NCBI GenBank assembly: GCA_030604135.1
Contig: JAUVWL010000015.1
Location: 1 to 64,000 of the forward strand
Direction of reading: 5' to 3'
Source: Burkholderiales bacterium
GTDB lineage: Bacteria > Pseudomonadota > Gammaproteobacteria > Burkholderiales > Burkholderiaceae_C
DNA: 64,000 nucleotides
The number at the start of each line of letters is the position of its first letter. Within the stretch, counting starts at the first letter, position 1. Under the pieces are notes generated by a model. The model saw only the letters and a list, made by a program, of their open reading frames with translations, had not been told where the DNA came from and searched no databases. Positions 1 to 64,000 of this stretch are shown here, one piece after another. The position numbers and the translations under genes are program-made.

Positions 1-527
1 CAGCTGGTACGCCCAGATTGGTACTCCCCGCGGTTTCCTCCCTAGAGGCTTGTACGACGCCCACCCTTGGTGGTCAGGGTGCGTCGTCGGCACGCCAGCA
101 CGGGAGGGCGTCCTACAACCCTAAACTATAGCAGCCGAGCCCAGGCGACGGATTTACTTGCCGGTTTCCGGTTCATCAAGGAGGGGGACATCCTGGTGGA
201 ACTGCTGCTGGCCATCGTCCAACTGTTGAGGCTGGACCTGGGGCCCAATCAGGAACTGGGGCCCCCAAGAATTTGCTCAACGCTGATGGTTGACATGGAC
301 GTCATACACAACTCTACGGGAAGGGTTCAATGCATGGCGCCCCACTGGGCATACGGCTCCTCAGCGGAAATGAAGCGTCTAGCCGGAGAAACGCCCCCCC
401 AGTTCAGGGCGTTGAATTGCTCTTGTGACAGGGCACGGTCGACACAGCTTCAGCGCAAGAAGAGATGCCCAAAGGTCACAAACCATAGCCGTCAACTTGT
501 GACGGCACAAACCTCGACACAGAAACA
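1..527. other. gene-poor segment of atypical composition
   Basis: No gene is recognisable on either strand. The stretch is visibly less GC-rich than its neighbours. An open frame of 168 codons (67-573, plus strand) exists, but its predicted protein resembles no family I know and it runs into the terminator, so I do not call it. A hairpin at 54-87 pairs ACGACGC (54-60) with GCGTCGT (81-87) and ACCC (63-66) with GGGT (77-80) around a CC bulge. The position just beyond the 3' end of a tRNA is compatible with decayed mobile DNA, but nothing seen proves this. Confidence 0.4.
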
Positions 528-552
528 AAAAAACCCGCCTTGCGGCGGGTTT
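526..552 (-). terminator. rho-independent terminator after tRNA-fMet
   Basis: A perfect 9-bp stem (AAACCCGCC at 531-539 with GGCGGGTTT at 544-552, 4-nt loop) is followed on the minus strand by a T-rich tract (complement of the A-run before 531). It lies 28 nt beyond the tRNA 3' end and closes the ribosomal-protein/tRNA transcription unit. On the plus strand the run after the stem is only about three T, so termination should be mainly leftward. Confidence 0.85.
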
Positions 553-579
553 TATGACAAGCTAAGTGCTTGATTTTGT

Positions 580-656
<77 letters not shown>

Positions 657-667
657 TCAAGCCTTAA

Positions 668-673
668 ATTATA
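668..673 (-). promoter_or_regulatory. -10 box TATAAT for tRNA-fMet
   Basis: A perfect TATAAT on the minus strand lies immediately after the rplQ stop codon (674-676) and about 12 nt before the tRNA 5' end. No convincing -35 hexamer is visible 16-18 nt upstream, inside rplQ. It may be a dedicated tRNA promoter relying on the -10 element, or a chance match in a short AT-rich gap. Confidence 0.5.
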
Positions 674-1069
674 TCACGCTTTCTCGGCACCATCGGCTGC
701 CGGCGCTTCTTCTGCGCGGTCGACCAGTTCGACCAAGGCCATGGGGGCGTTGTCGCCCACACGGAAACCCATCTTCAGGATGCGGGTGTAACCACCCGGA
801 CGGGCCTTGAAACGCGGGCCGAGTTCGTTGAACAGTTTCACGACCACATCGCGGTCGCGCAGGCGGTCGAATGCCAGGCGGCGATTGGCCACGGTGGGGA
901 CTTTGGCCAGGGTGATCATGGGTTCCACCACACGGCGCAGTTCTTTGGCCTTGGGCAGGGTGGTCTTGATAACTTCGTGCGTCAGCAGCGAGTTCATCAT
1001 GTTGCGCAGCATCGCCTGGCGGTGCTCGCTGGTGCGGTTGAGTTTGCGAAGTCCGTGTCCGTGACGCAT
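674..1069 (-). CDS. rplQ: 50S ribosomal protein L17
   Basis: 131 aa, the normal length for L17. It begins [17 protein letters not shown], the conserved N-terminus contacting 23S rRNA, and carries the [21 protein letters not shown] core. The C-terminal tail is short, acidic and alanine-rich, a usual feature in betaproteobacteria. L17 lies around the peptide exit tunnel region of the large subunit. It is the last protein gene of the alpha cluster, 81 nt after rpoA and directly before tRNA-fMet. Confidence 0.98.
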
Positions 1070-1150
1070 GGTGATGTCCTTTCAGTGTTTTGCCCCCAGC
1101 CGGATCAGGTACTGGGAGGGGTCGTCAGACTGTTGACGGGGATCGTTGGA

Positions 1151-2137
1151 TCAGTGCTTGTCCAGGCCGGCAGGCGGCCAGTTTTCCAGCTTCATGCCGA
1201 GGGTCAGGCCACGCGAAGCCAGCACTTCCTTGATTTCGTTGAGCGACTTGCGACCCAGGTTGGGCGTCTTGAGCAGCTCGTTCTCGGTGCGCTGGATCAG
1301 GTCACCGATGTAGTAAATGTTCTCTGCCTTGAGGCAGTTGGCCGAACGCACGGTCAGCTCCAGCTCGTCCACAGGACGCAGCAGGATCGGGTCGAACTGC
1401 TGGGCGCGCGACTGGCTGGGGGCGTCGAAGTTGGCGATGTCCAGGCCTTCGAGCTGGGCAAACACGGCCAGCTGCTCGACCAGGATCTTGGCCGAAGCCC
1501 GCACGGCTTCTTCAGGGCCGATCGAACCGTTGGTTTCGATCTCCAGCACCAGCTTGTCCAGGTCGGTGCGCTGCTCGACACGGGCGCTTTCCACCGTGTA
1601 GCTCACGCGCTTGACCGGCGAGAACGAGGCATCCAGAACGATGCGGCCGATCGAGCGCGACTGGTCGTCGTTACGACGCAACGTGCCCGGCACATAGCCG
1701 CGGCCCTTCTCGACCTTGATCTGCATGTCCAGCTTGGCGCCGGCAGACAGGGTGGCGATCACGTGCTCGGGGTTGACAATCTCGACGTCGTGGGGCGTCT
1801 GGATGTCGGCGGCGGTGACCAGACCTTCGCCGTCCTTGCGCAGGCTCAGGGTCACTTCGTCGCGGTTGTGAAGCTTGAAGACCACACCCTTGAGGTTCAG
1901 CAACAGGTTGACGACGTCTTCCTGCACTCCGTCAATGGAGGAGTACTCGTGCACGACACCGGCGATGGTCACTTCTGTCGGAGCGTGTCCGACCATGGAG
2001 GACAGCAGGACACGGCGCAAGGCATTGCCCAGGGTGTGGCCATAACCACGCTCGAACGGCTCAAGGGTAACCTTGGCACGGTTGGCCGAGACTTGCTCGA
2101 CATTGATGGTCTTGGGCTTCAGCAGATTGTTCAGCAT
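1151..2137 (-). CDS. rpoA: RNA polymerase alpha subunit
   Basis: 328 aa, full length. The N-terminal dimerisation and assembly domain (about 1-235) includes [18 protein letters not shown]. The C-terminal domain (about 250-320) includes the UP-element/activator contact region around [16 protein letters not shown] and the helix-hairpin-helix [14 protein letters not shown]. The protein assembles the beta and beta-prime subunits and contacts promoter DNA and regulators. It lies 94 nt after rpsD, in the usual alpha-operon position. Confidence 0.99.
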
Positions 2138-2231
2138 TCAAACTTCCTTCAGTTCCCTCGGCTCGTTACACCGATAAGGCAGACGGAGCATGGCCCGGCA
2201 CCCAACGCGTTGGCAGGCACCGGGAACGGAA

Positions 2232-2855
2232 TTAACGCGAGTAGAGTTCGACGATCAGCGACTCGTTGATGTCGGCGCCGAACTCGTCGCGGTCCGGGGT
2301 CTTCTTGAAGACGCCCTCTGCCTTGTCGGTCGACACGTCGACCCAGGCCGGGAAGCCGATCTGCTTGGCCAGTTCCATCGCTTCGATGACGCGGGCCTGC
2401 TTCTTGGATTTTTCGCGCACAGCAACCACGTCGCCCGCCTTGACGGCGTAGGACGGGATGTTCACCGACTGGCCGTTGACCGTGATGGCCTTGTGCGAGA
2501 CCATCTGGCGCGCTTCGGCGCGCGTGGAGGCAAAGCCCATGCGGAACACAACGTTGTCCAGGCGCGACTCCAGCAGGAACAACAGGTTGGCACCAGTGTT
2601 GCCACGGCGGCGATCGGCCTCGGCAAAGTACCGGCGGAACTGGCGCTCGAGCACACCATAGGTGCGCTTGACCTTCTGCTTCTCGCGCAGCTGCAGACCG
2701 AAATCAGAGGTGCGCTGGCCGGAGGTGCGACCGTGCTGCCCGGGCTTGGAATCGAATTTCGCCTTGTCGCTGATCGAGCGGCGGGCGCTCTTGAGCAACA
2801 GGTCGGCGCCTTCACGGCGGGAGAGTTTGGCCTTGGGGCCGAGGTAACGTGCCAC
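2232..2855 (-). CDS. rpsD: 30S ribosomal protein S4
   Basis: 207 aa, typical length. It begins [19 protein letters not shown] and contains an S4 RNA-binding domain (about 97-160) with [24 protein letters not shown]4 is a primary 16S rRNA-binding assembly protein. In E. coli it also represses translation of the alpha operon; whether that applies here is unknown. Unlike its neighbours it is separated from the preceding gene rpsK by 173 nt that hold a hairpin and a TATAAT box. Confidence 0.98.
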
Positions 2856-2958
2856 GTGGATGTCCTTTGATTAACTGCCGCAACCGGCACCGACAAGGGG
2901 GTGTCATTGCGGGAGCCGAGCCTCAAATCAGGTCGGCGGTGGGCTTAAAACACACAAT

Positions 2959-2982
2959 GCCACCGCAGCGCGCCGCGGTGGC
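2959..2982 (-). promoter_or_regulatory. hairpin in rpsK-rpsD gap
   Basis: A perfect 8-bp stem (GCCACCGC/GCGGTGGC, 8-nt loop) lies in the 173-nt gap between rpsK and rpsD. On the minus strand it is followed by ATTGTGTGTTTT, a loose T-rich tract. It could be a weak terminator, an attenuator or a structured rpsD leader, possibly an S4 target. Function is inferred only from position and symmetry. Confidence 0.5.
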
Positions 2983-3001
2983 AAACAGGAAAAAGCTTTT
3001 G

Positions 3002-3007
3002 ATTATA
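3002..3007 (-). promoter_or_regulatory. candidate -10 box upstream of rpsD
   Basis: A perfect TATAAT on the minus strand lies 22 nt after the rpsK stop codon, just upstream of the 2959-2982 hairpin. The -35 region is poor (GATGTT at 17-bp spacing). If active, it would give rpsD-rpoA-rplQ an internal promoter with a leader of about 140 nt. Confidence 0.4.
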
Positions 3008-3028
3008 CCGCGAAATGCGGCACAAACA

Positions 3029-3433
3029 TCAGATGCGGCGGCGCTTCTGCGGGCGGCAGCCGTTGTGAGGCACTGGCGTCACATCCGAGATGGAGGTGAT
3101 GCGGATACCCAGGGCGCCCAGGGCGCGAACCGACGACTCACGACCAGGACCGGGGCCCTTGATCTCGACGTCCAGGTTCTTGATACCCTGCTCGATGGCG
3201 GCGCGCCCGGCCACTTCGGAAGCCACCTGGGCAGCAAAGGGGGTCGACTTGCGCGAGCCCTTGAAGCCCTGGCCACCGGAAGAGGCCCACGACAGGGCGT
3301 TGCCCTGGCGGTCGGTGATGGTGATGATGGTGTTGTTGAACGACGCGTGCACGTGAGCAATACCGTCGGCAATGTTCTTGCGGACTTTCTTGCGAACGCG
3401 GGCGGCGGCGCTGCTGGATTGTTGCTTGGCCAT
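3029..3433 (-). CDS. rpsK: 30S ribosomal protein S11
   Basis: 134 aa, typical. Conserved segments include [21 protein letters not shown], read in two overlapping parts, and the C-terminal [18 protein letters not shown] that contacts the platform of the 30S subunit near the mRNA exit. It begins 18 nt after rpsM and is surely co-transcribed with it. Confidence 0.98.
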
Positions 3434-3451
3434 GGGCTTCCTTCTAACCGA

Positions 3452-3817
3452 TTATTTCTTCAGCGACTGGGCGGCCTTGCGCGGACCCTTGCGGGTGCGC
3501 GCGTTGGTCTTGGTGCGCTGACCGCGCAGCGGCAGGCCACGGCGGTGGCGGAAACCGCGATAGCAGCCGATGTCCATCAGACGCTTGATGTTCATCGTGG
3601 TTTCGCGACGCAGGTCACCTTCGATCGTGTACGCGCCCACTTGGTCACGCACCTTCTCGAGCTCCGCGTCGCTCAGGTCCTTGATCTTCTTGCTGTAGTC
3701 GATGCCACAGGCTTCGCAGATCTTGCGAGCGCGGGTGCGACCAATACCGAAGATGGCCGTCAGACCGATCTCGGCGTGTTTGTGCGGCGGAATGTTGATG
3801 CCTGCAATACGAGCCAT
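3452..3817 (-). CDS. rpsM: 30S ribosomal protein S13
   Basis: 121 aa, typical. It begins [20 protein letters not shown] and ends in the basic tail [11 protein letters not shown]. The helix-turn-helix-like region contains [17 protein letters not shown], and the conserved [20 protein letters not shown] contacts the head of the 30S subunit and P-site tRNA. It opens the alpha cluster, 22 nt after rpmJ. Confidence 0.98.
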
Positions 3818-3839
3818 GTTTTACCTCTGAACCAGTCGA

Positions 3840-3953
3840 TCAGCCTTGACGCTGCTTGTGACGCGGATCCGTGCAGATGACCCGCACGATGCCGTGACGC
3901 TTGATGATTTTACAGTTGCGGCACATTTTCTTGACCGAAGCTGAAACTCTCAT
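3840..3953 (-). CDS. rpmJ: 50S ribosomal protein L36
   Basis: 37 aa, the standard length. It starts [15 protein letters not shown] and ends [11 protein letters not shown]. The zinc-ribbon ligands (CxxC, a later Cys and a His) are all present, so it is the zinc-binding (C+) form. It sits between infA and rpsM. Confidence 0.97.
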
Positions 3954-3997
3954 AGTTTTCTCCTAAGTATTCCAATTGCTCTCGATAACCGTCTTCT

Positions 3998-4216
3998 TCA
4001 CTTGGACCGGAACACGATCCTGGCCCTGCTCAGGTCGTAGGGTGTGAGCTCGACCTTGACCTTGTCGCCTGGCAGGATGCGGATGTAATGCATGCGCATC
4101 TTGCCGGATATGTGACCGAGGACCACATGCCCGTTTTCGAGCTTGACCCTGAAAGTTGCGTTGGGCAGGTTTTCAATCACCTCCCCTTGCATCTCGATCA
4201 CGTCATCCTTGGCCAT
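3998..4216 (-). CDS. infA: translation initiation factor IF-1
   Basis: 72 aa, one S1/OB-fold domain ([20 protein letters not shown] at the start, then [20 protein letters not shown]). IF-1 blocks the A site of the 30S subunit during initiation. Its place between secY and rpmJ is common outside the E. coli arrangement. The secY stop codon is 7 nt upstream, so the two are translationally close. Confidence 0.98.
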
Positions 4217-4223
4217 GGCGAAC

Positions 4224-5543
4224 TCAGGTGCCGGGTGAAGTCTTGAAGTTGGCTTTCTTGAGCAGCGATTCGTACTGCTGTGACATCAGATAGTTTTGCA
4301 CCTGGGTCATGAAGTCCATCGTGACCACCACAATGATCAGCAGCGAGGTGCCACCGAAGTAGAAGGGGACGTTGTACCGCAGGATCAGGAACTCGGGGAG
4401 CAGACAGACTGCCGTGATGTAGATGGCACCGGCCATCGTCAGTCGCAACAGGATCTTGTCGATATAGCGGGCGGTCTGGTCTCCCGGGCGAATGCCCGGA
4501 ATGAAGGCGCCGCTCTTCTTCAGGTTGTCGGCCGTCTCCCGGCTGTTGAAGACCAGGGCGGTGTAGAAGAAGCAGAAAAAGATGATGGCAGCGGCGTAGA
4601 GCGCGACATAGATCGGCTGTCCTGGCGACAAGGCCGAGGCCAGGTCACGCAGCCAGCGGGTCGAATCACCGGTGCTCACCCAGCTCACCAGGGTGGCGGG
4701 CAGCAGGATGATGCTGGAGGCGAAGATGGGCGGGATCACGCCGGCCATGTTCAGCTTCAGCGGCAGGTGCGACGACTGTCCGCCATACACCTTGTTGCCA
4801 ACCTGTCGGCGTGCGTAGTTCACCAGGATCTTGCGCTGCCCCCGCTCGACAAACACCACGAAGTAGGTCACCAGCACCACCAGGGCGATGATGAACAGCG
4901 CCACGAGGATGTTCATGGCACCGGTGCGCACCAGTTCCAGCGTGCCGCCGATTGCGCTGGGCAAACCGGAAACGATGCTGGCGAAGATGATCAACGAGAT
5001 GCCGTTGCCCAGGCCGCGCTCGGTGATCTGCTCTCCCAGCCACATCAGGAACATGGTGCCGGCCACAAGGCTGACCACCGCTGTCACACGGAAACCAATG
5101 CCCGGATCGATCACCAGACCCGGCGAGCCCTCCAGACCGATGGCAATCGCCAGCGACTGGAAGATGGCCAGCACGAGGGTACCGTAACGCGTGTACTGCG
5201 TGATCTTGCGGCGCCCGGCCTCACCTTCCTTCTTCAGCTGCTCGAACGTGGGCACCACGTACGTCATCAGCTGCATGATGATGGAGGCCGAGATGTAGGG
5301 CATGATGCCCAGGGTGAACACCGCAAAGCGCGAGAGCGAACCACCGGAGAACATGTTCAGCAGGCCGAGCATGCCCCCCTGCTGGTCGTTCATCATCCGC
5401 GCCAGGAAATCGGGGTCGATGCCCGGCACGGGGATGTGCGCCCCGATGCGATAGACCACCAGGGCCAGCAACAGGAACACCAGCCGACGACGCAGGTCGC
5501 CGAACTTGCCTGTCTTGGCCAGGGTAGAAGCTGCGGTTGCCAC
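4224..5543 (-). CDS. secY: protein translocase subunit SecY
   Basis: 439 aa with ten predicted membrane helices, the expected topology. Landmarks are the plug region after helix 1, the cytoplasmic loop [19 protein letters not shown], and [18 protein letters not shown]. With SecE and SecG it forms the inner-membrane channel for secretion and membrane insertion. It follows rplO by 32 nt in the standard spc order. Confidence 0.99.
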
Positions 5544-5575
5544 GAAGCTGTTCTTTCCGTGTGAGTCCTGGCCGA

Positions 5576-6007
5576 TCAGGCCAGCGAACCGCCTGCGGCT
5601 TCGATGGCCTGCTTGGCCCCGGCTGTCGCTGCGATGCCCTTGAGCGTGACCGCGCGCGATACTTCACCGGTCTTGACGACCTTGACGCGCTTGGCGAGCT
5701 GCGAAACCAGCCCGGCCTGCTTGAGCACCAGCAGATCCACCTCAGCAACTTCCAGGGTGTTCAGGTCGGCCAGGGTGACTTCAGCATTGAACTGCAGCTT
5801 GGCCGACTTGAAGCCACGCTTGGGCAGGCGACGCTGCAGCGGCATCTGACCGCCTTCGAAACCGACTTTATGGTAGCCACCGGCACGCGACTTCTGACCC
5901 TTGTGGCCACGACCGGCGGTCTTGCCCAGGCCCGAACCGATGCCGCGGCCCACGCGACGCTTGGCGTGCTTGGCGCCGGCGCCGGGTTGAATGGTGTTGA
6001 GTTCCAT
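5576..6007 (-). CDS. rplO: 50S ribosomal protein L15
   Basis: 143 aa, typical. The glycine/arginine-rich N-terminus ([20 protein letters not shown]) threads into 23S rRNA, and the C-terminal half carries the conserved [20 protein letters not shown]. It lies 16 nt after rpmD. Confidence 0.98.
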
Positions 6008-6023
6008 GTCTGTGTGTCCCTGT

Positions 6024-6206
6024 TTAGAGCACTTTGACCAGGTACGCGACCTTGTCGATCATGCCGCGCACGGCGGGCGTGTCCTGGAGTTCACTGGTGC
6101 TGTTGAGCTTGCGCAGCCCCAGTCCGCGTACGGTGTCGCGGTGGGACTGTTTGGTACCGATGGTGCTGCGCACCAGCTGGACCTTGATGGTGTTCTGCGT
6201 GGTCAT
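6024..6206 (-). CDS. rpmD: 50S ribosomal protein L30
   Basis: 60 aa, typical for L30. It contains [20 protein letters not shown] and the LGLRKLN motif. It follows rpsE by 11 nt, in conserved order. Confidence 0.97.
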
Positions 6207-6217
6207 GGTCGCTCCTG

Positions 6218-6736
6218 TCAGCCCAGGATCTCTTCAACCGACTTGCCGCGCTTGGCAGCGACGTCGGCGGGCGTGGTCGAATTCTTCAATGCGTCCAGCG
6301 TGGCACGCACCAGGTTGTAGGGGTTGCTCGAGCCGTGGCTCTTGGCCACGACATCGGTGATGCCCAGCACTTCAAAGACAGCACGCATCGGGCCGCCAGC
6401 AATGATGCCGGTACCTTTGGCGGCCGGCAGCATCATGACGTTGGACGCACCGTGCTCGCCGTGCACAGCGTGGTGCAAGGAGCCGTTCTTGAGCGAGACC
6501 TTGATCATGTTGCGGCGCGCCTGCTCCATGGCCTTCTGCACAGCCACGGGCACTTCACGGGCCTTGCCCTTACCCATGCCCACGCGGCCATCGCCATCAC
6601 CGACCACGGTCAACGCAGCGAAACCGAGGATGCGACCGCCCTTGACCACCTTGGTCACGCGGTTGATCGCGATCATCTTTTCGCGCAGCCCGTCGTCGTT
6701 GGCTTCGTTCTTGATGTTTGCCTGAAATTTAGCCAT
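6218..6736 (-). CDS. rpsE: 30S ribosomal protein S5
   Basis: 172 aa. The N-terminal dsRNA-binding-like domain holds [18 protein letters not shown] and the C-terminal domain holds [20 protein letters not shown]5 contributes to decoding fidelity and the mRNA entry helicase function. Conserved neighbours rplR and rpmD flank it. Confidence 0.98.
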
Positions 6737-6754
6737 TTTGTGTATCCCGTCTGA

Positions 6755-7120
6755 TCAGAACTGCAGGCCGGCTTCGCGGGCCGCGTCTGCCAGGGCTTTC
6801 ACCCGACCGTGATAGGCAAAACCCGAGCGGTCGAATGCGACCTTCTCGATGCCGGCGGCCTTGGCCTTTTCAGCAATGCGCTTGCCGATCAGGGCAGCGG
6901 CAGCGGTGTTCGCACCTTTGCCGGCGCCACCGAGCTGGGCCCGAACTTCGGCTTCGGCGGTCGAGGCGCTGGCCAGCACACGGGCGCCGTCGTCGGAAAT
7001 GACGCTGGCGTAGATGTGCAGGTTGGTGCGGTTCACGGTCAGGCGCACGGCACCCTGCTGCGCAATGCGGATGCGCGTCTGGCGGGCCCGACGGAGACGT
7101 TGCTCTTTCTTCGTCATCAT
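6755..7120 (-). CDS. rplR: 50S ribosomal protein L18
   Basis: 121 aa. It has the basic N-terminus [16 protein letters not shown] and the core [20 protein letters not shown], binding 5S rRNA. The start could be either of the two adjacent ATG codons; the upstream one is used here. The C-terminus [14 protein letters not shown] is typical. Confidence 0.98.
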
Positions 7121-7131
7121 GATCCTGATCC

Positions 7132-7665
7132 TTACTTCTTCTTGGTTTCCTTGATCACGACCTTTTCATCCGCGTAGCGGATGCCCTTGCCCTTGTAGGG
7201 CTCAGGTGGGCGCACGGCGCGCACCTCGGAAGCGATCTGGCCCACACGCTGACGGTCAGCCCCTTTGATGAGGATTTCCGTCGGGGTCGGTGTCTCGGCC
7301 TTGATGCCAGCCGGCATCTCGATGTCGACCGGGTGAGAGAAACCGACGTTGAGGTTGAGCTTGGTGCCCTGGGCCTGGGCCTTGTAACCCACACCGATCA
7401 GGGTCAGCTTCTTCTCGAAGCCCTTGCTCACACCATTGACCATGTTGTTCACCAGCTGGCGCATGGTGCCGGTCATGGCATTGGCTTCGCGTGAGTCATT
7501 GACCGGGGCAAACGACAGTGCGGCGCCGCTGTTCTCGATCGTGACCAGCGCATTCTGGGCCAGCGTTAGGGCGCCCTGGGCTCCCTTGACGTTGATGATG
7601 CCGTCCTTGACGGCCACCTCCACCCCTGCCGGGATGGTGATAGGCAGTTTTCCAATACGTGACAT
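7132..7665 (-). CDS. rplF: 50S ribosomal protein L6
   Basis: 177 aa beginning [17 protein letters not shown], the universal L6 start; a longer open frame extends upstream but is not family-like, so the start is set at 7665. Two repeated L6 folds are present, ending [20 protein letters not shown]. It binds near the sarcin-ricin loop region of the large subunit. Confidence 0.98.
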
Positions 7666-7690
7666 GTTCAGTCGCTCCTTGCTGACGGCA

Positions 7691-8086
7691 TCAGGCCACG
7701 AAACACAGGACTTCGCCGCCGACACCGGTGGCGCGAGCCTTGCGGTCGGTCATCACACCCTTGGGGGTGGTGACGATGGCCACGCCCAGCCCATTCTGGA
7801 CTTGCGGGATTTCGTTGCGGCCGCGGTAAACACGCAGGCCAGGACGGCTGACGCGCTCGATACGTTCGATGACCGGGCGGCCAGCGTAGTATTTCAACGC
7901 GATTTCCAGCTCGGTCTTGCCGTTGGCGCTCTTGACCTGGAATCCGTCGATATAGCCCTCGTCCTTCAGGACCTGGGCGATGGCGGTTTTGACTTTGGAA
8001 GCCGGCATCGACACGATGGCCTTCTCGACCATCTGCGCATTGCGGATGCGGGTCAACATGTCGGCGATGGGATCACTCATGCTCAT
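7691..8086 (-). CDS. rpsH: 30S ribosomal protein S8
   Basis: 131 aa, beginning [18 protein letters not shown] as in E. coli S8. The C-terminal RNA-binding segment includes [20 protein letters not shown]8 is a primary 16S rRNA binder and in E. coli the translational repressor of the spc operon; the corresponding target in this genome was not identified. Confidence 0.98.
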
Positions 8087-8104
8087 GTGGTGTTCTCCTG
8101 GGGC

Positions 8105-8410
8105 TTACCAGCTGGCTTTGGTGACGCCGGGGATTTCGCCGGCCATGGCCATTTCGCGCACCTTGCTGCGGGCCAGACCGAACTGGGCAAAAGTGCCGCG
8201 CGGACGACCCGTGATCTCGCAGCGGTTGCGCTGACGGTTCGGGTTGGCGTTGCGGGGCAGCTTCTGCAGAGCCAGACGAGCGGCATCGCGCGCTTCGTCG
8301 CTTTGCTTGGCGTCGTTGGCGGTCGCCTTGAGCTCGGTGTATTTCTTGGCGAACTTGGCGGCGAGTTTCTCGCGCTTGATTTCGCGTTGGAGTAGTGCTT
8401 GTTTAGCCAC
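8105..8410 (-). CDS. rpsN: 30S ribosomal protein S14
   Basis: 101 aa, with a GTG start. The ribosome-binding site GAGGTGG precedes GTG at 8408-8410, and the protein then reads [20 protein letters not shown], the family start. It is the long, zinc-free form: no CxxC pairs, and the conserved C-terminus is [20 protein letters not shown]. It starts 8 nt after the rplE stop codon. Confidence 0.97.
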
Positions 8411-8418
8411 GCGCCACC

Positions 8419-8964
8419 TCAGTTCTTGAACGGGAAACGGAAACCAGCCAGCAGAGCTTTGCACTCTTCGTCGGATTTGGCGGTTGTCGTGATGCTGATG
8501 TTCAGGCCGCGCAGCGCATCGACCTTGTCGTACTCGATCTCAGGGAAGATGATCTGTTCCTTGACGCCGATGTTGTAGTTGCCACGGCCATCGAAAGACT
8601 TGCCCGAAATACCCCGGAAGTCGCGCACGCGGGGCAGGGCCACGGTGACAAAGCGATCGAGGAATTCGTACATGCGCGCACCACGCAGGGTGACCATGCA
8701 GCCGATGGGCTGCTGCTCGCGAATCTTGAAACCCGCGATGGCCTTCTTGGACTTGGTGGTCACGGGTTTCTGGCCGGCGATCTTGGTCAGGTCGGCAACG
8801 GCGTTTTCGAGCACCTTCTTGTCGGCCACAGCCTCACCCACACCCATGTTGAGCGTGATCTTGGTGATGCGGGGCACCTGCATGGGTGATTTGTAGCCGA
8901 ACTTCTGGGTCAGCTCCGGCGCAACCTTGTCGCGGTAGATTTCTTGAAAGCGTGCCATGCTCAT
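8419..8964 (-). CDS. rplE: 50S ribosomal protein L5
   Basis: 181 aa. The core includes [20 protein letters not shown] and [20 protein letters not shown]. It binds 5S rRNA. The first ATG overlaps the rplX stop by 4 nt (ATGA); a second ATG two codons on (8958) gives the more usual [12 protein letters not shown] start and equally good spacing to AAGGTGG, so the true start may be 8958. Confidence 0.97.
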
Positions 8965-9281
8965 GCCACCTTGATTTCTTCGCCACTGGACTTGTAGACG
9001 CGCACTTTCTTGCCGTCGGCCAGAAGTTTCACGCCCACGCGATCGGCCTTGCCCGTGGCGGCGTTGTAGATCGCCACGTTGGACTGGTGAATGGACATGG
9101 TCTTCTCGACGATGCCACCGGTCACCCCCTTCATGGGGTTGGGCTTGGCGTGCTTCTTGACGATGTTCACACCTTCGACCACCAGACGGCTTTCGTCTGC
9201 GCGCTGCAGAACCTTGCCGCGCTTGCCTTTGTCGCGGCCGGCGATCACGATGACTTCGTCACCACTGCGAATCTTGTTCAT
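8961..9281 (-). CDS. rplX: 50S ribosomal protein L24
   Basis: 106 aa. A KOW motif sits at the N-terminus ([20 protein letters not shown]), followed by [20 protein letters not shown]24 is an early assembly initiator of the 50S subunit. It starts 9 nt after rplN. Confidence 0.98.
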
Positions 9282-9290
9282 GATGAATCC

Positions 9291-9659
9291 TCAGAGAACC
9301 TCGGGGGCCAGGGACACGATCTTCATGAACTTCTCGGTACGCAACTCACGCGTGACCGGGCCGAAGATGCGGGTGCCGATGGGCTCCAGCTTGGCGTTGA
9401 GCAGCACGGCGGCATTGCCGTCGAACTTGATGAGAGCACCATCGGGACGGCGAATGCCTTTGGCGGTGCGCACGACGACGGCACTGTAGACCTCGCCCTT
9501 CTTGACGCGACCGCGGGGGGCTGCTTCCTTGATGGAGACCTTGATGATGTCGCCCACACTGGCGTACCGGCGCTTGGAACCACCCAGCACCTTGATGCAC
9601 ATCACGGACTTGGCACCCGTGTTGTCAGCAACATCGAGTCGAGATTGCGTTTGGATCAT
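9291..9659 (-). CDS. rplN: 50S ribosomal protein L14
   Basis: 122 aa starting [20 protein letters not shown], the standard L14 start; the open frame continues upstream but without family similarity. It is the first gene of this ribosomal cluster. The genes that usually precede it (rpmC, rpsQ) are not present; glpD is upstream instead. A 17-bp-spaced promoter lies about 180-210 nt upstream, giving a long leader. Confidence 0.98.
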
Positions 9660-9815
9660 TTGATTTAAGTCCCAACTTGAATCTTCCTGGCCACCATGGC
9701 CGGGAGCGATCAGTCTTGGGCCCGTCGTTGCGCCAGCCAGGACACCCGGCCTGCACAAGCAACAGCTTGGCAATACTTCGGATGCCCCAACCACTCGCTT
9801 CGGTGGGCAGATAGG

Positions 9816-9839
9816 CCTCGCTTTTTCAAGCGAAGCCAC
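9816..9839 (-). promoter_or_regulatory. hairpin in rplN leader
   Basis: A 10-position stem with one mismatch (GGCTTCGCTT with AAGCGAGGCC on the minus strand, 4-nt loop) lies at the very 5' end of the predicted rplN leader, a few nucleotides after the -10 box. It may protect the mRNA 5' end or regulate translation; no T-run follows it. Role is inferred. Confidence 0.45.
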
Positions 9840-9841
9840 AA

Positions 9842-9870
9842 ATTATGGCACGAAGCCCTTGCAAGGTCAA
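9842..9870 (-). promoter_or_regulatory. sigma70 promoter of the rplN operon
   Basis: On the minus strand TTGACC (9865-9870) and CATAAT (9842-9847) are separated by exactly 17 bp. Each hexamer differs from consensus at one position. The -35 box contains the glpD stop codon (9867-9869), so the ribosomal operon promoter begins inside the end of glpD. Confidence 0.8.
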
Positions 9871-11465
9871 GTTTTTGGTGAAGTCGCCTTGTCCTGGCGC
9901 GGCAGGTAACCTGAGCAGAGGTCAAGAAATCCCGACAGATCAGGGCTTTGACAGCCCTCGTCCAACAGAAGCCCGGCCACCGCAGGGGCCATGGCGGCAG
10001 CAACCCGTGCATCAAGGAACAGGGCTCGCCAGCGGCGTGCGAGCACGTCTTCGACTGTCATGGCGAACTCAGCTCGCACAGCGTATCGGACCATGGCCTC
10101 GGTCAGGCCCATGCCAATTTCATGACCAGCACCCGGACATGCTATCACTTGCGACCATTCGGTTCCGTACAGGTGCGGACCGGGCGGCTGGTGCAGTGGT
10201 ACGGCCGGCAGATCAGGCGGGGGGGCACCGACCAGGGCATGCTCTGCGGTCCAGCAGACGTTGCGTTCGGGCAACAGGCCGCATTCGAAGCAACGTCTGA
10301 GCACGTCGTCGGCCATCGCCCGGTAGGTGGTCCATTTGCCGCCCGTGACTGTCACCAGACCTCCGGGATCGACCACGATGGTGTGCTCACGCGAGATGAC
10401 TTGGGTGGCTCCGTTGCTGGACGGCGGGGCGACCAGCGGACGCAGGCCGACCCAGACGCTGCGGATGTCGCCCAAGGTGACCGGGCGCGCCAGCACTCGA
10501 GAGGCTTCGTCCATGATGAACCGCAGCTCTTCCTCATATGGCTCGGGTTCGCGCGGCAGATCTTCGCGCGGAGTGTCGGTGGTGCCCAGGATCAGCTTGC
10601 CTAGCCATGGCACGGCAAACAGGACCCGGCCATCCCGGGTCTTGGGCACCAGCAACGCGCGGTTTCCGGGCATGAAGTCCCGGTCGACCACGACATGAAC
10701 CCCCTGGCTGGGCCTGACCATCCGGTCCGGCACCTGCTTCGCAGGAGCGGCGTGCCGACGCAGTTCATCCACCCAGACGCCCGTGGCATTGACCACACAG
10801 CGTGCCCGGACCGTGAAAGATCGGGAAGCCAAGTGATCCCTTACTTTTACCTCAAAAAGTCCCAAAGGCTCATGGTCCTGCGGGATCCGTGCCACATCGT
10901 CCACTGCGATGTGGTTCAGCACGGTCGCCCCGGACTGCACTGCGGTCCGTGCAAGGGCCAGGGCCAGGCGTGCATCGTCAAACTGGCCATCCCAGTACTG
11001 GACCCCACCCTTGAGACCTCCGGCAGACACGCCCGGAAGCGCCTGCAGGGTGGCCTGACGGTCAAGAAACTGGGTCGGGCCCAGCCCGGCTTTGCCGGCC
11101 ATCAGGTCATACAGCTTGAGCCCGAGCCCGTAGAGGGGCGTCTGCCACCACGCATAGGATGGCATGACGAATGGGAGTGGCTGTGCCAGGTGCGGCGCAT
11201 TGCGCAACACGGTCGAGCGCTCGGCCAGCGCCTCCCGCACCAGGGCCACGTTGCCCTGGGCGAGATACCGGACACCCCCATGCAGCAGTTTTGTCGAACG
11301 CGATGAGGTGCCGCCGGCAAAGTCGTGCGATTCGAAAAGAATGACGGAAAAACCGCGCAGCGCCGCGTCCATGGCCACCCCGAGTCCGGTGGCACCACCT
11401 CCGACGATGGCCAAGTCGTAGACGGTGTCTCGGCTCAGGGCTTGAAGCAGTTCTGCGCGTTTCAT
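9867..11465 (-). CDS. glpD: aerobic glycerol-3-phosphate dehydrogenase
   Basis: 532 aa from ATG at 11465; an upstream in-frame GTG (11489) is less likely. The N-terminus has the FAD-binding motif LAIVGGGATGLGVAMDAA followed by SRSTKLLHGGVRYLA, typical of GlpD. The membrane-associated flavoenzyme oxidises glycerol-3-phosphate to dihydroxyacetone phosphate and passes electrons to quinone. It closes the glycerol importer operon, 69 nt after glpV, so uptake, phosphorylation (glpK) and oxidation are encoded together. No terminator separates it from rplN. Confidence 0.97.
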   Translation of the reverse strand: MKRAELLQALSRDTVYDLAIVGGGATGLGVAMDAALRGFSVILFESHDFAGGTSSRSTKLLHGGVRYLAQGNVALVREALAERSTVLRNAPHLAQPLPFVMPSYAWWQTPLYGLGLKLYDLMAGKAGLGPTQFLDRQATLQALPGVSAGGLKGGVQYWDGQFDDARLALALARTAVQSGATVLNHIAVDDVARIPQDHEPLGLFEVKVRDHLASRSFTVRARCVVNATGVWVDELRRHAAPAKQVPDRMVRPSQGVHVVVDRDFMPGNRALLVPKTRDGRVLFAVPWLGKLILGTTDTPREDLPREPEPYEEELRFIMDEASRVLARPVTLGDIRSVWVGLRPLVAPPSSNGATQVISREHTIVVDPGGLVTVTGGKWTTYRAMADDVLRRCFECGLLPERNVCWTAEHALVGAPPPDLPAVPLHQPPGPHLYGTEWSQVIACPGAGHEIGMGLTEAMVRYAVRAEFAMTVEDVLARRWRALFLDARVAAAMAPAVAGLLLDEGCQSPDLSGFLDLCSGYLPRQDKATSPKT

Positions 11466-11534
11466 GGAATTTGAGGTGACCGCCCGCACCCGGCGGGTAC
11501 AGGCGGCGGTTACTACATGCCCACGATAGACCGG

Positions 11535-13268
<1,734 letters not shown>

Positions 13269-13288
13269 ATCGTCTCCTCTTTCGGTGT

Positions 13289-13332
13289 GCTTCCCCGGTG
13301 GTTCACATGGAATGGCTCGGCCCCGGGGAAGC
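13289..13332 (-). repeat. stem-loop between glpU and glpV
   Basis: A perfect 10-bp inverted repeat (GCTTCCCCGG at 13289-13298, CCGGGGAAGC at 13323-13332) with a 24-nt loop lies just upstream of the binding-protein gene in the operon mRNA. Such structures often stabilise the binding-protein segment of transporter transcripts; here this is inference. Confidence 0.5.
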
Positions 13333-13371
13333 AGGTGGGCCGAATTCGCGAAGAAACGGAGCCGGGCAGCA

Positions 13372-13680
13372 TCAGCCATTGCGCATGAGCAGCACCATCC
13401 AGGCTGCCGCGATGCCAAAGGCAATCCAGATGCTGGGCTCCTGTTCGAGCGAAAACCACTCGGCGATCCAGCCGGCCATGCCGACAAACGCCAGGTGGAT
13501 GTAGGCCGAGCCGAGCAGACCGATGAACAGGCGGTCACCGCGGGTGGTGGACATGGGCAGGAAGCCCTTGCGCTCGACGGTAGGCGACTTGATTTCCCAC
13601 ACCGTCATGCCGATCAGCATGAGCACGATGCAGGTGAAGAAAATGGCCACGGGCGTGGTCCAGACCATCCAGTCAAACAT
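13372..13680 (-). CDS. glpU: small membrane protein of glycerol importer (DUF2160)
   Basis: 102 aa beginning MFDWMVWTTPVAIFFTC; the start at 13680 follows a G-rich ribosome-binding site. Two to three hydrophobic helices surround the conserved WEIKSPTVERKGFLPMSTTR loop. It matches the DUF2160 family found in glycerol ABC operons (GlpU), whose exact role in the complex is not established. It lies between permease glpQ and binding protein glpV. Confidence 0.85.
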   Translation of the reverse strand: MFDWMVWTTPVAIFFTCIVLMLIGMTVWEIKSPTVERKGFLPMSTTRGDRLFIGLLGSAYIHLAFVGMAGWIAEWFSLEQEPSIWIAFGIAAAWMVLLMRNG

Positions 13681-13689
13681 GGCATCCCC

Positions 13690-13768
13690 CCTGCGCGCCT
13701 TTGGCGCTTCCGCCCTGGGGAGGGACGACGCTGGCGGCCCGGCAAAGCCGGTTCCGCCGCGTCCACTG
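13690..13768 (-). repeat. interspersed GC-rich repeat, copy 1
   Basis: This intergenic element between glpQ and glpU shares an exact 20-bp core (13736-13755, GGCCCGGCAAAGCCGGTTCC) and flanking similarity with an oppositely oriented copy at 55950-56030. Each copy also carries a short GC hairpin of the type GCGCC..GGCG. It lies inside an operon and is therefore transcribed. Confidence 0.6.
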
Positions 13769-13818
13769 GACCAAGTCACTTCGCTCAAACATTGCAAATC
13801 CTTTCAGAGAGCGCTCTG

Positions 13819-14631
13819 TCACACCCGACCCATGGCAAAGCCTTTGGCGATGTAGTGCCGCACGAACCAGATCACGATCGCGCCGGGCACGATGGTGAGC
13901 ACGCCGGCGGCCGCGAGCGTGGCCCAGTCCATGCCGCTGGCGCTGACTGTTCGGGTCATGGTGGCGACGATCGGCTTGGCGTTCACGCTGGTCAGTGTGC
14001 GGGCCAGCAGCAGCTCCACCCAGCTGAACATGAAGCAGAAGAACGCCGCCACGCCCACACCGGCCTTGATCAGCGGCAGGAAGATGGTGAAGAAAAAGCG
14101 CGGGAAGCTGTAGCCGTCCACGTAGGCGGTTTCGTCGATTTCTCGCGGGATGCCGCTCATAAAGCCTTCCAGGATCCACACCGCCAGCGGCACGTTGAAC
14201 AGCAGGTGCGCCATGGCCACGGCAATGTGCGTGTCCATCAGTCCCATGGTGGTGTAGAGCTGGAAGAACGGCAGCAGGAACACGGCCGGCGGCGTCATGC
14301 GGTTGGTGAGCAACCAGAAGAACACGTGCTTGTCGCCCAGGAAGCGGTAGCGCGAGAACGCATAGGCTGCCGGCAGCGCCACGGTGAGGGAGATCACCGT
14401 GTTGATGGCCACATAGATGAGGCTGTTGATGTAGCCGGAGTACCAGGACGGATCGGTGAAGATGGTCTGGTAGTTGGCCCAGGTGAACTCCTGCGGCCAC
14501 AGGGTGAACGAGGACAGGATTTCCTGGTTGGTCTTGAAGCTCATGTTGACCATCCAGTAGATGGGCAGCAGGGCAAAGATCAGATAGGCAATGAGGAACA
14601 GCGTCCTCTTCTTGAAACGCCGCTCGTTCAT
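13819..14631 (-). CDS. glpQ: glycerol ABC transporter permease GlpQ
   Basis: 270 aa from ATG at 14631, preceded by AAGGGGG; an ATG six codons upstream lacks such a site. Six hydrophobic helices and the EAA-type ATPase contact loop (GFMSGIPREIDETAYVDGYS) are seen. It is the second permease of the importer and pairs with GlpP to form the channel. Confidence 0.92.
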   Translation of the reverse strand: MNERRFKKRTLFLIAYLIFALLPIYWMVNMSFKTNQEILSSFTLWPQEFTWANYQTIFTDPSWYSGYINSLIYVAINTVISLTVALPAAYAFSRYRFLGDKHVFFWLLTNRMTPPAVFLLPFFQLYTTMGLMDTHIAVAMAHLLFNVPLAVWILEGFMSGIPREIDETAYVDGYSFPRFFFTIFLPLIKAGVGVAAFFCFMFSWVELLLARTLTSVNAKPIVATMTRTVSASGMDWATLAAAGVLTIVPGAIVIWFVRHYIAKGFAMGRV

Positions 14632-14703
14632 TGGACCCCCTTCGCGCATTCGCGCTGTCCCCCCACGGGGGAGTGGTTTTTCTTGAGGCGGCTCAGCGAA
14701 AAA

Positions 14704-16669
<1,966 letters not shown>

Positions 16670-16670
<1 letters not shown>

Positions 16671-17746
16671 CAGGCGACCTTTCCGGCGCGTGCCGGAGCC
16701 CGCACCAGCGGGCCGGCGGCGTCAAAGACAAACAGGCTCTCGGGGCTCAGGTAAAGCGTGATCGGGTCGCCCAGCGGACAGTCGTGCACGCCGGTGAGCT
16801 GGGCCACGAGTTCGCCCACGGCCGTGTGCACGTGCACGAACGTGTCGGAACCGGCAATTTCGGCCAGCTCCACCCGGCCGGGCAAGGCAACGTCGCCCGG
16901 GCGGGCCTGCACGCGCAAACCGCCGGCACGCACACCCAGGGTGAGTTTGCGCGGCGCACCGGAGGGCAAGGTCAGTGGCCACATGGCGCCACCGGCGAGC
17001 TGCACGCCCCCCTCCGCCACCTCGGCCTGCATCAGGTTCATCGGCGGGTCACTGAATGCGCGTGCCACGCGGATGCTCTGCGGCGCATGGAATACCTCCG
17101 CGGTGGGCCCGTATTGCAGCAGCTCCCCGGCATCCATGACCGCCGTGTAGCCACCCAGCAGCAGGGCTTCGCCCGGCTCGGTCGTGGCGTAGACCACGGT
17201 GGAATCACCGCTGGCAAACAGCTGGGTGAGTTCCTCGCGCAATTCTTCGCGCAGCTTGTAGTCCAGGTTCACCAGAGGCTCGTCGAGCAACATCAGGGGC
17301 GCCCGCTTGGCCAGGGCGCGCGCCAGGGCCACACGCTGCTGCTGGCCGCCAGACAGTTCGGCCGGCAGGCGATCCAGAAACATCTCGATGTGCAGGCGGG
17401 CTGCCAGCTCGCGAACCATCTGGCCGGTATCGCGATCACCGCGCAATCGCATGGGCGAGGCGATGTTCTGCGCCACTGTCATGGAGGGGTAATTGACAAA
17501 CTGCTGGTAGACCATCGCGACGTTGCGCTGACGCACCGGCACCCGGGTCACGTCCACGCCGTCGGCGACCACACGCCCGGTGGACGCCACATCCAGGCCG
17601 GCCATGATGCGCATCAGGCTGGTCTTGCCGGCCTGCGTGGCGCCCAGCAGCACCGTCACGGCACCGGGCACCAGGTTGAGGCTTTGGGGGTAGAGGTGGA
17701 CGGAAGGCCCTACGGTCTTGCCCACGTGCTCCAGAGAAAGCTGCAT
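16670..17746 (-). CDS. glpS: glycerol ABC transporter ATPase GlpS
   Basis: 358 aa. The Walker A-like loop reads [11 protein letters not shown], the signature is canonical [15 protein letters not shown], and Walker B is [12 protein letters not shown]. The usual His switch after strand 4 appears altered: the segment reads [12 protein letters not shown], with Thr-Thr-Glu where most family members have THD. First gene of the operon; it starts 21 nt from the predicted operator. With GlpT it forms a heterodimeric ATPase. Confidence 0.92.
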
Positions 17747-17766
17747 TCGAGTCCCAAAGTGAAGAA

Positions 17767-17804
17767 TCGCACATACGAACCGTATTGCCGTTTCGTTTGT
17801 GCGA
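17767..17804. promoter_or_regulatory. candidate GlpR operator
   Basis: Inverted repeat TCGCACATACGAA (17767-17779) and TTCGTTTGTGCGA (17792-17804) matches at 12 of 13 positions, 12-nt spacer. A further TTCGTTTCTGTTC follows at 17813-17825. The TTCG-containing half-sites resemble DeoR/GlpR operators. It lies in the 160-nt region between divergent glpS and glpR, where it could control both directions. Confidence 0.65.
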
Positions 17805-17906
17805 TTTTATTGTTCGTTTCTGTTCTTTTTTATTCGGTATTTACCCTGAGTCTGGCTTTTTTGTTTTCCGTTATGTTCGACCTGTCCCGCTTACCTTCTC
17901 TATCCC

Positions 17907-18689
17907 ATGAACCTGAATCCGCGTCACACGCAGTTGCTTGAAGAGGTGCGCGCCCGGGGACCCCAGACCATCGAGGCCCTGGCCGAGCGCTTTGGTGTCA
18001 CCCTGCAGACCGTGCGCCGGGACGTGCAGCGCCTGGCCGAGGCCGGCCTGCTGTCGCGTTTCCATGGCGGGGTTCGTCTCCCGGTATCCACCACCGAAAA
18101 CATCGCCTACCGCCAGCGCCAGCGCATGTCCTCGGAGGCGAAGATCCGCATCGCGCGGGCGGTGGCCCGGCGGGTGCCCAACGGTTGCTCGCTGATCATG
18201 AACATCGGCACCACCATCGAGGCCGTGGCCCACGAGTTGCGGCACCATCGCGGACTGAGGGTCATCACCAACAACCTGCACATCGCGTCCCTCATGAGCA
18301 GCCACCCGGACTGCGAGGTCATCGTGGCAGGTGGTCAGGTGCGCAGCGCAGACCAAGGCATCGTGGGTGAGGCCACAGTGGACTTCATGCGCCAGTTCAG
18401 GGTGGATATCGGACTGATCGGTATCAGCGGCATCGAGGCCGACGGCACGCTGCGCGATTTCGACTACCGCGAGGTGAAGGTGGCACGCACCATCGTCGAA
18501 CAATCCCGCGAGGTGTGGCTGGCGGCCGACCACAGCAAATTCAACCGGCCGGCCATGGTGGAACTTGCCCGGCTGGACGACATCGACGTGCTCTTCACCG
18601 ACCTGCCCCCACCAAGCCCATTCGATGCGCTGATGGCCCAGGGCCATGTGGAATGCGTTGTCTGCGGCGACGACCCCGCCGTCCATTGA
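17907..18689 (+). CDS. glpR: DeoR-family repressor of glycerol genes
   Basis: 260 aa. The N-terminal DeoR helix-turn-helix (about 5-57) contains EALAERFGVTLQTVRRDVQR. The C-terminal sugar-phosphate sensor domain has NIGTTIEAVAHEL and GISGIEADGTLRDFDYREV. GlpR proteins bind glycerol-3-phosphate and repress uptake and catabolic genes. It is divergent from the importer operon and 30 nt upstream of glpK. Confidence 0.92.
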   Translation: MNLNPRHTQLLEEVRARGPQTIEALAERFGVTLQTVRRDVQRLAEAGLLSRFHGGVRLPVSTTENIAYRQRQRMSSEAKIRIARAVARRVPNGCSLIMNIGTTIEAVAHELRHHRGLRVITNNLHIASLMSSHPDCEVIVAGGQVRSADQGIVGEATVDFMRQFRVDIGLIGISGIEADGTLRDFDYREVKVARTIVEQSREVWLAADHSKFNRPAMVELARLDDIDVLFTDLPPPSPFDALMAQGHVECVVCGDDPAVH

Positions 18690-18719
18690 CCACATCCAAC
18701 CCCCCATTCGAGACAAGAG

Positions 18720-20213
18720 ATGACCTACCTGTTGGCCCTGGACCAGGGCACCTCCAGCTCCCGCAGCATCGTGTTCGACCGCCAGGGTCAGGTGGTGTCC
18801 ATGGCGCAGCGCGAGTTCCCCCAGATCTACCCCCAGCCGGGCTGGGTGGAGCACAACCCGCAGGACCTGTGGCAGAGCCAGCTGGCCACGGCGCGCCAGG
18901 CCCTGAAGCAGGCCGGTCTGCAGGCCGGCCAGATCCACGCTGTGGGAATCACCAACCAGCGCGAGACCACGCTGGTGTGGAACCGCCAGTCCGGCGAGCC
19001 GGTTTACAACGCCATCGTCTGGCAGGACCGCCGCGCCGAGGCCACCTGTGCGGCGCTGCGCGAGCGGGGCCTGACAGACACTGTGCTGCAGAAAACCGGC
19101 CTGCGGATCGACGCCTACTTCTCCGGCACCAAGTTGAAGTGGATCCTGGACCACGTGCCTGGCGCCCGTGCCCTGGCCGAGCGCGGCGACCTGGCCTTCG
19201 GCACGGTGGACAGCTGGCTGATCTGGAAGCTCACCGGTGGCGCGCGCCACGTCACCGATGTCAGCAACGCCTCGCGCACCATGCTGTTCAACATTCACTC
19301 ACGCCTGTGGGACGAGGATCTGCTGGCTGCGCTTGACATCCCGTCCGGACTGATGCCAGAGGTACTGCCATCCAGTGCGCACTTCGGGCAATTGGATACC
19401 GAATGGCTGGGGGCTCCTCTTGAGATTGCCGGGGTGGGTGGTGACCAGCAAAGTGCCCTGTTCGGTCAGGCATGCTTCCATGCTGGCATGGCCAAGAACA
19501 CCTATGGGACCGGCTGCTTCATGCTGATGCACACCGGCGAGCGTTTCCAGGTCAGCCAGAACGGCCTGATCACCACGGCTGCCGCCCAGCCACCAGGCAA
19601 GCCTCAATACGCGCTGGAGGGCAGCGTGTTCATCGGGGGCGCGGTGGTGCAATGGTTGCGCGATGGCTTGCGGGCCATCGAATCGAGCAGCGAAGTGCAG
19701 GCCCTGTCAGAAAGTGTGCCGGACGCCGGTGGCGTGGTGCTGGTACCCGCGTTCACCGGCCTGGGTGCACCCTATTGGCAACCCGAAGCGCGCGGCAGCA
19801 TCACCGGCCTCACCCGGGGCACCACCATGGCCCACATTGCGCGTGCCGCGCTGGAAAGCATCGCGTTCCAGAGTGCCGCCCTGCTGGATGCGATGAGCCG
19901 AGACGCCGTGGCTGCCGGTGGCGTTCCGGTGAGCGAACTGCGGGTGGACGGAGGCGCCTGCGTGAACGACCTGCTGATGCAGTTCCAGGCCGATCTGCTG
20001 GGCATTCCAGTGGTGCGCCCGGCCGTGATCGAAACCACCGCGCTGGGTGCGGCCTACCTGGCGGGCCTGCATACCGGCCTGTACGCCGGGCTCGACGAGC
20101 TGTCGCAGCAATGGAAGGCACAACGCACCTTCCACCCGACGCTCTCCCGAGAGCGCGCCGCCGAAAAAATGGCGCAATGGGAACGTGCGGTGCGTCAGAC
20201 GGTGGCGGTGTAG
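18720..20213 (+). CDS. glpK: glycerol kinase
   Basis: 497 aa, normal length. Conserved FGGY-kinase segments are [46 protein letters not shown], and the C-terminal [16 protein letters not shown] and [20 protein letters not shown]. It phosphorylates imported glycerol with ATP, trapping it as glycerol-3-phosphate, the substrate of GlpD and probable GlpR inducer. Confidence 0.98.
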
Positions 20214-20249
20214 TCGTCCCGTGGGTTTTCTTCGGGTGACAATGACGAG

Positions 20250-21077
20250 ATGAACACTTTCACCCATCCCACCATCACCTTCATCGGCGGCGGCAACATG
20301 GCCAGCGCCATTGTGGGCGGCCTGATTCGTCAGGGTCATCCGGTCAGTGCGCTGCAGATCGTCGAACCCTGGGACGAGCAGCGTACGAGGCTTGGCCAGC
20401 AGTTTCCAGGTGTGGCTGTTCTGCCCGCCGCTGGCCCGGCGCTTCGCCCTGCTGACCTGGTGGTGTGGGCAGTCAAGCCGCAGACCTTCAAGGAGGCGGC
20501 CACCAGCAGCCAGCCCCACCTGGCGGGCGCGCTGCACCTGAGCGTCGCCGCTGGCATCACCAGCGAGAGCATGGTGGGCTGGCTCCAGACCCAGCGCATC
20601 GTGCGCGCCATGCCCAACACCCCGGCGCTGGTGGGGCTGGGCATGACCGGGCTGTTCGCCCGAGCAGGCGCCAATGGGTCCGACCGTGCGCTGGTGGAAG
20701 CGGTGATCAGGACCACAGGAGACCTGGTGTGGGTCGACAGTGAGCGCGACCTGGACGCCGTCACAGCCATCTCCGGCTCCGGCCCGGCCTATGTGTTCTA
20801 TTTTCTGGAAGCCATGCGCGACGCCGGGACCCGCATGGGTTTGCCGCCTGAGGTGGCGCTGAAGCTGGCCGTCGGCACGTTTCTGGGCGCGTCCACGCTG
20901 GCACAGCGCTCCGAAGATCCGCCACAGACGCTGCGCGAACGTGTGACATCCAAGGGCGGCACGACCTATGCCGCGCTGACATCCATGGAGGCCGCAGGGG
21001 TCAAGCTGAAGTTTGAAGAAGCCCTGTTTGCCGCGCAAAAGCGGGCCGAAGAGTTGGGACGCGAGTTCGGCGGGTAG
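20250..21077 (+). CDS. proC: pyrroline-5-carboxylate reductase
   Basis: 275 aa. The Rossmann start ITFIGGGNMASAIVGGLIRQ and the conserved VTAISGSGPAYVFYFLEAM and VTSKGGTTYAAL segments identify ProC, which reduces pyrroline-5-carboxylate to proline with NAD(P)H. The gene ends one base before the convergent ubiA stop; no terminator hairpin is visible. Confidence 0.97.
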   Translation: MNTFTHPTITFIGGGNMASAIVGGLIRQGHPVSALQIVEPWDEQRTRLGQQFPGVAVLPAAGPALRPADLVVWAVKPQTFKEAATSSQPHLAGALHLSVAAGITSESMVGWLQTQRIVRAMPNTPALVGLGMTGLFARAGANGSDRALVEAVIRTTGDLVWVDSERDLDAVTAISGSGPAYVFYFLEAMRDAGTRMGLPPEVALKLAVGTFLGASTLAQRSEDPPQTLRERVTSKGGTTYAALTSMEAAGVKLKFEEALFAAQKRAEELGREFGG

Positions 21078-21078
21078 T

Positions 21079-22005
21079 TCAGATCGCCAGGCCCAGCACC
21101 ACGCCGGCAAACACGGTGAAACCCAGCCAGTGGTTCAGGCGAAAGGCCTTGAAACAGCCTTCGCGGGTGCGGTCCCTGATGAGCATGAAATGCCAGGCCA
21201 CCTGGGCAAGGGCGACCACCAGCATGGCTGCCCAGACCCAGGCATTCACGCTGCTCCAGAGCACGGCCGTCCAGACCGCGAGAAACACCAGGTAGAAGGC
21301 GGTGACGGCTGGCACGTCGGCATCGCCCAGGGTGATGGCCGAGGTCTTCATGCCGATCTTCAGGTCGTCGTCGCGGTCAACCATGGCGTACTCGGTGTCG
21401 TAGGCCAGCACCCAGAACAGGTTGCCCACCATCAGCGCCCAGGCCTGCCAGGGCACGCTGTCCCAGACCGCCCCCAGGAAGCCCGGGTCAGAAAATTGCG
21501 CACGGTTGTGCAGCAGTTCCCAGGGCGCGCCCCCCTGCACGGCGGCGTAGGCCATGGGAATGCCAAAACTGAAGGCCACACCCAGCACCGCCTGGGGCAT
21601 GGACACCACCCGTTTGGCAAACGGGTAAAGCAGCGTCACCAACAGCGCCACGAAGGACCAGGCGATGGTCACCAGGTTGGTGGTGAGCACCAGCAGGAAC
21701 GCGGCCAGCGCCAGTGCCGCTCCCACGATCAGCGCTTCGGCCGCGCCAAGGCGTCCGCTGGTGACCGGGCGCTGCGCGGTGCGTTTGACGTGCTGGTCGA
21801 AATCGCGGTCGGCGACGTCGTTCACACAACAGCCGGCACTGCGCATCAGCACGGTTCCAAGGGTGAAGACCAGCAGCAGGTGCCAGCCAGGGAACCCGCC
21901 TGCGGCCAGCCACAGAGCCGCCAGCGTGGGCCAGAGCAACAGCAGCCAGCCAGCGGGCCGATTCCAGCGGATCAGGTCCAGGTAAAGCGCAAGACGCGAA
22001 GGCAA
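21079..22005 (-). CDS. ubiA: 4-hydroxybenzoate polyprenyltransferase
   Basis: 308 aa with a TTG start (22003-22005) following GGAGG at 8-nt spacing. Eight or nine membrane helices carry the two Asp-rich motifs: [15 protein letters not shown] and the second at [20 protein letters not shown]. It prenylates 4-hydroxybenzoate, the committed membrane step of ubiquinone biosynthesis. Convergent with proC; downstream of oxyR. Confidence 0.96.
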
Positions 22006-22035
22006 GGTGCAGACCTCCAGTACCGCTGCGACCGG

Positions 22036-22995
22036 TCAGGACAAGCGCAGCACGCCGGGCAACTCACAGGCGTAGATGGCGTTGCGCAGCTCGGCGATGG
22101 CTTCATAGCGGGTGAAACTGCGCCGCCAGGCCAGCACAACCCGGCGCGTAGGCGGGTCACCCTCGAAAGGCAGGTAGCGCACGAAGGACGAGTCGCCAAA
22201 GTCGGGCGCCACCTCGTTCGACCCACCCAGCGCCGAAGCGGGTATGGACAGGCGCGGCACCAGGGTCACGCCCATGCCGGCGGCCACCATGTGCTTGATG
22301 GTCTCCAGCGAAGACCCTTCGAAACTCTTGCGAATGCCTTCGGCATCGTTGGAGAAGCGCGCAAACTCAGGGCAGACTTCCAGCACGTGATCGCGGAAAC
22401 AGTGCCCTGTGCCCAGCAGCAGCATGGTCTCCCGCTTGAGCTGGTCGGCCGTGATGGTGACCTGGCCGGCCAGTGGGTGGTGAACCGGCACCGCCGCCAG
22501 AAAGGGCTCGTCATAGAGCGGCGCAATGGCGAGGTTGGTCTCAGGAAATGGCTCAGCCAGAATGGCGCAGTCGATTTCACCCAGGCGCAACTGCTCCAGC
22601 AGCTTGACGGTGAAATTTTCCTGAAGCATCAACGGCATCTGCGGCGTGCGCTCGATAACCTGGCGGACCAGGTTGGGCAGCAGGTAGGGGCCGATGGTGT
22701 AGATGACGCCCAGCTTGAGCGGCCCGGCCAGCGGGTCCTTGCCGCGCTTGGCGATTTCCTTGATGGCGGCGGCCTGCTCCAGCACCGTCTGGGCCTGGCG
22801 GACGATCTCTTCGCCCAGCGGGGTCACCGCAATCTCGCTGGCGTTGCGCTCGAATATCTTGAGCTCGAGCTCTTCTTCCAGCTTCTTGATCGCCACGGAC
22901 AGGGTCGGCTGAGACACGAAACAGGCTTCGGCGGCCTTGCCAAAGTGCTTCTCGCGCGCCACCGCGACGATGTATTTGAGTTCGGTCAGCGTCAT
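22036..22995 (-). CDS. oxyR: hydrogen peroxide sensor OxyR
   Basis: 319 aa LysR-family regulator. The HTH holds AEACFVSQPTLSVAIKKLEE. The effector domain carries GHCFRDHVLEVC, with Cys199 and Cys208 at exactly the E. coli OxyR redox positions; that pair, not just LysR homology, supports the assignment. Peroxide-driven disulfide formation activates antioxidant genes. It is 30 nt from ubiA, in a typical Burkholderiales neighbourhood. Confidence 0.93.
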   Translation of the reverse strand: MTLTELKYIVAVAREKHFGKAAEACFVSQPTLSVAIKKLEEELELKIFERNASEIAVTPLGEEIVRQAQTVLEQAAAIKEIAKRGKDPLAGPLKLGVIYTIGPYLLPNLVRQVIERTPQMPLMLQENFTVKLLEQLRLGEIDCAILAEPFPETNLAIAPLYDEPFLAAVPVHHPLAGQVTITADQLKRETMLLLGTGHCFRDHVLEVCPEFARFSNDAEGIRKSFEGSSLETIKHMVAAGMGVTLVPRLSIPASALGGSNEVAPDFGDSSFVRYLPFEGDPPTRRVVLAWRRSFTRYEAIAELRNAIYACELPGVLRLS

Positions 22996-23117
22996 GAGGG
23001 TATTTTGCGCCAGTTGGTCCAGCCCTCCCGCGAATCGGGTCCGGGCAGAATGCGAAGTTGCCTATACTGCAGTGAAAGCCGGCATCTGGAGCCAGCAAAA
23101 GACCCACAGGAATTCTC

Positions 23118-23645
23118 ATGAAGCGACGTTTTTCGACCCTGGCCTGCGCGTTGGCGACGACCCTCCTGGTCGCTTGCGGCGGCAGTTCGGGCACCGATGA
23201 CACCAATGAGCCAGAAGCGTCAGCCGATGTGACCGACCGATATGAAGGCAGTTGGGTGACCGCTTGCCTGCGGGAGTACGACGCCGGAGAGAATCCGGCC
23301 TACCCCGACGGCAAGTCACAAGTGAGTGGCCTGGTGCTTCGCAAACTGGATGCCACCCGCATGAGCTTCGGTCTGACAACCAACGAGTACGAAACCGCCG
23401 ACTGCACCGGCACCCGCGTGGCGGCGTTTTTCAGTCGGGGCGACCTGGTCTTTGACGGGGTGAAAACCGCCAGCGGACGCACAGTCGATCGCGCCGAGTT
23501 CCGACCCACGTCGGGAACCGACGGCCCGACCCGCGATATTCTCTGGACCGACGGCAACGTGCTTTTCAGGGGCTTGAGCGGAACGCTGGGTGCTGACGGT
23601 CATCCTACCCAGCTCTACATTGCGCGTCCCTGGAATCGTATCTGA
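23118..23645 (+). CDS. small lipoprotein of unknown function
   Basis: 175 aa. The N-terminus is a lipoprotein signal with lipobox LVAC (Cys at about residue 20), followed by a Gly/Ser/Asp-rich spacer and a domain of about 130 residues with two cysteines (ACLREY and ADCTGT) that could form a disulfide. I do not recognise the family. Divergent from oxyR with about 120 nt between, and followed by an inverted-repeat element. Confidence 0.8.
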   Translation: MKRRFSTLACALATTLLVACGGSSGTDDTNEPEASADVTDRYEGSWVTACLREYDAGENPAYPDGKSQVSGLVLRKLDATRMSFGLTTNEYETADCTGTRVAAFFSRGDLVFDGVKTASGRTVDRAEFRPTSGTDGPTRDILWTDGNVLFRGLSGTLGADGHPTQLYIARPWNRI

Positions 23646-23808
23646 GAGGCTGATAGGGAATCGGTCATGCCCGCCTTGTCACCCCAAACCACCGCCTGCA
23701 GCGTCGCAAAGGCGCGCCGTCGCCCGAGCTACGGCTGTGCCTTGCGCCTGGCCGGCGGCGCTTTGCGGCACCCTTTCGGGCACGCCCAATTCCCTCTCAG
23801 CCTCTGAG
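23642..23808. repeat. inverted-repeat-bounded intergenic element
   Basis: Arms of 20 bp (23642-23661 and 23789-23808) match at 18 positions when one is inverted. They bound about 127 bp of GC-rich sequence with further internal hairpins. The left arm overlaps the stop codon of the lipoprotein gene. A related 13-mer, CTGAGAGGCTGAG, recurs at the DUF3567/ChaN junction near 52991. No ORF is inside; it looks like a MITE-like or REP-like unit. Confidence 0.6.
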
Positions 23809-23883
23809 TCCTCGGCCGCCGGGCCACCGTCACTGCAAGGCATCAGTCCCTGATGCCATCAACGCCGCACTGGGCTCAGCCTC

Positions 23884-26082
23884 TCAGACCTTGAGGTAAT
23901 CGGCCCGGTTGCCCAGCCATCGTGTCACGTGTCTGCTGGCCGACTCAGGGTGTAGGCTCAGCATGTCGGCGGCCGCCTGACGGGCCCATTCGAGCAGATG
24001 GATGTCGGTGGCCAGATCGGCAAAGCGCAACAAGGGCGCTCCAGACTGCCGAGCCCCCAGGAACTCGCCCGGCCCGCGGATCTCCAGGTCGCGCCGGGCG
24101 ATCTCGAAACCATCGCTGGTCTCGGCCATGGCCTTCAGTCGCTCTCGCGCCGTCTCACCCAGTCGGCCGCCTTCATGGGGCGTGTACATGAGCACACAAG
24201 CCGATGCAGCCGCTCCCCGGCCCACGCGACCGCGCAACTGGTGCAGCTGACTCAATCCAAAGCGCTCGGCGTGCTCGATCACCATCAACGACGCATTGGG
24301 CACATCCACACCCACCTCGATCACCGTGGTCGAGACCAGCACTCCCATCTGGCCGCCGCTGAACAAGGCCATCACAGCCTTCTTCTCGGCCACAGGCATG
24401 CGCGAGTGCAGCAGACCAACGATCACGCCCGGGAGCAGCTGGCTCAGTTCCGCGTGCGTCGCGGTGGCGTTCGACAGATCGATCGCCTCGCTCTCCTCGA
24501 TCAGCGGGCACACCCAGTAGACCTGCCGGCCCGCAGCCACCTGGGCGCGTATGCGTTCGATCACCTCGTGGCGGCGGCTGTCGGACACCACCTTGGTGAC
24601 GATGGGCGTGCGGCCGGGCGGCAGCTCTTCAATGGTGGAAACGTCCAGGTCGGCGTAGTAACTCATGGCCAGCGTGCGCGGGATCGGCGTCGCGCTCATC
24701 ATCAACAGATGGGGTTCAGACAGGGACCCGTCTTCCAACAAGGGCCCGTCATCCCCGCGTACGCGGGAATCCAGCCCAGCCGCATCCGACTTTGGATCCC
24801 CGCCGCCGGCGGGGCGACGGTAAGGGGTCTTGGACCGAAGCGCCAGCCGCTGTGCCACCCCGAAGCGGTGCTGTTCGTCGATGATGGCCAGGGCAAGGTT
24901 CTTGAACTGCACCTGGTCCTGAATGACCGCGTGCGTGCCCACCACCAGCGCGGCCTCACCGCTGGCGATGAGTGCCAGCATCTCGGTGCGCTGCTTCTTT
25001 TTCTGGCTGCCGGTCAGCCAGGCGACGCGTTTGCCCAGGGGCTCCAGCAGGGGCTCGAGCCACCCGATGAGCTTGGCAAAGTGTTGTTCGGCCAGGATCT
25101 CGGTCGGCGCCATCAGCGCGCACTGCCAGCCGCTGTCGATGGCGATGGTGGCGGCCAGTGCGGCCACCACCGTCTTGCCCGAGCCCACGTCGCCCTGCAG
25201 CAAACGGTGCATGGGAACGGACCGCTGCAAATCACGCGCAATCTCCTCGCCCACGCGGCGCTGCGCAGCGGTCAGGGCAAAAGGCAGCGCGACCAGCAAT
25301 TGCTCGTGCAGGCCGCCAGCTTGCGTCTGCAGCGACGGAGCACGCAGCGCATCTCGCTCCCGCTTGGCTTGCAGTTGCGAGAGCTGCTGGGCCAGCAATT
25401 CCTCGGCTTTCAGGCGCTGCCAGGCCGGGTGGCTGTGGTCCTCCAGCGCAGCCAGCGACACGTCGGGGCCCGGGTGGTGCAGAAACTCCAGCGCCTGGCG
25501 CAGCGACATGAGCGGTGCGCGAAGGCCACGCAAGGCTTCCTGCAATGAGGCCAGCACCGGCGGTGGCAAGGTCTCGCTCAGGTCCGCGCGATTGAGACCC
25601 GCCGCCACCGCTTTGCGCAGGTAGGCCTGTGGCAGCTGGGCACTGGTCGGGTAAACCGGTGTCAGCGATCCGGGCAACGCCCCCCCCGCCGCATGAAAGG
25701 CCGGGTGCATCATGGTCCTGCCCAGGAAACCGCCGCGCAGCTCACCACGCACTCGCACCCTTGCACCCACCGCCAGGGCCTTCTGGTGGGACGGGTAGAA
25801 GCTGAAGAAGCGCAGGGTGCAGGTGTCGCTGCCATCGTCCAGGGTCACCAGCAATTGCCGGCGCGGGCGCTGCGTGATCTCCTGCCGGGTGACCGTGCCC
25901 TCGACCTGCACCACCTGGCCGTCGTGCGCTTCCCGCAGGGAGACGATGCGGGTTTCGTCTTCGTACCGCAGCGGCAGGTGCAGCGCCAGGTCGATGTCAC
26001 GCACCAGACCGAGCTTTTGCATGGCTTTCTGCGGGGCAGAGAGTTCCTTGCGAAGGGCGGCAGGTGGCGTGGCGGCTGGCAT
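23884..26082 (-). CDS. recG: ATP-dependent DNA helicase RecG
   Basis: 732 aa. A wedge/OB domain (about 1-250) is followed by the helicase core: motif [18 protein letters not shown], motif Ia [11 protein letters not shown], motif [18 protein letters not shown], motif [18 protein letters not shown], and motif [11 protein letters not shown]. RecG remodels stalled forks and Holliday junctions. Between motifs II and III an unusual linker of about 40 residues contains DSRVRGDDG, the translation of a REP-like doublet (24748-24818). The reading frame stays intact. Confidence 0.97.
24748..24818. repeat. REP doublet inserted in frame within recG
   Basis: Two 26-bp palindromic units face each other: 24748-24773 (GTC..CCA, containing CCCGCGTACGCGGG) and 24793-24818 (TGG..GAC, with CCCCGCC/GGCGGGG), 19 bp apart. 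The same GTC-N20-CCA / TGG-N20-GAC layout occurs at 31529-31609. Within recG it encodes about residues 421-445 without stop or frameshift. Confidence 0.85.
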
Positions 26083-26149
26083 GGGAGAATTCTGCCTGTA
26101 TTTTTATCCATACCCACTTGGAACGGGTCCTGTCCGGCCCTCAAGCAGC

Positions 26150-27262
26150 ATGACAACTTCTTCGACCTCGTCAACCCGACCGTTCACCGTCGCCGACTTC
26201 GATTTCGCACTCCCCGAACACCTGATCGCCCAGCACCCGGCTGCTGAACGCAGTGCTTCCCGGCTACTCGACGGCCGAGGTGAAACACCCGTCGACCGCG
26301 TGTTCCGCGACCTGCCTGATCTGCTCAATGCTGGCGACCTGCTGGTGTTCAACGACACACAGGTGGTCAAGGCCAGGCTGTTCGGCGAAAAAACATCGGG
26401 CGGCAAGCTGGAGCTGCTGATCGAGCGCGTGCTGCTGCCGCACGAGGCCCTGGACGGTTCGGACCAGGAGGTGGTGGGTCACCTGCGGGTCAGCAAGAAG
26501 CCGCAGCCCGGTGGCCTTCTGCACATGGCCGGGGGACTGCAAGGCGGTGGCTTTGACGCGGTGTTCCTGGGCCGCTGGCCGGACGAGCAAGGGCAGCTGT
26601 TTCGGCTGCGCCTGCAAGGGCCCGCCGGTGAAACACCCTACGACCTGATGGCGCGCCACGGCCATGTGCCGCTGCCGCCCTACATCACCCACAGCGACGA
26701 TGCCGAGGACGAGCGGCGCTACCAGACCGTGTTCGCCCGCGTGCCCGGTGCCGTGGCCGCGCCGACCGCCGCGCTGCACTTCGACGAAAGCGTGCTGGCA
26801 GCGCTGGACGCGCGCGGCGTGCAGCGCGCCAACGTGACCCTGCACGTGGGCGCGGGCACCTTCGCGCCCATGAAGACCGAGCGCATCGAAGAACACGTGA
26901 TGCACCATGAGCGCTACGCGATCCCCCCCGAGACCGTGCAGGCCATCGCCGCCTGCCGCGCGCGTGGCGGTCGCGTGGTGGCCGTCGGCACGACCACGGT
27001 GCGCACACTGGAGAGCTGGGCGCGCAGCGGCGAACTGCAGGGTGACACCGACATCTTCATCACGCCGGGCTTCGCGTACAAGGTGGTGGACGTGCTGATC
27101 ACCAACTTTCACCTGCCCAAAAGCACACTGATGATGCTGGTCAGTGCCTTTGCGGGTCACGATCACGTGATGGCCCTTTACCGCCATGCGGTCACGCACA
27201 GATACCGCTTCTTCAGCTATGGGGATGCGATGCTGCTGGCGCGCTCAACCCAGATCCAGTAG
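26150..27262 (+). CDS. queA: tRNA epoxyqueuosine precursor synthase QueA
   Basis: 370 aa from ATG at 26150; the upstream open frame is antisense to recG. It begins with [24 protein letters not shown] and contains [22 protein letters not shown] and the C-terminal [19 protein letters not shown]. QueA transfers the ribosyl moiety of SAM to preQ1-tRNA. Together with tgt at 31666 the window encodes two steps of queuosine synthesis. The last 18 bp overlap the convergent ferredoxin gene. Confidence 0.96.
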
Positions 27263-27556
27263 CACCCGTCCGCCCTCGACCTTCACCGGCCAGGTCTTGA
27301 TCGGCCGGGTGCAGGGTGCCAGCGTGGCGTCACCGGTGCGCAGATCGAAGCGGCCCTGGTGGAACGGACACTCGATCTCGTGGCCTTCGACGAAGCCGTC
27401 ACACAGCTTGGCATTGCCGTGGGTGCAGAGGTTGTCGGTGGCGAACACCTCACCCTCCACGGAAAACAGCGCGATGTCGCGCCCGCCCGGCGTCACCGGA
27501 ATGCCCGCACCTTCGAACAGATCGGCCTCGGCGGCCACGTCGGTCCAGTTGCTCAT
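27245..27556 (-). CDS. Rieske ferredoxin of ring-hydroxylating oxygenase
   Basis: 103 aa. The Rieske cluster ligands are Cys44-x-His46 and Cys63-x2-His66 ([13 protein letters not shown] and [11 protein letters not shown]). Small soluble ferredoxins of this kind shuttle electrons from a reductase to the terminal oxygenase. It follows the small oxygenase subunit by 14 nt, so it is the third gene of the operon. No reductase gene follows; queA is convergent. Confidence 0.93.
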
Positions 27557-27570
27557 GGGTGCTGTCCTGT

Positions 27571-28062
27571 TCAGATGGGGTAGATGATGGAGTTCGGGAT
27601 CATTTCGCTGTCATAGACGCACAGACGTTGAACGAACCTCAGCCCGTCGGACGTTCTTGCGACGATGTCCAGATAGCGTCCGACGTTGAACACCGTGCTG
27701 GGGCCGTCGAGCTTGGTGCGGAAGACTGCGTAGTTGGCCTCGCAGTGCAGCCGGCCCTGGTCGTCGATCTGCCGCACGACCGGCGCGCCCACCACGTGGC
27801 GCTGGTAGTAGGGATCGTGGAACAGGGTCTCCTTGATGCCGTAGACGCGGTCGCGCAGCATGGCCTGGCTGTCGAAGGCGAGCGTGGAGAGAGGAAAGCC
27901 GCGCTCGTGGTTCTCGCGCGGCTGCAGCTTGTAGACACAATCCGTCGTGAAGAAGGTCGGCCACAGGTCCCAGTCGCCGCTGTCCACGGCCGAGGCGTAG
28001 TCGCTGTAGAGTTGCTGCAGCGCCTGCCAGGTGTCGAAGTCGAGCTTGATGAGCGCGCTCAT
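27571..28062 (-). CDS. ring-hydroxylating oxygenase, small subunit
   Basis: 163 aa, cystatin-like (NTF2-fold) beta subunit. Segments such as [20 protein letters not shown] and RETLF-like [15 protein letters not shown] resemble salicylate 5-hydroxylase NagH and anthranilate dioxygenase small subunits. Its ATG overlaps the large-subunit stop codon by 4 nt. It provides structural support for the alpha-beta hexamer rather than catalysis. Confidence 0.9.
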
Positions 28063-29369
28063 GTTGCGCCCCCATCGCTCGCTTGCGGTGCTTCCATCAC
28101 CTTGCGCCAGTATTCGTACATGCCGCGAATCAGGGTCTCGGTCACCATGTGATCGGTCTCGCCGACCTCGCGTCCACCCAGCTCGGCCAGGGCGCGGTGC
28201 TGCGGCTTGCTCTCGAAGGCCTGCTGCGAAAACTCGATCACCTCGCCGTCGTCGGCGCTTACGAAACCGGCTGGGCCGAACAGGTTGGCCTGGCGCAGGC
28301 GGCGCTGGGACATCTCTGGCGTGTCGTCATCGAAGCCGAAGTGGGTCCAGACAAAGTCGAAGGCGCCGTGGCCGTTGGGCTGGATGTGGCGCGTGCTCAC
28401 GCTGTTGACCTGCTGCTGGAAGATGACACTGGGAAACAGTGTCGTCATCACCGCGGTCGGCATCTTGTCTTCGAGTTGCCACCAGGGCTCGGGCACGATG
28501 TCCAGGAAGCGCGGGTCTTCCAGCTGCATGCTTTCCTTGAAGCTGGACACCTGGGTCACCTGCGCGGCCTGGCCGCTGGCCTGCCCCATGCTGCCGCGGG
28601 TGGACACCATGGCCGCGTGCCGGTGGTGCGCGTCCATGCGCAGCTCGCTCTTGTTGTCGGCGCGCCAGAGGCCGAAGGTCACGAACCAGGTGTGCAGCAA
28701 GCCGGGGTGGTAGGGGTCCTTGATGTTCTCCTGCATCAGCTTCCAGTTGCCCGGAATGCGCTGGCGGTTGTAGCCCAAAACGGTCAGCTTGCGGCCATTG
28801 AACAGGCGGTCGAAGTAACGCAGGATGGTTGGCCCCATGTAGTCTTCGAGCGACTCCACCTCCTGGTCGAACGAGGCGAACACCACACCGCCGCGCACAG
28901 CAACCTTCAGTCGCGTCAGGCCATGCTCCTTGGGGTTGAAGTCGGCCGGCATGCCACCGTTGACCTTGCCGTCCTGTCGCACGCCCCGACGAAACGGCAC
29001 ACCCTGCAGGTCGCCGTTGGGGGCGTAGCTCCATTGGTGGTAGGGGCAGACGAACTCGGTCTGGTTGCCATGGCGCTTGCGGCAGAAGCGCATGCCCCGG
29101 TGGGCGCAGACGTTTTCCACCACATGGATCTGCCCGTCCTCAGCCCGGGTCATGATGACCGAGCGCTCACCGACCACGGTGCGCTTGAAATCGCCGGGGT
29201 TGGTGACCTCGGCTTCCAGGCCCACGTAGCACCAGTGGCCTTTGTAGAAGAAGCGCTCCAGTTCGCGCCGGTGCCGCTCTTCATCGGTGTAGACGGCAAA
29301 GGGAATGCGGCTGGTGCCACCCGCCTCCCACCGAAGGGCGTCCGGCCCCGCGATCGCGCCTGTGTCCAT
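28059..29369 (-). CDS. ring-hydroxylating oxygenase, large subunit (NagG/AndAc-like)
   Basis: 436 aa from ATG at 29369, chosen because GGAG lies 7 nt upstream; longer starts are possible. The Rieske domain has Cys88-x-His90 and Cys108-x2-His111 (ENVCAHRGMRF, FVCPYHQWSY). The mononuclear iron site is in NIKDPYHPGLLHTWFVTFG (Asp218, His221, His226). This motif is characteristic of salicylate 5-hydroxylase NagG and three-component anthranilate dioxygenase AndAc; the substrate is probably salicylate or a similar benzoate, but that cannot be settled from sequence alone. Confidence 0.92.
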   Translation of the reverse strand: MDTGAIAGPDALRWEAGGTSRIPFAVYTDEERHRRELERFFYKGHWCYVGLEAEVTNPGDFKRTVVGERSVIMTRAEDGQIHVVENVCAHRGMRFCRKRHGNQTEFVCPYHQWSYAPNGDLQGVPFRRGVRQDGKVNGGMPADFNPKEHGLTRLKVAVRGGVVFASFDQEVESLEDYMGPTILRYFDRLFNGRKLTVLGYNRQRIPGNWKLMQENIKDPYHPGLLHTWFVTFGLWRADNKSELRMDAHHRHAAMVSTRGSMGQASGQAAQVTQVSSFKESMQLEDPRFLDIVPEPWWQLEDKMPTAVMTTLFPSVIFQQQVNSVSTRHIQPNGHGAFDFVWTHFGFDDDTPEMSQRRLRQANLFGPAGFVSADDGEVIEFSQQAFESKPQHRALAELGGREVGETDHMVTETLIRGMYEYWRKVMEAPQASDGGAT

Positions 29370-29464
29370 GCTGGTCTCCTGAATACGGGTTTTTGTGGCC
29401 GACATCATCAGACGCCCCGATCCATCCATCAATAGAATCTGGAACATATCGGATATTCAACTTA

Positions 29465-29483
29465 TTCATGGTATTGACATGAA
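29465..29483. promoter_or_regulatory. candidate LysR operator
   Basis: The inverted repeat TTCAT-N9-ATGAA spans the start codon of the regulator gene in the AT-rich divergent region between it and the oxygenase operon. Related ATTCA half-sites occur just upstream (29456-29467). It is compatible with an autoregulated LysR box, but does not match the published NahR site closely. Confidence 0.35.
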
Positions 29484-30420
29484 ACTGGAGGACCTGGACC
29501 TGAACCTGTTGATCGTGTTCGACCGCCTAATGCGGGAAGGGAGGGTCTCGCGAGTCGCCCAGGCGCTGGGCATGAGCCAACCGGCGGTGAGTCACGCGCT
29601 GCGCCGCCTGCGCACCTTGCTGGACGACGAGCTGTTCCTGCGCCAACCCCAGGGCATGGCCCCCACGCCCTATGCCCAGCAACTGGCAACGCCCCTGGCC
29701 CAGGCGCTGCAGATCCTGCAGGAAGCGCTGAATGTGCGCGCCAGCTTCGACCCGGCCACCAGCCGCCGCTGCTTCAGCTTGGCCATGACCGATGTCGGCG
29801 AGATCTACTTTCTGCCGGTGCTGATGGATCACCTGGCCGCCGTCGCACCCGGTGTCACCTTGCGTGCGGTGGCGGTGGGTGACCCCGGGCTGCCCGAAGA
29901 CATGGCGGCCGGCCGTATCGACCTGGCGCTGGGCACCCTGCCCCGGCTGCAGACCGGTTTTTTCCGCCAGACCCTGTTCCGCCAGGGCTACGTGGCCCTG
30001 ATGCGTGAACAGCATCCGCTGGCGCGGTACGCCGCCATCAGTGCTGCCCGCTACCGAAGAGCCACCCACGTGCGGGTGGTTTCGGCCGGTACCGGGCACG
30101 GTGTGGTGGAGGATGCCCTCGACCGCCTGGGCATCGACCGACATGTCGCACTGACCGTGCCGCACTATGTGGCGCTGGGGCATGTTCTGGCCCATGCCGA
30201 CCTGGTGGCCACCGTACCCGAGCGCTTCGCCGAACGTGTCTGTGGCCCATTCAGCCTGCGGTCCCGCCCGCTGGGTCTGAGTCTGCCGGAAAGCGAGATC
30301 GCCCAGCATTGGCACAGCCACCTGCACCGTGATCCGGGACATCAGTGGTTCCGCGCTCGGGTGGCAGACCTTTTCGGTCGACGGGCAAGAGCGCAGGCAG
30401 GGCCAGAGACACCCGCATGA
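29479..30420 (+). CDS. LysR-family regulator, NagR/NahR-like
   Basis: 313 aa from ATG at 29479. It starts MKLEDLDLNLLIVFDRLM and contains LGMSQPAVSHALRRLRTLL, then QGMAPTPYAQQLA, closely patterned on the NahR/NagR/DntR salicylate-responsive group. It is divergent from the oxygenase operon (110 nt), so it most likely activates it in response to an aromatic acid. Confidence 0.9.
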   Translation: MKLEDLDLNLLIVFDRLMREGRVSRVAQALGMSQPAVSHALRRLRTLLDDELFLRQPQGMAPTPYAQQLATPLAQALQILQEALNVRASFDPATSRRCFSLAMTDVGEIYFLPVLMDHLAAVAPGVTLRAVAVGDPGLPEDMAAGRIDLALGTLPRLQTGFFRQTLFRQGYVALMREQHPLARYAAISAARYRRATHVRVVSAGTGHGVVEDALDRLGIDRHVALTVPHYVALGHVLAHADLVATVPERFAERVCGPFSLRSRPLGLSLPESEIAQHWHSHLHRDPGHQWFRARVADLFGRRARAQAGPETPA

Positions 30421-30595
30421 ACCGACACACCACCTCCAATGCCACCGTTGCTGCAAATGCACGACAGCAGCCCGTGAAATTCGTCTGAAAGTACACACCG
30501 GTAACACCTTGGAACGTCTTGTCCACGGCATCCACACAAACTGAGGCCACAATGCGTGCCCAACCCCTCAGAGAACCGTCGTTGGAACTGCCGCT

Positions 30596-30745
30596 GTGAT
30601 TGAAATGTTTGTGCGCCTGGGCCTGGCCCTCACCCTGTCCCTGGGACTGGCCGTGCTGCTGGCCTGGGGCTGGGACCGTTCCGACCCCGGTGGCAGTGAC
30701 GCTCCGCGTATCGTCGAGGCCAGCGCCAACGCGGTGGTGCAATAG
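30596..30745 (+). CDS. possible small single-span membrane protein
   Basis: 49 aa from GTG (30596) or 46 aa from ATG (30605). One hydrophobic helix (FVRLGLALTLSLGLAVLLAW) is followed by a polar tail ending SANAVVQ. It lies between the LysR regulator and the cytochrome c gene, and the codon pattern is GC-rich at third positions as in real genes here. No homologue is recognised and no strong ribosome-binding site is seen; it may be spurious. Confidence 0.35.
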   Translation: MIEMFVRLGLALTLSLGLAVLLAWGWDRSDPGGSDAPRIVEASANAVVQ

Positions 30746-30791
30746 CTTCACCGGTTATCGCCCGGACTGTCTCAAACTGAGAACAGCCCCC

Positions 30792-30817
30792 GCCGGCTTG
30801 ATCCTGATCAAGCCGGC
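30792..30817. promoter_or_regulatory. perfect ANR/FNR box inside an 11-bp palindrome
   Basis: TTGATCCTGATCAA (30798-30811) matches the FNR/ANR consensus TTGAT-N4-ATCAA exactly, and the symmetry extends to an 11-bp perfect inverted repeat over 30792-30817. It is centred 67 nt before the cytochrome c start codon, compatible with oxygen-limited activation. A downstream T-run is absent, arguing against a terminator. Confidence 0.7.
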
Positions 30818-30871
30818 CGTGCTTCGCGCGATCAAACTGCATGCAGTTCATTCACTGCACAGGAGATCGCC

Positions 30872-31246
30872 ATGAAGATGCTCATTCCTTCCCTCGCGCT
30901 GGCCTTGTTGGTGGCTGGTGCCGCCCAGGCTGCGCCAGGCGACGACGACATGCTCAAACTGGCCACGGCCAGCGGCTGCATGACCTGCCACCACATTGAA
31001 CCGGGTGCCAAAGGTCCTGGCGGCTTGCCCCCCATCGGTCCAGCCTGGAAAGATGTGGCTGCCCGTTACAAGTCCGAAAAAGGGGCACAGCAGCAACTGA
31101 CCGCCATCGTCATGGCGGGATCCAGTCCCTATGACAGCCACTGGAAGGACAAGGTCAGCGGCCTTGCCATGCCGCCCAACAAGGTGGCCATCAAGGAAGC
31201 CGACGCAGCCCGACTGGTGGCTTGGATTCTTGCAATGGAAAAGTAG
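30872..31246 (+). CDS. class I cytochrome c
   Basis: 124 aa with a Sec signal peptide (cleavage near AQA-APG, residue 20). Haem is bound covalently at Cys36-MT-Cys39-His40 (GCMTCHH), and Met100 in SGLAMPPN is the expected sixth ligand. It resembles small periplasmic c551/c552 electron carriers. A good ribosome-binding site (AGGAG) precedes the ATG. The upstream FNR-type box suggests expression under low oxygen. Confidence 0.93.
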   Translation: MKMLIPSLALALLVAGAAQAAPGDDDMLKLATASGCMTCHHIEPGAKGPGGLPPIGPAWKDVAARYKSEKGAQQQLTAIVMAGSSPYDSHWKDKVSGLAMPPNKVAIKEADAARLVAWILAMEK

Positions 31247-31248
31247 TA

Positions 31249-32856
<1,608 letters not shown>

Positions 32857-32904
32857 CGCCTGCGTGCCACGCCGCCAAGCGGCTGGCCGGTTAAGCTGCG
32901 GCCG

Positions 32905-34089
32905 ATGACCTCCCAGGCCGCTGTTCCCCGCCATGTCCTGCCGGTGCTGGTGCTGGCCCAGTTCGCCGGCACCTCGCTCTGGTTCGCGGTCAATGCGGTC
33001 ATGCCCGACCTGCAGCGTGAGCTGGGCTGGCCGACCGCCGCGCTGGGCACGCTGACCTCGGCACTGCAGCTGGGCTTCATCCTCGGCACCCTGGTGTTCG
33101 CCCTGCTGGCCGTGGCCGACCGGTTCGCACCCCGGCTGGTGTTTCTGGTCTGTGCCCTGGCCGGCGCCGGCTGCACGGTGATGGCCTGGGCCATGGTCAG
33201 GCACTACGATGCCTTGATGGCCTGGCGCTTCGCGACCGGCTTCTTCCTGGCCGGCATTTACCCGGTGGGCATGAAGATCGCTGCCCAGTGGTACTCGCGC
33301 GGACTGGGCGCGGCCCTGGGCCTGCTGATCGGCGCCCTGGTCATCGGGTCGGCCAGCGCACACGCGCTGCGGGCCATCGGCGACCAGCTGCCGTGGCCGA
33401 CGCTGATGCTGGGAGTGGCCGCCCTGGCCGCCGCCGGCGGGGTGCTGCTGTACGCCACGGTGGGCGACGCCCCCGGTGCGGTGGCGCGCGTCACCACCCT
33501 GCAGTGGCGGGCGCTGGCCTCGGTCTGGACCGACCGCAAGGTCCGCAGCTCGGTGCTGGGCTACTTCGGTCACATGTGGGAGCTCTACACCATGTGGGTG
33601 CTGGTGCCCCTGATCCTGGCGACCCGGCTGGAAGGCCCCGCCCTGTCCTGGGCTGCCTTCTGGGTGCTGGGGGCCGGTGCCATCGGCTGCGCAGTGGGCG
33701 GCTGGATCGCGCTGCGGCGCGGCAGCGCCCGCGTGGCCGGCGCCCAGCTGGGCATCAGCGGCCTGTGCTGCCTGGCGGCGCCGTGGCTGATGCACGCCCC
33801 CGACGCGGCCTTCTACGCCTGGCTGGTGGTCTGGGGCATCACCGTGGCGGGCGATTCGCCCCAGTTCTCCACCCTGACGGCCCGCAATGCCCCACCGCAG
33901 GCCGTCGGCAGCGTGCTCACCCTGACCAACAGCATCGGTTTCGGCATCTCCATCGTCAGCATCCTGCTGTTTGTCTCGCTGGTCGACCGGGTGGCCCTGG
34001 CTGCCCTGATTCCCTGGCTGGCGATCGGGCCTGCGCTCGGCCTGTGGGCCTTGCGACCGCTGGTCAAGGCCGAACGCCAGACGGCTTGA
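32905..34089 (+). CDS. MFS transporter
   Basis: 394 aa with about twelve membrane helices. The N-terminal half has LVLAQFAGTSLWFAVNAVMP and GFFLAGIYPVGMKIAAQWY. It follows tgt by 48 nt on the same strand. The substrate cannot be inferred from sequence or context. Convergent with the zinc-ribbon gene that ends 4 nt away. Confidence 0.88.
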   Translation: MTSQAAVPRHVLPVLVLAQFAGTSLWFAVNAVMPDLQRELGWPTAALGTLTSALQLGFILGTLVFALLAVADRFAPRLVFLVCALAGAGCTVMAWAMVRHYDALMAWRFATGFFLAGIYPVGMKIAAQWYSRGLGAALGLLIGALVIGSASAHALRAIGDQLPWPTLMLGVAALAAAGGVLLYATVGDAPGAVARVTTLQWRALASVWTDRKVRSSVLGYFGHMWELYTMWVLVPLILATRLEGPALSWAAFWVLGAGAIGCAVGGWIALRRGSARVAGAQLGISGLCCLAAPWLMHAPDAAFYAWLVVWGITVAGDSPQFSTLTARNAPPQAVGSVLTLTNSIGFGISIVSILLFVSLVDRVALAALIPWLAIGPALGLWALRPLVKAERQTA

Positions 34090-34093
34090 CCGG

Positions 34094-35173
34094 TCAGGCG
34101 GCGCTGGACGGCACGGCGTCGACCCCATTGTCCTGCTCCGGCTTGGACGCCGCCCCGCAAGAAAAGCAGTAGCGCGCAAACGCGCTCTTGCGGGAGCTGC
34201 AATGTCCGCAGTGGTCGAACAGGCACAGGCCGCAATGGGGGCAGAAATCGGTCTTGCCGTCTTTCAGGTCCACCGGTCGCTCGCAGCCCGGGCAGACGTT
34301 CTTGGTCAACCTCGCCTGCGCCAGGTCGTAGTCCAGCCCCTGACGGCGCTGGTTGTCGGGCAGGGCTTCCACCTGCTTCTGGCGTTCGAGGTAGCGCTGC
34401 AAGGCTGAAATCGCATAGCGACCGCCCACGACCGTCAGCACGATGCCCACGATGTAGCGCACGTACCCGCCGTAGCTGGGCAGGTAGGGCACCAGTTCGA
34501 CAAAGAACGCAAACAGCGCGAAGAAGATGAAACCCCACACAAAAGGCCAGGAAGGTCCTTTGCGGTGTTTCTTGAACAGCCATCCCGCCACCGCCAGCAA
34601 GGGCAGGGTCAGTGCCAAACGGTAGCCGAAAACCCGCAGCTCCTGGGCACGCATCGCATCCTCGTATGCATCCCGGGCGGCTTCTTCCAGTTCGTGCAAG
34701 GCGGCCTGCGCCCGGTTCTGCGACTGGCGCGCATCCAGCGCGGCCTGCTGCTGGCGTTCCACCTCGGTCAACGCATGGCGCTCGGCCAGCCGCAACTGGT
34801 CCAGCTCCTGCGTCCGGGCAATCAGCTCACTGTCCTGATCGGGTCTCTGGGTGGCCTGGCGTGTGGCCAGCCAGTTGCTGAAGGTCTCGCGCGCAGCCCG
34901 GTTGCTGGCTTGCGCGGTCTGGTGGCGCAGGCGCGCCTGCTCAAGGGCTTCCTGAGCGTCCTCGGCATCGCGACGTGCGGTTTCAATGGATTGGCGCAGC
35001 TCGGGTGTGCGCCGCGGGTCCATGAAATCATCCAGCGTGCGCACCTGCTCCACCTGGGGCAGGTCGCCCACGATCGTGCTTCCCAGACCGGTGAGAAACC
35101 AGGCAAACAGAAAAGCCACGAGCCACAGGCCGCGGCGAAACCACTTTTCAGACCGCCGCAAAGACTTGCTCAT
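34094..35173 (-). CDS. membrane protein with coiled coil and zinc ribbons
   Basis: 359 aa. Order of parts: one N-terminal membrane helix (about 13-37), a charged coiled coil (about 50-175, rich in Ala, Glu, Gln, Arg), two or three membrane helices (about 180-250), then a cytoplasmic tail with repeated CxxC pairs (CPGCERP, CPHCGLC, CGHCSS, CFSCGAA), enough for two zinc ribbons. The coiled coil would lie in the periplasm if the first helix exports it. Family not recognised. Last gene of a four-gene run. Confidence 0.8.
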   Translation of the reverse strand: MSKSLRRSEKWFRRGLWLVAFLFAWFLTGLGSTIVGDLPQVEQVRTLDDFMDPRRTPELRQSIETARRDAEDAQEALEQARLRHQTAQASNRAARETFSNWLATRQATQRPDQDSELIARTQELDQLRLAERHALTEVERQQQAALDARQSQNRAQAALHELEEAARDAYEDAMRAQELRVFGYRLALTLPLLAVAGWLFKKHRKGPSWPFVWGFIFFALFAFFVELVPYLPSYGGYVRYIVGIVLTVVGGRYAISALQRYLERQKQVEALPDNQRRQGLDYDLAQARLTKNVCPGCERPVDLKDGKTDFCPHCGLCLFDHCGHCSSRKSAFARYCFSCGAASKPEQDNGVDAVPSSAA

Positions 35174-35219
35174 GAGAATGCTCCCTCCATGGATGCGTTG
35201 GTGGCCATTGTGAACGCAC

Positions 35220-36023
35220 TCAGCGCGCCAGCGTGGCGGGCTCTGAAGCCAGGCCGGTACGCGACAGCCATTCGATCACCGAGTCAACCGTCACCGTCTC
35301 GATGCGGTCGGCAAACCGCTTGGCGTTCGGATGGTCATCGAAACGGATGTGGGCGGTGGTGCTCCCGGCACCCAGGCGCTTCATGGGCCCGATCCGCAGG
35401 GTGCTGGGCTGGTAGCCCTTGAAGCCCAGCCAGGCCTGCGCCTGCGCCCGGGTGGTGACGCCCGGCTCTGCGGCCATCGCCAGGGTCTCGATGCCCCACT
35501 GGTTGGACTGCTGGTAGGCGGTGGACCAGGGATAAGCCACCATGTTGTAGCGGCGCTCGTGCAGGCGCAGGCTGCGCTGTGGGTCGGTCAGCAGGGTGTA
35601 CAGCGGTTGCTGAAGCGTCTGCGTCGGCACCAGCCACACGGCCTCGTGGCGCCACAGGTCGTCCAGAAAGAACTCGCCCAGGCCCTGACGGTAGATAGAA
35701 CCCACGGCGGTGCCGCAGGTGTTGAGCTTGTGCAGCACCCGCCAGGGGCCCTCGGGCGACTTGTAAGCCCAGCCCAGGTGGGACCAGCGCAGCCCCCATT
35801 CGCTCAGGTCCTGGCCGGCCCGGGCCAGCAGCACCACCCGGGTGCCGCTGCGCGCATGCTCTGCGTCCAGCGCTTCTGCGGTGTGTTGCGCGAGGTCAAG
35901 CCCCTTCATCAAGGCCCCAGGTGTGAGCGGCCGGGTCTCGCAGGACCGTCCCGCCTGGGCAGCACTGCCAAGCGCCAGCCCAGCCAGCAGCACCAGAACA
36001 CCCAGCGACCGTCGAATCTTCAT
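35220..36023 (-). CDS. DUF2145 exported protein
   Basis: 267 aa. Start set at 36023, six bases after GAGGAG; an ATG two codons earlier touches that site. A signal peptide (about 1-24, ending AQA) precedes a globular domain with RWSHLGWAYK, LNTCGTAVGSIYRQGLGEFF and HERRYNMVAYPWSTAYQQSNQW. These features match the DUF2145 family; the conserved His and Cys look like a possible hydrolase site, which is inference. Ten nt separate it from the upstream gene's stop codon. Confidence 0.82.
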   Translation of the reverse strand: MKIRRSLGVLVLLAGLALGSAAQAGRSCETRPLTPGALMKGLDLAQHTAEALDAEHARSGTRVVLLARAGQDLSEWGLRWSHLGWAYKSPEGPWRVLHKLNTCGTAVGSIYRQGLGEFFLDDLWRHEAVWLVPTQTLQQPLYTLLTDPQRSLRLHERRYNMVAYPWSTAYQQSNQWGIETLAMAAEPGVTTRAQAQAWLGFKGYQPSTLRIGPMKRLGAGSTTAHIRFDDHPNAKRFADRIETVTVDSVIEWLSRTGLASEPATLAR

Positions 36024-36033
36024 ATCCATCTCC

Positions 36034-36477
36034 TCAGTTCGTCAGGCGTTCGTTATGCAGCAAGGCGCGACCCAGTTCGTTGGGGATGAAGCACAGCGCC
36101 TCACCCGCAGCCGACAGCACCACGCCTGCGCCGATCACACTGACCGCCACCGAGGTGCCCACGGCCAGCGAGGCACCGCCGGCCGCACGCGCGCCGAGCT
36201 CGATACTGGCGCGTGCGCCGTCGGACAGCCGCTCCAGCACGATGACCGTGCCCCGGGCGGAGACCTCCACCGTCCTGACCACCAGCACGGCGCCACTGAC
36301 GGTCAGCGCCACGGGCACCGCACTCAGCGCCGCCGCACCACCCACCACCGAGGCCACCGGCAAGGCCGACAGCATCAGAGATGCCTCGCTCTGGGCGCGG
36401 GCCGGGGCAACCGCCAGTGCCAGGGCGATACCGGCCGCGACCAGCGTGCTTCGAACACCAGAAAGCCATCGTGTCAT
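36034..36477 (-). CDS. small exported hydrophobic protein
   Basis: 147 aa from ATG at 36477, which directly follows the yiaA/B-like stop codon. A signal peptide (ending ARAQ, about residue 27-29) is followed by Ala/Val/Gly-rich stretches (VASVVGGAAALSAVPVAL and AVSVIGAGVVLSAAGEAL) that could form a membrane hairpin or beta-rich scaffold. No family recognised. The tight spacing implies shared transcription and possibly coupled translation with its neighbours. Confidence 0.75.
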   Translation of the reverse strand: MTRWLSGVRSTLVAAGIALALAVAPARAQSEASLMLSALPVASVVGGAAALSAVPVALTVSGAVLVVRTVEVSARGTVIVLERLSDGARASIELGARAAGGASLAVGTSVAVSVIGAGVVLSAAGEALCFIPNELGRALLHNERLTN

Positions 36478-36478
36478 G

Positions 36479-36949
36479 TCAGTTCTCCTCGGCAACAGGG
36501 GTGCGGGTCTTCTCGATCAGGTCGGCCTCGTGGCGATCGCGCAGCGTCTTGGCCAGCGTGAAGGCCGAGGTCACCAGGTAAAGCCAGCTCACACCCAGGT
36601 AGGCCTTGTAGGTCTCGTTGATGTCCATGCGCAGCAGACCCCAGCCGGTCAGTCCCATGGCCACCGCGAACCCGCCCCAGACGACCAGGCGCCACATCGG
36701 TGCCTCGGGCTCGCCACCCAGTTGGGCCTTCTGCTGGTCGCGCACCGCCTTGGACAGCACAAACACCGTGGACAGACAGAACACATAGCCCATGACCATG
36801 AAGGCCCGGTCCAGGGCCTGCCCGGGCAACCAGGCCAGGCCGACGGCACAAAGAAAGACCGCGATGCCGAATGAAGCCCAGACCTGGAATTGCCAGGCGC
36901 GGGTGTCGCGCAACACAAAGGGACGGGAAGAGCGGGGGCCGATGGCCAT
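36479..36949 (-). CDS. YiaA/YiaB-family inner membrane protein
   Basis: 156 aa from ATG at 36949, with TGAGGT upstream; ATG at 36961 is an alternative. Four hydrophobic helices occur in two pairs, each ending in a charged loop (VLSKAVRDQQ, TLAKTLRDRH), as in the duplicated YiaA/B domain. Function of the family is unknown. First gene of the four-gene minus-strand run; it shares a 204-nt promoter region with the divergent AraC gene. Confidence 0.82.
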   Translation of the reverse strand: MAIGPRSSRPFVLRDTRAWQFQVWASFGIAVFLCAVGLAWLPGQALDRAFMVMGYVFCLSTVFVLSKAVRDQQKAQLGGEPEAPMWRLVVWGGFAVAMGLTGWGLLRMDINETYKAYLGVSWLYLVTSAFTLAKTLRDRHEADLIEKTRTPVAEEN

Positions 36950-37059
36950 GTGAAACCTCATGGGGTTGTTGAACACAGGGTCGATGGTGCGCGGGCTCGG
37001 CCCATTCAGGCTCAAAATTGCTGACCAGCATATGATTTCAGGCCTTCTGGTATCTACAT

Positions 37060-37083
37060 TCGATACTTTCTTTGCGGTATCGA
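37060..37083. promoter_or_regulatory. inverted repeat TCGATAC-N10-GTATCGA
   Basis: A perfect 7-bp inverted repeat with 10-bp spacing lies in the AT-richer region between the YiaA/B-like gene and the AraC regulator, 71 nt before the latter's start codon. Additional TATC/GATA half-sites flank it. Likely an operator; which protein binds it is unknown. Confidence 0.45.
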
Positions 37084-37153
37084 CATGGATCATGTTCGAC
37101 ACCCCGGGAAACTGCCGAGGCGGGGCAGGCCACAGGCCGGCACACTGCGCGGC

Positions 37154-38104
37154 ATGAGTGCCAGCCCTGTTCCACGCCGCTGGAGCACCGACGAGGTGCC
37201 GGCCTCGCAACGCCTGGACTACTGGGTGGGTGCCATCAGCGAGGGTTTTCTGGCCATGGACGCCAGCGGCAGCCAGAACGGCTTCCACAGCGAATTGCAC
37301 TCGGCCCCACTCGGCTGCCTGGGGGTGAACTGGGTACATGGCGCGGCGCAGCAGGTCTGGCGCACTTCACGCGGCATTGCACGCAGCCGCAGTCAGCAGT
37401 TCTTCTATCTGCTGGGCAACACCGCCTCGCCCTGGACGGTGGCCCAGGACGGCCGGGAAGCCCTGATGCGCCCCGGAGACTTCGTGCTGGTGGATTCGCG
37501 CAGACCCTACCGTTTCGGCTTCGAGCAGGGTCCATCGACGGTGTCGCTGGAGCTGCCGGTGGACTGGGTGGCGCGCTGGCTGGCGGTACCCGAAGCCCAC
37601 ACCGCCCGGCCGTTCCGGCACGACGCCCCGGACTGGTCGGCCGCCCTGTCCTGCCTGGCCCGGATGTGGCGTCCCGAAATGGCTCTGGCCCCACCCCTGC
37701 CTGCCCGCCTGCTTGAAGACCAGCTGGGCGCCCTGCTGGCATTGGCCTGCGCTCCCCTGCCGGACCCGCCCGCCAGCGGGTTGGCAGACCTGGCCGAGCG
37801 GGCACGCACGCTGATGAGGCAAAGGCTGGCGGAGCCCGGACTGACCGCCATGGATGTGGCGCAAGCCCTCGGTTGTTCGGTGCGCAGCCTGCACCGCGCC
37901 ATGGCCAGCCACCAGACCACCTTCGCCCAGCTCCTGATGGGCGAGCGCATGGCCATCGCCCGCCAGATGCTGGCCAACCCGACCCTGCGCCAGATCAGCG
38001 CTGCCGAGATCGGTCGGCGGGTCGGCCTCATCGACCCGTCGCATTTCGGTCGCCTGTGCCGGCGCTGGCTGGGCGCCACACCGTCTGCACTGCGCAGGTT
38101 TTGA
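37154..38104 (+). CDS. AraC-family transcriptional regulator
   Basis: 316 aa from ATG at 37154. The N-terminal AraC-binding-like domain (about 10-200) contains RLDYWVGAISEGFLAMDASG and PGDFVLVDSRRPYRFGFEQG. The C-terminal double HTH has VAQALGCSVRSLHRAM and IGRRVGLIDPSHFGRLCRRW. It precedes an alpha/beta hydrolase on the same strand, its most likely target. Confidence 0.9.
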   Translation: MSASPVPRRWSTDEVPASQRLDYWVGAISEGFLAMDASGSQNGFHSELHSAPLGCLGVNWVHGAAQQVWRTSRGIARSRSQQFFYLLGNTASPWTVAQDGREALMRPGDFVLVDSRRPYRFGFEQGPSTVSLELPVDWVARWLAVPEAHTARPFRHDAPDWSAALSCLARMWRPEMALAPPLPARLLEDQLGALLALACAPLPDPPASGLADLAERARTLMRQRLAEPGLTAMDVAQALGCSVRSLHRAMASHQTTFAQLLMGERMAIARQMLANPTLRQISAAEIGRRVGLIDPSHFGRLCRRWLGATPSALRRF

Positions 38105-38198
38105 AGTCCGGTGAGGTAGGCGGACTGGCACACCCGGACCAGCGGTCTGGCACGCAGCGGCCAGTACGGGCACCGGCGCGTCCCCAGAATGGGGTGTC

Positions 38199-38215
38199 CG
38201 GAGGATCGACCTCCG
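38199..38215. promoter_or_regulatory. palindrome CGGAGG-N5-CCTCCG
   Basis: A perfect 6-bp inverted repeat with a 5-nt centre lies 26 nt before the hydrolase start codon, after a CCCC-AGAAT-GGGG hairpin at 38182-38194. It may be an operator or an mRNA leader structure. Confidence 0.35.
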
Positions 38216-38240
38216 ATCGTTGAACCCCAAGGAGACACGC

Positions 38241-38972
38241 ATGACCCAAGACACCTATGTGCTGGTCCATGGCGCCTGGCACACCGGCGCCGAATTGGAG
38301 GCGACGGCCGAAAAGCTGCGCCAGCGGGGCCACTCCGTGCACTGCCCCACCCTGGCGGGCAACCGCCCAGGCGATGACCGCTCGACCACCGGACTGGAAG
38401 CCGCAGCGCAGTCGCTGGCGGGCTTTCTCGATCAGCAATCGTTCGACCGGGTTCGTCTGGTCGGGCACAGCTACGGCGGCATGGTGATTTCGCGCGTGGC
38501 CGATCTGCGGCCCGATCGGCTGGCGCGCCTGGTTTACGTCAATGCCTTTGTGCCGCAGCCTGGCGAGTGCCTGAACGACCTGGTGCCTGCCCACTACACC
38601 GCGCTGTTTGACAGCATCGCCGCTGAAACCGGTGGCGCCGTGATGCTGCCCTTCCCGATCTGGCGCGAGGCCTTCATCAACGACGCCGATCTGGCCCTGG
38701 CCACCAGCGCCTACGGGCGTCTCAACCCCCACCCCTACAAGACCTTTCAGGACCCGATCACGCTCAGTCAGCCCATGGCCGCCAGCCCGGTTCCCAAGAG
38801 CTATGTGAACTGCCGCATGGACGCCGCCCTGCCCCAGAGCCTGGGTTGGCACCCTCGCCTTTCGGAGCGTCTGGGCCTGTTCCGCTATGTGGAGTGCAGC
38901 GGCAGCCACGAGGTCTGGTTCACCGACCCGGCCGCGCTGGCGGCAGCCATTGAACAGGCCGGACGGGATTGA
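38241..38972 (+). CDS. alpha/beta hydrolase
   Basis: 243 aa from ATG at 38241, preceded by AAGGAG. The first strand YVLVHGAWHTGAELE supplies the oxyanion hole, the nucleophile elbow is VGHSYGGMV, and the late His is in CSGSHEVWFTDP. The pattern resembles small esterases of the salicylate-esterase/hydroxynitrile-lyase class. The substrate is unknown. It sits 136 nt after the AraC gene. Confidence 0.88.
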   Translation: MTQDTYVLVHGAWHTGAELEATAEKLRQRGHSVHCPTLAGNRPGDDRSTTGLEAAAQSLAGFLDQQSFDRVRLVGHSYGGMVISRVADLRPDRLARLVYVNAFVPQPGECLNDLVPAHYTALFDSIAAETGGAVMLPFPIWREAFINDADLALATSAYGRLNPHPYKTFQDPITLSQPMAASPVPKSYVNCRMDAALPQSLGWHPRLSERLGLFRYVECSGSHEVWFTDPAALAAAIEQAGRD

Positions 38973-38974
38973 GT

Positions 38975-40948
38975 TCAGCGCATCAGCGCCGCCACCCGCC
39001 CCTGCAGCACCTGGGGTGACACCTCGTCGCCCCGCAAAGGTGCTCCAGCATGCAGGCCCACCCGGTTGAACAGGCCACGGCGGAACGGCCGCACCATGGC
39101 GGTCTGCTGGCCATCGACCACCTCGACCCGGCTGAAGAAGGAGCCCCAGAGGTTGGTCAGGGCCACCGGTACCACCGGCACCTGCAGGCCGTCGGCACGC
39201 GCCTGCTCGAGCATCTTCATGATGCCGCCCTTGAAGGGCTGCAGGGTGCCATCGCGCGTGATGCCACCTTCCGGAAAGATCGCCAGCAGGTCGCCTTCAC
39301 GCAGGGTTTGGGCGGCTTCGGCAAAGGCGGCCTCGTAGGTGGCGGGGTCGTCTTTCTGGGAGGCGACAGGAATGGCCTTCGCCAGACGAAACAGCCAGCC
39401 CAGCACCGGCACACGAAAAATCCGGTGGTCCATGATGAAACGGATCGGGCGCGGGCTCGCCGCCATCAGCAGCACGGCATCGACATAGCTGACGTGGTTG
39501 CAGACGATGATGGCCGGCCCGTGGCCGGGGATGTGTTCGTCACCACTGACCTTGAAGCGGTAGACCAGTCGCGACGCCACCCAGGCCACAAAGCGCAGCA
39601 GGTACTCGGGCACCAGCATGAAGATGTAGAAGGCCACCACCGCATTGGCCAGCCCGACGAACAGGAACATCTCGGGCAAGGTCAGGCCCAGCTTCAGCAG
39701 CAGACCGACCAAAACCGCGCTGACCACCATGAACAGCGCGTTCAGGATGTTGTTGGCCGCGATGATGCGGGCCCGGTGCGTGGGCTGGCTGCGCATCTGG
39801 ATCAAAGCGTACATCGGCACGCTGTACAGACCGGCGAACAGACTCAGGCCCGTGAGGTCGGCCAGCACGCGCCAGTGGGCCGGCTCGGCCAGGAAGCTGG
39901 CTGCGCTGTGGGTCGTGGCCGGCGCCAGGCCACGGGTGGCGAAGTACAGGTCGATGGCGAACACGCTCATGCCGATGGCGCCCAGCGGCACCAGACCGAT
40001 CTCGACATGACGTCGGGACAGCACCTCGCACAGCAGCGAACCGACACCGATGCCGACCGAGAACACCACCAGCAGCAGGGAAGCCACCTGCTCGTCACCA
40101 CGCAGCACGTCCTTGGCGAAGGCCGGGAACAGGCTCAGGAAGACGGCGCCGAAAAACCACATCCAGCTGATGCCGAGGATGGAGCGGAACACCACCGGCG
40201 TCTGGCGGGCCAGCTGGAGATTGCGCCAGGTCTCGGTGACCGGGTTCCAGTTGATGCGCAGACCCGGGTCCATGGCGGGCGAGGACGGAATGTAGTGCGC
40301 CGTGACACGGCCCAGAATGGCCAGGCCGATGCAGGTGAAGCCGACGTGGTGGGCGCCGATCTCGGGCACGGCGATGATCAGGCCGCCCGCCACGTTGCCC
40401 AGCAAGATGGCCACGAAGGTGCCCATTTCGACCACGCCGTTGCCACCGGTGAGCTCGCGCTCGCCCAGGTGTTGCGGCAGGTAGGCGAACTTCACCGGCC
40501 CGAACACTGTGGACTGCAGGCCCATGAGGAAGATGCAGGCCAGCAGCCAGCCGACCTGCTGGGTGAAGAAGGCCCAGGCGGCCAGCGCCATGATGCCCAT
40601 CTCGGCCCGCTTGAGCCAGATCATCATCAGGCGCCGGTCCAGCTTGTCGGCCAGTTGTCCGCTGGTGGCCGAGAACAGCAGGAAAGGCAGGGTGAAGAGG
40701 GCGCCGATGACGAGGCCGGCCAGCTCGGCCGGCAGCCACTGCACCTGCAACTGATAGGTCACCAGCACGGTGAACGCAAACTTGAACAGGTTGTCGTTGG
40801 CGGCGCCCAGAAACTGCGTCCAGAAGAAGGGGGCAAACCGGCGCTGGCGCAGCAGCGCAAACTGACCACCCGACGACCCCGCGGCGTCACCGGCCGGAAG
40901 GTCTGAGGCAGATCCGGACGGGTACCGGGCTGGCGCTTCAGCGGACAT
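38975..40948 (-). CDS. MFS transporter fused to acyltransferase (LplT-PlsC-like)
   Basis: 657 aa from ATG at 40948. Residues about 25-430 form a twelve-helix MFS domain (FWTQFLGAANDNLFKFAFTV, KFAYLPQHLGERELTGGNGV) like lysophospholipid flippase LplT. Residues about 440-657 form a PlsC-type acyltransferase with NHVSYVD (HX4D), FIMDHRIFR and IFPEGGITRDGT. Such proteins import and re-acylate lysophospholipids. There is no acyl-ACP synthetase domain as in Aas. It overlaps the upstream membrane hydrolase by 11 bp. Confidence 0.92.
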   Translation of the reverse strand: MSAEAPARYPSGSASDLPAGDAAGSSGGQFALLRQRRFAPFFWTQFLGAANDNLFKFAFTVLVTYQLQVQWLPAELAGLVIGALFTLPFLLFSATSGQLADKLDRRLMMIWLKRAEMGIMALAAWAFFTQQVGWLLACIFLMGLQSTVFGPVKFAYLPQHLGERELTGGNGVVEMGTFVAILLGNVAGGLIIAVPEIGAHHVGFTCIGLAILGRVTAHYIPSSPAMDPGLRINWNPVTETWRNLQLARQTPVVFRSILGISWMWFFGAVFLSLFPAFAKDVLRGDEQVASLLLVVFSVGIGVGSLLCEVLSRRHVEIGLVPLGAIGMSVFAIDLYFATRGLAPATTHSAASFLAEPAHWRVLADLTGLSLFAGLYSVPMYALIQMRSQPTHRARIIAANNILNALFMVVSAVLVGLLLKLGLTLPEMFLFVGLANAVVAFYIFMLVPEYLLRFVAWVASRLVYRFKVSGDEHIPGHGPAIIVCNHVSYVDAVLLMAASPRPIRFIMDHRIFRVPVLGWLFRLAKAIPVASQKDDPATYEAAFAEAAQTLREGDLLAIFPEGGITRDGTLQPFKGGIMKMLEQARADGLQVPVVPVALTNLWGSFFSRVEVVDGQQTAMVRPFRRGLFNRVGLHAGAPLRGDEVSPQVLQGRVAALMR

Positions 40949-41843
40949 GGAGTGGCTCCTCACTGTGTTGTACTTGTTCTGCAACGACGCGGTCGATGCG
41001 GCCGGCGATGCGCGCATTCTGCCGCAGGGCTGTGATCACCGGCCAGGCGGCCAGCGCAGCCACCAGGTGCTTGAGCGTATGACCCGAGACCCAGCCGCCA
41101 GTGACCTGGAAGATGGCCTCGTCGCTCACCTCGGCCCACTTGGCCAGGGCATAGATGGCGATCAGACCAACCCAGCAAACGCCCAGGCCCCCATCCACCC
41201 GGCTTCGCCATGCCACCGACAACACAAGCGCGATGCCACCAAACTGCACCACCGCCCAGGGCAGCACGTTGTCATGGGTCAGAGGCAACCAGGCCGAGGC
41301 AATGGCCAGGGGCAGCACCACCCAGAGGGTCAGACATGCCTCACGCTGACCGACCCGGTCGGCAGCCGCCAGGGCCAGCACGCCCGCAAAACCGACCGCC
41401 ATGCCCGTGCGGTCCAGTGCCAGCCTCCAGGCATCGGGTTGCCAGTGGTAGACCGCCGACAGCAGGCCGGTCAGCACCAGGCCGCAGAAAAACACCTTCA
41501 GCGCGCGTTGCGTGTCGCCGACCAGGGTGTCCATTGGCAGCCGACGAAGCTGCCACAGACCGATGACGCCGACCGCCACGAGCGGCAGGTTGCTCAGCAC
41601 ATCGGCGGCATTGGGCATTCCCCAGAGCTCGCGCGCGTCCACGAAAGGGTGCCCATGTGCATGCAGCTGGGCCTGACCGGCCCCATTGAGCATCACACCC
41701 GCCAGATTGAGCAGTGCAGATGCCAGATTCAGGGTCAGCAACCAGACGGACAACAACAGCAGGCCGGAGGCGACCCAGCGGCGGTCGAGTGGCGCAAGCA
41801 GCGGCCGGGGGGTCAACGGGCGGATGATCAGGGGTCGGGACAT
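40938..41843 (-). CDS. CREST-family (ceramidase-like) membrane hydrolase
   Basis: 301 aa with about seven membrane helices. Conserved CREST signatures are REWG-like RELWGMPNAADVLSNLP, SAVYHWQPDAWRLALDRTGM, and SGHTLKHLVAALAAW; the His and Asp residues in these would bind zinc. Family members hydrolyse amide bonds of lipids, ceramides being the known eukaryotic substrate; the bacterial substrate is unknown. It is translationally linked to the following transporter-acyltransferase. Confidence 0.78.
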   Translation of the reverse strand: MSRPLIIRPLTPRPLLAPLDRRWVASGLLLLSVWLLTLNLASALLNLAGVMLNGAGQAQLHAHGHPFVDARELWGMPNAADVLSNLPLVAVGVIGLWQLRRLPMDTLVGDTQRALKVFFCGLVLTGLLSAVYHWQPDAWRLALDRTGMAVGFAGVLALAAADRVGQREACLTLWVVLPLAIASAWLPLTHDNVLPWAVVQFGGIALVLSVAWRSRVDGGLGVCWVGLIAIYALAKWAEVSDEAIFQVTGGWVSGHTLKHLVAALAAWPVITALRQNARIAGRIDRVVAEQVQHSEEPLHVR

Positions 41844-41977
41844 GGTGCACTCCGATGGACAGGAACAGACGGCCCAAGTCTGTGGTCCTGCCTATTCGAA
41901 GCAGGTCAGAATCCGATACAGTTGATGTCTAGGACAATCAAAGTACTATCAGAAGATACTTTTTCGGGAGACACAGC

Positions 41978-42709
41978 ATGAGCAGCACCCACGACCTGGT
42001 CACGGCCATCAAGCGCGAACTCAAGGCGGCGCGCCTCACCTATGCCGACCTGGCACCCATGCTGGGCATGGCCGAGTCGAGTGTCAAGCGCATGCTGGCC
42101 AAGGGCGACATGCCGCTGTCACGGGTCGACGCCATCTGCCGCGCCCTCAAGCTGGACTTCGCCGAACTGGCCCGGCGGGTGGCCGATGCCCAGCCCCTGC
42201 TGCAGCAGATGACGCTGGAGCAGGAGAGGGCCGTGGTGGCCGACCGCAAGCTGCTGGTGGTGGCCATTTGTGTGCTCAGCCAGTGGACGCTCGAACAGAT
42301 CACATCGCACTACCGCCTGAGCGAGGCCGAGTGCGTCAAGCACCTGGCCCAGCTGGACCGCATTGGCATCATCGAACTGCGGCCACTGAACCGGTACCGC
42401 CTCAAGCTGGCCAAAACCTTCCGTTGGAGACCGCATGGCCCGGTGATGGATTTCTTCCGGGAGAACGCTCTGCTCGACTACTTCGCGGGCGGCTTCGACG
42501 GCGAGGGCGAGGGCATACAGCTGGTGCACGGCTCCATCAGCCGCGCCCTGGCGCCGGCCTTCCTGGAGCGCCTGCAACGCGTGGCCCAGGACTTTGCCCA
42601 CCAGCACCAGACCGACCAGAAACTCGCCGCCAAGGACCGCGAAGGCTACACCCTGCTGCTGGCCATGCGCAGCTGGGAGTTCGAGGCCTTTGCGCAGCTG
42701 CGCCGCTGA
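41978..42709 (+). CDS. XRE-type HTH regulator
   Basis: 243 aa. The N-terminal HTH (about 5-65) has LTYADLAPMLGMAESSVKRML. A middle region (HYRLSEAECVKHLAQLDRIGIIELRPLNRYRLKL, about 105-145, read in overlapping parts) looks like a winged-helix. The C-terminal part is helical. It is divergent from the CREST hydrolase with 134 nt between. An imperfect palindrome AGTACTATCAGAAGATACT (41942-41960) near its start codon is a candidate operator. Confidence 0.82.
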   Translation: MSSTHDLVTAIKRELKAARLTYADLAPMLGMAESSVKRMLAKGDMPLSRVDAICRALKLDFAELARRVADAQPLLQQMTLEQERAVVADRKLLVVAICVLSQWTLEQITSHYRLSEAECVKHLAQLDRIGIIELRPLNRYRLKLAKTFRWRPHGPVMDFFRENALLDYFAGGFDGEGEGIQLVHGSISRALAPAFLERLQRVAQDFAHQHQTDQKLAAKDREGYTLLLAMRSWEFEAFAQLRR

Positions 42710-42799
42710 CAACCGAAGGGGCTTCAGACTGGTGGATCTCCAAGAGGCTGGCATGATGCGGTCCCTGAGCTTCTGCTCGGCCAACCACTTTTTTCCCCG

Positions 42800-43483
42800 A
42801 TGAACGCGCCCGAACCGACACCCTCCTCCACCCCCCGCCGCAAGCCGCGTCCGTCCGCGGGCCAGCGCGGCCCACGCCAGGGGACCCAGGCACCCAAGGC
42901 CCCGCAGCAGCGCCACCCGATGCTGGACCTGCTGGCCCAGCGCCACCCGATGCTGTTTGGTGACACCCCCAGACCCCTGAAGCGGGGCATCTTTGAAGAC
43001 CTGCTGGCAGCGCACCCCGGCGAACTCGAGCCAGAGGCTTTGAAGGAGGCACTGGCACGCCACACCCGTTCGACGCGCTACCTGGCTGCCGTGGGCGAAG
43101 GACAGAAGCGACGCAATCTCGCGGGTGAGGCGGTGGAGTCTCCGACACCCGAACAGGTGCACCACGCCCTTGTGGAAGTGTTTCGCCGTCGCGCAGCGCG
43201 CAGTGCCGAAGATCTGCGACCCAGGTTGCGCGAACGCATTGCCCGCGCTTTCGAGGCATCGGGACTGGATGCCATGGACTACGCGGCACGGGTGAGCGGA
43301 CGCGATGAATCCATCAATGCCTTGACGCAGGAGGCGCTGGCCGAAGCCGCTGCACGTTCAGCGCGATACCAGGCCCTGCGGCGTGCCTTTGCCGCCAGCG
43401 GGCAGACGCTGGAAGGGTTTGCCGCCATGTATGGCCTGTCGATCGGCGAAGCCCGCCGGGCGCTCGGGCAAACGGGGACTTGA
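42800..43483 (+). CDS. ProQ/FinO-family RNA chaperone
   Basis: 227 aa. A basic, Pro-rich N-terminal tail (1-40) leads into the ProQ/FinO domain (about 42-130) with LAQRHPMLFGDTPRPLKRGI and HTRSTRYLAAVGEGQKRRNL. The C-terminal part is helical and charged, probably a second RNA-contact region. A short internal duplication (QQRHPML / AQRHPML) is visible at the domain start. These proteins bind structured sRNAs and mRNA 3' ends. Confidence 0.9.
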   Translation: MNAPEPTPSSTPRRKPRPSAGQRGPRQGTQAPKAPQQRHPMLDLLAQRHPMLFGDTPRPLKRGIFEDLLAAHPGELEPEALKEALARHTRSTRYLAAVGEGQKRRNLAGEAVESPTPEQVHHALVEVFRRRAARSAEDLRPRLRERIARAFEASGLDAMDYAARVSGRDESINALTQEALAEAAARSARYQALRRAFAASGQTLEGFAAMYGLSIGEARRALGQTGT

Positions 43484-43492
43484 GCCTGCGTA

Positions 43493-44791
43493 TCAGGCCT
43501 GCGGCCGTGTGAACACGGTCAGGACGCCGGTGTAGCCGTAGAGGTGGTGGCGGGCGATCTCGCCGCCGGCAAAAAAGCCCACCAGGGGCACATCGCCCAG
43601 GGCGCGGCGAATGATCTGCAATTCGGCGCTGGGCGAGCCAAAGTGCGGTCCTCCCCGACCTGAGCAACTGACATAGACGGCACCGGCCATGCGGCCTGCC
43701 GCATCTGCCGGGCGCTCGGGCGCGTTCAACGCCACCGGCGCGCCTTCCATGCCGATGTCGTGCATCTGAGGTTCCAGCTCCTCCCTGATCTCGGCGCAGA
43801 TGCGCACCAGATCGGCCCGGGCTGCCTGCACGTGCCGCTCGCACAGGGCCAGGCGACTGCCCACCGGCACCTGGTCGGCGATGGCCACGCCGTGGCGCGC
43901 CGGATCGAGGCCGATGATGTGCCGCACCTGCACCTCGGGACCAAACTGCCCCCGTTGTTCGCGCGCCACGGTGCGGCCCTCCACATCCACCTGACCCGGC
44001 AAGGTCAACCCGACCAGCGTGCGGCGCAAACGCTCAATGGCTTCCCGAGGTCGCTCCAGCGAGACACCCAAGGTATCGAGCACCCGCTCCAGGGCGGGCT
44101 GCTCGTCCAGCGCCAGCACGAGGTTGCCATCGGCGGCCGTGACCATGAAGGCAGGTGCCAGTGGCTGTGCACCCTGGGTGACACGGGAGACCATGCCAAC
44201 ATCTGGGCCGAAGGCCACGCCACTGAGGCCGCCATGAAAGACCCCTCCGGCGGCGCCCTGCCCGGGCAGCTTGCCGCCGCAGCCAAAGGCAAACTGCACA
44301 CTTGGGCCTCGACTGGCGCTCAGACCTCCAAACAGATAGCCGCTGGCGGTGCGGTCGGCGACCTCGGCAATCAGTTCGGCGAGATCGGGGGTGTGACCGT
44401 CGGCGTGGACCAGCGCGGTGTGAGCCTCGAATCCGTCGCTGCGGCCCTTGGCCGAAAGGGGTGCCACACCGCTGAAGACACGGTAGCTGTCCGGCGCGAA
44501 GTCACACAACATGACACACAGGGCGGGTTCGTCGAAGTACTCGACGCCGGTGGCCGCGACACCGATGCCCACGGTACCCACCCAGTCGGTCACCTCGCTC
44601 AGTTCATCGCTGAGAAACCCCAGGATGTCCTGAGCATCGGCGGCGTAGTGGTCGGTGATGTAAAGCAGGCCCAGCGCAGGCGAGTCCGCGTGATCGGGCA
44701 AGGTCATCTGGGCCCGCAACTGGGCCAGCACCAGCGCCGCGGCCATGCGCCACTGCGGATGGGTGGCGTGGGCACAGGGAAAACGTTGCAT
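43493..44791 (-). CDS. FIST-domain sensor protein
   Basis: 432 aa from ATG at 44791. The FIST_N domain (about 30-230) has LLYITDHYAADAQDILGFL and SGYLFGGLSASRG. The FIST_C domain (about 240-410) has GAVYVSCSGRGGPHFGS and VGFFAGGEIARHHLYGYTG, a typical end. FIST proteins are predicted small-ligand (amino acid-like) sensors, usually found with signalling genes; here it stands alone. It follows the PhaM-like gene by 22 nt and may be co-transcribed. Confidence 0.9.
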   Translation of the reverse strand: MQRFPCAHATHPQWRMAAALVLAQLRAQMTLPDHADSPALGLLYITDHYAADAQDILGFLSDELSEVTDWVGTVGIGVAATGVEYFDEPALCVMLCDFAPDSYRVFSGVAPLSAKGRSDGFEAHTALVHADGHTPDLAELIAEVADRTASGYLFGGLSASRGPSVQFAFGCGGKLPGQGAAGGVFHGGLSGVAFGPDVGMVSRVTQGAQPLAPAFMVTAADGNLVLALDEQPALERVLDTLGVSLERPREAIERLRRTLVGLTLPGQVDVEGRTVAREQRGQFGPEVQVRHIIGLDPARHGVAIADQVPVGSRLALCERHVQAARADLVRICAEIREELEPQMHDIGMEGAPVALNAPERPADAAGRMAGAVYVSCSGRGGPHFGSPSAELQIIRRALGDVPLVGFFAGGEIARHHLYGYTGVLTVFTRPQA

Positions 44792-44813
44792 GGGCTGGCC
44801 GCTTGCGAGTTCG

Positions 44814-45947
44814 TCAGCCTCTGCGATGGACGGCAGGCGCTGCCCGGCCAGCCTTGCGGGGTGCGGGCTTGGACGGGGCGCCGCCGGCCTTTTTGCTGGC
44901 CGCCTTCGGGGGGGATCCCGACTTGGACTGCGCCTTCGGTCTGGCCTTGACCGGGGCCTTGACCGTGACGGGCGCAGCCACCGGTGTGGCCCCCAGGAAG
45001 CCGGGCACCTGGAAAAGGCCGCCTGGCAAGGGCCACTCACCGGCCTTCAGGGCCTGCGTCGGCGGCGCCGGTGCGGCCTGTGCGCGTGCCTTGGGCGCCT
45101 TGCGGGCCGACTGGACCTTGCCCGCACCTCGCGCCACCGCACGTGCCGCTGCCTGGCCCGCACCCGCCGCATTGCCCACCTGGCGGGCGACCGACCCGCC
45201 GACGCTGCGCGTGACCTTGCCCGCGACCCCGGTGGCTGTCTTGACGGCCTGCTCGGTCAGTCCGCTGGCGACCTGCCGGGTGGTGTCTAGGGTGGACTGG
45301 CGGGCCACGTCCTTGAGCGCATTGGCTGCAATTCCCTGGAACTGCTGTGTCAGCGCCCCCCACCAGTGCATGGGATCGACCACACCGGACGGCGCGGCCG
45401 GTTCGGCCGCCTTGCGGGCCCGGGGCTTGCGCGGCCGGGGTGGCGCCTCGGGGGGTGCAGCCACCTCGGACTGCGGAGCTGGCGCGTTCGTGCCATAGGT
45501 GCGCGCGGGGATCTCCAGTCCAGCGAAGCGGGAACCCTGCGAGCCAGGGTCCGCGTCGGTTTCGGCACCTGGCGCCACCTGGCCCGTGAATCCGGCCACC
45601 GTGTCGGCGGCCTTGAGCTTGAGGGCGTTGGCCACATCGCCCAGGCTGAAGTTCATGGTCTGCAATGTGGCCAGTGTCATCTTCTGGACCTCCAGTGCCT
45701 GGATGGTGGCGCCCAGGGCTTTGGCATTCTGGTCGAGCCAGAAGTGCACCGCCTTGAGCTCCTCAATCCGCTTCTCGAGGTCTTCGACGTTGAAGGTGGG
45801 CGCGACCCAGTTGCCCAGATTGGGAAGCTGGGGAATGCTCTTGCCCAGCCCCTGGGCCACCCCGCCAGCGGCCTGACCCGCCAGGTTCTGCAGGAACTCG
45901 AACCCTGGCACGAACTTGCCGAAACCGCTGCCCGATGTCTCGCTCAT
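44814..45947 (-). CDS. phaM: PhaM-like PHB granule protein
   Basis: 377 aa from ATG at 45947. The N-terminal PhaM region has [52 protein letters not shown] and LATLQTMNF. The long C-terminal half is rich in Lys, Ala and Pro with [15 protein letters not shown] and [10 protein letters not shown] repeats, resembling histone-like tails. Ralstonia PhaM activates PHB synthase PhaC1 and tethers granules to the nucleoid. It is much longer than that protein, by an Ala/Val-rich middle region. Confidence 0.85.
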
Positions 45948-46004
45948 GGGGATCTCCTGGTGGCCTTGTAGGGATGGCAAGCCCGGCAGACACGACCACC
46001 GGAC

Positions 46005-46844
46005 TCAGCCGTCGATGCCGTATCGCGGGGCACGGCGCTCCCGCAAGGATGCCACACCTTCGCGTACATCGGGACCGGCAAAACCCATGAATTCCAGTGC
46101 CAGCGAGGTATCGAAGGCCGGACCGGCCTGGCGCAGCCAGTTGTTCAGCGAATACTTGGTCCAGCGGATGGCGGTCTGGCTACCTGCAGCCAGACGGTCT
46201 GCAACCTCGTAGGCTTTGCTCAGCAGGGCCTCGTCGTCCACCGACAGCGACACCAGGCCAATACGCTCGGCCTCCTCGCCGCTGATGGGATCACACAGCA
46301 TCAGGTAGTACTTGGCCTTGGCCAATCCGCAAAGCAGAGGCCAGATGATGGCGGCATGGTCCCCAGCGGCCACACCCAGGCGCGTGTGCCCATCGACAAT
46401 CTTGGCACTTTTGGCGGCGATGGAAATGTCGGCCAGCAGACCGGCCACCAGACCCGCGCCCACCGCAGGACCATGCATTGCGCTGACGATGGGCTTGTCG
46501 CAGTTGATGACGTTGTAGACCAGATCACGCGCCTCTTTCCAGACACGCGTTCGCACCTCGAAATCGGTGGCCATGTCCTGCACCAGCGCCAGGTCACCGC
46601 CGCCGGAAAACCCCATGCCACTGCCGCGCAGCACGGCGACCCGGACACTGTCATCACGACCCACATCGCGCCAGATTTCGGACAGCTCCCAGTGCCCTTC
46701 ATGACCCGCGGTGGGCAGCTTGCCGTTGCCACCCGGACCGTCTGCCCGCATGCGGATGTCGAGCACGCTGGGCGTGCCATCCACTGTGGGCCCCCTGCGG
46801 GTGATGTCCAGGGTCTGGTAGCGGCTGTAGTCGGGACTTGGCAT
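46005..46844 (-). CDS. enoyl-CoA hydratase/isomerase family protein
   Basis: 279 aa from ATG at 46844 (AAGGAG nearby). The crotonase fold shows oxyanion-hole segments [14 protein letters not shown] and [15 protein letters not shown]. Where many hydratases have the second catalytic Glu the sequence reads [13 protein letters not shown], so the exact reaction (hydratase, isomerase or hydrolase) is uncertain. It is 57 nt upstream of the PhaM-like gene on the same strand. Confidence 0.88.
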
Positions 46845-46893
46845 GGGGGTCTCCTTGGTGGATGATCGTTTGGTGAAGTCGCCTCGATTGTGC

Positions 46894-46907
46894 TTGACAT
46901 GCATCAA
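46894..46907. promoter_or_regulatory. ANR/FNR-like box
   Basis: TTGACATGCATCAA matches the FNR/ANR consensus except for one position (C instead of T in the first half). It lies in the divergent region between the crotonase gene and the TraR/DksA gene, centred 90 nt before the latter's start. Confidence 0.55.
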
Positions 46908-46989
46908 GCCAGAGCGGCGCCGAGGGACGCAACATCAAGGCATGGGCAGTTCGAACCCGGATGCCCCGACAAACCCAGGAGATGACACC

Positions 46990-47376
46990 ATGACCCAGAA
47001 CATTTCAGACACCTTTGCCTTGCAACTGCAGACCATGCGCACCGAGGTGCTGGCGCAGCTGCGCGCCCAGCGCGGCGGCAAGGTCGGCAGAGCCGAAGCG
47101 GCGGCCCAGGCTCGCGAAGAGGCCAGCGACGACTGGGCTCAGGCCGACGCGGAGCGCGACCTTGCCTTTGCGCTGGAGGAGCGCGAGTCGGCCGAACTGG
47201 TGGCTATCGACGAGGCCCTCAAACGGGTGGCCGATGGCAGCTTCGGCCTGTGCGTCGACTGTGGTGCGTCGATTGCAACAGCCCGCCTGCACGCCAACCC
47301 GACCGCACTGCGCTGTGTGGACTGCCAGGACAAGCTGGAGAAAGCCCGCGGCGGTGTGAAAGCACCCAGTCTCTGA
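46990..47376 (+). CDS. TraR/DksA-type zinc finger protein
   Basis: 128 aa from ATG at 46990, with CAGGAG upstream. An N-terminal coiled-coil region (about 10-75) is followed by a C4 zinc finger: CVDCG and CVDC at about residues 87-113. The coiled coil is shorter than in DksA. The family binds the RNA polymerase secondary channel or acts as a stress modulator. The FNR-like box upstream suggests induction when oxygen is low. Confidence 0.88.
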   Translation: MTQNISDTFALQLQTMRTEVLAQLRAQRGGKVGRAEAAAQAREEASDDWAQADAERDLAFALEERESAELVAIDEALKRVADGSFGLCVDCGASIATARLHANPTALRCVDCQDKLEKARGGVKAPSL

Positions 47377-47437
47377 ACCAGGGCACAGATGGCGGCATTG
47401 GCGGTGTCCGCCAGCACCCTTGCCGTATGCTCGACAC

Positions 47438-47881
47438 ATGAACACAAGCACCGACACCAGCCTGAGCACACCCAGCCTGTTCCATCTGGCCATCCATGTG
47501 ACCGACCTCGAAGAAGCGCGCCGCTTCTATGGCGACGTGCTGGGCTGCACCGAAGGTCGCAGCACCGACACCTGGGTTGACTTCAACTTCTTTGGTCACC
47601 AGCTGTCTCTGCACCTGGGTGACCCCATTCGGACCACGCGTACCGGTAAAGTCGGTGAGCACCTGGTGCCCATGCCCCACTTCGGACTGGTGCTGCTGCT
47701 TCCACAATGGCAGGCATTGGCGCAGCGGCTGCAGTCGGCGGACATCGAGTTCGTGCTGCCACCCCAAGTTCGATTCGAGGGCCAGCCCGGTGAACAATGG
47801 ACCATGTTCTTTTGCGACCCATCGGGCAATCCGCTGGAGGTCAAAGGTTTTGCGTCCACCGAAGGCATCTACGCGCAATGA
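47438..47881 (+). CDS. VOC-family (glyoxalase/dioxygenase-like) protein
   Basis: 147 aa from ATG at 47438; an ATG six codons upstream is an alternative. One VOC fold with FHLAIHVTDLEEARRFYGDV, HQLSLHLG and FFCDPSGNPLEVKGF, containing the metal-ligand positions His and Glu. The reaction is unknown. A strong terminator lies 130 nt downstream. Confidence 0.87.
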   Translation: MNTSTDTSLSTPSLFHLAIHVTDLEEARRFYGDVLGCTEGRSTDTWVDFNFFGHQLSLHLGDPIRTTRTGKVGEHLVPMPHFGLVLLLPQWQALAQRLQSADIEFVLPPQVRFEGQPGEQWTMFFCDPSGNPLEVKGFASTEGIYAQ

Positions 47882-48012
47882 GCGCTTGAAAACCCGCACG
47901 TTTGCACCTCCATGCGACAGACGGTCGCCTGGGTGTTCTGTATGACCTGTGCCTCGATGCCCGCGCGTCCTAGCATCATCCCACAGCCGACTGCTGTCAT
48001 TGGGAGTCTTTT

Positions 48013-48049
48013 CGGCCCGGCGCCTACCACGCCGGGCCGCTTATTTTTT
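48013..48049 (+). terminator. rho-independent terminator or attenuator
   Basis: A perfect 10-bp GC stem (CGGCCCGGCG at 48013-48022, CGCCGGGCCG at 48030-48039, 7-nt loop) is followed by a run of T (48041-48049). It would end transcription from the VOC gene. Because it stops only 11 nt before the next start codon, it may instead be an attenuator in that gene's leader. Confidence 0.88.
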
Positions 48050-48060
48050 CTGACCTCAGC

Positions 48061-49218
48061 ATGACCAACCCCCTTCTTTCTGCGCCCTCACTGTCCCGTC
48101 GACGTTTCACCGGCCTGCTGGCCACCACCGCTCTTGTGGGAACCCCCAGCCTGCGGGCCCAGTCGGGAAACCGACTGGTGCTGGGCCAATCGGCGGCCTT
48201 TACTGGCGCGGCCGCCCAGTTGGGTATCCAGTTCCACGCCGGAGCCAAACTGTATTTCGACCAGCTCAACGCCCAGGGCGGTGTGAACCAGACACGCATC
48301 GAGATCCGCCAGTTGGACGACGGCTACGAACCCGACCGGTGTGCCGAGAACACACGTCGCCTGCTGTCCGACGATGTGTTCGCCCTGTTCGGCTACATCG
48401 GCACCCCCACCAGCGTGGTGGCTCTGCCCCTGGCCACGCAGGCCGAGGTGCCCTTTTTCGCCCCCTTCACTGGCGCCATGTCCTTGCGCGAGCCGTTCAA
48501 CCGCATGGCCTTTCACCTGCGGGCCTCGTACAACGACGAGACCGAGCTCATCGTGCGCCAGCTGACCAATCTGGGACTCAAGCGGATCGCCGTGTTCCAC
48601 CAGAACGACGCCTATGGCCGCGCTGGTCTGGATGGCACCGTGCTGGCGCTGTCCAAGCGCTCGCTCACACCGGTGGCCACTGCCACCGTGGAGCGCAATT
48701 CGGTCGATGTGGCCCAGGCCGTGGCCACCATCAATGCCGCTCGCCCCGACGCCGTGGTCCAGATCAGCGCCTATGCCTCGTGTGCGGCCTACATCCAGGC
48801 CGCCCGACGCGCCGGCTACGGTGGCACGTTCTACAACGTGTCCTTTGTGGGCACGCAGGCACTGGCCGATGCATTGGGCAAGGACGGCGCTGGCGTGGCC
48901 ATTTCGCAGGTGGTGCCTTCGCCCTACAGCCCGGCCCGCCCCATCACCCGGGAATTCCTCGGCGCGATCGCACAAGGCGGCAACCAGGTTCAGCCCAATT
49001 ACTCCAGCCTGGAGGGATTCATGGCGGCCAAGCTGTTCGCCGAAGGACTGCGCCGCGCCGGCAACCGTCTCACCCGCGAGACACTGATCTCCGGTCTGGA
49101 GGGCATCCGCAATTTCTCCATGGGTGGTTTCAATGTGTCGTTCAGCCCGACCAACCATGTGGCATCGGGCTTTGCGGAGTTGTCGATGATCGCCTCGGAC
49201 GGCCGCATCCGCGCCTGA
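48061..49218 (+). CDS. ABC transporter periplasmic binding protein (branched-chain amino acid type)
   Basis: 385 aa. A twin-arginine-like signal (SRRRFTGLLATTALVG, cleavage near LRAQ) is followed by a Peripla_BP_6 fold: GQSAAFTGAAAQLGIQFHAG, YFDQLNAQGGV and FGYIGTPTSVVALPLATQ. No permease or ATPase genes are nearby, so it is an orphan binding protein or a receptor. No ribosome-binding site precedes the ATG; the start follows a terminator-like hairpin. Confidence 0.88.
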   Translation: MTNPLLSAPSLSRRRFTGLLATTALVGTPSLRAQSGNRLVLGQSAAFTGAAAQLGIQFHAGAKLYFDQLNAQGGVNQTRIEIRQLDDGYEPDRCAENTRRLLSDDVFALFGYIGTPTSVVALPLATQAEVPFFAPFTGAMSLREPFNRMAFHLRASYNDETELIVRQLTNLGLKRIAVFHQNDAYGRAGLDGTVLALSKRSLTPVATATVERNSVDVAQAVATINAARPDAVVQISAYASCAAYIQAARRAGYGGTFYNVSFVGTQALADALGKDGAGVAISQVVPSPYSPARPITREFLGAIAQGGNQVQPNYSSLEGFMAAKLFAEGLRRAGNRLTRETLISGLEGIRNFSMGGFNVSFSPTNHVASGFAELSMIASDGRIRA

Positions 49219-49238
49219 GCAGGCCTGGGCCGACAGCG

Positions 49239-50261
49239 TCAGGAAGAGTCGGAAGGCCGCAGGGGCGCGATCACCTGGTCGATTGCGCCAAACACGCTCT
49301 GCCCGTCCTTGCCCTTCATCTCGATGCGGATGGTGTCACCGAACTTCATGTAGGCGGTGGAAGGCTGGCCGTCGAGGATGGTCTCGATGGCCCGCTTCTC
49401 GGCAATACACGAGTAGCCCTTGGGCCACTGCCTGCGCCCGTCCACCTCGATCGCCTGGTTGCTGACCGTGCCCGAACCCACAATCGAGCCGGCACGCACG
49501 CGGCGCGTCTTGCCAATGTGGGCGATGAGCTGCCCGAAGTGAAAGCTCATTTCGGGACCGGCGTCGCACATGCCCACCTTGCGGCCATTCCAGGTGCTCT
49601 GCAGGCACAGGTGCACGCGCCCACCCTGCCAGGCATCACCCAGCTCGTCGGGTGTCACCGCCACCGGACTGAATGCGGTGGCGGGTTTGCTCTGGAAGAA
49701 GCCAAAGCCCTTGGCCAGCTCGGCAGGAATCAGGTTGCGCAGGGACACGTCATTGGCCAGCATGATCAGCCGGACGCCGTCCAGTGCCTGCTCGGGAGAC
49801 ACGCCCATGGGCACATCGCCGGTGATGACGGCCACCTCGGCTTCGAAGTCGATACCGAAGTCCTCGCTGGGCACCACCACCGGGTCGCAGGGTCCCAGCA
49901 GGTCGTCGCCGCCGCCCTGGTACATCAGCGGGTCTTCGTAGAAACTGGCCGGCACTTCGGCCTTGCGCGCAGCCCGCACCAGCTCGACATGGTTGAGGTA
50001 GGCCGACCCGTCGGCCCACTGGTAGGCCCGAGGCAGGGGTGCCATGCACATCGACGGCTCGAACGGGAAAGCATGGCGCGCCTTGCCCTGGTTCAGGGTG
50101 AGGTACAGGTCCTCCAGTTGAGGCGCGAGGAAGTTCCAGTCGTCCAGCACCTGCTGCAGCCGATGGGCAATGCCGGTCGCATAATGGGCGGTCGACAGGT
50201 CGCGCGAGACAACGACCAGCTGGCCATCGCGCGAACCGTCCTTGTAGGTGGCGAGTTTCAT
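49239..50261 (-). CDS. fumarylacetoacetate hydrolase family protein
   Basis: 340 aa from ATG at 50261 with GGAGATGAC upstream. Metal-ligand segments FEAEVAVITGDVP and ANDVSLRNLIPAEL and the C-terminal IVGSGTVSNQAIEVDG are typical of the FAH superfamily. The likely chemistry is C-C bond hydrolysis in aromatic acid breakdown (homogentisate or related). It is divergent from an IclR regulator. The minus-strand frame stays open far upstream but only as antisense of other genes. Confidence 0.92.
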   Translation of the reverse strand: MKLATYKDGSRDGQLVVVSRDLSTAHYATGIAHRLQQVLDDWNFLAPQLEDLYLTLNQGKARHAFPFEPSMCMAPLPRAYQWADGSAYLNHVELVRAARKAEVPASFYEDPLMYQGGGDDLLGPCDPVVVPSEDFGIDFEAEVAVITGDVPMGVSPEQALDGVRLIMLANDVSLRNLIPAELAKGFGFFQSKPATAFSPVAVTPDELGDAWQGGRVHLCLQSTWNGRKVGMCDAGPEMSFHFGQLIAHIGKTRRVRAGSIVGSGTVSNQAIEVDGRRQWPKGYSCIAEKRAIETILDGQPSTAYMKFGDTIRIEMKGKDGQSVFGAIDQVIAPLRPSDSS

Positions 50262-50327
50262 GTCATCTCCTGCAGGATCAGGCCCTGCGTGATCGGTGTT
50301 GAGCGACCAGTGGTTACGAATAGCGAA

Positions 50328-50341
50328 ATAGATTAATCTAT
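50328..50341. promoter_or_regulatory. palindromic operator ATAGATTAATCTAT
   Basis: A perfect 14-bp palindrome lies in the divergent region between the FAH gene (start 50261) and the IclR regulator (start 50409), in otherwise GC-rich DNA. It is a likely binding site for the IclR protein. Confidence 0.6.
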
Positions 50342-50408
50342 CCGTAAGTTCTTGACCGACAGTTGCCGGCACGTGGCTCGCGCCCGGATCTGCTGCTCGT
50401 ATTTCACC

Positions 50409-51290
50409 ATGGCAGACACGCCCGAACTCCACAGAAACCCGATCCGACCACCGAATGACGACGCGGCCGACGAGGACACCCCCTCCAGGGCGGGCATCCA
50501 GTCGGTCGAGGTCGGCTTCGAGTTGCTCAACGCCATGGCCGAGGCCAGCGGTCCGATGATGCTGCGCGACCTGGCCGCGGCAGCCGGCATGAGCGCCGCC
50601 AAGGCCCACCGCTACCTGGTGAGCTTCCAGCGCATGGGGCTGGTCGCACAGGACCCTGTCAGCACCCGCTACGACCTCGGCCCGGCGGCACTGCGTCTGG
50701 GCCTGGCCAGCCTCAACCGCATCGATGCGGTCCGCCTGGCGCGCGAACGCATTCCTGCCTTGCTCACGGAAACAGGCCATACGCTGGCGATCGCCGTCTG
50801 GGGCAACCACGGGCCGACCATGGTGCACTGGGCGGAGGCGCCACAAACAGTTCCTGTGACCTTGCGCCTGGGTGACGTCATGCCCCTGGTCACCTCGGCC
50901 ACTGGCCGCTGCTTCGCCGCCTTCATGGGTCAGGAAGGGCGCGATGCCGAACGGGTCAACCCGATGATCCGCGATGAACTGGCCCGGCTCAAGCACCTGC
51001 CACGCAATGGCCTGCCGCTGCAGGACGTGCCCCGGACCCTGGCCGATGTGCAGGTGGCGCTGGAAGAGACCCGCCGACACGGCATGGGCCGCGTGGTGCA
51101 CAGCCTCATTCCCGGCATCGGTGGATTCTGCGCGCCGGTGTTCGATGTCCAGGGCCGCCTGGTGCTGGGCCTGGTCGTGCTGGGCTCGGTGGCCACACTG
51201 GACACCGATTGGCAAGGGGTGCCCGCGACCGCGCTGTTGCGTTGTGCGCGCCGCCTCAGCGCCGACCTGGGCCACCGACCCGCGGATTGA
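50409..51290 (+). CDS. IclR-family regulator
   Basis: 293 aa from ATG at 50409. The winged HTH (about 30-95) has MMLRDLAAAAGMSAAKAHRY. The effector domain includes ATGRCFAAFMG and HSLIPGIGGFCAPVFDVQGR. IclR proteins usually control aromatic or acid catabolic genes next to them, here the FAH hydrolase. Confidence 0.92.
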   Translation: MADTPELHRNPIRPPNDDAADEDTPSRAGIQSVEVGFELLNAMAEASGPMMLRDLAAAAGMSAAKAHRYLVSFQRMGLVAQDPVSTRYDLGPAALRLGLASLNRIDAVRLARERIPALLTETGHTLAIAVWGNHGPTMVHWAEAPQTVPVTLRLGDVMPLVTSATGRCFAAFMGQEGRDAERVNPMIRDELARLKHLPRNGLPLQDVPRTLADVQVALEETRRHGMGRVVHSLIPGIGGFCAPVFDVQGRLVLGLVVLGSVATLDTDWQGVPATALLRCARRLSADLGHRPAD

Positions 51291-51296
51291 CCCGAG

Positions 51297-52541
51297 GTGA
51301 ACAGCTCTGCCGCACTGTTGCCACACGGCCCCCCCTTCGGGCGCCTGGCTTTGCTGACGCTGGCCGTTCTGGCATTGCACCTGAGCCTGCTGGTCGGCCT
51401 GCCAAGCTGGACCGGTGAAGGCGGGACGGGTCCGTTCGGCTCGGTCACCAGTCTGGACAGGGAACCTGCTGAACAACCTCTCGCCAGCGACCCGCTTGAA
51501 GCACCGCCACCCGCCCGGCCAGTCGCACGCAGCTCGGTGCGCTGGCTGCTGGTGCCACCTCCGCCACCCCCAGCGCCACCACCCGCACCCGTCAGGCGCG
51601 CACCGCCCGCCCCGCCGGTGGTGGCCCTGCCCAAGCCCGAAGAGCCCAGCCCCATCGCCTCCCCGCCGGACCTCTCGGCCCTCACCGACCGACCAGCCGT
51701 ACCACCCGAGACGGAGCCGAGCCCGGTTGGCATGCCAGATGAGCCCTTGCCGGCGGTCCAGGCCCAGGCCATGCCCCCCGTGGAGGAGCCGACACGCACT
51801 TCGGACACGCCCGTCACCCCCCCCGAAGCGGCAGCAGAAAGCCCGCGCGCCTCGCCGCCGGCAGCCCGGGGCAACACAGCCCTGCCGGCTTTCCGCACCC
51901 AGGGGCTGCCCCCTGCCAGACCCCCGTCCAGTGCGCGCCTGGTGTTTGATGTCACGGGTCAGGCAAGAGGCCTGGAATACCAGGCCAGCGCCACCCTCGA
52001 CTGGCAGCACGACGGGCAAAGCTATCAGGCCCAGATGCGGGTCAGCGCGTTTCTGGTCGGCAGCCGCACCCAGCGCAGCGCCGGTCTGATCGACGCCACC
52101 GGCCTGCACCCCGACCGCTTCATCGACATCAGCCGTCGCGAACGGGAGACACGGTTCGACGGCGACCAGGCCCGCATCGGCTACACAGGGCTTTCCCAGC
52201 AGGACCCCCTGCAGACCGGCGCTCAGGACCGCCTCAGCATCGTCCTTCAGCTGTCTTCGCTCTTCAACGCCAAGGCGCCGACACCAGGGCAGCGTGCGAG
52301 CTTTCAGGTGGTCGGGGCGTCGAGCGCCGAGCCCTGGGACTTCGAGGTGGTGGGTCGGGAAACGGTCAGCGTGCCAGCCGGCGAATTCATCGGCTGGCAT
52401 GTCCGTCGGGTGGCGCGCCAGGACGGCGACGCCAGGATGTCCGTATGGCTGCTGCCGTCGCTGGATTACCTGCCGGTGCGGCTGGTGCTGACCCAGGCCA
52501 ATGGCGACCAGATCGAACAAGCGCTTCGAAACCTGCCCTGA
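51297..52541 (+). CDS. DUF3108 protein with TonB-like N-terminus
   Basis: 414 aa with a GTG start seven bases after the IclR stop. A single membrane helix (about 15-37) is followed by a Pro/Ala/Glu-rich linker (about 60-210, VPPPPPPAPPPAPVRRAPPA), then a DUF3108 beta-rich domain (about 215-414) with LEYQASATLDWQHDGQSYQA and FEVVGRETVSVPAGEFIGWH. The layout suggests an inner-membrane anchor with a periplasm-spanning arm. Function is unknown. Confidence 0.85.
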   Translation: MNSSAALLPHGPPFGRLALLTLAVLALHLSLLVGLPSWTGEGGTGPFGSVTSLDREPAEQPLASDPLEAPPPARPVARSSVRWLLVPPPPPPAPPPAPVRRAPPAPPVVALPKPEEPSPIASPPDLSALTDRPAVPPETEPSPVGMPDEPLPAVQAQAMPPVEEPTRTSDTPVTPPEAAAESPRASPPAARGNTALPAFRTQGLPPARPPSSARLVFDVTGQARGLEYQASATLDWQHDGQSYQAQMRVSAFLVGSRTQRSAGLIDATGLHPDRFIDISRRERETRFDGDQARIGYTGLSQQDPLQTGAQDRLSIVLQLSSLFNAKAPTPGQRASFQVVGASSAEPWDFEVVGRETVSVPAGEFIGWHVRRVARQDGDARMSVWLLPSLDYLPVRLVLTQANGDQIEQALRNLP

Positions 52542-52580
52542 ACCTGCTGCACCCGCCTGGTGCATGGCGATGTATCAAAT

Positions 52581-52597
52581 TTGGCACGCTTCTTGAT
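52581..52597 (+). promoter_or_regulatory. possible sigma54 promoter
   Basis: TTGGCACGCTTCTTGAT matches the -24 element and spacing of the sigma54 consensus, but the -12 element reads TTGAT rather than TTGC(A/T). It lies 113 nt upstream of the DUF3567 gene. The -12 GC is normally important, so this is tentative. Confidence 0.25.
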
Positions 52598-52709
52598 CTT
52601 TTCGGGAACGGTCCCACCTTTGTGGCAATCGAAACTGCAGATGCTGGTCCGTTTGCCGATATAAGGTCTGTAAGCGATCAGGTTTTTCCATTTGAAGGAC
52701 ATTTCAGTC

Positions 52710-52994
52710 ATGCACATGCTCTACGACTCGGATTCCTTTGCGGTGGTCCACATCCTGGCCAATGCCCCGATGGAGGGGGAGCAACCCGAAACAGCGGGGC
52801 CCCAGATCCCAAGGCATGGCTTTGAGATCGTCGACAAACGCTCGGGCAAAGAGGTCTACCTCGACGGCTCCTGGGCCGAAATGTTCCAGACCCAGATACA
52901 GGCCTGGCAACAAAGCACACCCTCCCAGGAAGAGGTGGAAGACACCCTGGAAGGTTATGCCAGCCTGGCCCAGATGCCCGTGGTGATGCACTGA
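52710..52994 (+). CDS. DUF3567 protein
   Basis: 94 aa from ATG at 52710; AAGGA lies upstream. It starts MHMLYDSDSFAVVHI and contains HGFEIVDKRSGKEVYLDGSW and PSQEEVEDTLEGY, matching the small betaproteobacterial DUF3567 family. It is probably cytoplasmic. Function is unknown. Confidence 0.85.
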   Translation: MHMLYDSDSFAVVHILANAPMEGEQPETAGPQIPRHGFEIVDKRSGKEVYLDGSWAEMFQTQIQAWQQSTPSQEEVEDTLEGYASLAQMPVVMH

Positions 52995-53023
52995 GAGGCT
53001 GAGATCGCCTCAGAGGGTGAGCA

Positions 53024-53893
53024 ATGGCCCTTCGGTCCGCAACGCTCTCCCTCATGCCATTCGTGCTTGCGGCGCTCGCCGCCTGCCAGTCAGGCCCGAT
53101 GCCCCCGCCGGCCGGGTCCACCGAGGCAATTGCCGCCCGGGCCATCCCGGGCGACCTGCCACCGCGTCCGCTGTGGCTGCTGGGCGAGCAGCACGACGCC
53201 CCAGCCCATCAGACCCTGCAAAACGACCTGGTGCGCGTTTTGGCGACCCAGGGTCGGCTGGCCGCCGTGGTGATCGAAATGGTGGAAGCCGGCCGCAGCA
53301 CACTCGGTCTGCCACCCGATGCCGAAGAGGCCAGGGTGCGTGCGGCACTGGACTGGGAGGAAGAAAGCAACCGCAGTGGCTGGCCGTGGTCCCGCTATGG
53401 ACCAACGGTTATGAGCGCGGTGCGCGCCGGCGCACCGGTCCTGGGCGGCAACCTGCCCCGCAACGCCCAGCGCAGCGCGATGACCGACACCACCCTGGAT
53501 GGATCGCTGGACCCTGACAGCCTGGAGCGGCAACGGTCGCTGGTGCGCGAGGGCCACTGCGGGCTCTTGCCTGAAGCACAGATCGCGCCCATGACCCGCA
53601 TCCAGCTGGCCCGCGATCGATCACTGGCCCAGGTGGCTTCGAGCGCCATCAAACCGGGGCAAACGGTGCTGATGGTGGCGGGCAACGAACACGTGCGGCG
53701 CGATCTGGGTGTACCCCGTCACCTGCCCCCAAATCTGGCGATATGGGTCCTGCAGGCACGCAGCGAATCGCCGACAGCGGCCACGTCCGAAGCTGCCGGT
53801 ACACCATCGACCGTGGCAGACCGCATATGGATGACGCCGCCCATACCCGCGCGAGACTACTGCGCCGAGCTGCGCCGGCAAATGGGTCGCTGA
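53024..53893 (+). CDS. ChaN-like lipoprotein
   Basis: 289 aa. Lipoprotein signal with lipobox LAAC (Cys about residue 21). The ChaN/Tiki-type domain shows LLGEQHDAPAHQTLQNDLV, VIEMVEAGRSTL and VAGNEHVRRDLGVPRHL. Homologues bind haem and are linked to iron uptake; the conserved Glu/His set could also be a metal site. It begins 29 nt after the DUF3567 gene. Confidence 0.85.
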   Translation: MALRSATLSLMPFVLAALAACQSGPMPPPAGSTEAIAARAIPGDLPPRPLWLLGEQHDAPAHQTLQNDLVRVLATQGRLAAVVIEMVEAGRSTLGLPPDAEEARVRAALDWEEESNRSGWPWSRYGPTVMSAVRAGAPVLGGNLPRNAQRSAMTDTTLDGSLDPDSLERQRSLVREGHCGLLPEAQIAPMTRIQLARDRSLAQVASSAIKPGQTVLMVAGNEHVRRDLGVPRHLPPNLAIWVLQARSESPTAATSEAAGTPSTVADRIWMTPPIPARDYCAELRRQMGR

Positions 53894-53987
53894 TCGCAGG
53901 TCGGCCAGATTCCGGCGGCCCAAGTCACACACCGTCACCGGCCAGGACATTCGCGGAGGCCGTGCCATCCTGCGACAATCAGCCCCC

Positions 53988-54836
53988 ATGCAGCACACCT
54001 ACGTCCTGACCCTGTCCTGCCCGGACCGACCCGGCATCGTTCATGCCGTATCGGGCTTTCTGCTTGAACATGGCGGCAACATCGAAGAAGCCGCCCAGTA
54101 CAACGACCACGACACCGGCCTGTTCTTCATGCGCGTGCAGTTCACCTGCAGCCAGCTGACCCAGGACGACCTGCGAACCCGCCTGCGGATGTTTGCCGAA
54201 CCCTTTGGCATGCAGTGGGGCCTTCACCCGCTGGCCGAGCCGATGAAGACCGTGATCTTCGTCAGCAAGGAGGGCCATTGCCTCAATGACCTGCTGTTTC
54301 GCTGGAAAAGTGGCCTGCTGAGGCTGGACATCCGTGCCATCGCCAGCAACCACCGCGATTTCTACCAGCTGGCCGCCAGCTACAACGTGCCCTTCCACCA
54401 CATCCCGGTCAGCGCCACCACCAAAGCCCAGGCCGAGGAACGCCAGCTGGAGATCATCCGCAGCGAAGCGGCCGAGCTGGTGGTGCTGGCGCGCTACATG
54501 CAGATCCTGTCGGACACGCTCTGTCGCGAGCTGTCCGGCAAGGCCATCAACATCCACCACAGCTTCCTGCCCAGCTTCAAGGGAGCCAAGCCCTACTACC
54601 AGGCGCACGACCGCGGGGTGAAGCTGATTGGCGCCACAGCCCACTACGTGACGGCCGATCTGGACGAAGGTCCGATCATCGAGCAGGACGTGGCCCGGGT
54701 CGACCACACGGACACCGTAGAGGACCTGACCGCTGTGGGTCGCGACACTGAGAGCCAGGTGCTGGCGCGGGCAGTCAAATGGCACAGCGAGCACCGCGTG
54801 CTGCTCAACGGCCACAAGACGGTCGTATTCAAGTGA
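53988..54836 (+). CDS. purU: formyltetrahydrofolate deformylase
   Basis: 282 aa. An N-terminal ACT domain (about 3-85; YVLTLSCPDRPGIVHAVSGF) precedes a formyl-transferase-fold domain with ASNHRDFYQLAASYNVPFHH, VVLARYMQILSD, and INIHHSFLPSFKGAKPYYQA. It hydrolyses 10-formyl-THF to formate and THF, balancing one-carbon pools. Confidence 0.96.
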   Translation: MQHTYVLTLSCPDRPGIVHAVSGFLLEHGGNIEEAAQYNDHDTGLFFMRVQFTCSQLTQDDLRTRLRMFAEPFGMQWGLHPLAEPMKTVIFVSKEGHCLNDLLFRWKSGLLRLDIRAIASNHRDFYQLAASYNVPFHHIPVSATTKAQAEERQLEIIRSEAAELVVLARYMQILSDTLCRELSGKAINIHHSFLPSFKGAKPYYQAHDRGVKLIGATAHYVTADLDEGPIIEQDVARVDHTDTVEDLTAVGRDTESQVLARAVKWHSEHRVLLNGHKTVVFK

Positions 54837-54951
54837 ACAGGACGCCTCCCGAAGCAGCTTTGCAGGCTGCCTACCCCCACTGGGGGGCGCACGTCCGCTT
54901 CGGGGCGGCCGTGCGCGTCGTGCCTGGACTGCTTCCCTTCTGGCGCTGGGG

Positions 54952-55010
54952 TCTTGCGGCCCACACGCTCCGTCGCCGCTGTCCGTCACTCCCGCGAATG
55001 CGGCAGTCCA
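54952..55010. repeat. composite repeat: 84-bp-unit fragment plus one REP
   Basis: The segment 54952-54984 resembles the junction of the 31249-31519 array (GGTCTT, CCCACACGCTCCG). It is followed by a 26-bp REP-type unit (54985-55010, GTC..CCA, slightly degenerate). It lies between purU and the LysR gene. The order array fragment then REP is the same as at 31.5 kb. Confidence 0.7.
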
Positions 55011-55026
55011 CGAGAGGCCTGCCCGT

Positions 55027-55896
55027 ATGACCATTCGGATTCCGCCCATCCAGTGCCTGCTGACGTTTGAAGCGCTGGCGCGCCTGCGCAGCGTGACACA
55101 GACGGCGGAAGAGTTGTGCGTGACCCCCAGTGCGGTCAGCCACCGCATCAAGCAACTCGAACAGATACTGGGCACCAAGCTGTTTGGGCGGGCGGATTTT
55201 TCGCTTACCACCGAGGGCAGCGAGTACCTGGCCCAAGTGCGCGAGGGCCTGGCTTCGCTGCAGAAATTCCCCAGCCACAACGCCACGCCTGGGCGACGCA
55301 AGCTGCGGCTGGCCGTCACCCCCACGTTTGCACGCTCGATCCTGCTGCCACGCCTGCGCCAGTTCAGCGAGGCCTACCCCGAGATCGACCTGACGCTGCA
55401 GGTGAGCATCCCGCTGCTGGACGTGGTGGCCGAGGACGCCGATCTGATGATCCGCTTCGGCACCGGACGCTACGCCGACGTCGAGCACGTCTGTCTGATG
55501 AAGGACGACGTCACGCCGCTCGCTTCACCGGCTTTCGCGCGGGAGCACGGCCCGTTCGACAGCCCCGAGGACCTGGAAGGCCTGGCCCTGCTGCGCAGCC
55601 CGCTGGAACCCTGGCGCACCTGGTTCGCGGCCCACAACCTGGACTGGCCCGAACCCACGGAGGGTTCACAGTTCAACGACATCGGCCTGATGTGCGATGG
55701 CGCCGCCGCCGGCATGGGTGTGGCCCTGGTGCGGCTGAAGCTGGGAGCACCGTGGCTGGAGAGTGGCACCCTCGTCCCGCTGTACGACCGGCGCGTCCCC
55801 AGCCCGCACGCCCACCACCTGTGCTGGCGCACCGGCACCATGGACCGCTGGGAATGCGCCGCCTTCGCCGATTGGCTCAGGAAATCCCTGAGCTGA
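55027..55896 (+). CDS. LysR-family regulator, GcvA-like
   Basis: 289 aa. The HTH region reads LLTFEALARLRSVTQTAEEL and CVTPSAVSHRIKQLEQILG, and the effector domain has RKLRLAVTPTFARSILLPRL and DADLMIRFGTGRYADVE, a GcvA-type pattern. The target is unknown; no catabolic operon is divergent from it. The start lies 17 nt after a REP unit. Confidence 0.88.
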   Translation: MTIRIPPIQCLLTFEALARLRSVTQTAEELCVTPSAVSHRIKQLEQILGTKLFGRADFSLTTEGSEYLAQVREGLASLQKFPSHNATPGRRKLRLAVTPTFARSILLPRLRQFSEAYPEIDLTLQVSIPLLDVVAEDADLMIRFGTGRYADVEHVCLMKDDVTPLASPAFAREHGPFDSPEDLEGLALLRSPLEPWRTWFAAHNLDWPEPTEGSQFNDIGLMCDGAAAGMGVALVRLKLGAPWLESGTLVPLYDRRVPSPHAHHLCWRTGTMDRWECAAFADWLRKSLS

Positions 55897-55949
55897 ACGC
55901 AACGCAAAGGGATCAAGAACCCTCTACCTTGCGGCGCGAGTCGCGACAG

Positions 55950-56030
55950 CCAAGGATGCGGTGGAACCGGCTTTGCCGGGCCACTCGCATCGCCCCCTGG
56001 GGGGTGACGCCGCAGGCGGCGCGGGGCGTT
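55950..56030 (+). repeat. interspersed GC-rich repeat, copy 2
   Basis: Inverted relative to the 13690-13768 copy; the shared exact 20-bp core is 55963-55982. It fills the gap between the ends of the LysR and hsp20 genes and includes CCCCCTGGGGGG, able to form a terminator-like hairpin without a T-run. Confidence 0.6.
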
Positions 56031-56457
56031 ACTCAATACTTAGGCGCTGCCCGGCCAAGGCCGCCTTCTTCGGCAGCGTCAGCGTCAGCACGCCGTTCTC
56101 GTACTTCGCCTTCGACTTCTCGTTGTCGATGTCGCTGGCCAGCTGGAAGCTGCGTGCCACCGACCCGTAATAGCGTTCGGTGCGCAACACCTTTTCATCC
56201 TGGGTCTGGCTGTCCTGCTGCTTGACCTCGGCGCGCAGAGTGACCACCGGTCCGTCGATCACGACGTGGATGTCCTCTTTGGCCACGCCGGGGATTTCGG
56301 CCTGGACGGTGTAGGCATCGGGCGCCTCCTTGACGTCGATCCGGATCTGGGCCGGTGTTGGCAGCGGATCGCCGTGCAGAGGCTTGACGAAGAATCCGGG
56401 GGCGACATCCTTGAAGAAGTCGTCGAACAGGCCGGAACGGGTGATGATGGTGTTCAT
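56029..56457 (-). CDS. Hsp20-family small heat shock protein
   Basis: 142 aa. The alpha-crystallin domain (about 35-130) shows RIDVKEAPDAYTVQAEIPGV, KEDIHVVIDGPVVTLRAEV and the closing YENGVLTLTLPKKA. A C-terminal IxI-type anchor is approximated by QRLSIE. It holds unfolding proteins as a chaperone. A palindromic FNR-like box lies about 120 nt upstream. Confidence 0.95.
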   Translation of the reverse strand: MNTIITRSGLFDDFFKDVAPGFFVKPLHGDPLPTPAQIRIDVKEAPDAYTVQAEIPGVAKEDIHVVIDGPVVTLRAEVKQQDSQTQDEKVLRTERYYGSVARSFQLASDIDNEKSKAKYENGVLTLTLPKKAALAGQRLSIE

Positions 56458-56571
56458 GGGTTTGACTCCTGTTGGGCGTGGTGAAAGCGGAGGCGGTGCT
56501 GGCCAGGCCTCCTTGGTTTTTCAATTGATGCCGCCAGCACCAAATTCAAGATCCGGGGGCTTGGACTTGCC

Positions 56572-56585
56572 TTGACCCAGGTCAA
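56572..56585. promoter_or_regulatory. FNR/ANR-like palindrome upstream of hsp20
   Basis: TTGACCCAGGTCAA is a perfect palindrome with FNR-box spacing (TTGAC-N4-GTCAA), two mismatches from consensus. It lies between the divergent hsp20 and glcD genes, centred about 121 nt from the hsp20 start and 99 nt from the glcD start. Confidence 0.5.
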
Positions 56586-56677
56586 GATCCGGTCGTCGGG
56601 GCGCACGCCGGCGGCATCACAGCGGCTTGCAAGAATCTTCACACCACCTCACGCCCGCCTGCCCTAAACTGCCTCCC

Positions 56678-58180
56678 ATGAACGCCATCACCGCCCCCAT
56701 CGAGGTTTCCCGCACCGCCCGCGCGGCCCGCCAGGCCGAGGTGGTGCGCGCCCTGCAGGCCGTGGTGCCCATCGACGCCCTGCTCTGGCTGCCCGAGGAC
56801 ACCACCCCTTACGAGTGCGACGGCCTGACAGCCTACCGCGAGCGGCCGCTGGTGGTGGTCCTGCCGGAGAACGAGACCCAGGTGGCGGCGGTGCTCAGGA
56901 CCTGCCACGCCATGGACGTGCCGGTCGTGGCGCGCGGCGCCGGCACCGGCCTGTCCGGTGGCGCGATGCCGCACGCCATGGGGGTCACCCTTTCTCTGGC
57001 CCGCTTCAACCGCATCGTGTCGATCGACCCGCGCGCCCGCACGGCCGTGGTCCAGTCCGGTGTGCGCAACCTGGCCATCAGCGAGGCTGCCGCACCGCAC
57101 GGCCTGTACTACGCACCCGACCCGAGCAGCCAGATCGCCTGCACCATCGGCGGCAACGTGGCCGAGAACTCGGGCGGCGTCCACTGCCTGAAGTACGGCC
57201 TGACCATACACAACGTGCTGCAGGTGCGCGGCTTCACCATGGAAGGCGAGGCGGTCAGCTTCGGCGGCACGGCGCTGGACACGCCGGGCCTGGACCTGCT
57301 GTCTCTGGTGATCGGCAGCGAAGGCATGCTGGCCGTGGCCACCGAGGTCACGGTGAAGCTGGTGCCCAAACCCCAGCTGGCGCGCTGCATCATGGCCAGC
57401 TTCGATGACGTGCGCAAGGCGGGCGATGCGGTGGCCGCGGTGATCGCGGCAGGCATCATCCCGGCCGGTCTGGAAATGATGGACAAACCCATGACCGCCG
57501 CGGTCGAGGACTTCGTGCATGCCGGCTACGACCTCAGCGCCGAGGCCATCCTGCTGTGCGAGAGCGACGGCACGCCCGAGGAGGTGGACGAAGAGATCAC
57601 CCGCATGAGCCAGGTGCTGCGCGGCTGCGGCGCCACCGCCATCGCGGTCAGCCGTGACGAAGCCGAGCGGCTGCGGTTCTGGAGCGGCCGCAAGAATGCC
57701 TTTCCGGCCAGCGGCCGGATCAGCCCCGACTACATGTGCATGGACTCGACCATTCCGCGCAAGCGCCTGGCCGACATCCTGCTGGCCATCCAGCAGATGG
57801 AACAGAAATACCAGCTGCGCTGCGCCAACGTGTTCCACGCCGGCGACGGCAACCTGCACCCGCTGATCCTGTTCGATGCCAACGACCCCGACCAGCTGCA
57901 CCGCTGCGAGCTGTTCGGTGCCGACATCCTGGAAACCAGCGTGGCCATGGGCGGCACCGTGACTGGTGAACACGGCGTCGGTGTGGAAAAACTCAACAGC
58001 ATGTGCGTGCAGTTCTCCCCCGACGAGAACGCCCAGATGTTTGCGGTGAAACGCGCCTTTGACACCAAAGAACTACTTAACCCGGGCAAGGTGATTCCCA
58101 CCCTGCAACGATGTGCTGAATACGGCAAGATGCTGGTGCGAAATGGCCGCCTGACATTCCCGGAACTGCCCCGATTCTGA
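56678..58180 (+). CDS. glcD: glycolate oxidase FAD-binding subunit GlcD
   Basis: 500 aa from ATG at 56678. The PCMH-type FAD domain has VPVVARGAGTGLSGGAMPHA and NVAENSGGVHCLKYGLT. The C-terminal FAD-oxidase domain ends with NVFHAGDGNLHPLILFDAND and GGTVTGEHGVGVEKL. GlcD oxidises glycolate or D-lactate, normally with GlcE and GlcF. Those partners do not follow; a sensor kinase starts 51 nt later. Confidence 0.9.
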   Translation: MNAITAPIEVSRTARAARQAEVVRALQAVVPIDALLWLPEDTTPYECDGLTAYRERPLVVVLPENETQVAAVLRTCHAMDVPVVARGAGTGLSGGAMPHAMGVTLSLARFNRIVSIDPRARTAVVQSGVRNLAISEAAAPHGLYYAPDPSSQIACTIGGNVAENSGGVHCLKYGLTIHNVLQVRGFTMEGEAVSFGGTALDTPGLDLLSLVIGSEGMLAVATEVTVKLVPKPQLARCIMASFDDVRKAGDAVAAVIAAGIIPAGLEMMDKPMTAAVEDFVHAGYDLSAEAILLCESDGTPEEVDEEITRMSQVLRGCGATAIAVSRDEAERLRFWSGRKNAFPASGRISPDYMCMDSTIPRKRLADILLAIQQMEQKYQLRCANVFHAGDGNLHPLILFDANDPDQLHRCELFGADILETSVAMGGTVTGEHGVGVEKLNSMCVQFSPDENAQMFAVKRAFDTKELLNPGKVIPTLQRCAEYGKMLVRNGRLTFPELPRF

Positions 58181-58231
58181 GGGGCAAATATCACGTTGAC
58201 CCGAGGTCGGGCTGGAGTAAAGTGGCAGTCG

Positions 58232-61200
58232 ATGAATGCCGCCCACCCTCAGCACGAGATGCCAGATCGCGATGGCGATGGGCCACAGGCTTCCGTGCGC
58301 AACGCCGAGGTGAGCTTGCGCAGCGAGATCGAGGCCCTGCGCGCAGAGAACGAACACCTGCGCCGACGTCTTCAATTGCGGCAGGTGTCCCGTGGCCAGT
58401 CGGACCTTGAATGGTCGAGCGACAGACCCAAGGCCATCAAGCCGGAGCAGGCGGAACGCCGAGGCACGAACAACAACCGACTGGAGTTCGAAGCGCTGTT
58501 CGAGACACTGGCCAGCGTATTTCCCACCGGCACCTTCCGAGTTGACGACCAGGGCGTGCTCACCCATGTCGACGATCGGCTCTGCCAGATCTTCGGTCTG
58601 GCCCGACATGAGTTTCCGGACTTCGGCTGGCTGCAACGCGTGCACCCACAGGACCAGGAGCGCGTGCGGACCTGCTGGGCTGAGGCAATCACCAAGGAGG
58701 CTGCCAGCAACATCGAGTTCCGTCTGGTCATGCCCGACGGACAAACGACCTATGTTCTGACCCGAAGCGCGCCTTACTTTGACGCCCAAGGCCACTTGAC
58801 GAGCCATTTGGGATTCGTACAGAACATTTCCCATGTTCGCGCGCTCGAAGCCGACGCCCGACTCAAGGACGAGCTCAACCGCCAGATCATCGCCAGCAGC
58901 CCGGACTGCACCAAAGTGCTCAGCCTCAAGGGCGAGGTACTGCAGATGACGGCTCAAGGATGCCACCTGGTCGAGGTGGACGATTTCGAGCAGGTGCGAG
59001 GCCAGGACTGGACCTCGTGGTGGCCGGATGATGGCCGTGCCCTGGCCCGTCAGACCATCGAGGAAGCGGTCGGCGGCAAGGCCGGCCGTTTCATCGCCTT
59101 CGGGTACACCTTCAAAGGCACGCCCAAGTGGTGGGACACCGTGGTGTCTCCCATTCGAGACGCTGATGGCCAGGTGTCGCTGCTTCTGGCTGTCTCACGT
59201 GACATCACCGAGCAGCATCGACAGCAGGAAGAAGTGGCACGGCTCAATGCCGAACTGGAGCAGCGTGTCGCGGCCAGGACAGCCGAAATCGACCGGGCCA
59301 ACGCCGAGATACGAGAAGCCCTCAGCTCGTTCCGATCCCTGTACGACGACGCACCCTGCGGATACCACTCGCTCGACGCCGAGGGCATGATTGTCATGAT
59401 CAACCAGACCGAGGCGGACTGGCTCGGCTATACCAAGGAAGAACTCGTCGGCCACGTGCGCTTCAGGGAGTTCGTGCTCCCGGACTACCGCCAGGCCGGC
59501 TGGGACCGGCTGCAGGCCATGAAGCAGGGCGAGAAGGTGCCCCCCCTGGAGCTGGGACTGCGGCGCCGCGATGGCAGCCATCTGCACATTCTGCTCATCA
59601 GCACGCCTGTGCTTGATGCACAAGGGCTGTTCCTTCGAACCAATTCCACCGTCATCGATATCACCGAGCGCAAGCAGGTGGAGGCTGCGCTGGCCGCCCA
59701 AAGCAGTTTCGTCCAGAGCACACTGGACAGTGTCCCCGTGCAGCTGGCCTTTTACGACCTCGACCTGATCTGCCGTTTTGCCAACACCAGCTATGCCCGC
59801 TGGCTGGGCCGTGAGGCCAGCGAACTCATCGGGCAGCACCTGAGCGCGCTGGCGCGACCCCAGGACTACGAGGCGGCCAGACCCCGCCTGCAGTCGGCCC
59901 TCGAAGGCCAGTCGGCGCGGTTCGAAGGGGAGCGCGTGTTCTCCGATGGCAGCACCTTCTACGCCAGCATCGAATACACGCCGTACTGGGAATCGGGCGA
60001 GGTACGCGGCATCTTCATCCAGTTGATCGACATCACCGAACGCAAGCGCAGCGAAATGGCCGTGCAAGCCACCAACAAGCGTCTGCAGGAAGCGCTGCGC
60101 CAGGCCCAGTCGCTCTACAACGAAGCACCGTGCGGCTACCACTCGATCAACGCCGATGGCGTCTACGTGGACATCAATGACACCGAACTGCGCTGGCTGG
60201 GCTACACCCGCGACGAGGTGGTGGGCCGGTTGCACGCCCGAGACTTCCTGAACGTCAAGGAGAACGACCAGATCTACCGGGACCGCATGCAGCGCTTGCA
60301 GCGCGATGGCTTTGTCGAGCCGATCGAATACGAGTTGCGTCGACGTGACGGGTCCATCGTCGACGTTCTGCTTTCATCGACCGCTGTACGCGACGCCGAG
60401 GGACGGTTTCTGCGGAGCAACACCACGGTCGTCGACATCACCCAGCGCAAGGCGGCAGAACTGGCGCTGCAGGACAACCAGAGATTTCTCCAGGCCATCA
60501 CCGATCACGTACCTGGTCTGATTGCCTATGTCGATCCCATGCTTCGATTCCGGTTTGCCAACGCGGAACACCGACGGGTCTATGGCATCGATCCGCAGAT
60601 GGCCATCGGGCTGCACCTGAGCGAGTGTGTTCCGCCAGAGGTGTGGGAAGACATTGCCCCACGAATGCACCGTGCCCTGCGGGGAGAGCCGCAACACTTC
60701 GAGGTCTGGCGCCAGCGCGTCGATGGCACGCCGATGTATGTGAGCGCGACCTACCTGCCCGATGTGGTGGATGGACGGGTGGTCGGCATCTTCGTTCAGA
60801 TCATCGACATCACCGAGCGCAAACAGGCAGAGGAGCGGGTTCGCGGGCTCAACGAAGAACTGGAACAACGCATAAGGGAGCGATCTACCGAACTGCTGGA
60901 GAGTGAACAGCGCTTTCGCCTCATGGTGGACAACCTGCGCGACTACAGCATGTTTTTCCTGGACGCAGAGGGCCGCGTCACCGACTGGACCGACAGTGCG
61001 CAACGAATGGAAGGCTACTCGCCCTCTGAAACGCTCGGCCGCCCACTGGGTGCACTGCTCGCCCCTGATGACCCGGTGCGAGGCGAGCAGCAGGCGGCCC
61101 AAATGCTGCGCATGGCCGCCTCGCGGGGGCAGCACGAGTTCATGGACTGGTTGCCGCGCAAGGACGGTTCGCGCTACTGGGCACACTCGGTCCTGATCGC

Positions 61201-62080
61201 CCTGCGGGACGACGACGGCCAGTTGCTGGGCTACGCCCGGATCAGCCGCGACATGAGCGATGCCAAGCGGCTGGACGACCTGCTTCACAACATCAATGAA
61301 GAACTCGAGAACCGCGTGGTCGAACGCACCCAGCAGCTGGTGGCGGCCAACAAGGATCTGGAATCCTTCTCCTATTCGGTCTCACACGACCTGCGCTCAC
61401 CGTTGCGCCACATTTCCAGCTTCGTCAGCCTGCTGGAAGAGCACCTGGAGGACAAGCTGGACGAGACGGGCCAGAAGTACCTGAGCACCATTGCCAGCTC
61501 GGCACGCCACATGAGCCAGCTGATCGATGGCCTTCTCGCTTTTTCGCGGCTGGGTCGCGCGGCGGTCACCGTGGCACCTGTCGACTTCCAGCAGTTGGTG
61601 AGCGCTGTCGTCAACCAGCTCGACCACGACACCGAGGGCCGGGTCATCGATTGGGTGGTCCCGCCTGATCTGCCGGTGGTGCAAGGTGATGCCCTGCTGC
61701 TCAGAGAAGTTTGGGCGAACCTGCTGGGCAACGCCTACAAGTACTCGCGTCCGCGCGAGCGGGCCCGCATCGAAGTGGGCTGGAGCGTCGATCCTGCCGT
61801 GGGCTACACCTTCTTCGTCCGTGACAACGGCGTCGGTTTTGATACAAAATACGCTGGAAAGCTGTTTGGGGTTTTTCAGCGGCTGCACCGGGCATCGGAA
61901 TTCGAAGGAACGGGGATTGGACTGGCCCTGACGCGTCGGATTCTGGAGCGACACGGAGGCAGCATCTGGGCAGAAAGCCGCCCCGGGGAGGGCAGCGCCT
62001 TTTACTTCTCGCTACCATTTGAAGGGATGGAAAGCACCGAGCCGGACCCGGATTCGGTACCCTCGGTGCTTGAGCCATGA
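58232..62080 (+). CDS. multi-PAS sensor histidine kinase
   Basis: 1282 aa from ATG at 58232; a TTG at 58196 is possible. No membrane segment is seen, so it is cytoplasmic. A short N-terminal coiled coil is followed by seven PAS-like units (about 85-210, 212-330, 366-480, 490-605, 626-740, 750-865, 890-1010), most ending DITERK-like. Then come a HisKA domain (SVSHDLRSP, His about 1052), the ATP-binding N box (about 1157), and VRDNGVGFD and GTGIGLALTRRIL. The end matches the phytochrome-type kinase group (FGVFQRLHRASEFEG). It overlaps its regulator by 4 nt. Confidence 0.93.
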   Translation: MNAAHPQHEMPDRDGDGPQASVRNAEVSLRSEIEALRAENEHLRRRLQLRQVSRGQSDLEWSSDRPKAIKPEQAERRGTNNNRLEFEALFETLASVFPTGTFRVDDQGVLTHVDDRLCQIFGLARHEFPDFGWLQRVHPQDQERVRTCWAEAITKEAASNIEFRLVMPDGQTTYVLTRSAPYFDAQGHLTSHLGFVQNISHVRALEADARLKDELNRQIIASSPDCTKVLSLKGEVLQMTAQGCHLVEVDDFEQVRGQDWTSWWPDDGRALARQTIEEAVGGKAGRFIAFGYTFKGTPKWWDTVVSPIRDADGQVSLLLAVSRDITEQHRQQEEVARLNAELEQRVAARTAEIDRANAEIREALSSFRSLYDDAPCGYHSLDAEGMIVMINQTEADWLGYTKEELVGHVRFREFVLPDYRQAGWDRLQAMKQGEKVPPLELGLRRRDGSHLHILLISTPVLDAQGLFLRTNSTVIDITERKQVEAALAAQSSFVQSTLDSVPVQLAFYDLDLICRFANTSYARWLGREASELIGQHLSALARPQDYEAARPRLQSALEGQSARFEGERVFSDGSTFYASIEYTPYWESGEVRGIFIQLIDITERKRSEMAVQATNKRLQEALRQAQSLYNEAPCGYHSINADGVYVDINDTELRWLGYTRDEVVGRLHARDFLNVKENDQIYRDRMQRLQRDGFVEPIEYELRRRDGSIVDVLLSSTAVRDAEGRFLRSNTTVVDITQRKAAELALQDNQRFLQAITDHVPGLIAYVDPMLRFRFANAEHRRVYGIDPQMAIGLHLSECVPPEVWEDIAPRMHRALRGEPQHFEVWRQRVDGTPMYVSATYLPDVVDGRVVGIFVQIIDITERKQAEERVRGLNEELEQRIRERSTELLESEQRFRLMVDNLRDYSMFFLDAEGRVTDWTDSAQRMEGYSPSETLGRPLGALLAPDDPVRGEQQAAQMLRMAASRGQHEFMDWLPRKDGSRYWAHSVLIALRDDDGQLLGYARISRDMSDAKRLDDLLHNINEELENRVVERTQQLVAANKDLESFSYSVSHDLRSPLRHISSFVSLLEEHLEDKLDETGQKYLSTIASSARHMSQLIDGLLAFSRLGRAAVTVAPVDFQQLVSAVVNQLDHDTEGRVIDWVVPPDLPVVQGDALLLREVWANLLGNAYKYSRPRERARIEVGWSVDPAVGYTFFVRDNGVGFDTKYAGKLFGVFQRLHRASEFEGTGIGLALTRRILERHGGSIWAESRPGEGSAFYFSLPFEGMESTEPDPDSVPSVLEP

Positions 62081-62562
62081 ACAAGAACGCAGAAACCATT
62101 CTCCTGGTCGAGGACAATCCCGACGACGCTGAACTGACACGGTTGGCCTTGGCGCGCCATGGCCTGGACAGTCGCGTCACCCACGTCTCCGACGGCATGC
62201 AGGCCCTTGACTACCTGTACCGGCGCGATGGCTACGCCGATCGCCCGGGCGGCAACCCGGTGCTGGTTCTGCTGGACCTGAAGATGCCGCTGCTCGACGG
62301 TATCGGTGTGCTCAAGGAAATCAAAGGCTCAGACCAGTTGCACAACATCCCTGTGGTGGTGCTGACTTCGTCGACCGAGCCCAGCGACCTGCAACGTGCC
62401 TACGATGCCGGCACCAATGCCTATATCGCAAAGCCGACCGAGTTCTCGCAGTTTCTCAACGCCATGAAGCACGTCTGCGAGTTCTGGATCAACATCAACC
62501 AGACCGCACCCCAGTCGCCTGGCGCAGGGGTGCGCAGCACGCAGTTCGGCGAACTGATCTGA
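62077..62562 (+). CDS. single-domain response regulator (Rcp1-like)
   Basis: 161 aa. The receiver domain has the acidic pair in VEDNPDDAEL, phospho-acceptor Asp67 in VLLDLKMPLLDG, VVLTSSTEPSD and the Lys in YIAKPTEFSQF. There is no output domain; this is the class paired with phytochrome-like kinases in cyanobacteria. The start overlaps the kinase stop (ATGA), so they form one signalling unit, possibly the first step of a phosphorelay. Confidence 0.93.
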   Translation: MNKNAETILLVEDNPDDAELTRLALARHGLDSRVTHVSDGMQALDYLYRRDGYADRPGGNPVLVLLDLKMPLLDGIGVLKEIKGSDQLHNIPVVVLTSSTEPSDLQRAYDAGTNAYIAKPTEFSQFLNAMKHVCEFWININQTAPQSPGAGVRSTQFGELI

Positions 62563-62598
62563 CATCCGCTGGCGCCAGGCCGACGGGTCATCAAGACC

Positions 62599-64000
62599 TC
62601 ACCAGGGGTCGATGAAGCGGCGCGTTGCCATGGCTGCTGAGTCGGGGCACCCCTGCAAACCCCTGAGCAGCCATTCGCGCGTCTGTGCCGGGTCGATCAC
62701 AGCGTCGATTTCCAGGCAGGCGGCCATGCGCTCGGCCGAGCCCTTCTCAACCTGCTCCTTCAGCAGCTCGGCGAAGCGGGCCTCACGTTCAGGCCCTTCC
62801 GGCAGGGCTTCCAGCTCCTTTCGGTAGCCCAGCCGCACCGCGCCTTCCAGTCCCATGGCGCCGAACTCGGCCGATGGCCACGCAACAGTGAACGAGGTGG
62901 CGTGAAACCCGCCAGCACTCATGCCCATGGCACCCAGACCATAGCCCTTGCGGAGCACCACCGTGAACACCGGAACCCGCAAGGCAGCCGACACCACAAA
63001 CAGGCGGCTGGCATGTCGGACATGGGCCTGCGCCTCCGAATCGGGACCGACCATGAAGCCGGGCGTATCGACCAGGCTGATCACCGGCAAGCCATGGGCA
63101 TCACACAACTGCAGAAACCGCGCGGCCTTGTCGGCCGCAGCGGCGTCAATGGCGCCGCCCAGGTGCTCAGGGTTGTTCGCCAGCAGACCCACCGGCCGGC
63201 CGTCAAGGCGGGCCAGCGCGGTATGGATGCCGATGCCGAAGCCGCTGCGCAGCAGGAGCAGACTGCCCACATCCACCAGCCCCTCCATGACCCGGCGGCT
63301 GTCGTAGCTGCGAATGCGGTTTTCGGGCACGGCCTCGCGCAGCCGCATCGCATCGGGCGCCTGGGCACCCGAGACAGAACCGCGGAAATAGCCCAGGTAC
63401 TGACGCGCCACCGCCACCGCCGCCGCTTCATCCGGCACCAGCACATCGATGACGCCGTTGGCAGATTGCACGACACTCGGTCCGATCTCCTCGGGCCGGA
63501 ACACCCCCAGACCTCCCCCCTCGACCATGGCCGGTCCTCCCAGGCCGATGTTGCTGCCCGCCGTGGCGATGATCAGGTCACAACAGCCCAGCAGCGCGGC
63601 GTTGCCGGCAAAGCAGCGGCCGGCGGCAATCCCGACCAGGGGCACTTGTCCGGACAGGCGCGCCAGGGCAGAAAAGGTTGGCACGTGCAACCCGGCCACG
63701 ATGGGCACATCGGTGTCTCCTGGCCTGCCCCCGCCCCCCTCTGCAAACAGGACCACCGGCAGCCGCTGCGCCAGCGCAATGCCCAATAGTCGGTCGGTCT
63801 TCTGGTGGTTGCGGGCACCCTGTGTTCCGGCCAGCACAGTAGCGTCGTAGGCCATCACCACCGTTCGACTACCCTGCTGACCCCATTGGGCGGCGTCAAC
63901 AGAACCGATCCCCGTGACCATGCCATCGGCCGGGGTGTTGGCGATGAGATCGTCTTCGCTGCGTCGGCGACTCTGGGCCGCCACTGCCAGCGCGCCGTAC
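62599..64000 (-). CDS. acyl-CoA carboxylase carboxyltransferase, partial
   Basis: The reading frame is open through the window edge (upstream codons read YGALA before VAAQSRRRSED), so the 5' end lies outside. At least 467 residues are present. Carboxyltransferase segments are GTQGARNHQKTDR, LFAEGGGGRPGDTD, VDTPGFMVGPDSEAQAHVRH and LRKGYGLGAMGMSAGG. It transfers carboxyl from biotin to an acyl-CoA, probably as part of a larger or fused acetyl/propionyl-CoA carboxylase. It is convergent with the response regulator. Confidence 0.88.
   Translation of the reverse strand, partial: YGALAVAAQSRRRSEDDLIANTPADGMVTGIGSVDAAQWGQQGSRTVVMAYDATVLAGTQGARNHQKTDRLLGIALAQRLPVVLFAEGGGGRPGDTDVPIVAGLHVPTFSALARLSGQVPLVGIAAGRCFAGNAALLGCCDLIIATAGSNIGLGGPAMVEGGGLGVFRPEEIGPSVVQSANGVIDVLVPDEAAAVAVARQYLGYFRGSVSGAQAPDAMRLREAVPENRIRSYDSRRVMEGLVDVGSLLLLRSGFGIGIHTALARLDGRPVGLLANNPEHLGGAIDAAAADKAARFLQLCDAHGLPVISLVDTPGFMVGPDSEAQAHVRHASRLFVVSAALRVPVFTVVLRKGYGLGAMGMSAGGFHATSFTVAWPSAEFGAMGLEGAVRLGYRKELEALPEGPEREARFAELLKEQVEKGSAERMAACLEIDAVIDPAQTREWLLRGLQGCPDSAAMATRRFIDPW

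Follow-up and report, generated by a model that had tools for sequence, protein, structure and literature searches.

The recG gene and its repeats

The window analysed here is the whole stretch of 64,000 nucleotides, taken from a Hydrogenophaga genome of 3.98 Mb in 51 contigs (G000). On its minus strand, recG forms a single open frame of 732 codons whose product carries the Pfam domains DEAD, Helicase_C, RecG wedge and RecG_dom3_C. The NCBIfam RecG model matches the protein with 1137.5 bits over residues 11–732 (cut-off 864), in agreement with the first-pass annotation, which had described the frame as intact. The features considered are the following.

23884..26082, minus strand: recG, 732 codons, ATP-dependent DNA helicase RecG (ORF; Pfam and NCBIfam matches)
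24856..24879, minus strand: DEQHRFGV, residues 402–409, the helicase motif II region (ORF translation, alignment)
24718..24828, minus strand: loop between motifs II and III, residues 419–455, with the REP-encoded part at 422–446 (translation, alignment, model)
24673..24699, minus strand: MSATPIPRT, residues 462–470, the helicase motif III region (ORF translation, alignment)
24747..24773, plus strand: REP unit 1, CGTC-tagged, 0 mismatches to the family pattern (pattern search, stem check)
24774..24792, no strand: spacer of the recG doublet, 19 nt (pair measurement)
24793..24819, minus strand: REP unit 2, facing unit 1, 3 mismatches (pattern search, stem check)
31249..31534, minus strand: tandem copies of repeat D with an 84-nt period, D being present also in RecG loops of other genera (repeat search)
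31528..31610, no strand: intergenic REP doublet of the same family and arrangement as the recG doublet, 29-nt spacer (pattern search)
54984..55010, plus strand: single REP unit of the same family (pattern search)

Inside recG, positions 24748–24773 read GTC-N20-CCA and positions 24793–24818 read TGG-N20-GAC, the layout that had been noticed also in the intergenic pair at 31528–31610 and is indeed common to both; the leading C of the tag extends the units to 27 bp. The description of two facing palindromes holds, with one correction. The facing units are real, since the family pattern at up to three mismatches has five matches in the window (two in recG, two at 31528–31610 and one at 54984–55010) and none in 100 dinucleotide shuffles of it. 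The palindromes themselves are imperfect, with 7 of 8 stem pairs in unit 1 and 5 of 8 in register in unit 2 (G-T counted). The CGTC tag and the CCA tail are present in both units. The doublet is translated into 25 residues, 422–446 of RecG, as the first estimate of about 25 had it. A 5-bp direct repeat, CCCTT, spotted by eye next to the doublet is too short to be meaningful.

Strong purifying selection acts on recG to either side of the loop: pairwise comparisons with the gene studied here give Ka/Ks of 0.05–0.09 for the two halves, values that span the time before the insertion as well. The available part of a paper on Wolbachia (PMC4224334) reports purifying selection on recG and names no repeat inside the gene.

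No Rfam family was found at the gathering score for the REP doublets or D copies submitted, and low-scoring miRNA and Ysr141 matches were set aside as below that score. A match to Ysr141, a Yersinia sRNA, at 24991–25262 on the strand opposite recG reaches 49.2 bits against a cut-off of 196 and is probably conserved recG sequence.

The CGTC repeat family in this genome

The reading of the doublet as an insertion had been made to depend on the palindromes being repeated elsewhere in the genome, and they are. A 21-base pattern with up to three mismatches finds 85 forward and 82 reverse places in the whole genome, against 8 and 6 for the reversed-pattern control, and a 27-base pattern finds 41 and 40 against none in either direction. 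The REP units of recG belong to a genome-dispersed family. The repeat was matched in 10 of 60 genomes sampled from the genus and is abundant in three of them (G000, G041 and G042).

Unit statistics were taken from 275.7 kb, including the window, with a loose pattern that itself includes the tag and allows four mismatches; at least 105 units were obtained, and all counts in this paragraph are among the matches listed. The tag is CGTC in 83 of the 105 units and TGTC in 6, and the tail is CCA in 96. All eight stem pairs, G-T included, are formed in 81 units, the first pair being AT in 94. The 4-nt loops are mostly GAAC (29) and GCAC (28), followed by GAAA (10) and others. Stem changes are compensated: pair 3 is TA in 64 units, GC in 16, AT in 10 and CG in 6. 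Among 35 close pairs, the tags lie outside (head-head) in 25 and inside in 9, and one pair is in tandem. The units are mostly free of stop codons, with five of the six frames open in 87 units and all six in 15 (102 of 105 together), and 23 of the 35 doublets are open in four or five frames. The GTAG tag of the GTAG REPs that go with a RAYT (REPtron) was not encountered, the tag here being CGTC. By its sequence features, the family fits the CGTC-1 REP class as set out in the available part of Di Nocera et al. 2013 (PMC3733652): a tag of CGTC, TGTC or CCTC, an 8-bp stem that begins with AT residues, a 4-nt loop, a CCA tail and mostly head-head dimers, with some units being intragenic.

The genic share was also determined. 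Among the matches listed, 5 of the 66 sites read lie in frame within genes, four genes in all, and the remaining 61 were not recognised as genic. The codon-usage scan was weak, and the calls were decided by GC content by codon position and family searches, by which genes may be missed. Besides recG, the sole repair gene of the four, the carriers are as follows, each called on codon-position GC and family search.

C28:175229-175314 (L173): rsmG, a REP doublet in frame
C18:72125-72151 and 72719-72745 (L205): a WbpP-like epimerase, two single REP units in frame
C49:70362-70388 (L189): an XrtA-type amidotransferase, one REP unit in frame

When these three proteins are aligned with solved homologues, every insert coincides with a gap.

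The loop between motifs II and III

Between the conserved residues K418 and E456 lie 37 residues. Measured from QRLALR to PH, as are the loops of its clade below, the loop is 40 residues long, which matches the earlier figure. In an AlphaFold model built from an alignment of 44 sequences (mean pLDDT 83.4), residues 425–451 have a pLDDT below 50 and are placed between a helix at 409–416 and a strand at 458–463. A single-sequence model with a mean pLDDT of 35.3 was discarded in favour of the alignment-based one. The first-ranked solved match of the model is 1gm5, RecG on a three-way junction. The solved RecG structures 9wm0 and 1gm5 can be aligned before and after the loop, where they have only about 5 to 6 residues and no insert. 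The loop is probably disordered and at the protein surface.

Among 50 RecG proteins of the genus, the N-terminus (read stop to stop) aside, low-occupancy inserts of at least 10 residues occur at two sites only, near residues 424 and 550 of the protein studied here. The first-pass annotation had placed the repeats in an essential-core region of the helicase. This has to be corrected: the insert sits outside the catalytic core, in a loop of low model confidence and very variable length.

Close relatives and the age of the insert

RecG loops could be read in 50 of the 60 genus genomes. In one of the other ten (G020) the matches flank a short loop, and the remaining nine gave only fragments or weak matches. 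A quick RecG tree from which the loops were left out places the gene in a seven-member clade (SH-aLRT 100). Five members of this clade (G042, G027, G055, G046 and G021; loci L054–L058) have a loop of 12 residues, while the nearest relative, G018, has a different loop of 44 residues that is itself made of another dispersed repeat. Therefore, the insert is young relative to the sample. The possibility raised at the outset, that close relatives might all carry an unrelated linker of equal length, applies to G018 alone and not to the five with 12 residues. With the family repeated across the genome and the loop short in five clade members, the original reading of a REP insertion is supported overall.

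The exact insert in recG was seen in one genome only. Among the best 120 of 2525 protein hits, no second protein exceeds 67% over residues 400–470, and six others (P0002–P0006 and P0023) have peptides of the CGTC type at this loop, a likeness at the peptide level only. In P0023 the first CGTC-type unit is read in another frame.

Several repeat types in the same loop

The repeats found in RecG loops were named A (the CGTC REP), B (the GGAACCGGCTTTGCCGGGCC type), C (the CTTCGACARGCTCAG type), D and E. In the genus, 18 of 50 loops carry motif A, B or C, with A in this genome only and B in both orientations. The B patterns match 54 of the 60 genomes and the C patterns 49, all reversed controls being zero. 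The eight genomes with C in the loop, in two of which half a C stands beside B, are richer in C places than the remaining 42 (Mann-Whitney p 7e-5), and 6 of the 8 have at least 20 such places against 3 of the 42 (Fisher p 1.3e-4), counts that include the recG copies and ignore relatedness. By parsimony, with states assigned by hand and gains not separated from losses, 10 changes are needed when only the presence or absence of an insert is scored, and 13 when five states are distinguished. The B type is the one in the loop of G018. In the window, positions 13722–13764 and 55954–55996 are inverted copies, 84% complementary, that hold the core of repeat B.

A family sample of 150 genomes from 141 genera, including this genome and one congener, gave RecG in 148 and readable loops in 147; the one missing belongs to a stretch that ended with its contig. 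Defining a long loop as one of at least 20 residues and using 120-nt segments further down recG as control, we found 39 long loops, 20 of which carry a repeat motif (A in 1, B in 2, C in 2, D in 11 and E in 4), a count that is partly circular for D and E because both were recognised by reading these loops. A motif is present in 1 of the 108 short loops and in none of the 147 control segments. None of the five types was matched in 19 of the 39 long loops.

Dispersal outside recG differs between the types. Places of repeat C number 155 in G188 and 93 in G001; those of B, recG copies included, number 11 in G101 and 5 in G078. The exact hairpin of E occurs 11 times in G129 and 6 times in G103 (recG copy included in both), 3 times in G149 and once in G065, so that dispersal of E is shown for the first two, weakly for G149 and not for G065, whose sole copy is the one in recG. 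REPs are not alone in this: in relatives, the loop is occupied by at least three further types of repeat. It seems to be a site at which a core enzyme tolerates repeat DNA. Types B and D, in which common blocks of sequence are seen by eye, may be distantly related.

Origin of the insert

The explanation that we hold to be highly probable is the insertion of a mostly stop-free REP dimer into a tolerant RecG loop, filtered by selection. A head-head dimer of the CGTC-1 type would have entered the motif II-III loop of recG after the split from the sampled relatives, by a mobile process, adding about 28 codons net and leaving frame and fold unbroken. Frame and fold would be kept because CGTC units are stop-free in most frames and the loop is probably disordered and very variable in length. 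The enlarged RecG would be made and working, and selection for a working enzyme would let the insert stay. In general, such elements would land in many places, and within genes mostly those landings that keep the frame in tolerant loops would survive. Repeats B, C, D and E would have entered the same loop in other species for the same reason as the REP, the recurrence reflecting tolerance and not the choice of a target.

Repeat D and the case for a preferred target

A different account is that the DNA of the recG loop attracts insertion, or that loops are exchanged between the recG genes of different species, with tolerance as the precondition. We consider this unlikely, and it is repeat D that speaks for it. 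In the family sample, D lies in the first loop of 11 genomes, always in the same orientation. At the second site, near residue 550, 143 loops were readable and 11 are long; four of these (L224 = G181, L231 = G103, L247 = G061 and L253 = G074), from four genera, hold D in frame, always reversed, where it is read as SPHAPPLRGSLPPEG. G103 has E in its first loop and D in its second. No repeat motif was found in the 132 short second loops. In the genus, eight genomes have second-site inserts of 21 to 49 residues beyond the usual length (L046–L050, L052, L053 and L064); one of the eight matches a repeat motif (L064, type B), and some share GC-rich sequence.

The recG copies of D are also unusually alike. 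Across eight genera their mean identity is 0.934, against 0.863 for the next 240 nt and 0.746 for the third positions of that flank. The identity of D is higher than that of the third positions in all 28 genus pairs and higher than that of the whole flank in 26 of them; between G199 and G206, D is 100% identical against 70% at third positions. In 7 of 7 genomes, the recG copy resembles those in recG of other genera more than it does the sampled copies from its own genome, although the latter are 20 high-ranking matches to one recG copy and not all copies. Because the identity of D exceeds that of the flank and third positions and the recG copies resemble each other, D was probably not simply inherited with recG. 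Repeated insertion, exchange between species or a constraint on the DNA could each account for the similarity. Pure tolerance does not predict the near identity of D across genera, nor its fixed and opposite orientations in the two loops.

Searched with a strict 36-base pattern, G196, G206 and G130 have no D match besides the recG copy, and G114 and G202 have none at all. Looser matching gives 6 to 41 D-like places per genome, recG copy included, in nine of the eleven D-loop genomes (the nine do not include G114 and G202). The loop codons flanking D differ between genera, which argues against a plain exchange of recG segments. Types A, B and C have, by eye, no target in common with D, and B occurs in both orientations.

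The structure of D deserves separate description. Its arms, which vary from copy to copy yet pair together, enclose a 16-nt loop, GCCGGGCCGCCCCAAG, in which up to 2 changes were permitted. At least 6 contiguous Watson-Crick pairs are formed in 36 of 55 distinct copies with 33 different arms (32 of 53 in another count), whereas 300 shuffles of arms between copies give 4.5% on average and 16.4% at most. Such hairpins occur at L254, L360, L361, L369, L382, L385, L389, L392 and other loci, and at 31249–31534 in the window, where the arms form only 4 bp. To the eye, the outer arm often resembles host sequence, namely the start codon or the ribosome site of a gene that points away from the repeat. 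Given this resemblance, the inner arm may have been copied from the flank as its reverse complement.

A further form of a targeted mechanism is that the motif II-III loop is a genuine family-wide hot spot and not only a tolerant one, which several kinds of intergenic repeat would enter time and again and at which D would take a fixed orientation per loop and have an arm complementary to the flank at most sites, by a snap-back or guide-like process. This we regard as doubtful.

Adaptive, RNA and artefactual explanations

Against the background of tolerated insertion, an adaptive role for the peptide seems very improbable. It would alter the activity of RecG and be favoured, for example by producing a mutator state, and repair genes do recur among the published intragenic REPs in the available part of PMC3733652. 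However, five peptides of differing composition occupy the loop, the loop is of very low model confidence and the other REP-hit genes of this genome are not repair genes.

Equally improbable is a role at the RNA level, in which hairpins in the recG mRNA would tune its level and the peptide would be a by-product. The compensated changes across the 105 units (among the matches listed) speak for such a role, but stem pairs have been lost from each of the recG units (3 of 8 in the second), and relatives have other repeats or none in the loop. Finally, an assembly artefact or chance palindromes, to which the restriction of the exact insert to one genome could be ascribed, can be practically dismissed given the shuffles without a match, the preserved frame and the six other RecG proteins with CGTC-type peptides in the same loop.

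Relation to known systems and significance

The statements on published repeats in this and the next paragraph follow the available part of Di Nocera et al. (PMC3733652). CGTC-1 repeats are there equated with Rickettsia RPE-6 and Neisseria dRS3, and RPE-4 with CGTC-4, which makes the comparison with the palindromic elements of Rickettsia drawn in the first-pass annotation an apt one. As with RPE-4 and RPE-6, palindromic repeats lie here in frame within genes, and for recG the in-frame insertion is absent from relatives, five clade members having the short loop. Unlike the Rickettsia elements, the repeats belong to a 4-Mb Hydrogenophaga genome in which 61 of the 66 sites were not recognised as genic (among the matches listed).

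CGTC repeats inside genes, many of them for DNA repair, have already been published, and its authors speculate on a mutator state brought about by REPs in repair genes. The words Comamonadaceae, Acidovorax and recG are absent from the main text as available. In the recB gene of two Xanthomonas species, different REPs likewise occupy about the same site of a repair gene; unlike that case, one loop here holds several repeat types across many genera. A RecG loop common to several repeat types was not found in the open-access literature, which is no proof of its absence.

The RecG loop amounts to a naturally repeated experiment in the turning of intergenic repeats into protein, in which one loop of one core enzyme has taken up several repeats in many species. 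It provides a means of dating and counting the movements of repeats, and it is a warning against taking such loops as functional. Whether palindromic inserts pass a neutral filter or serve the adaptive tuning of repair genes becomes testable with RecG in E. coli. If the hot-spot reading were true, RecG, an enzyme of branched DNA, would record the mobility of repeats lineage by lineage.
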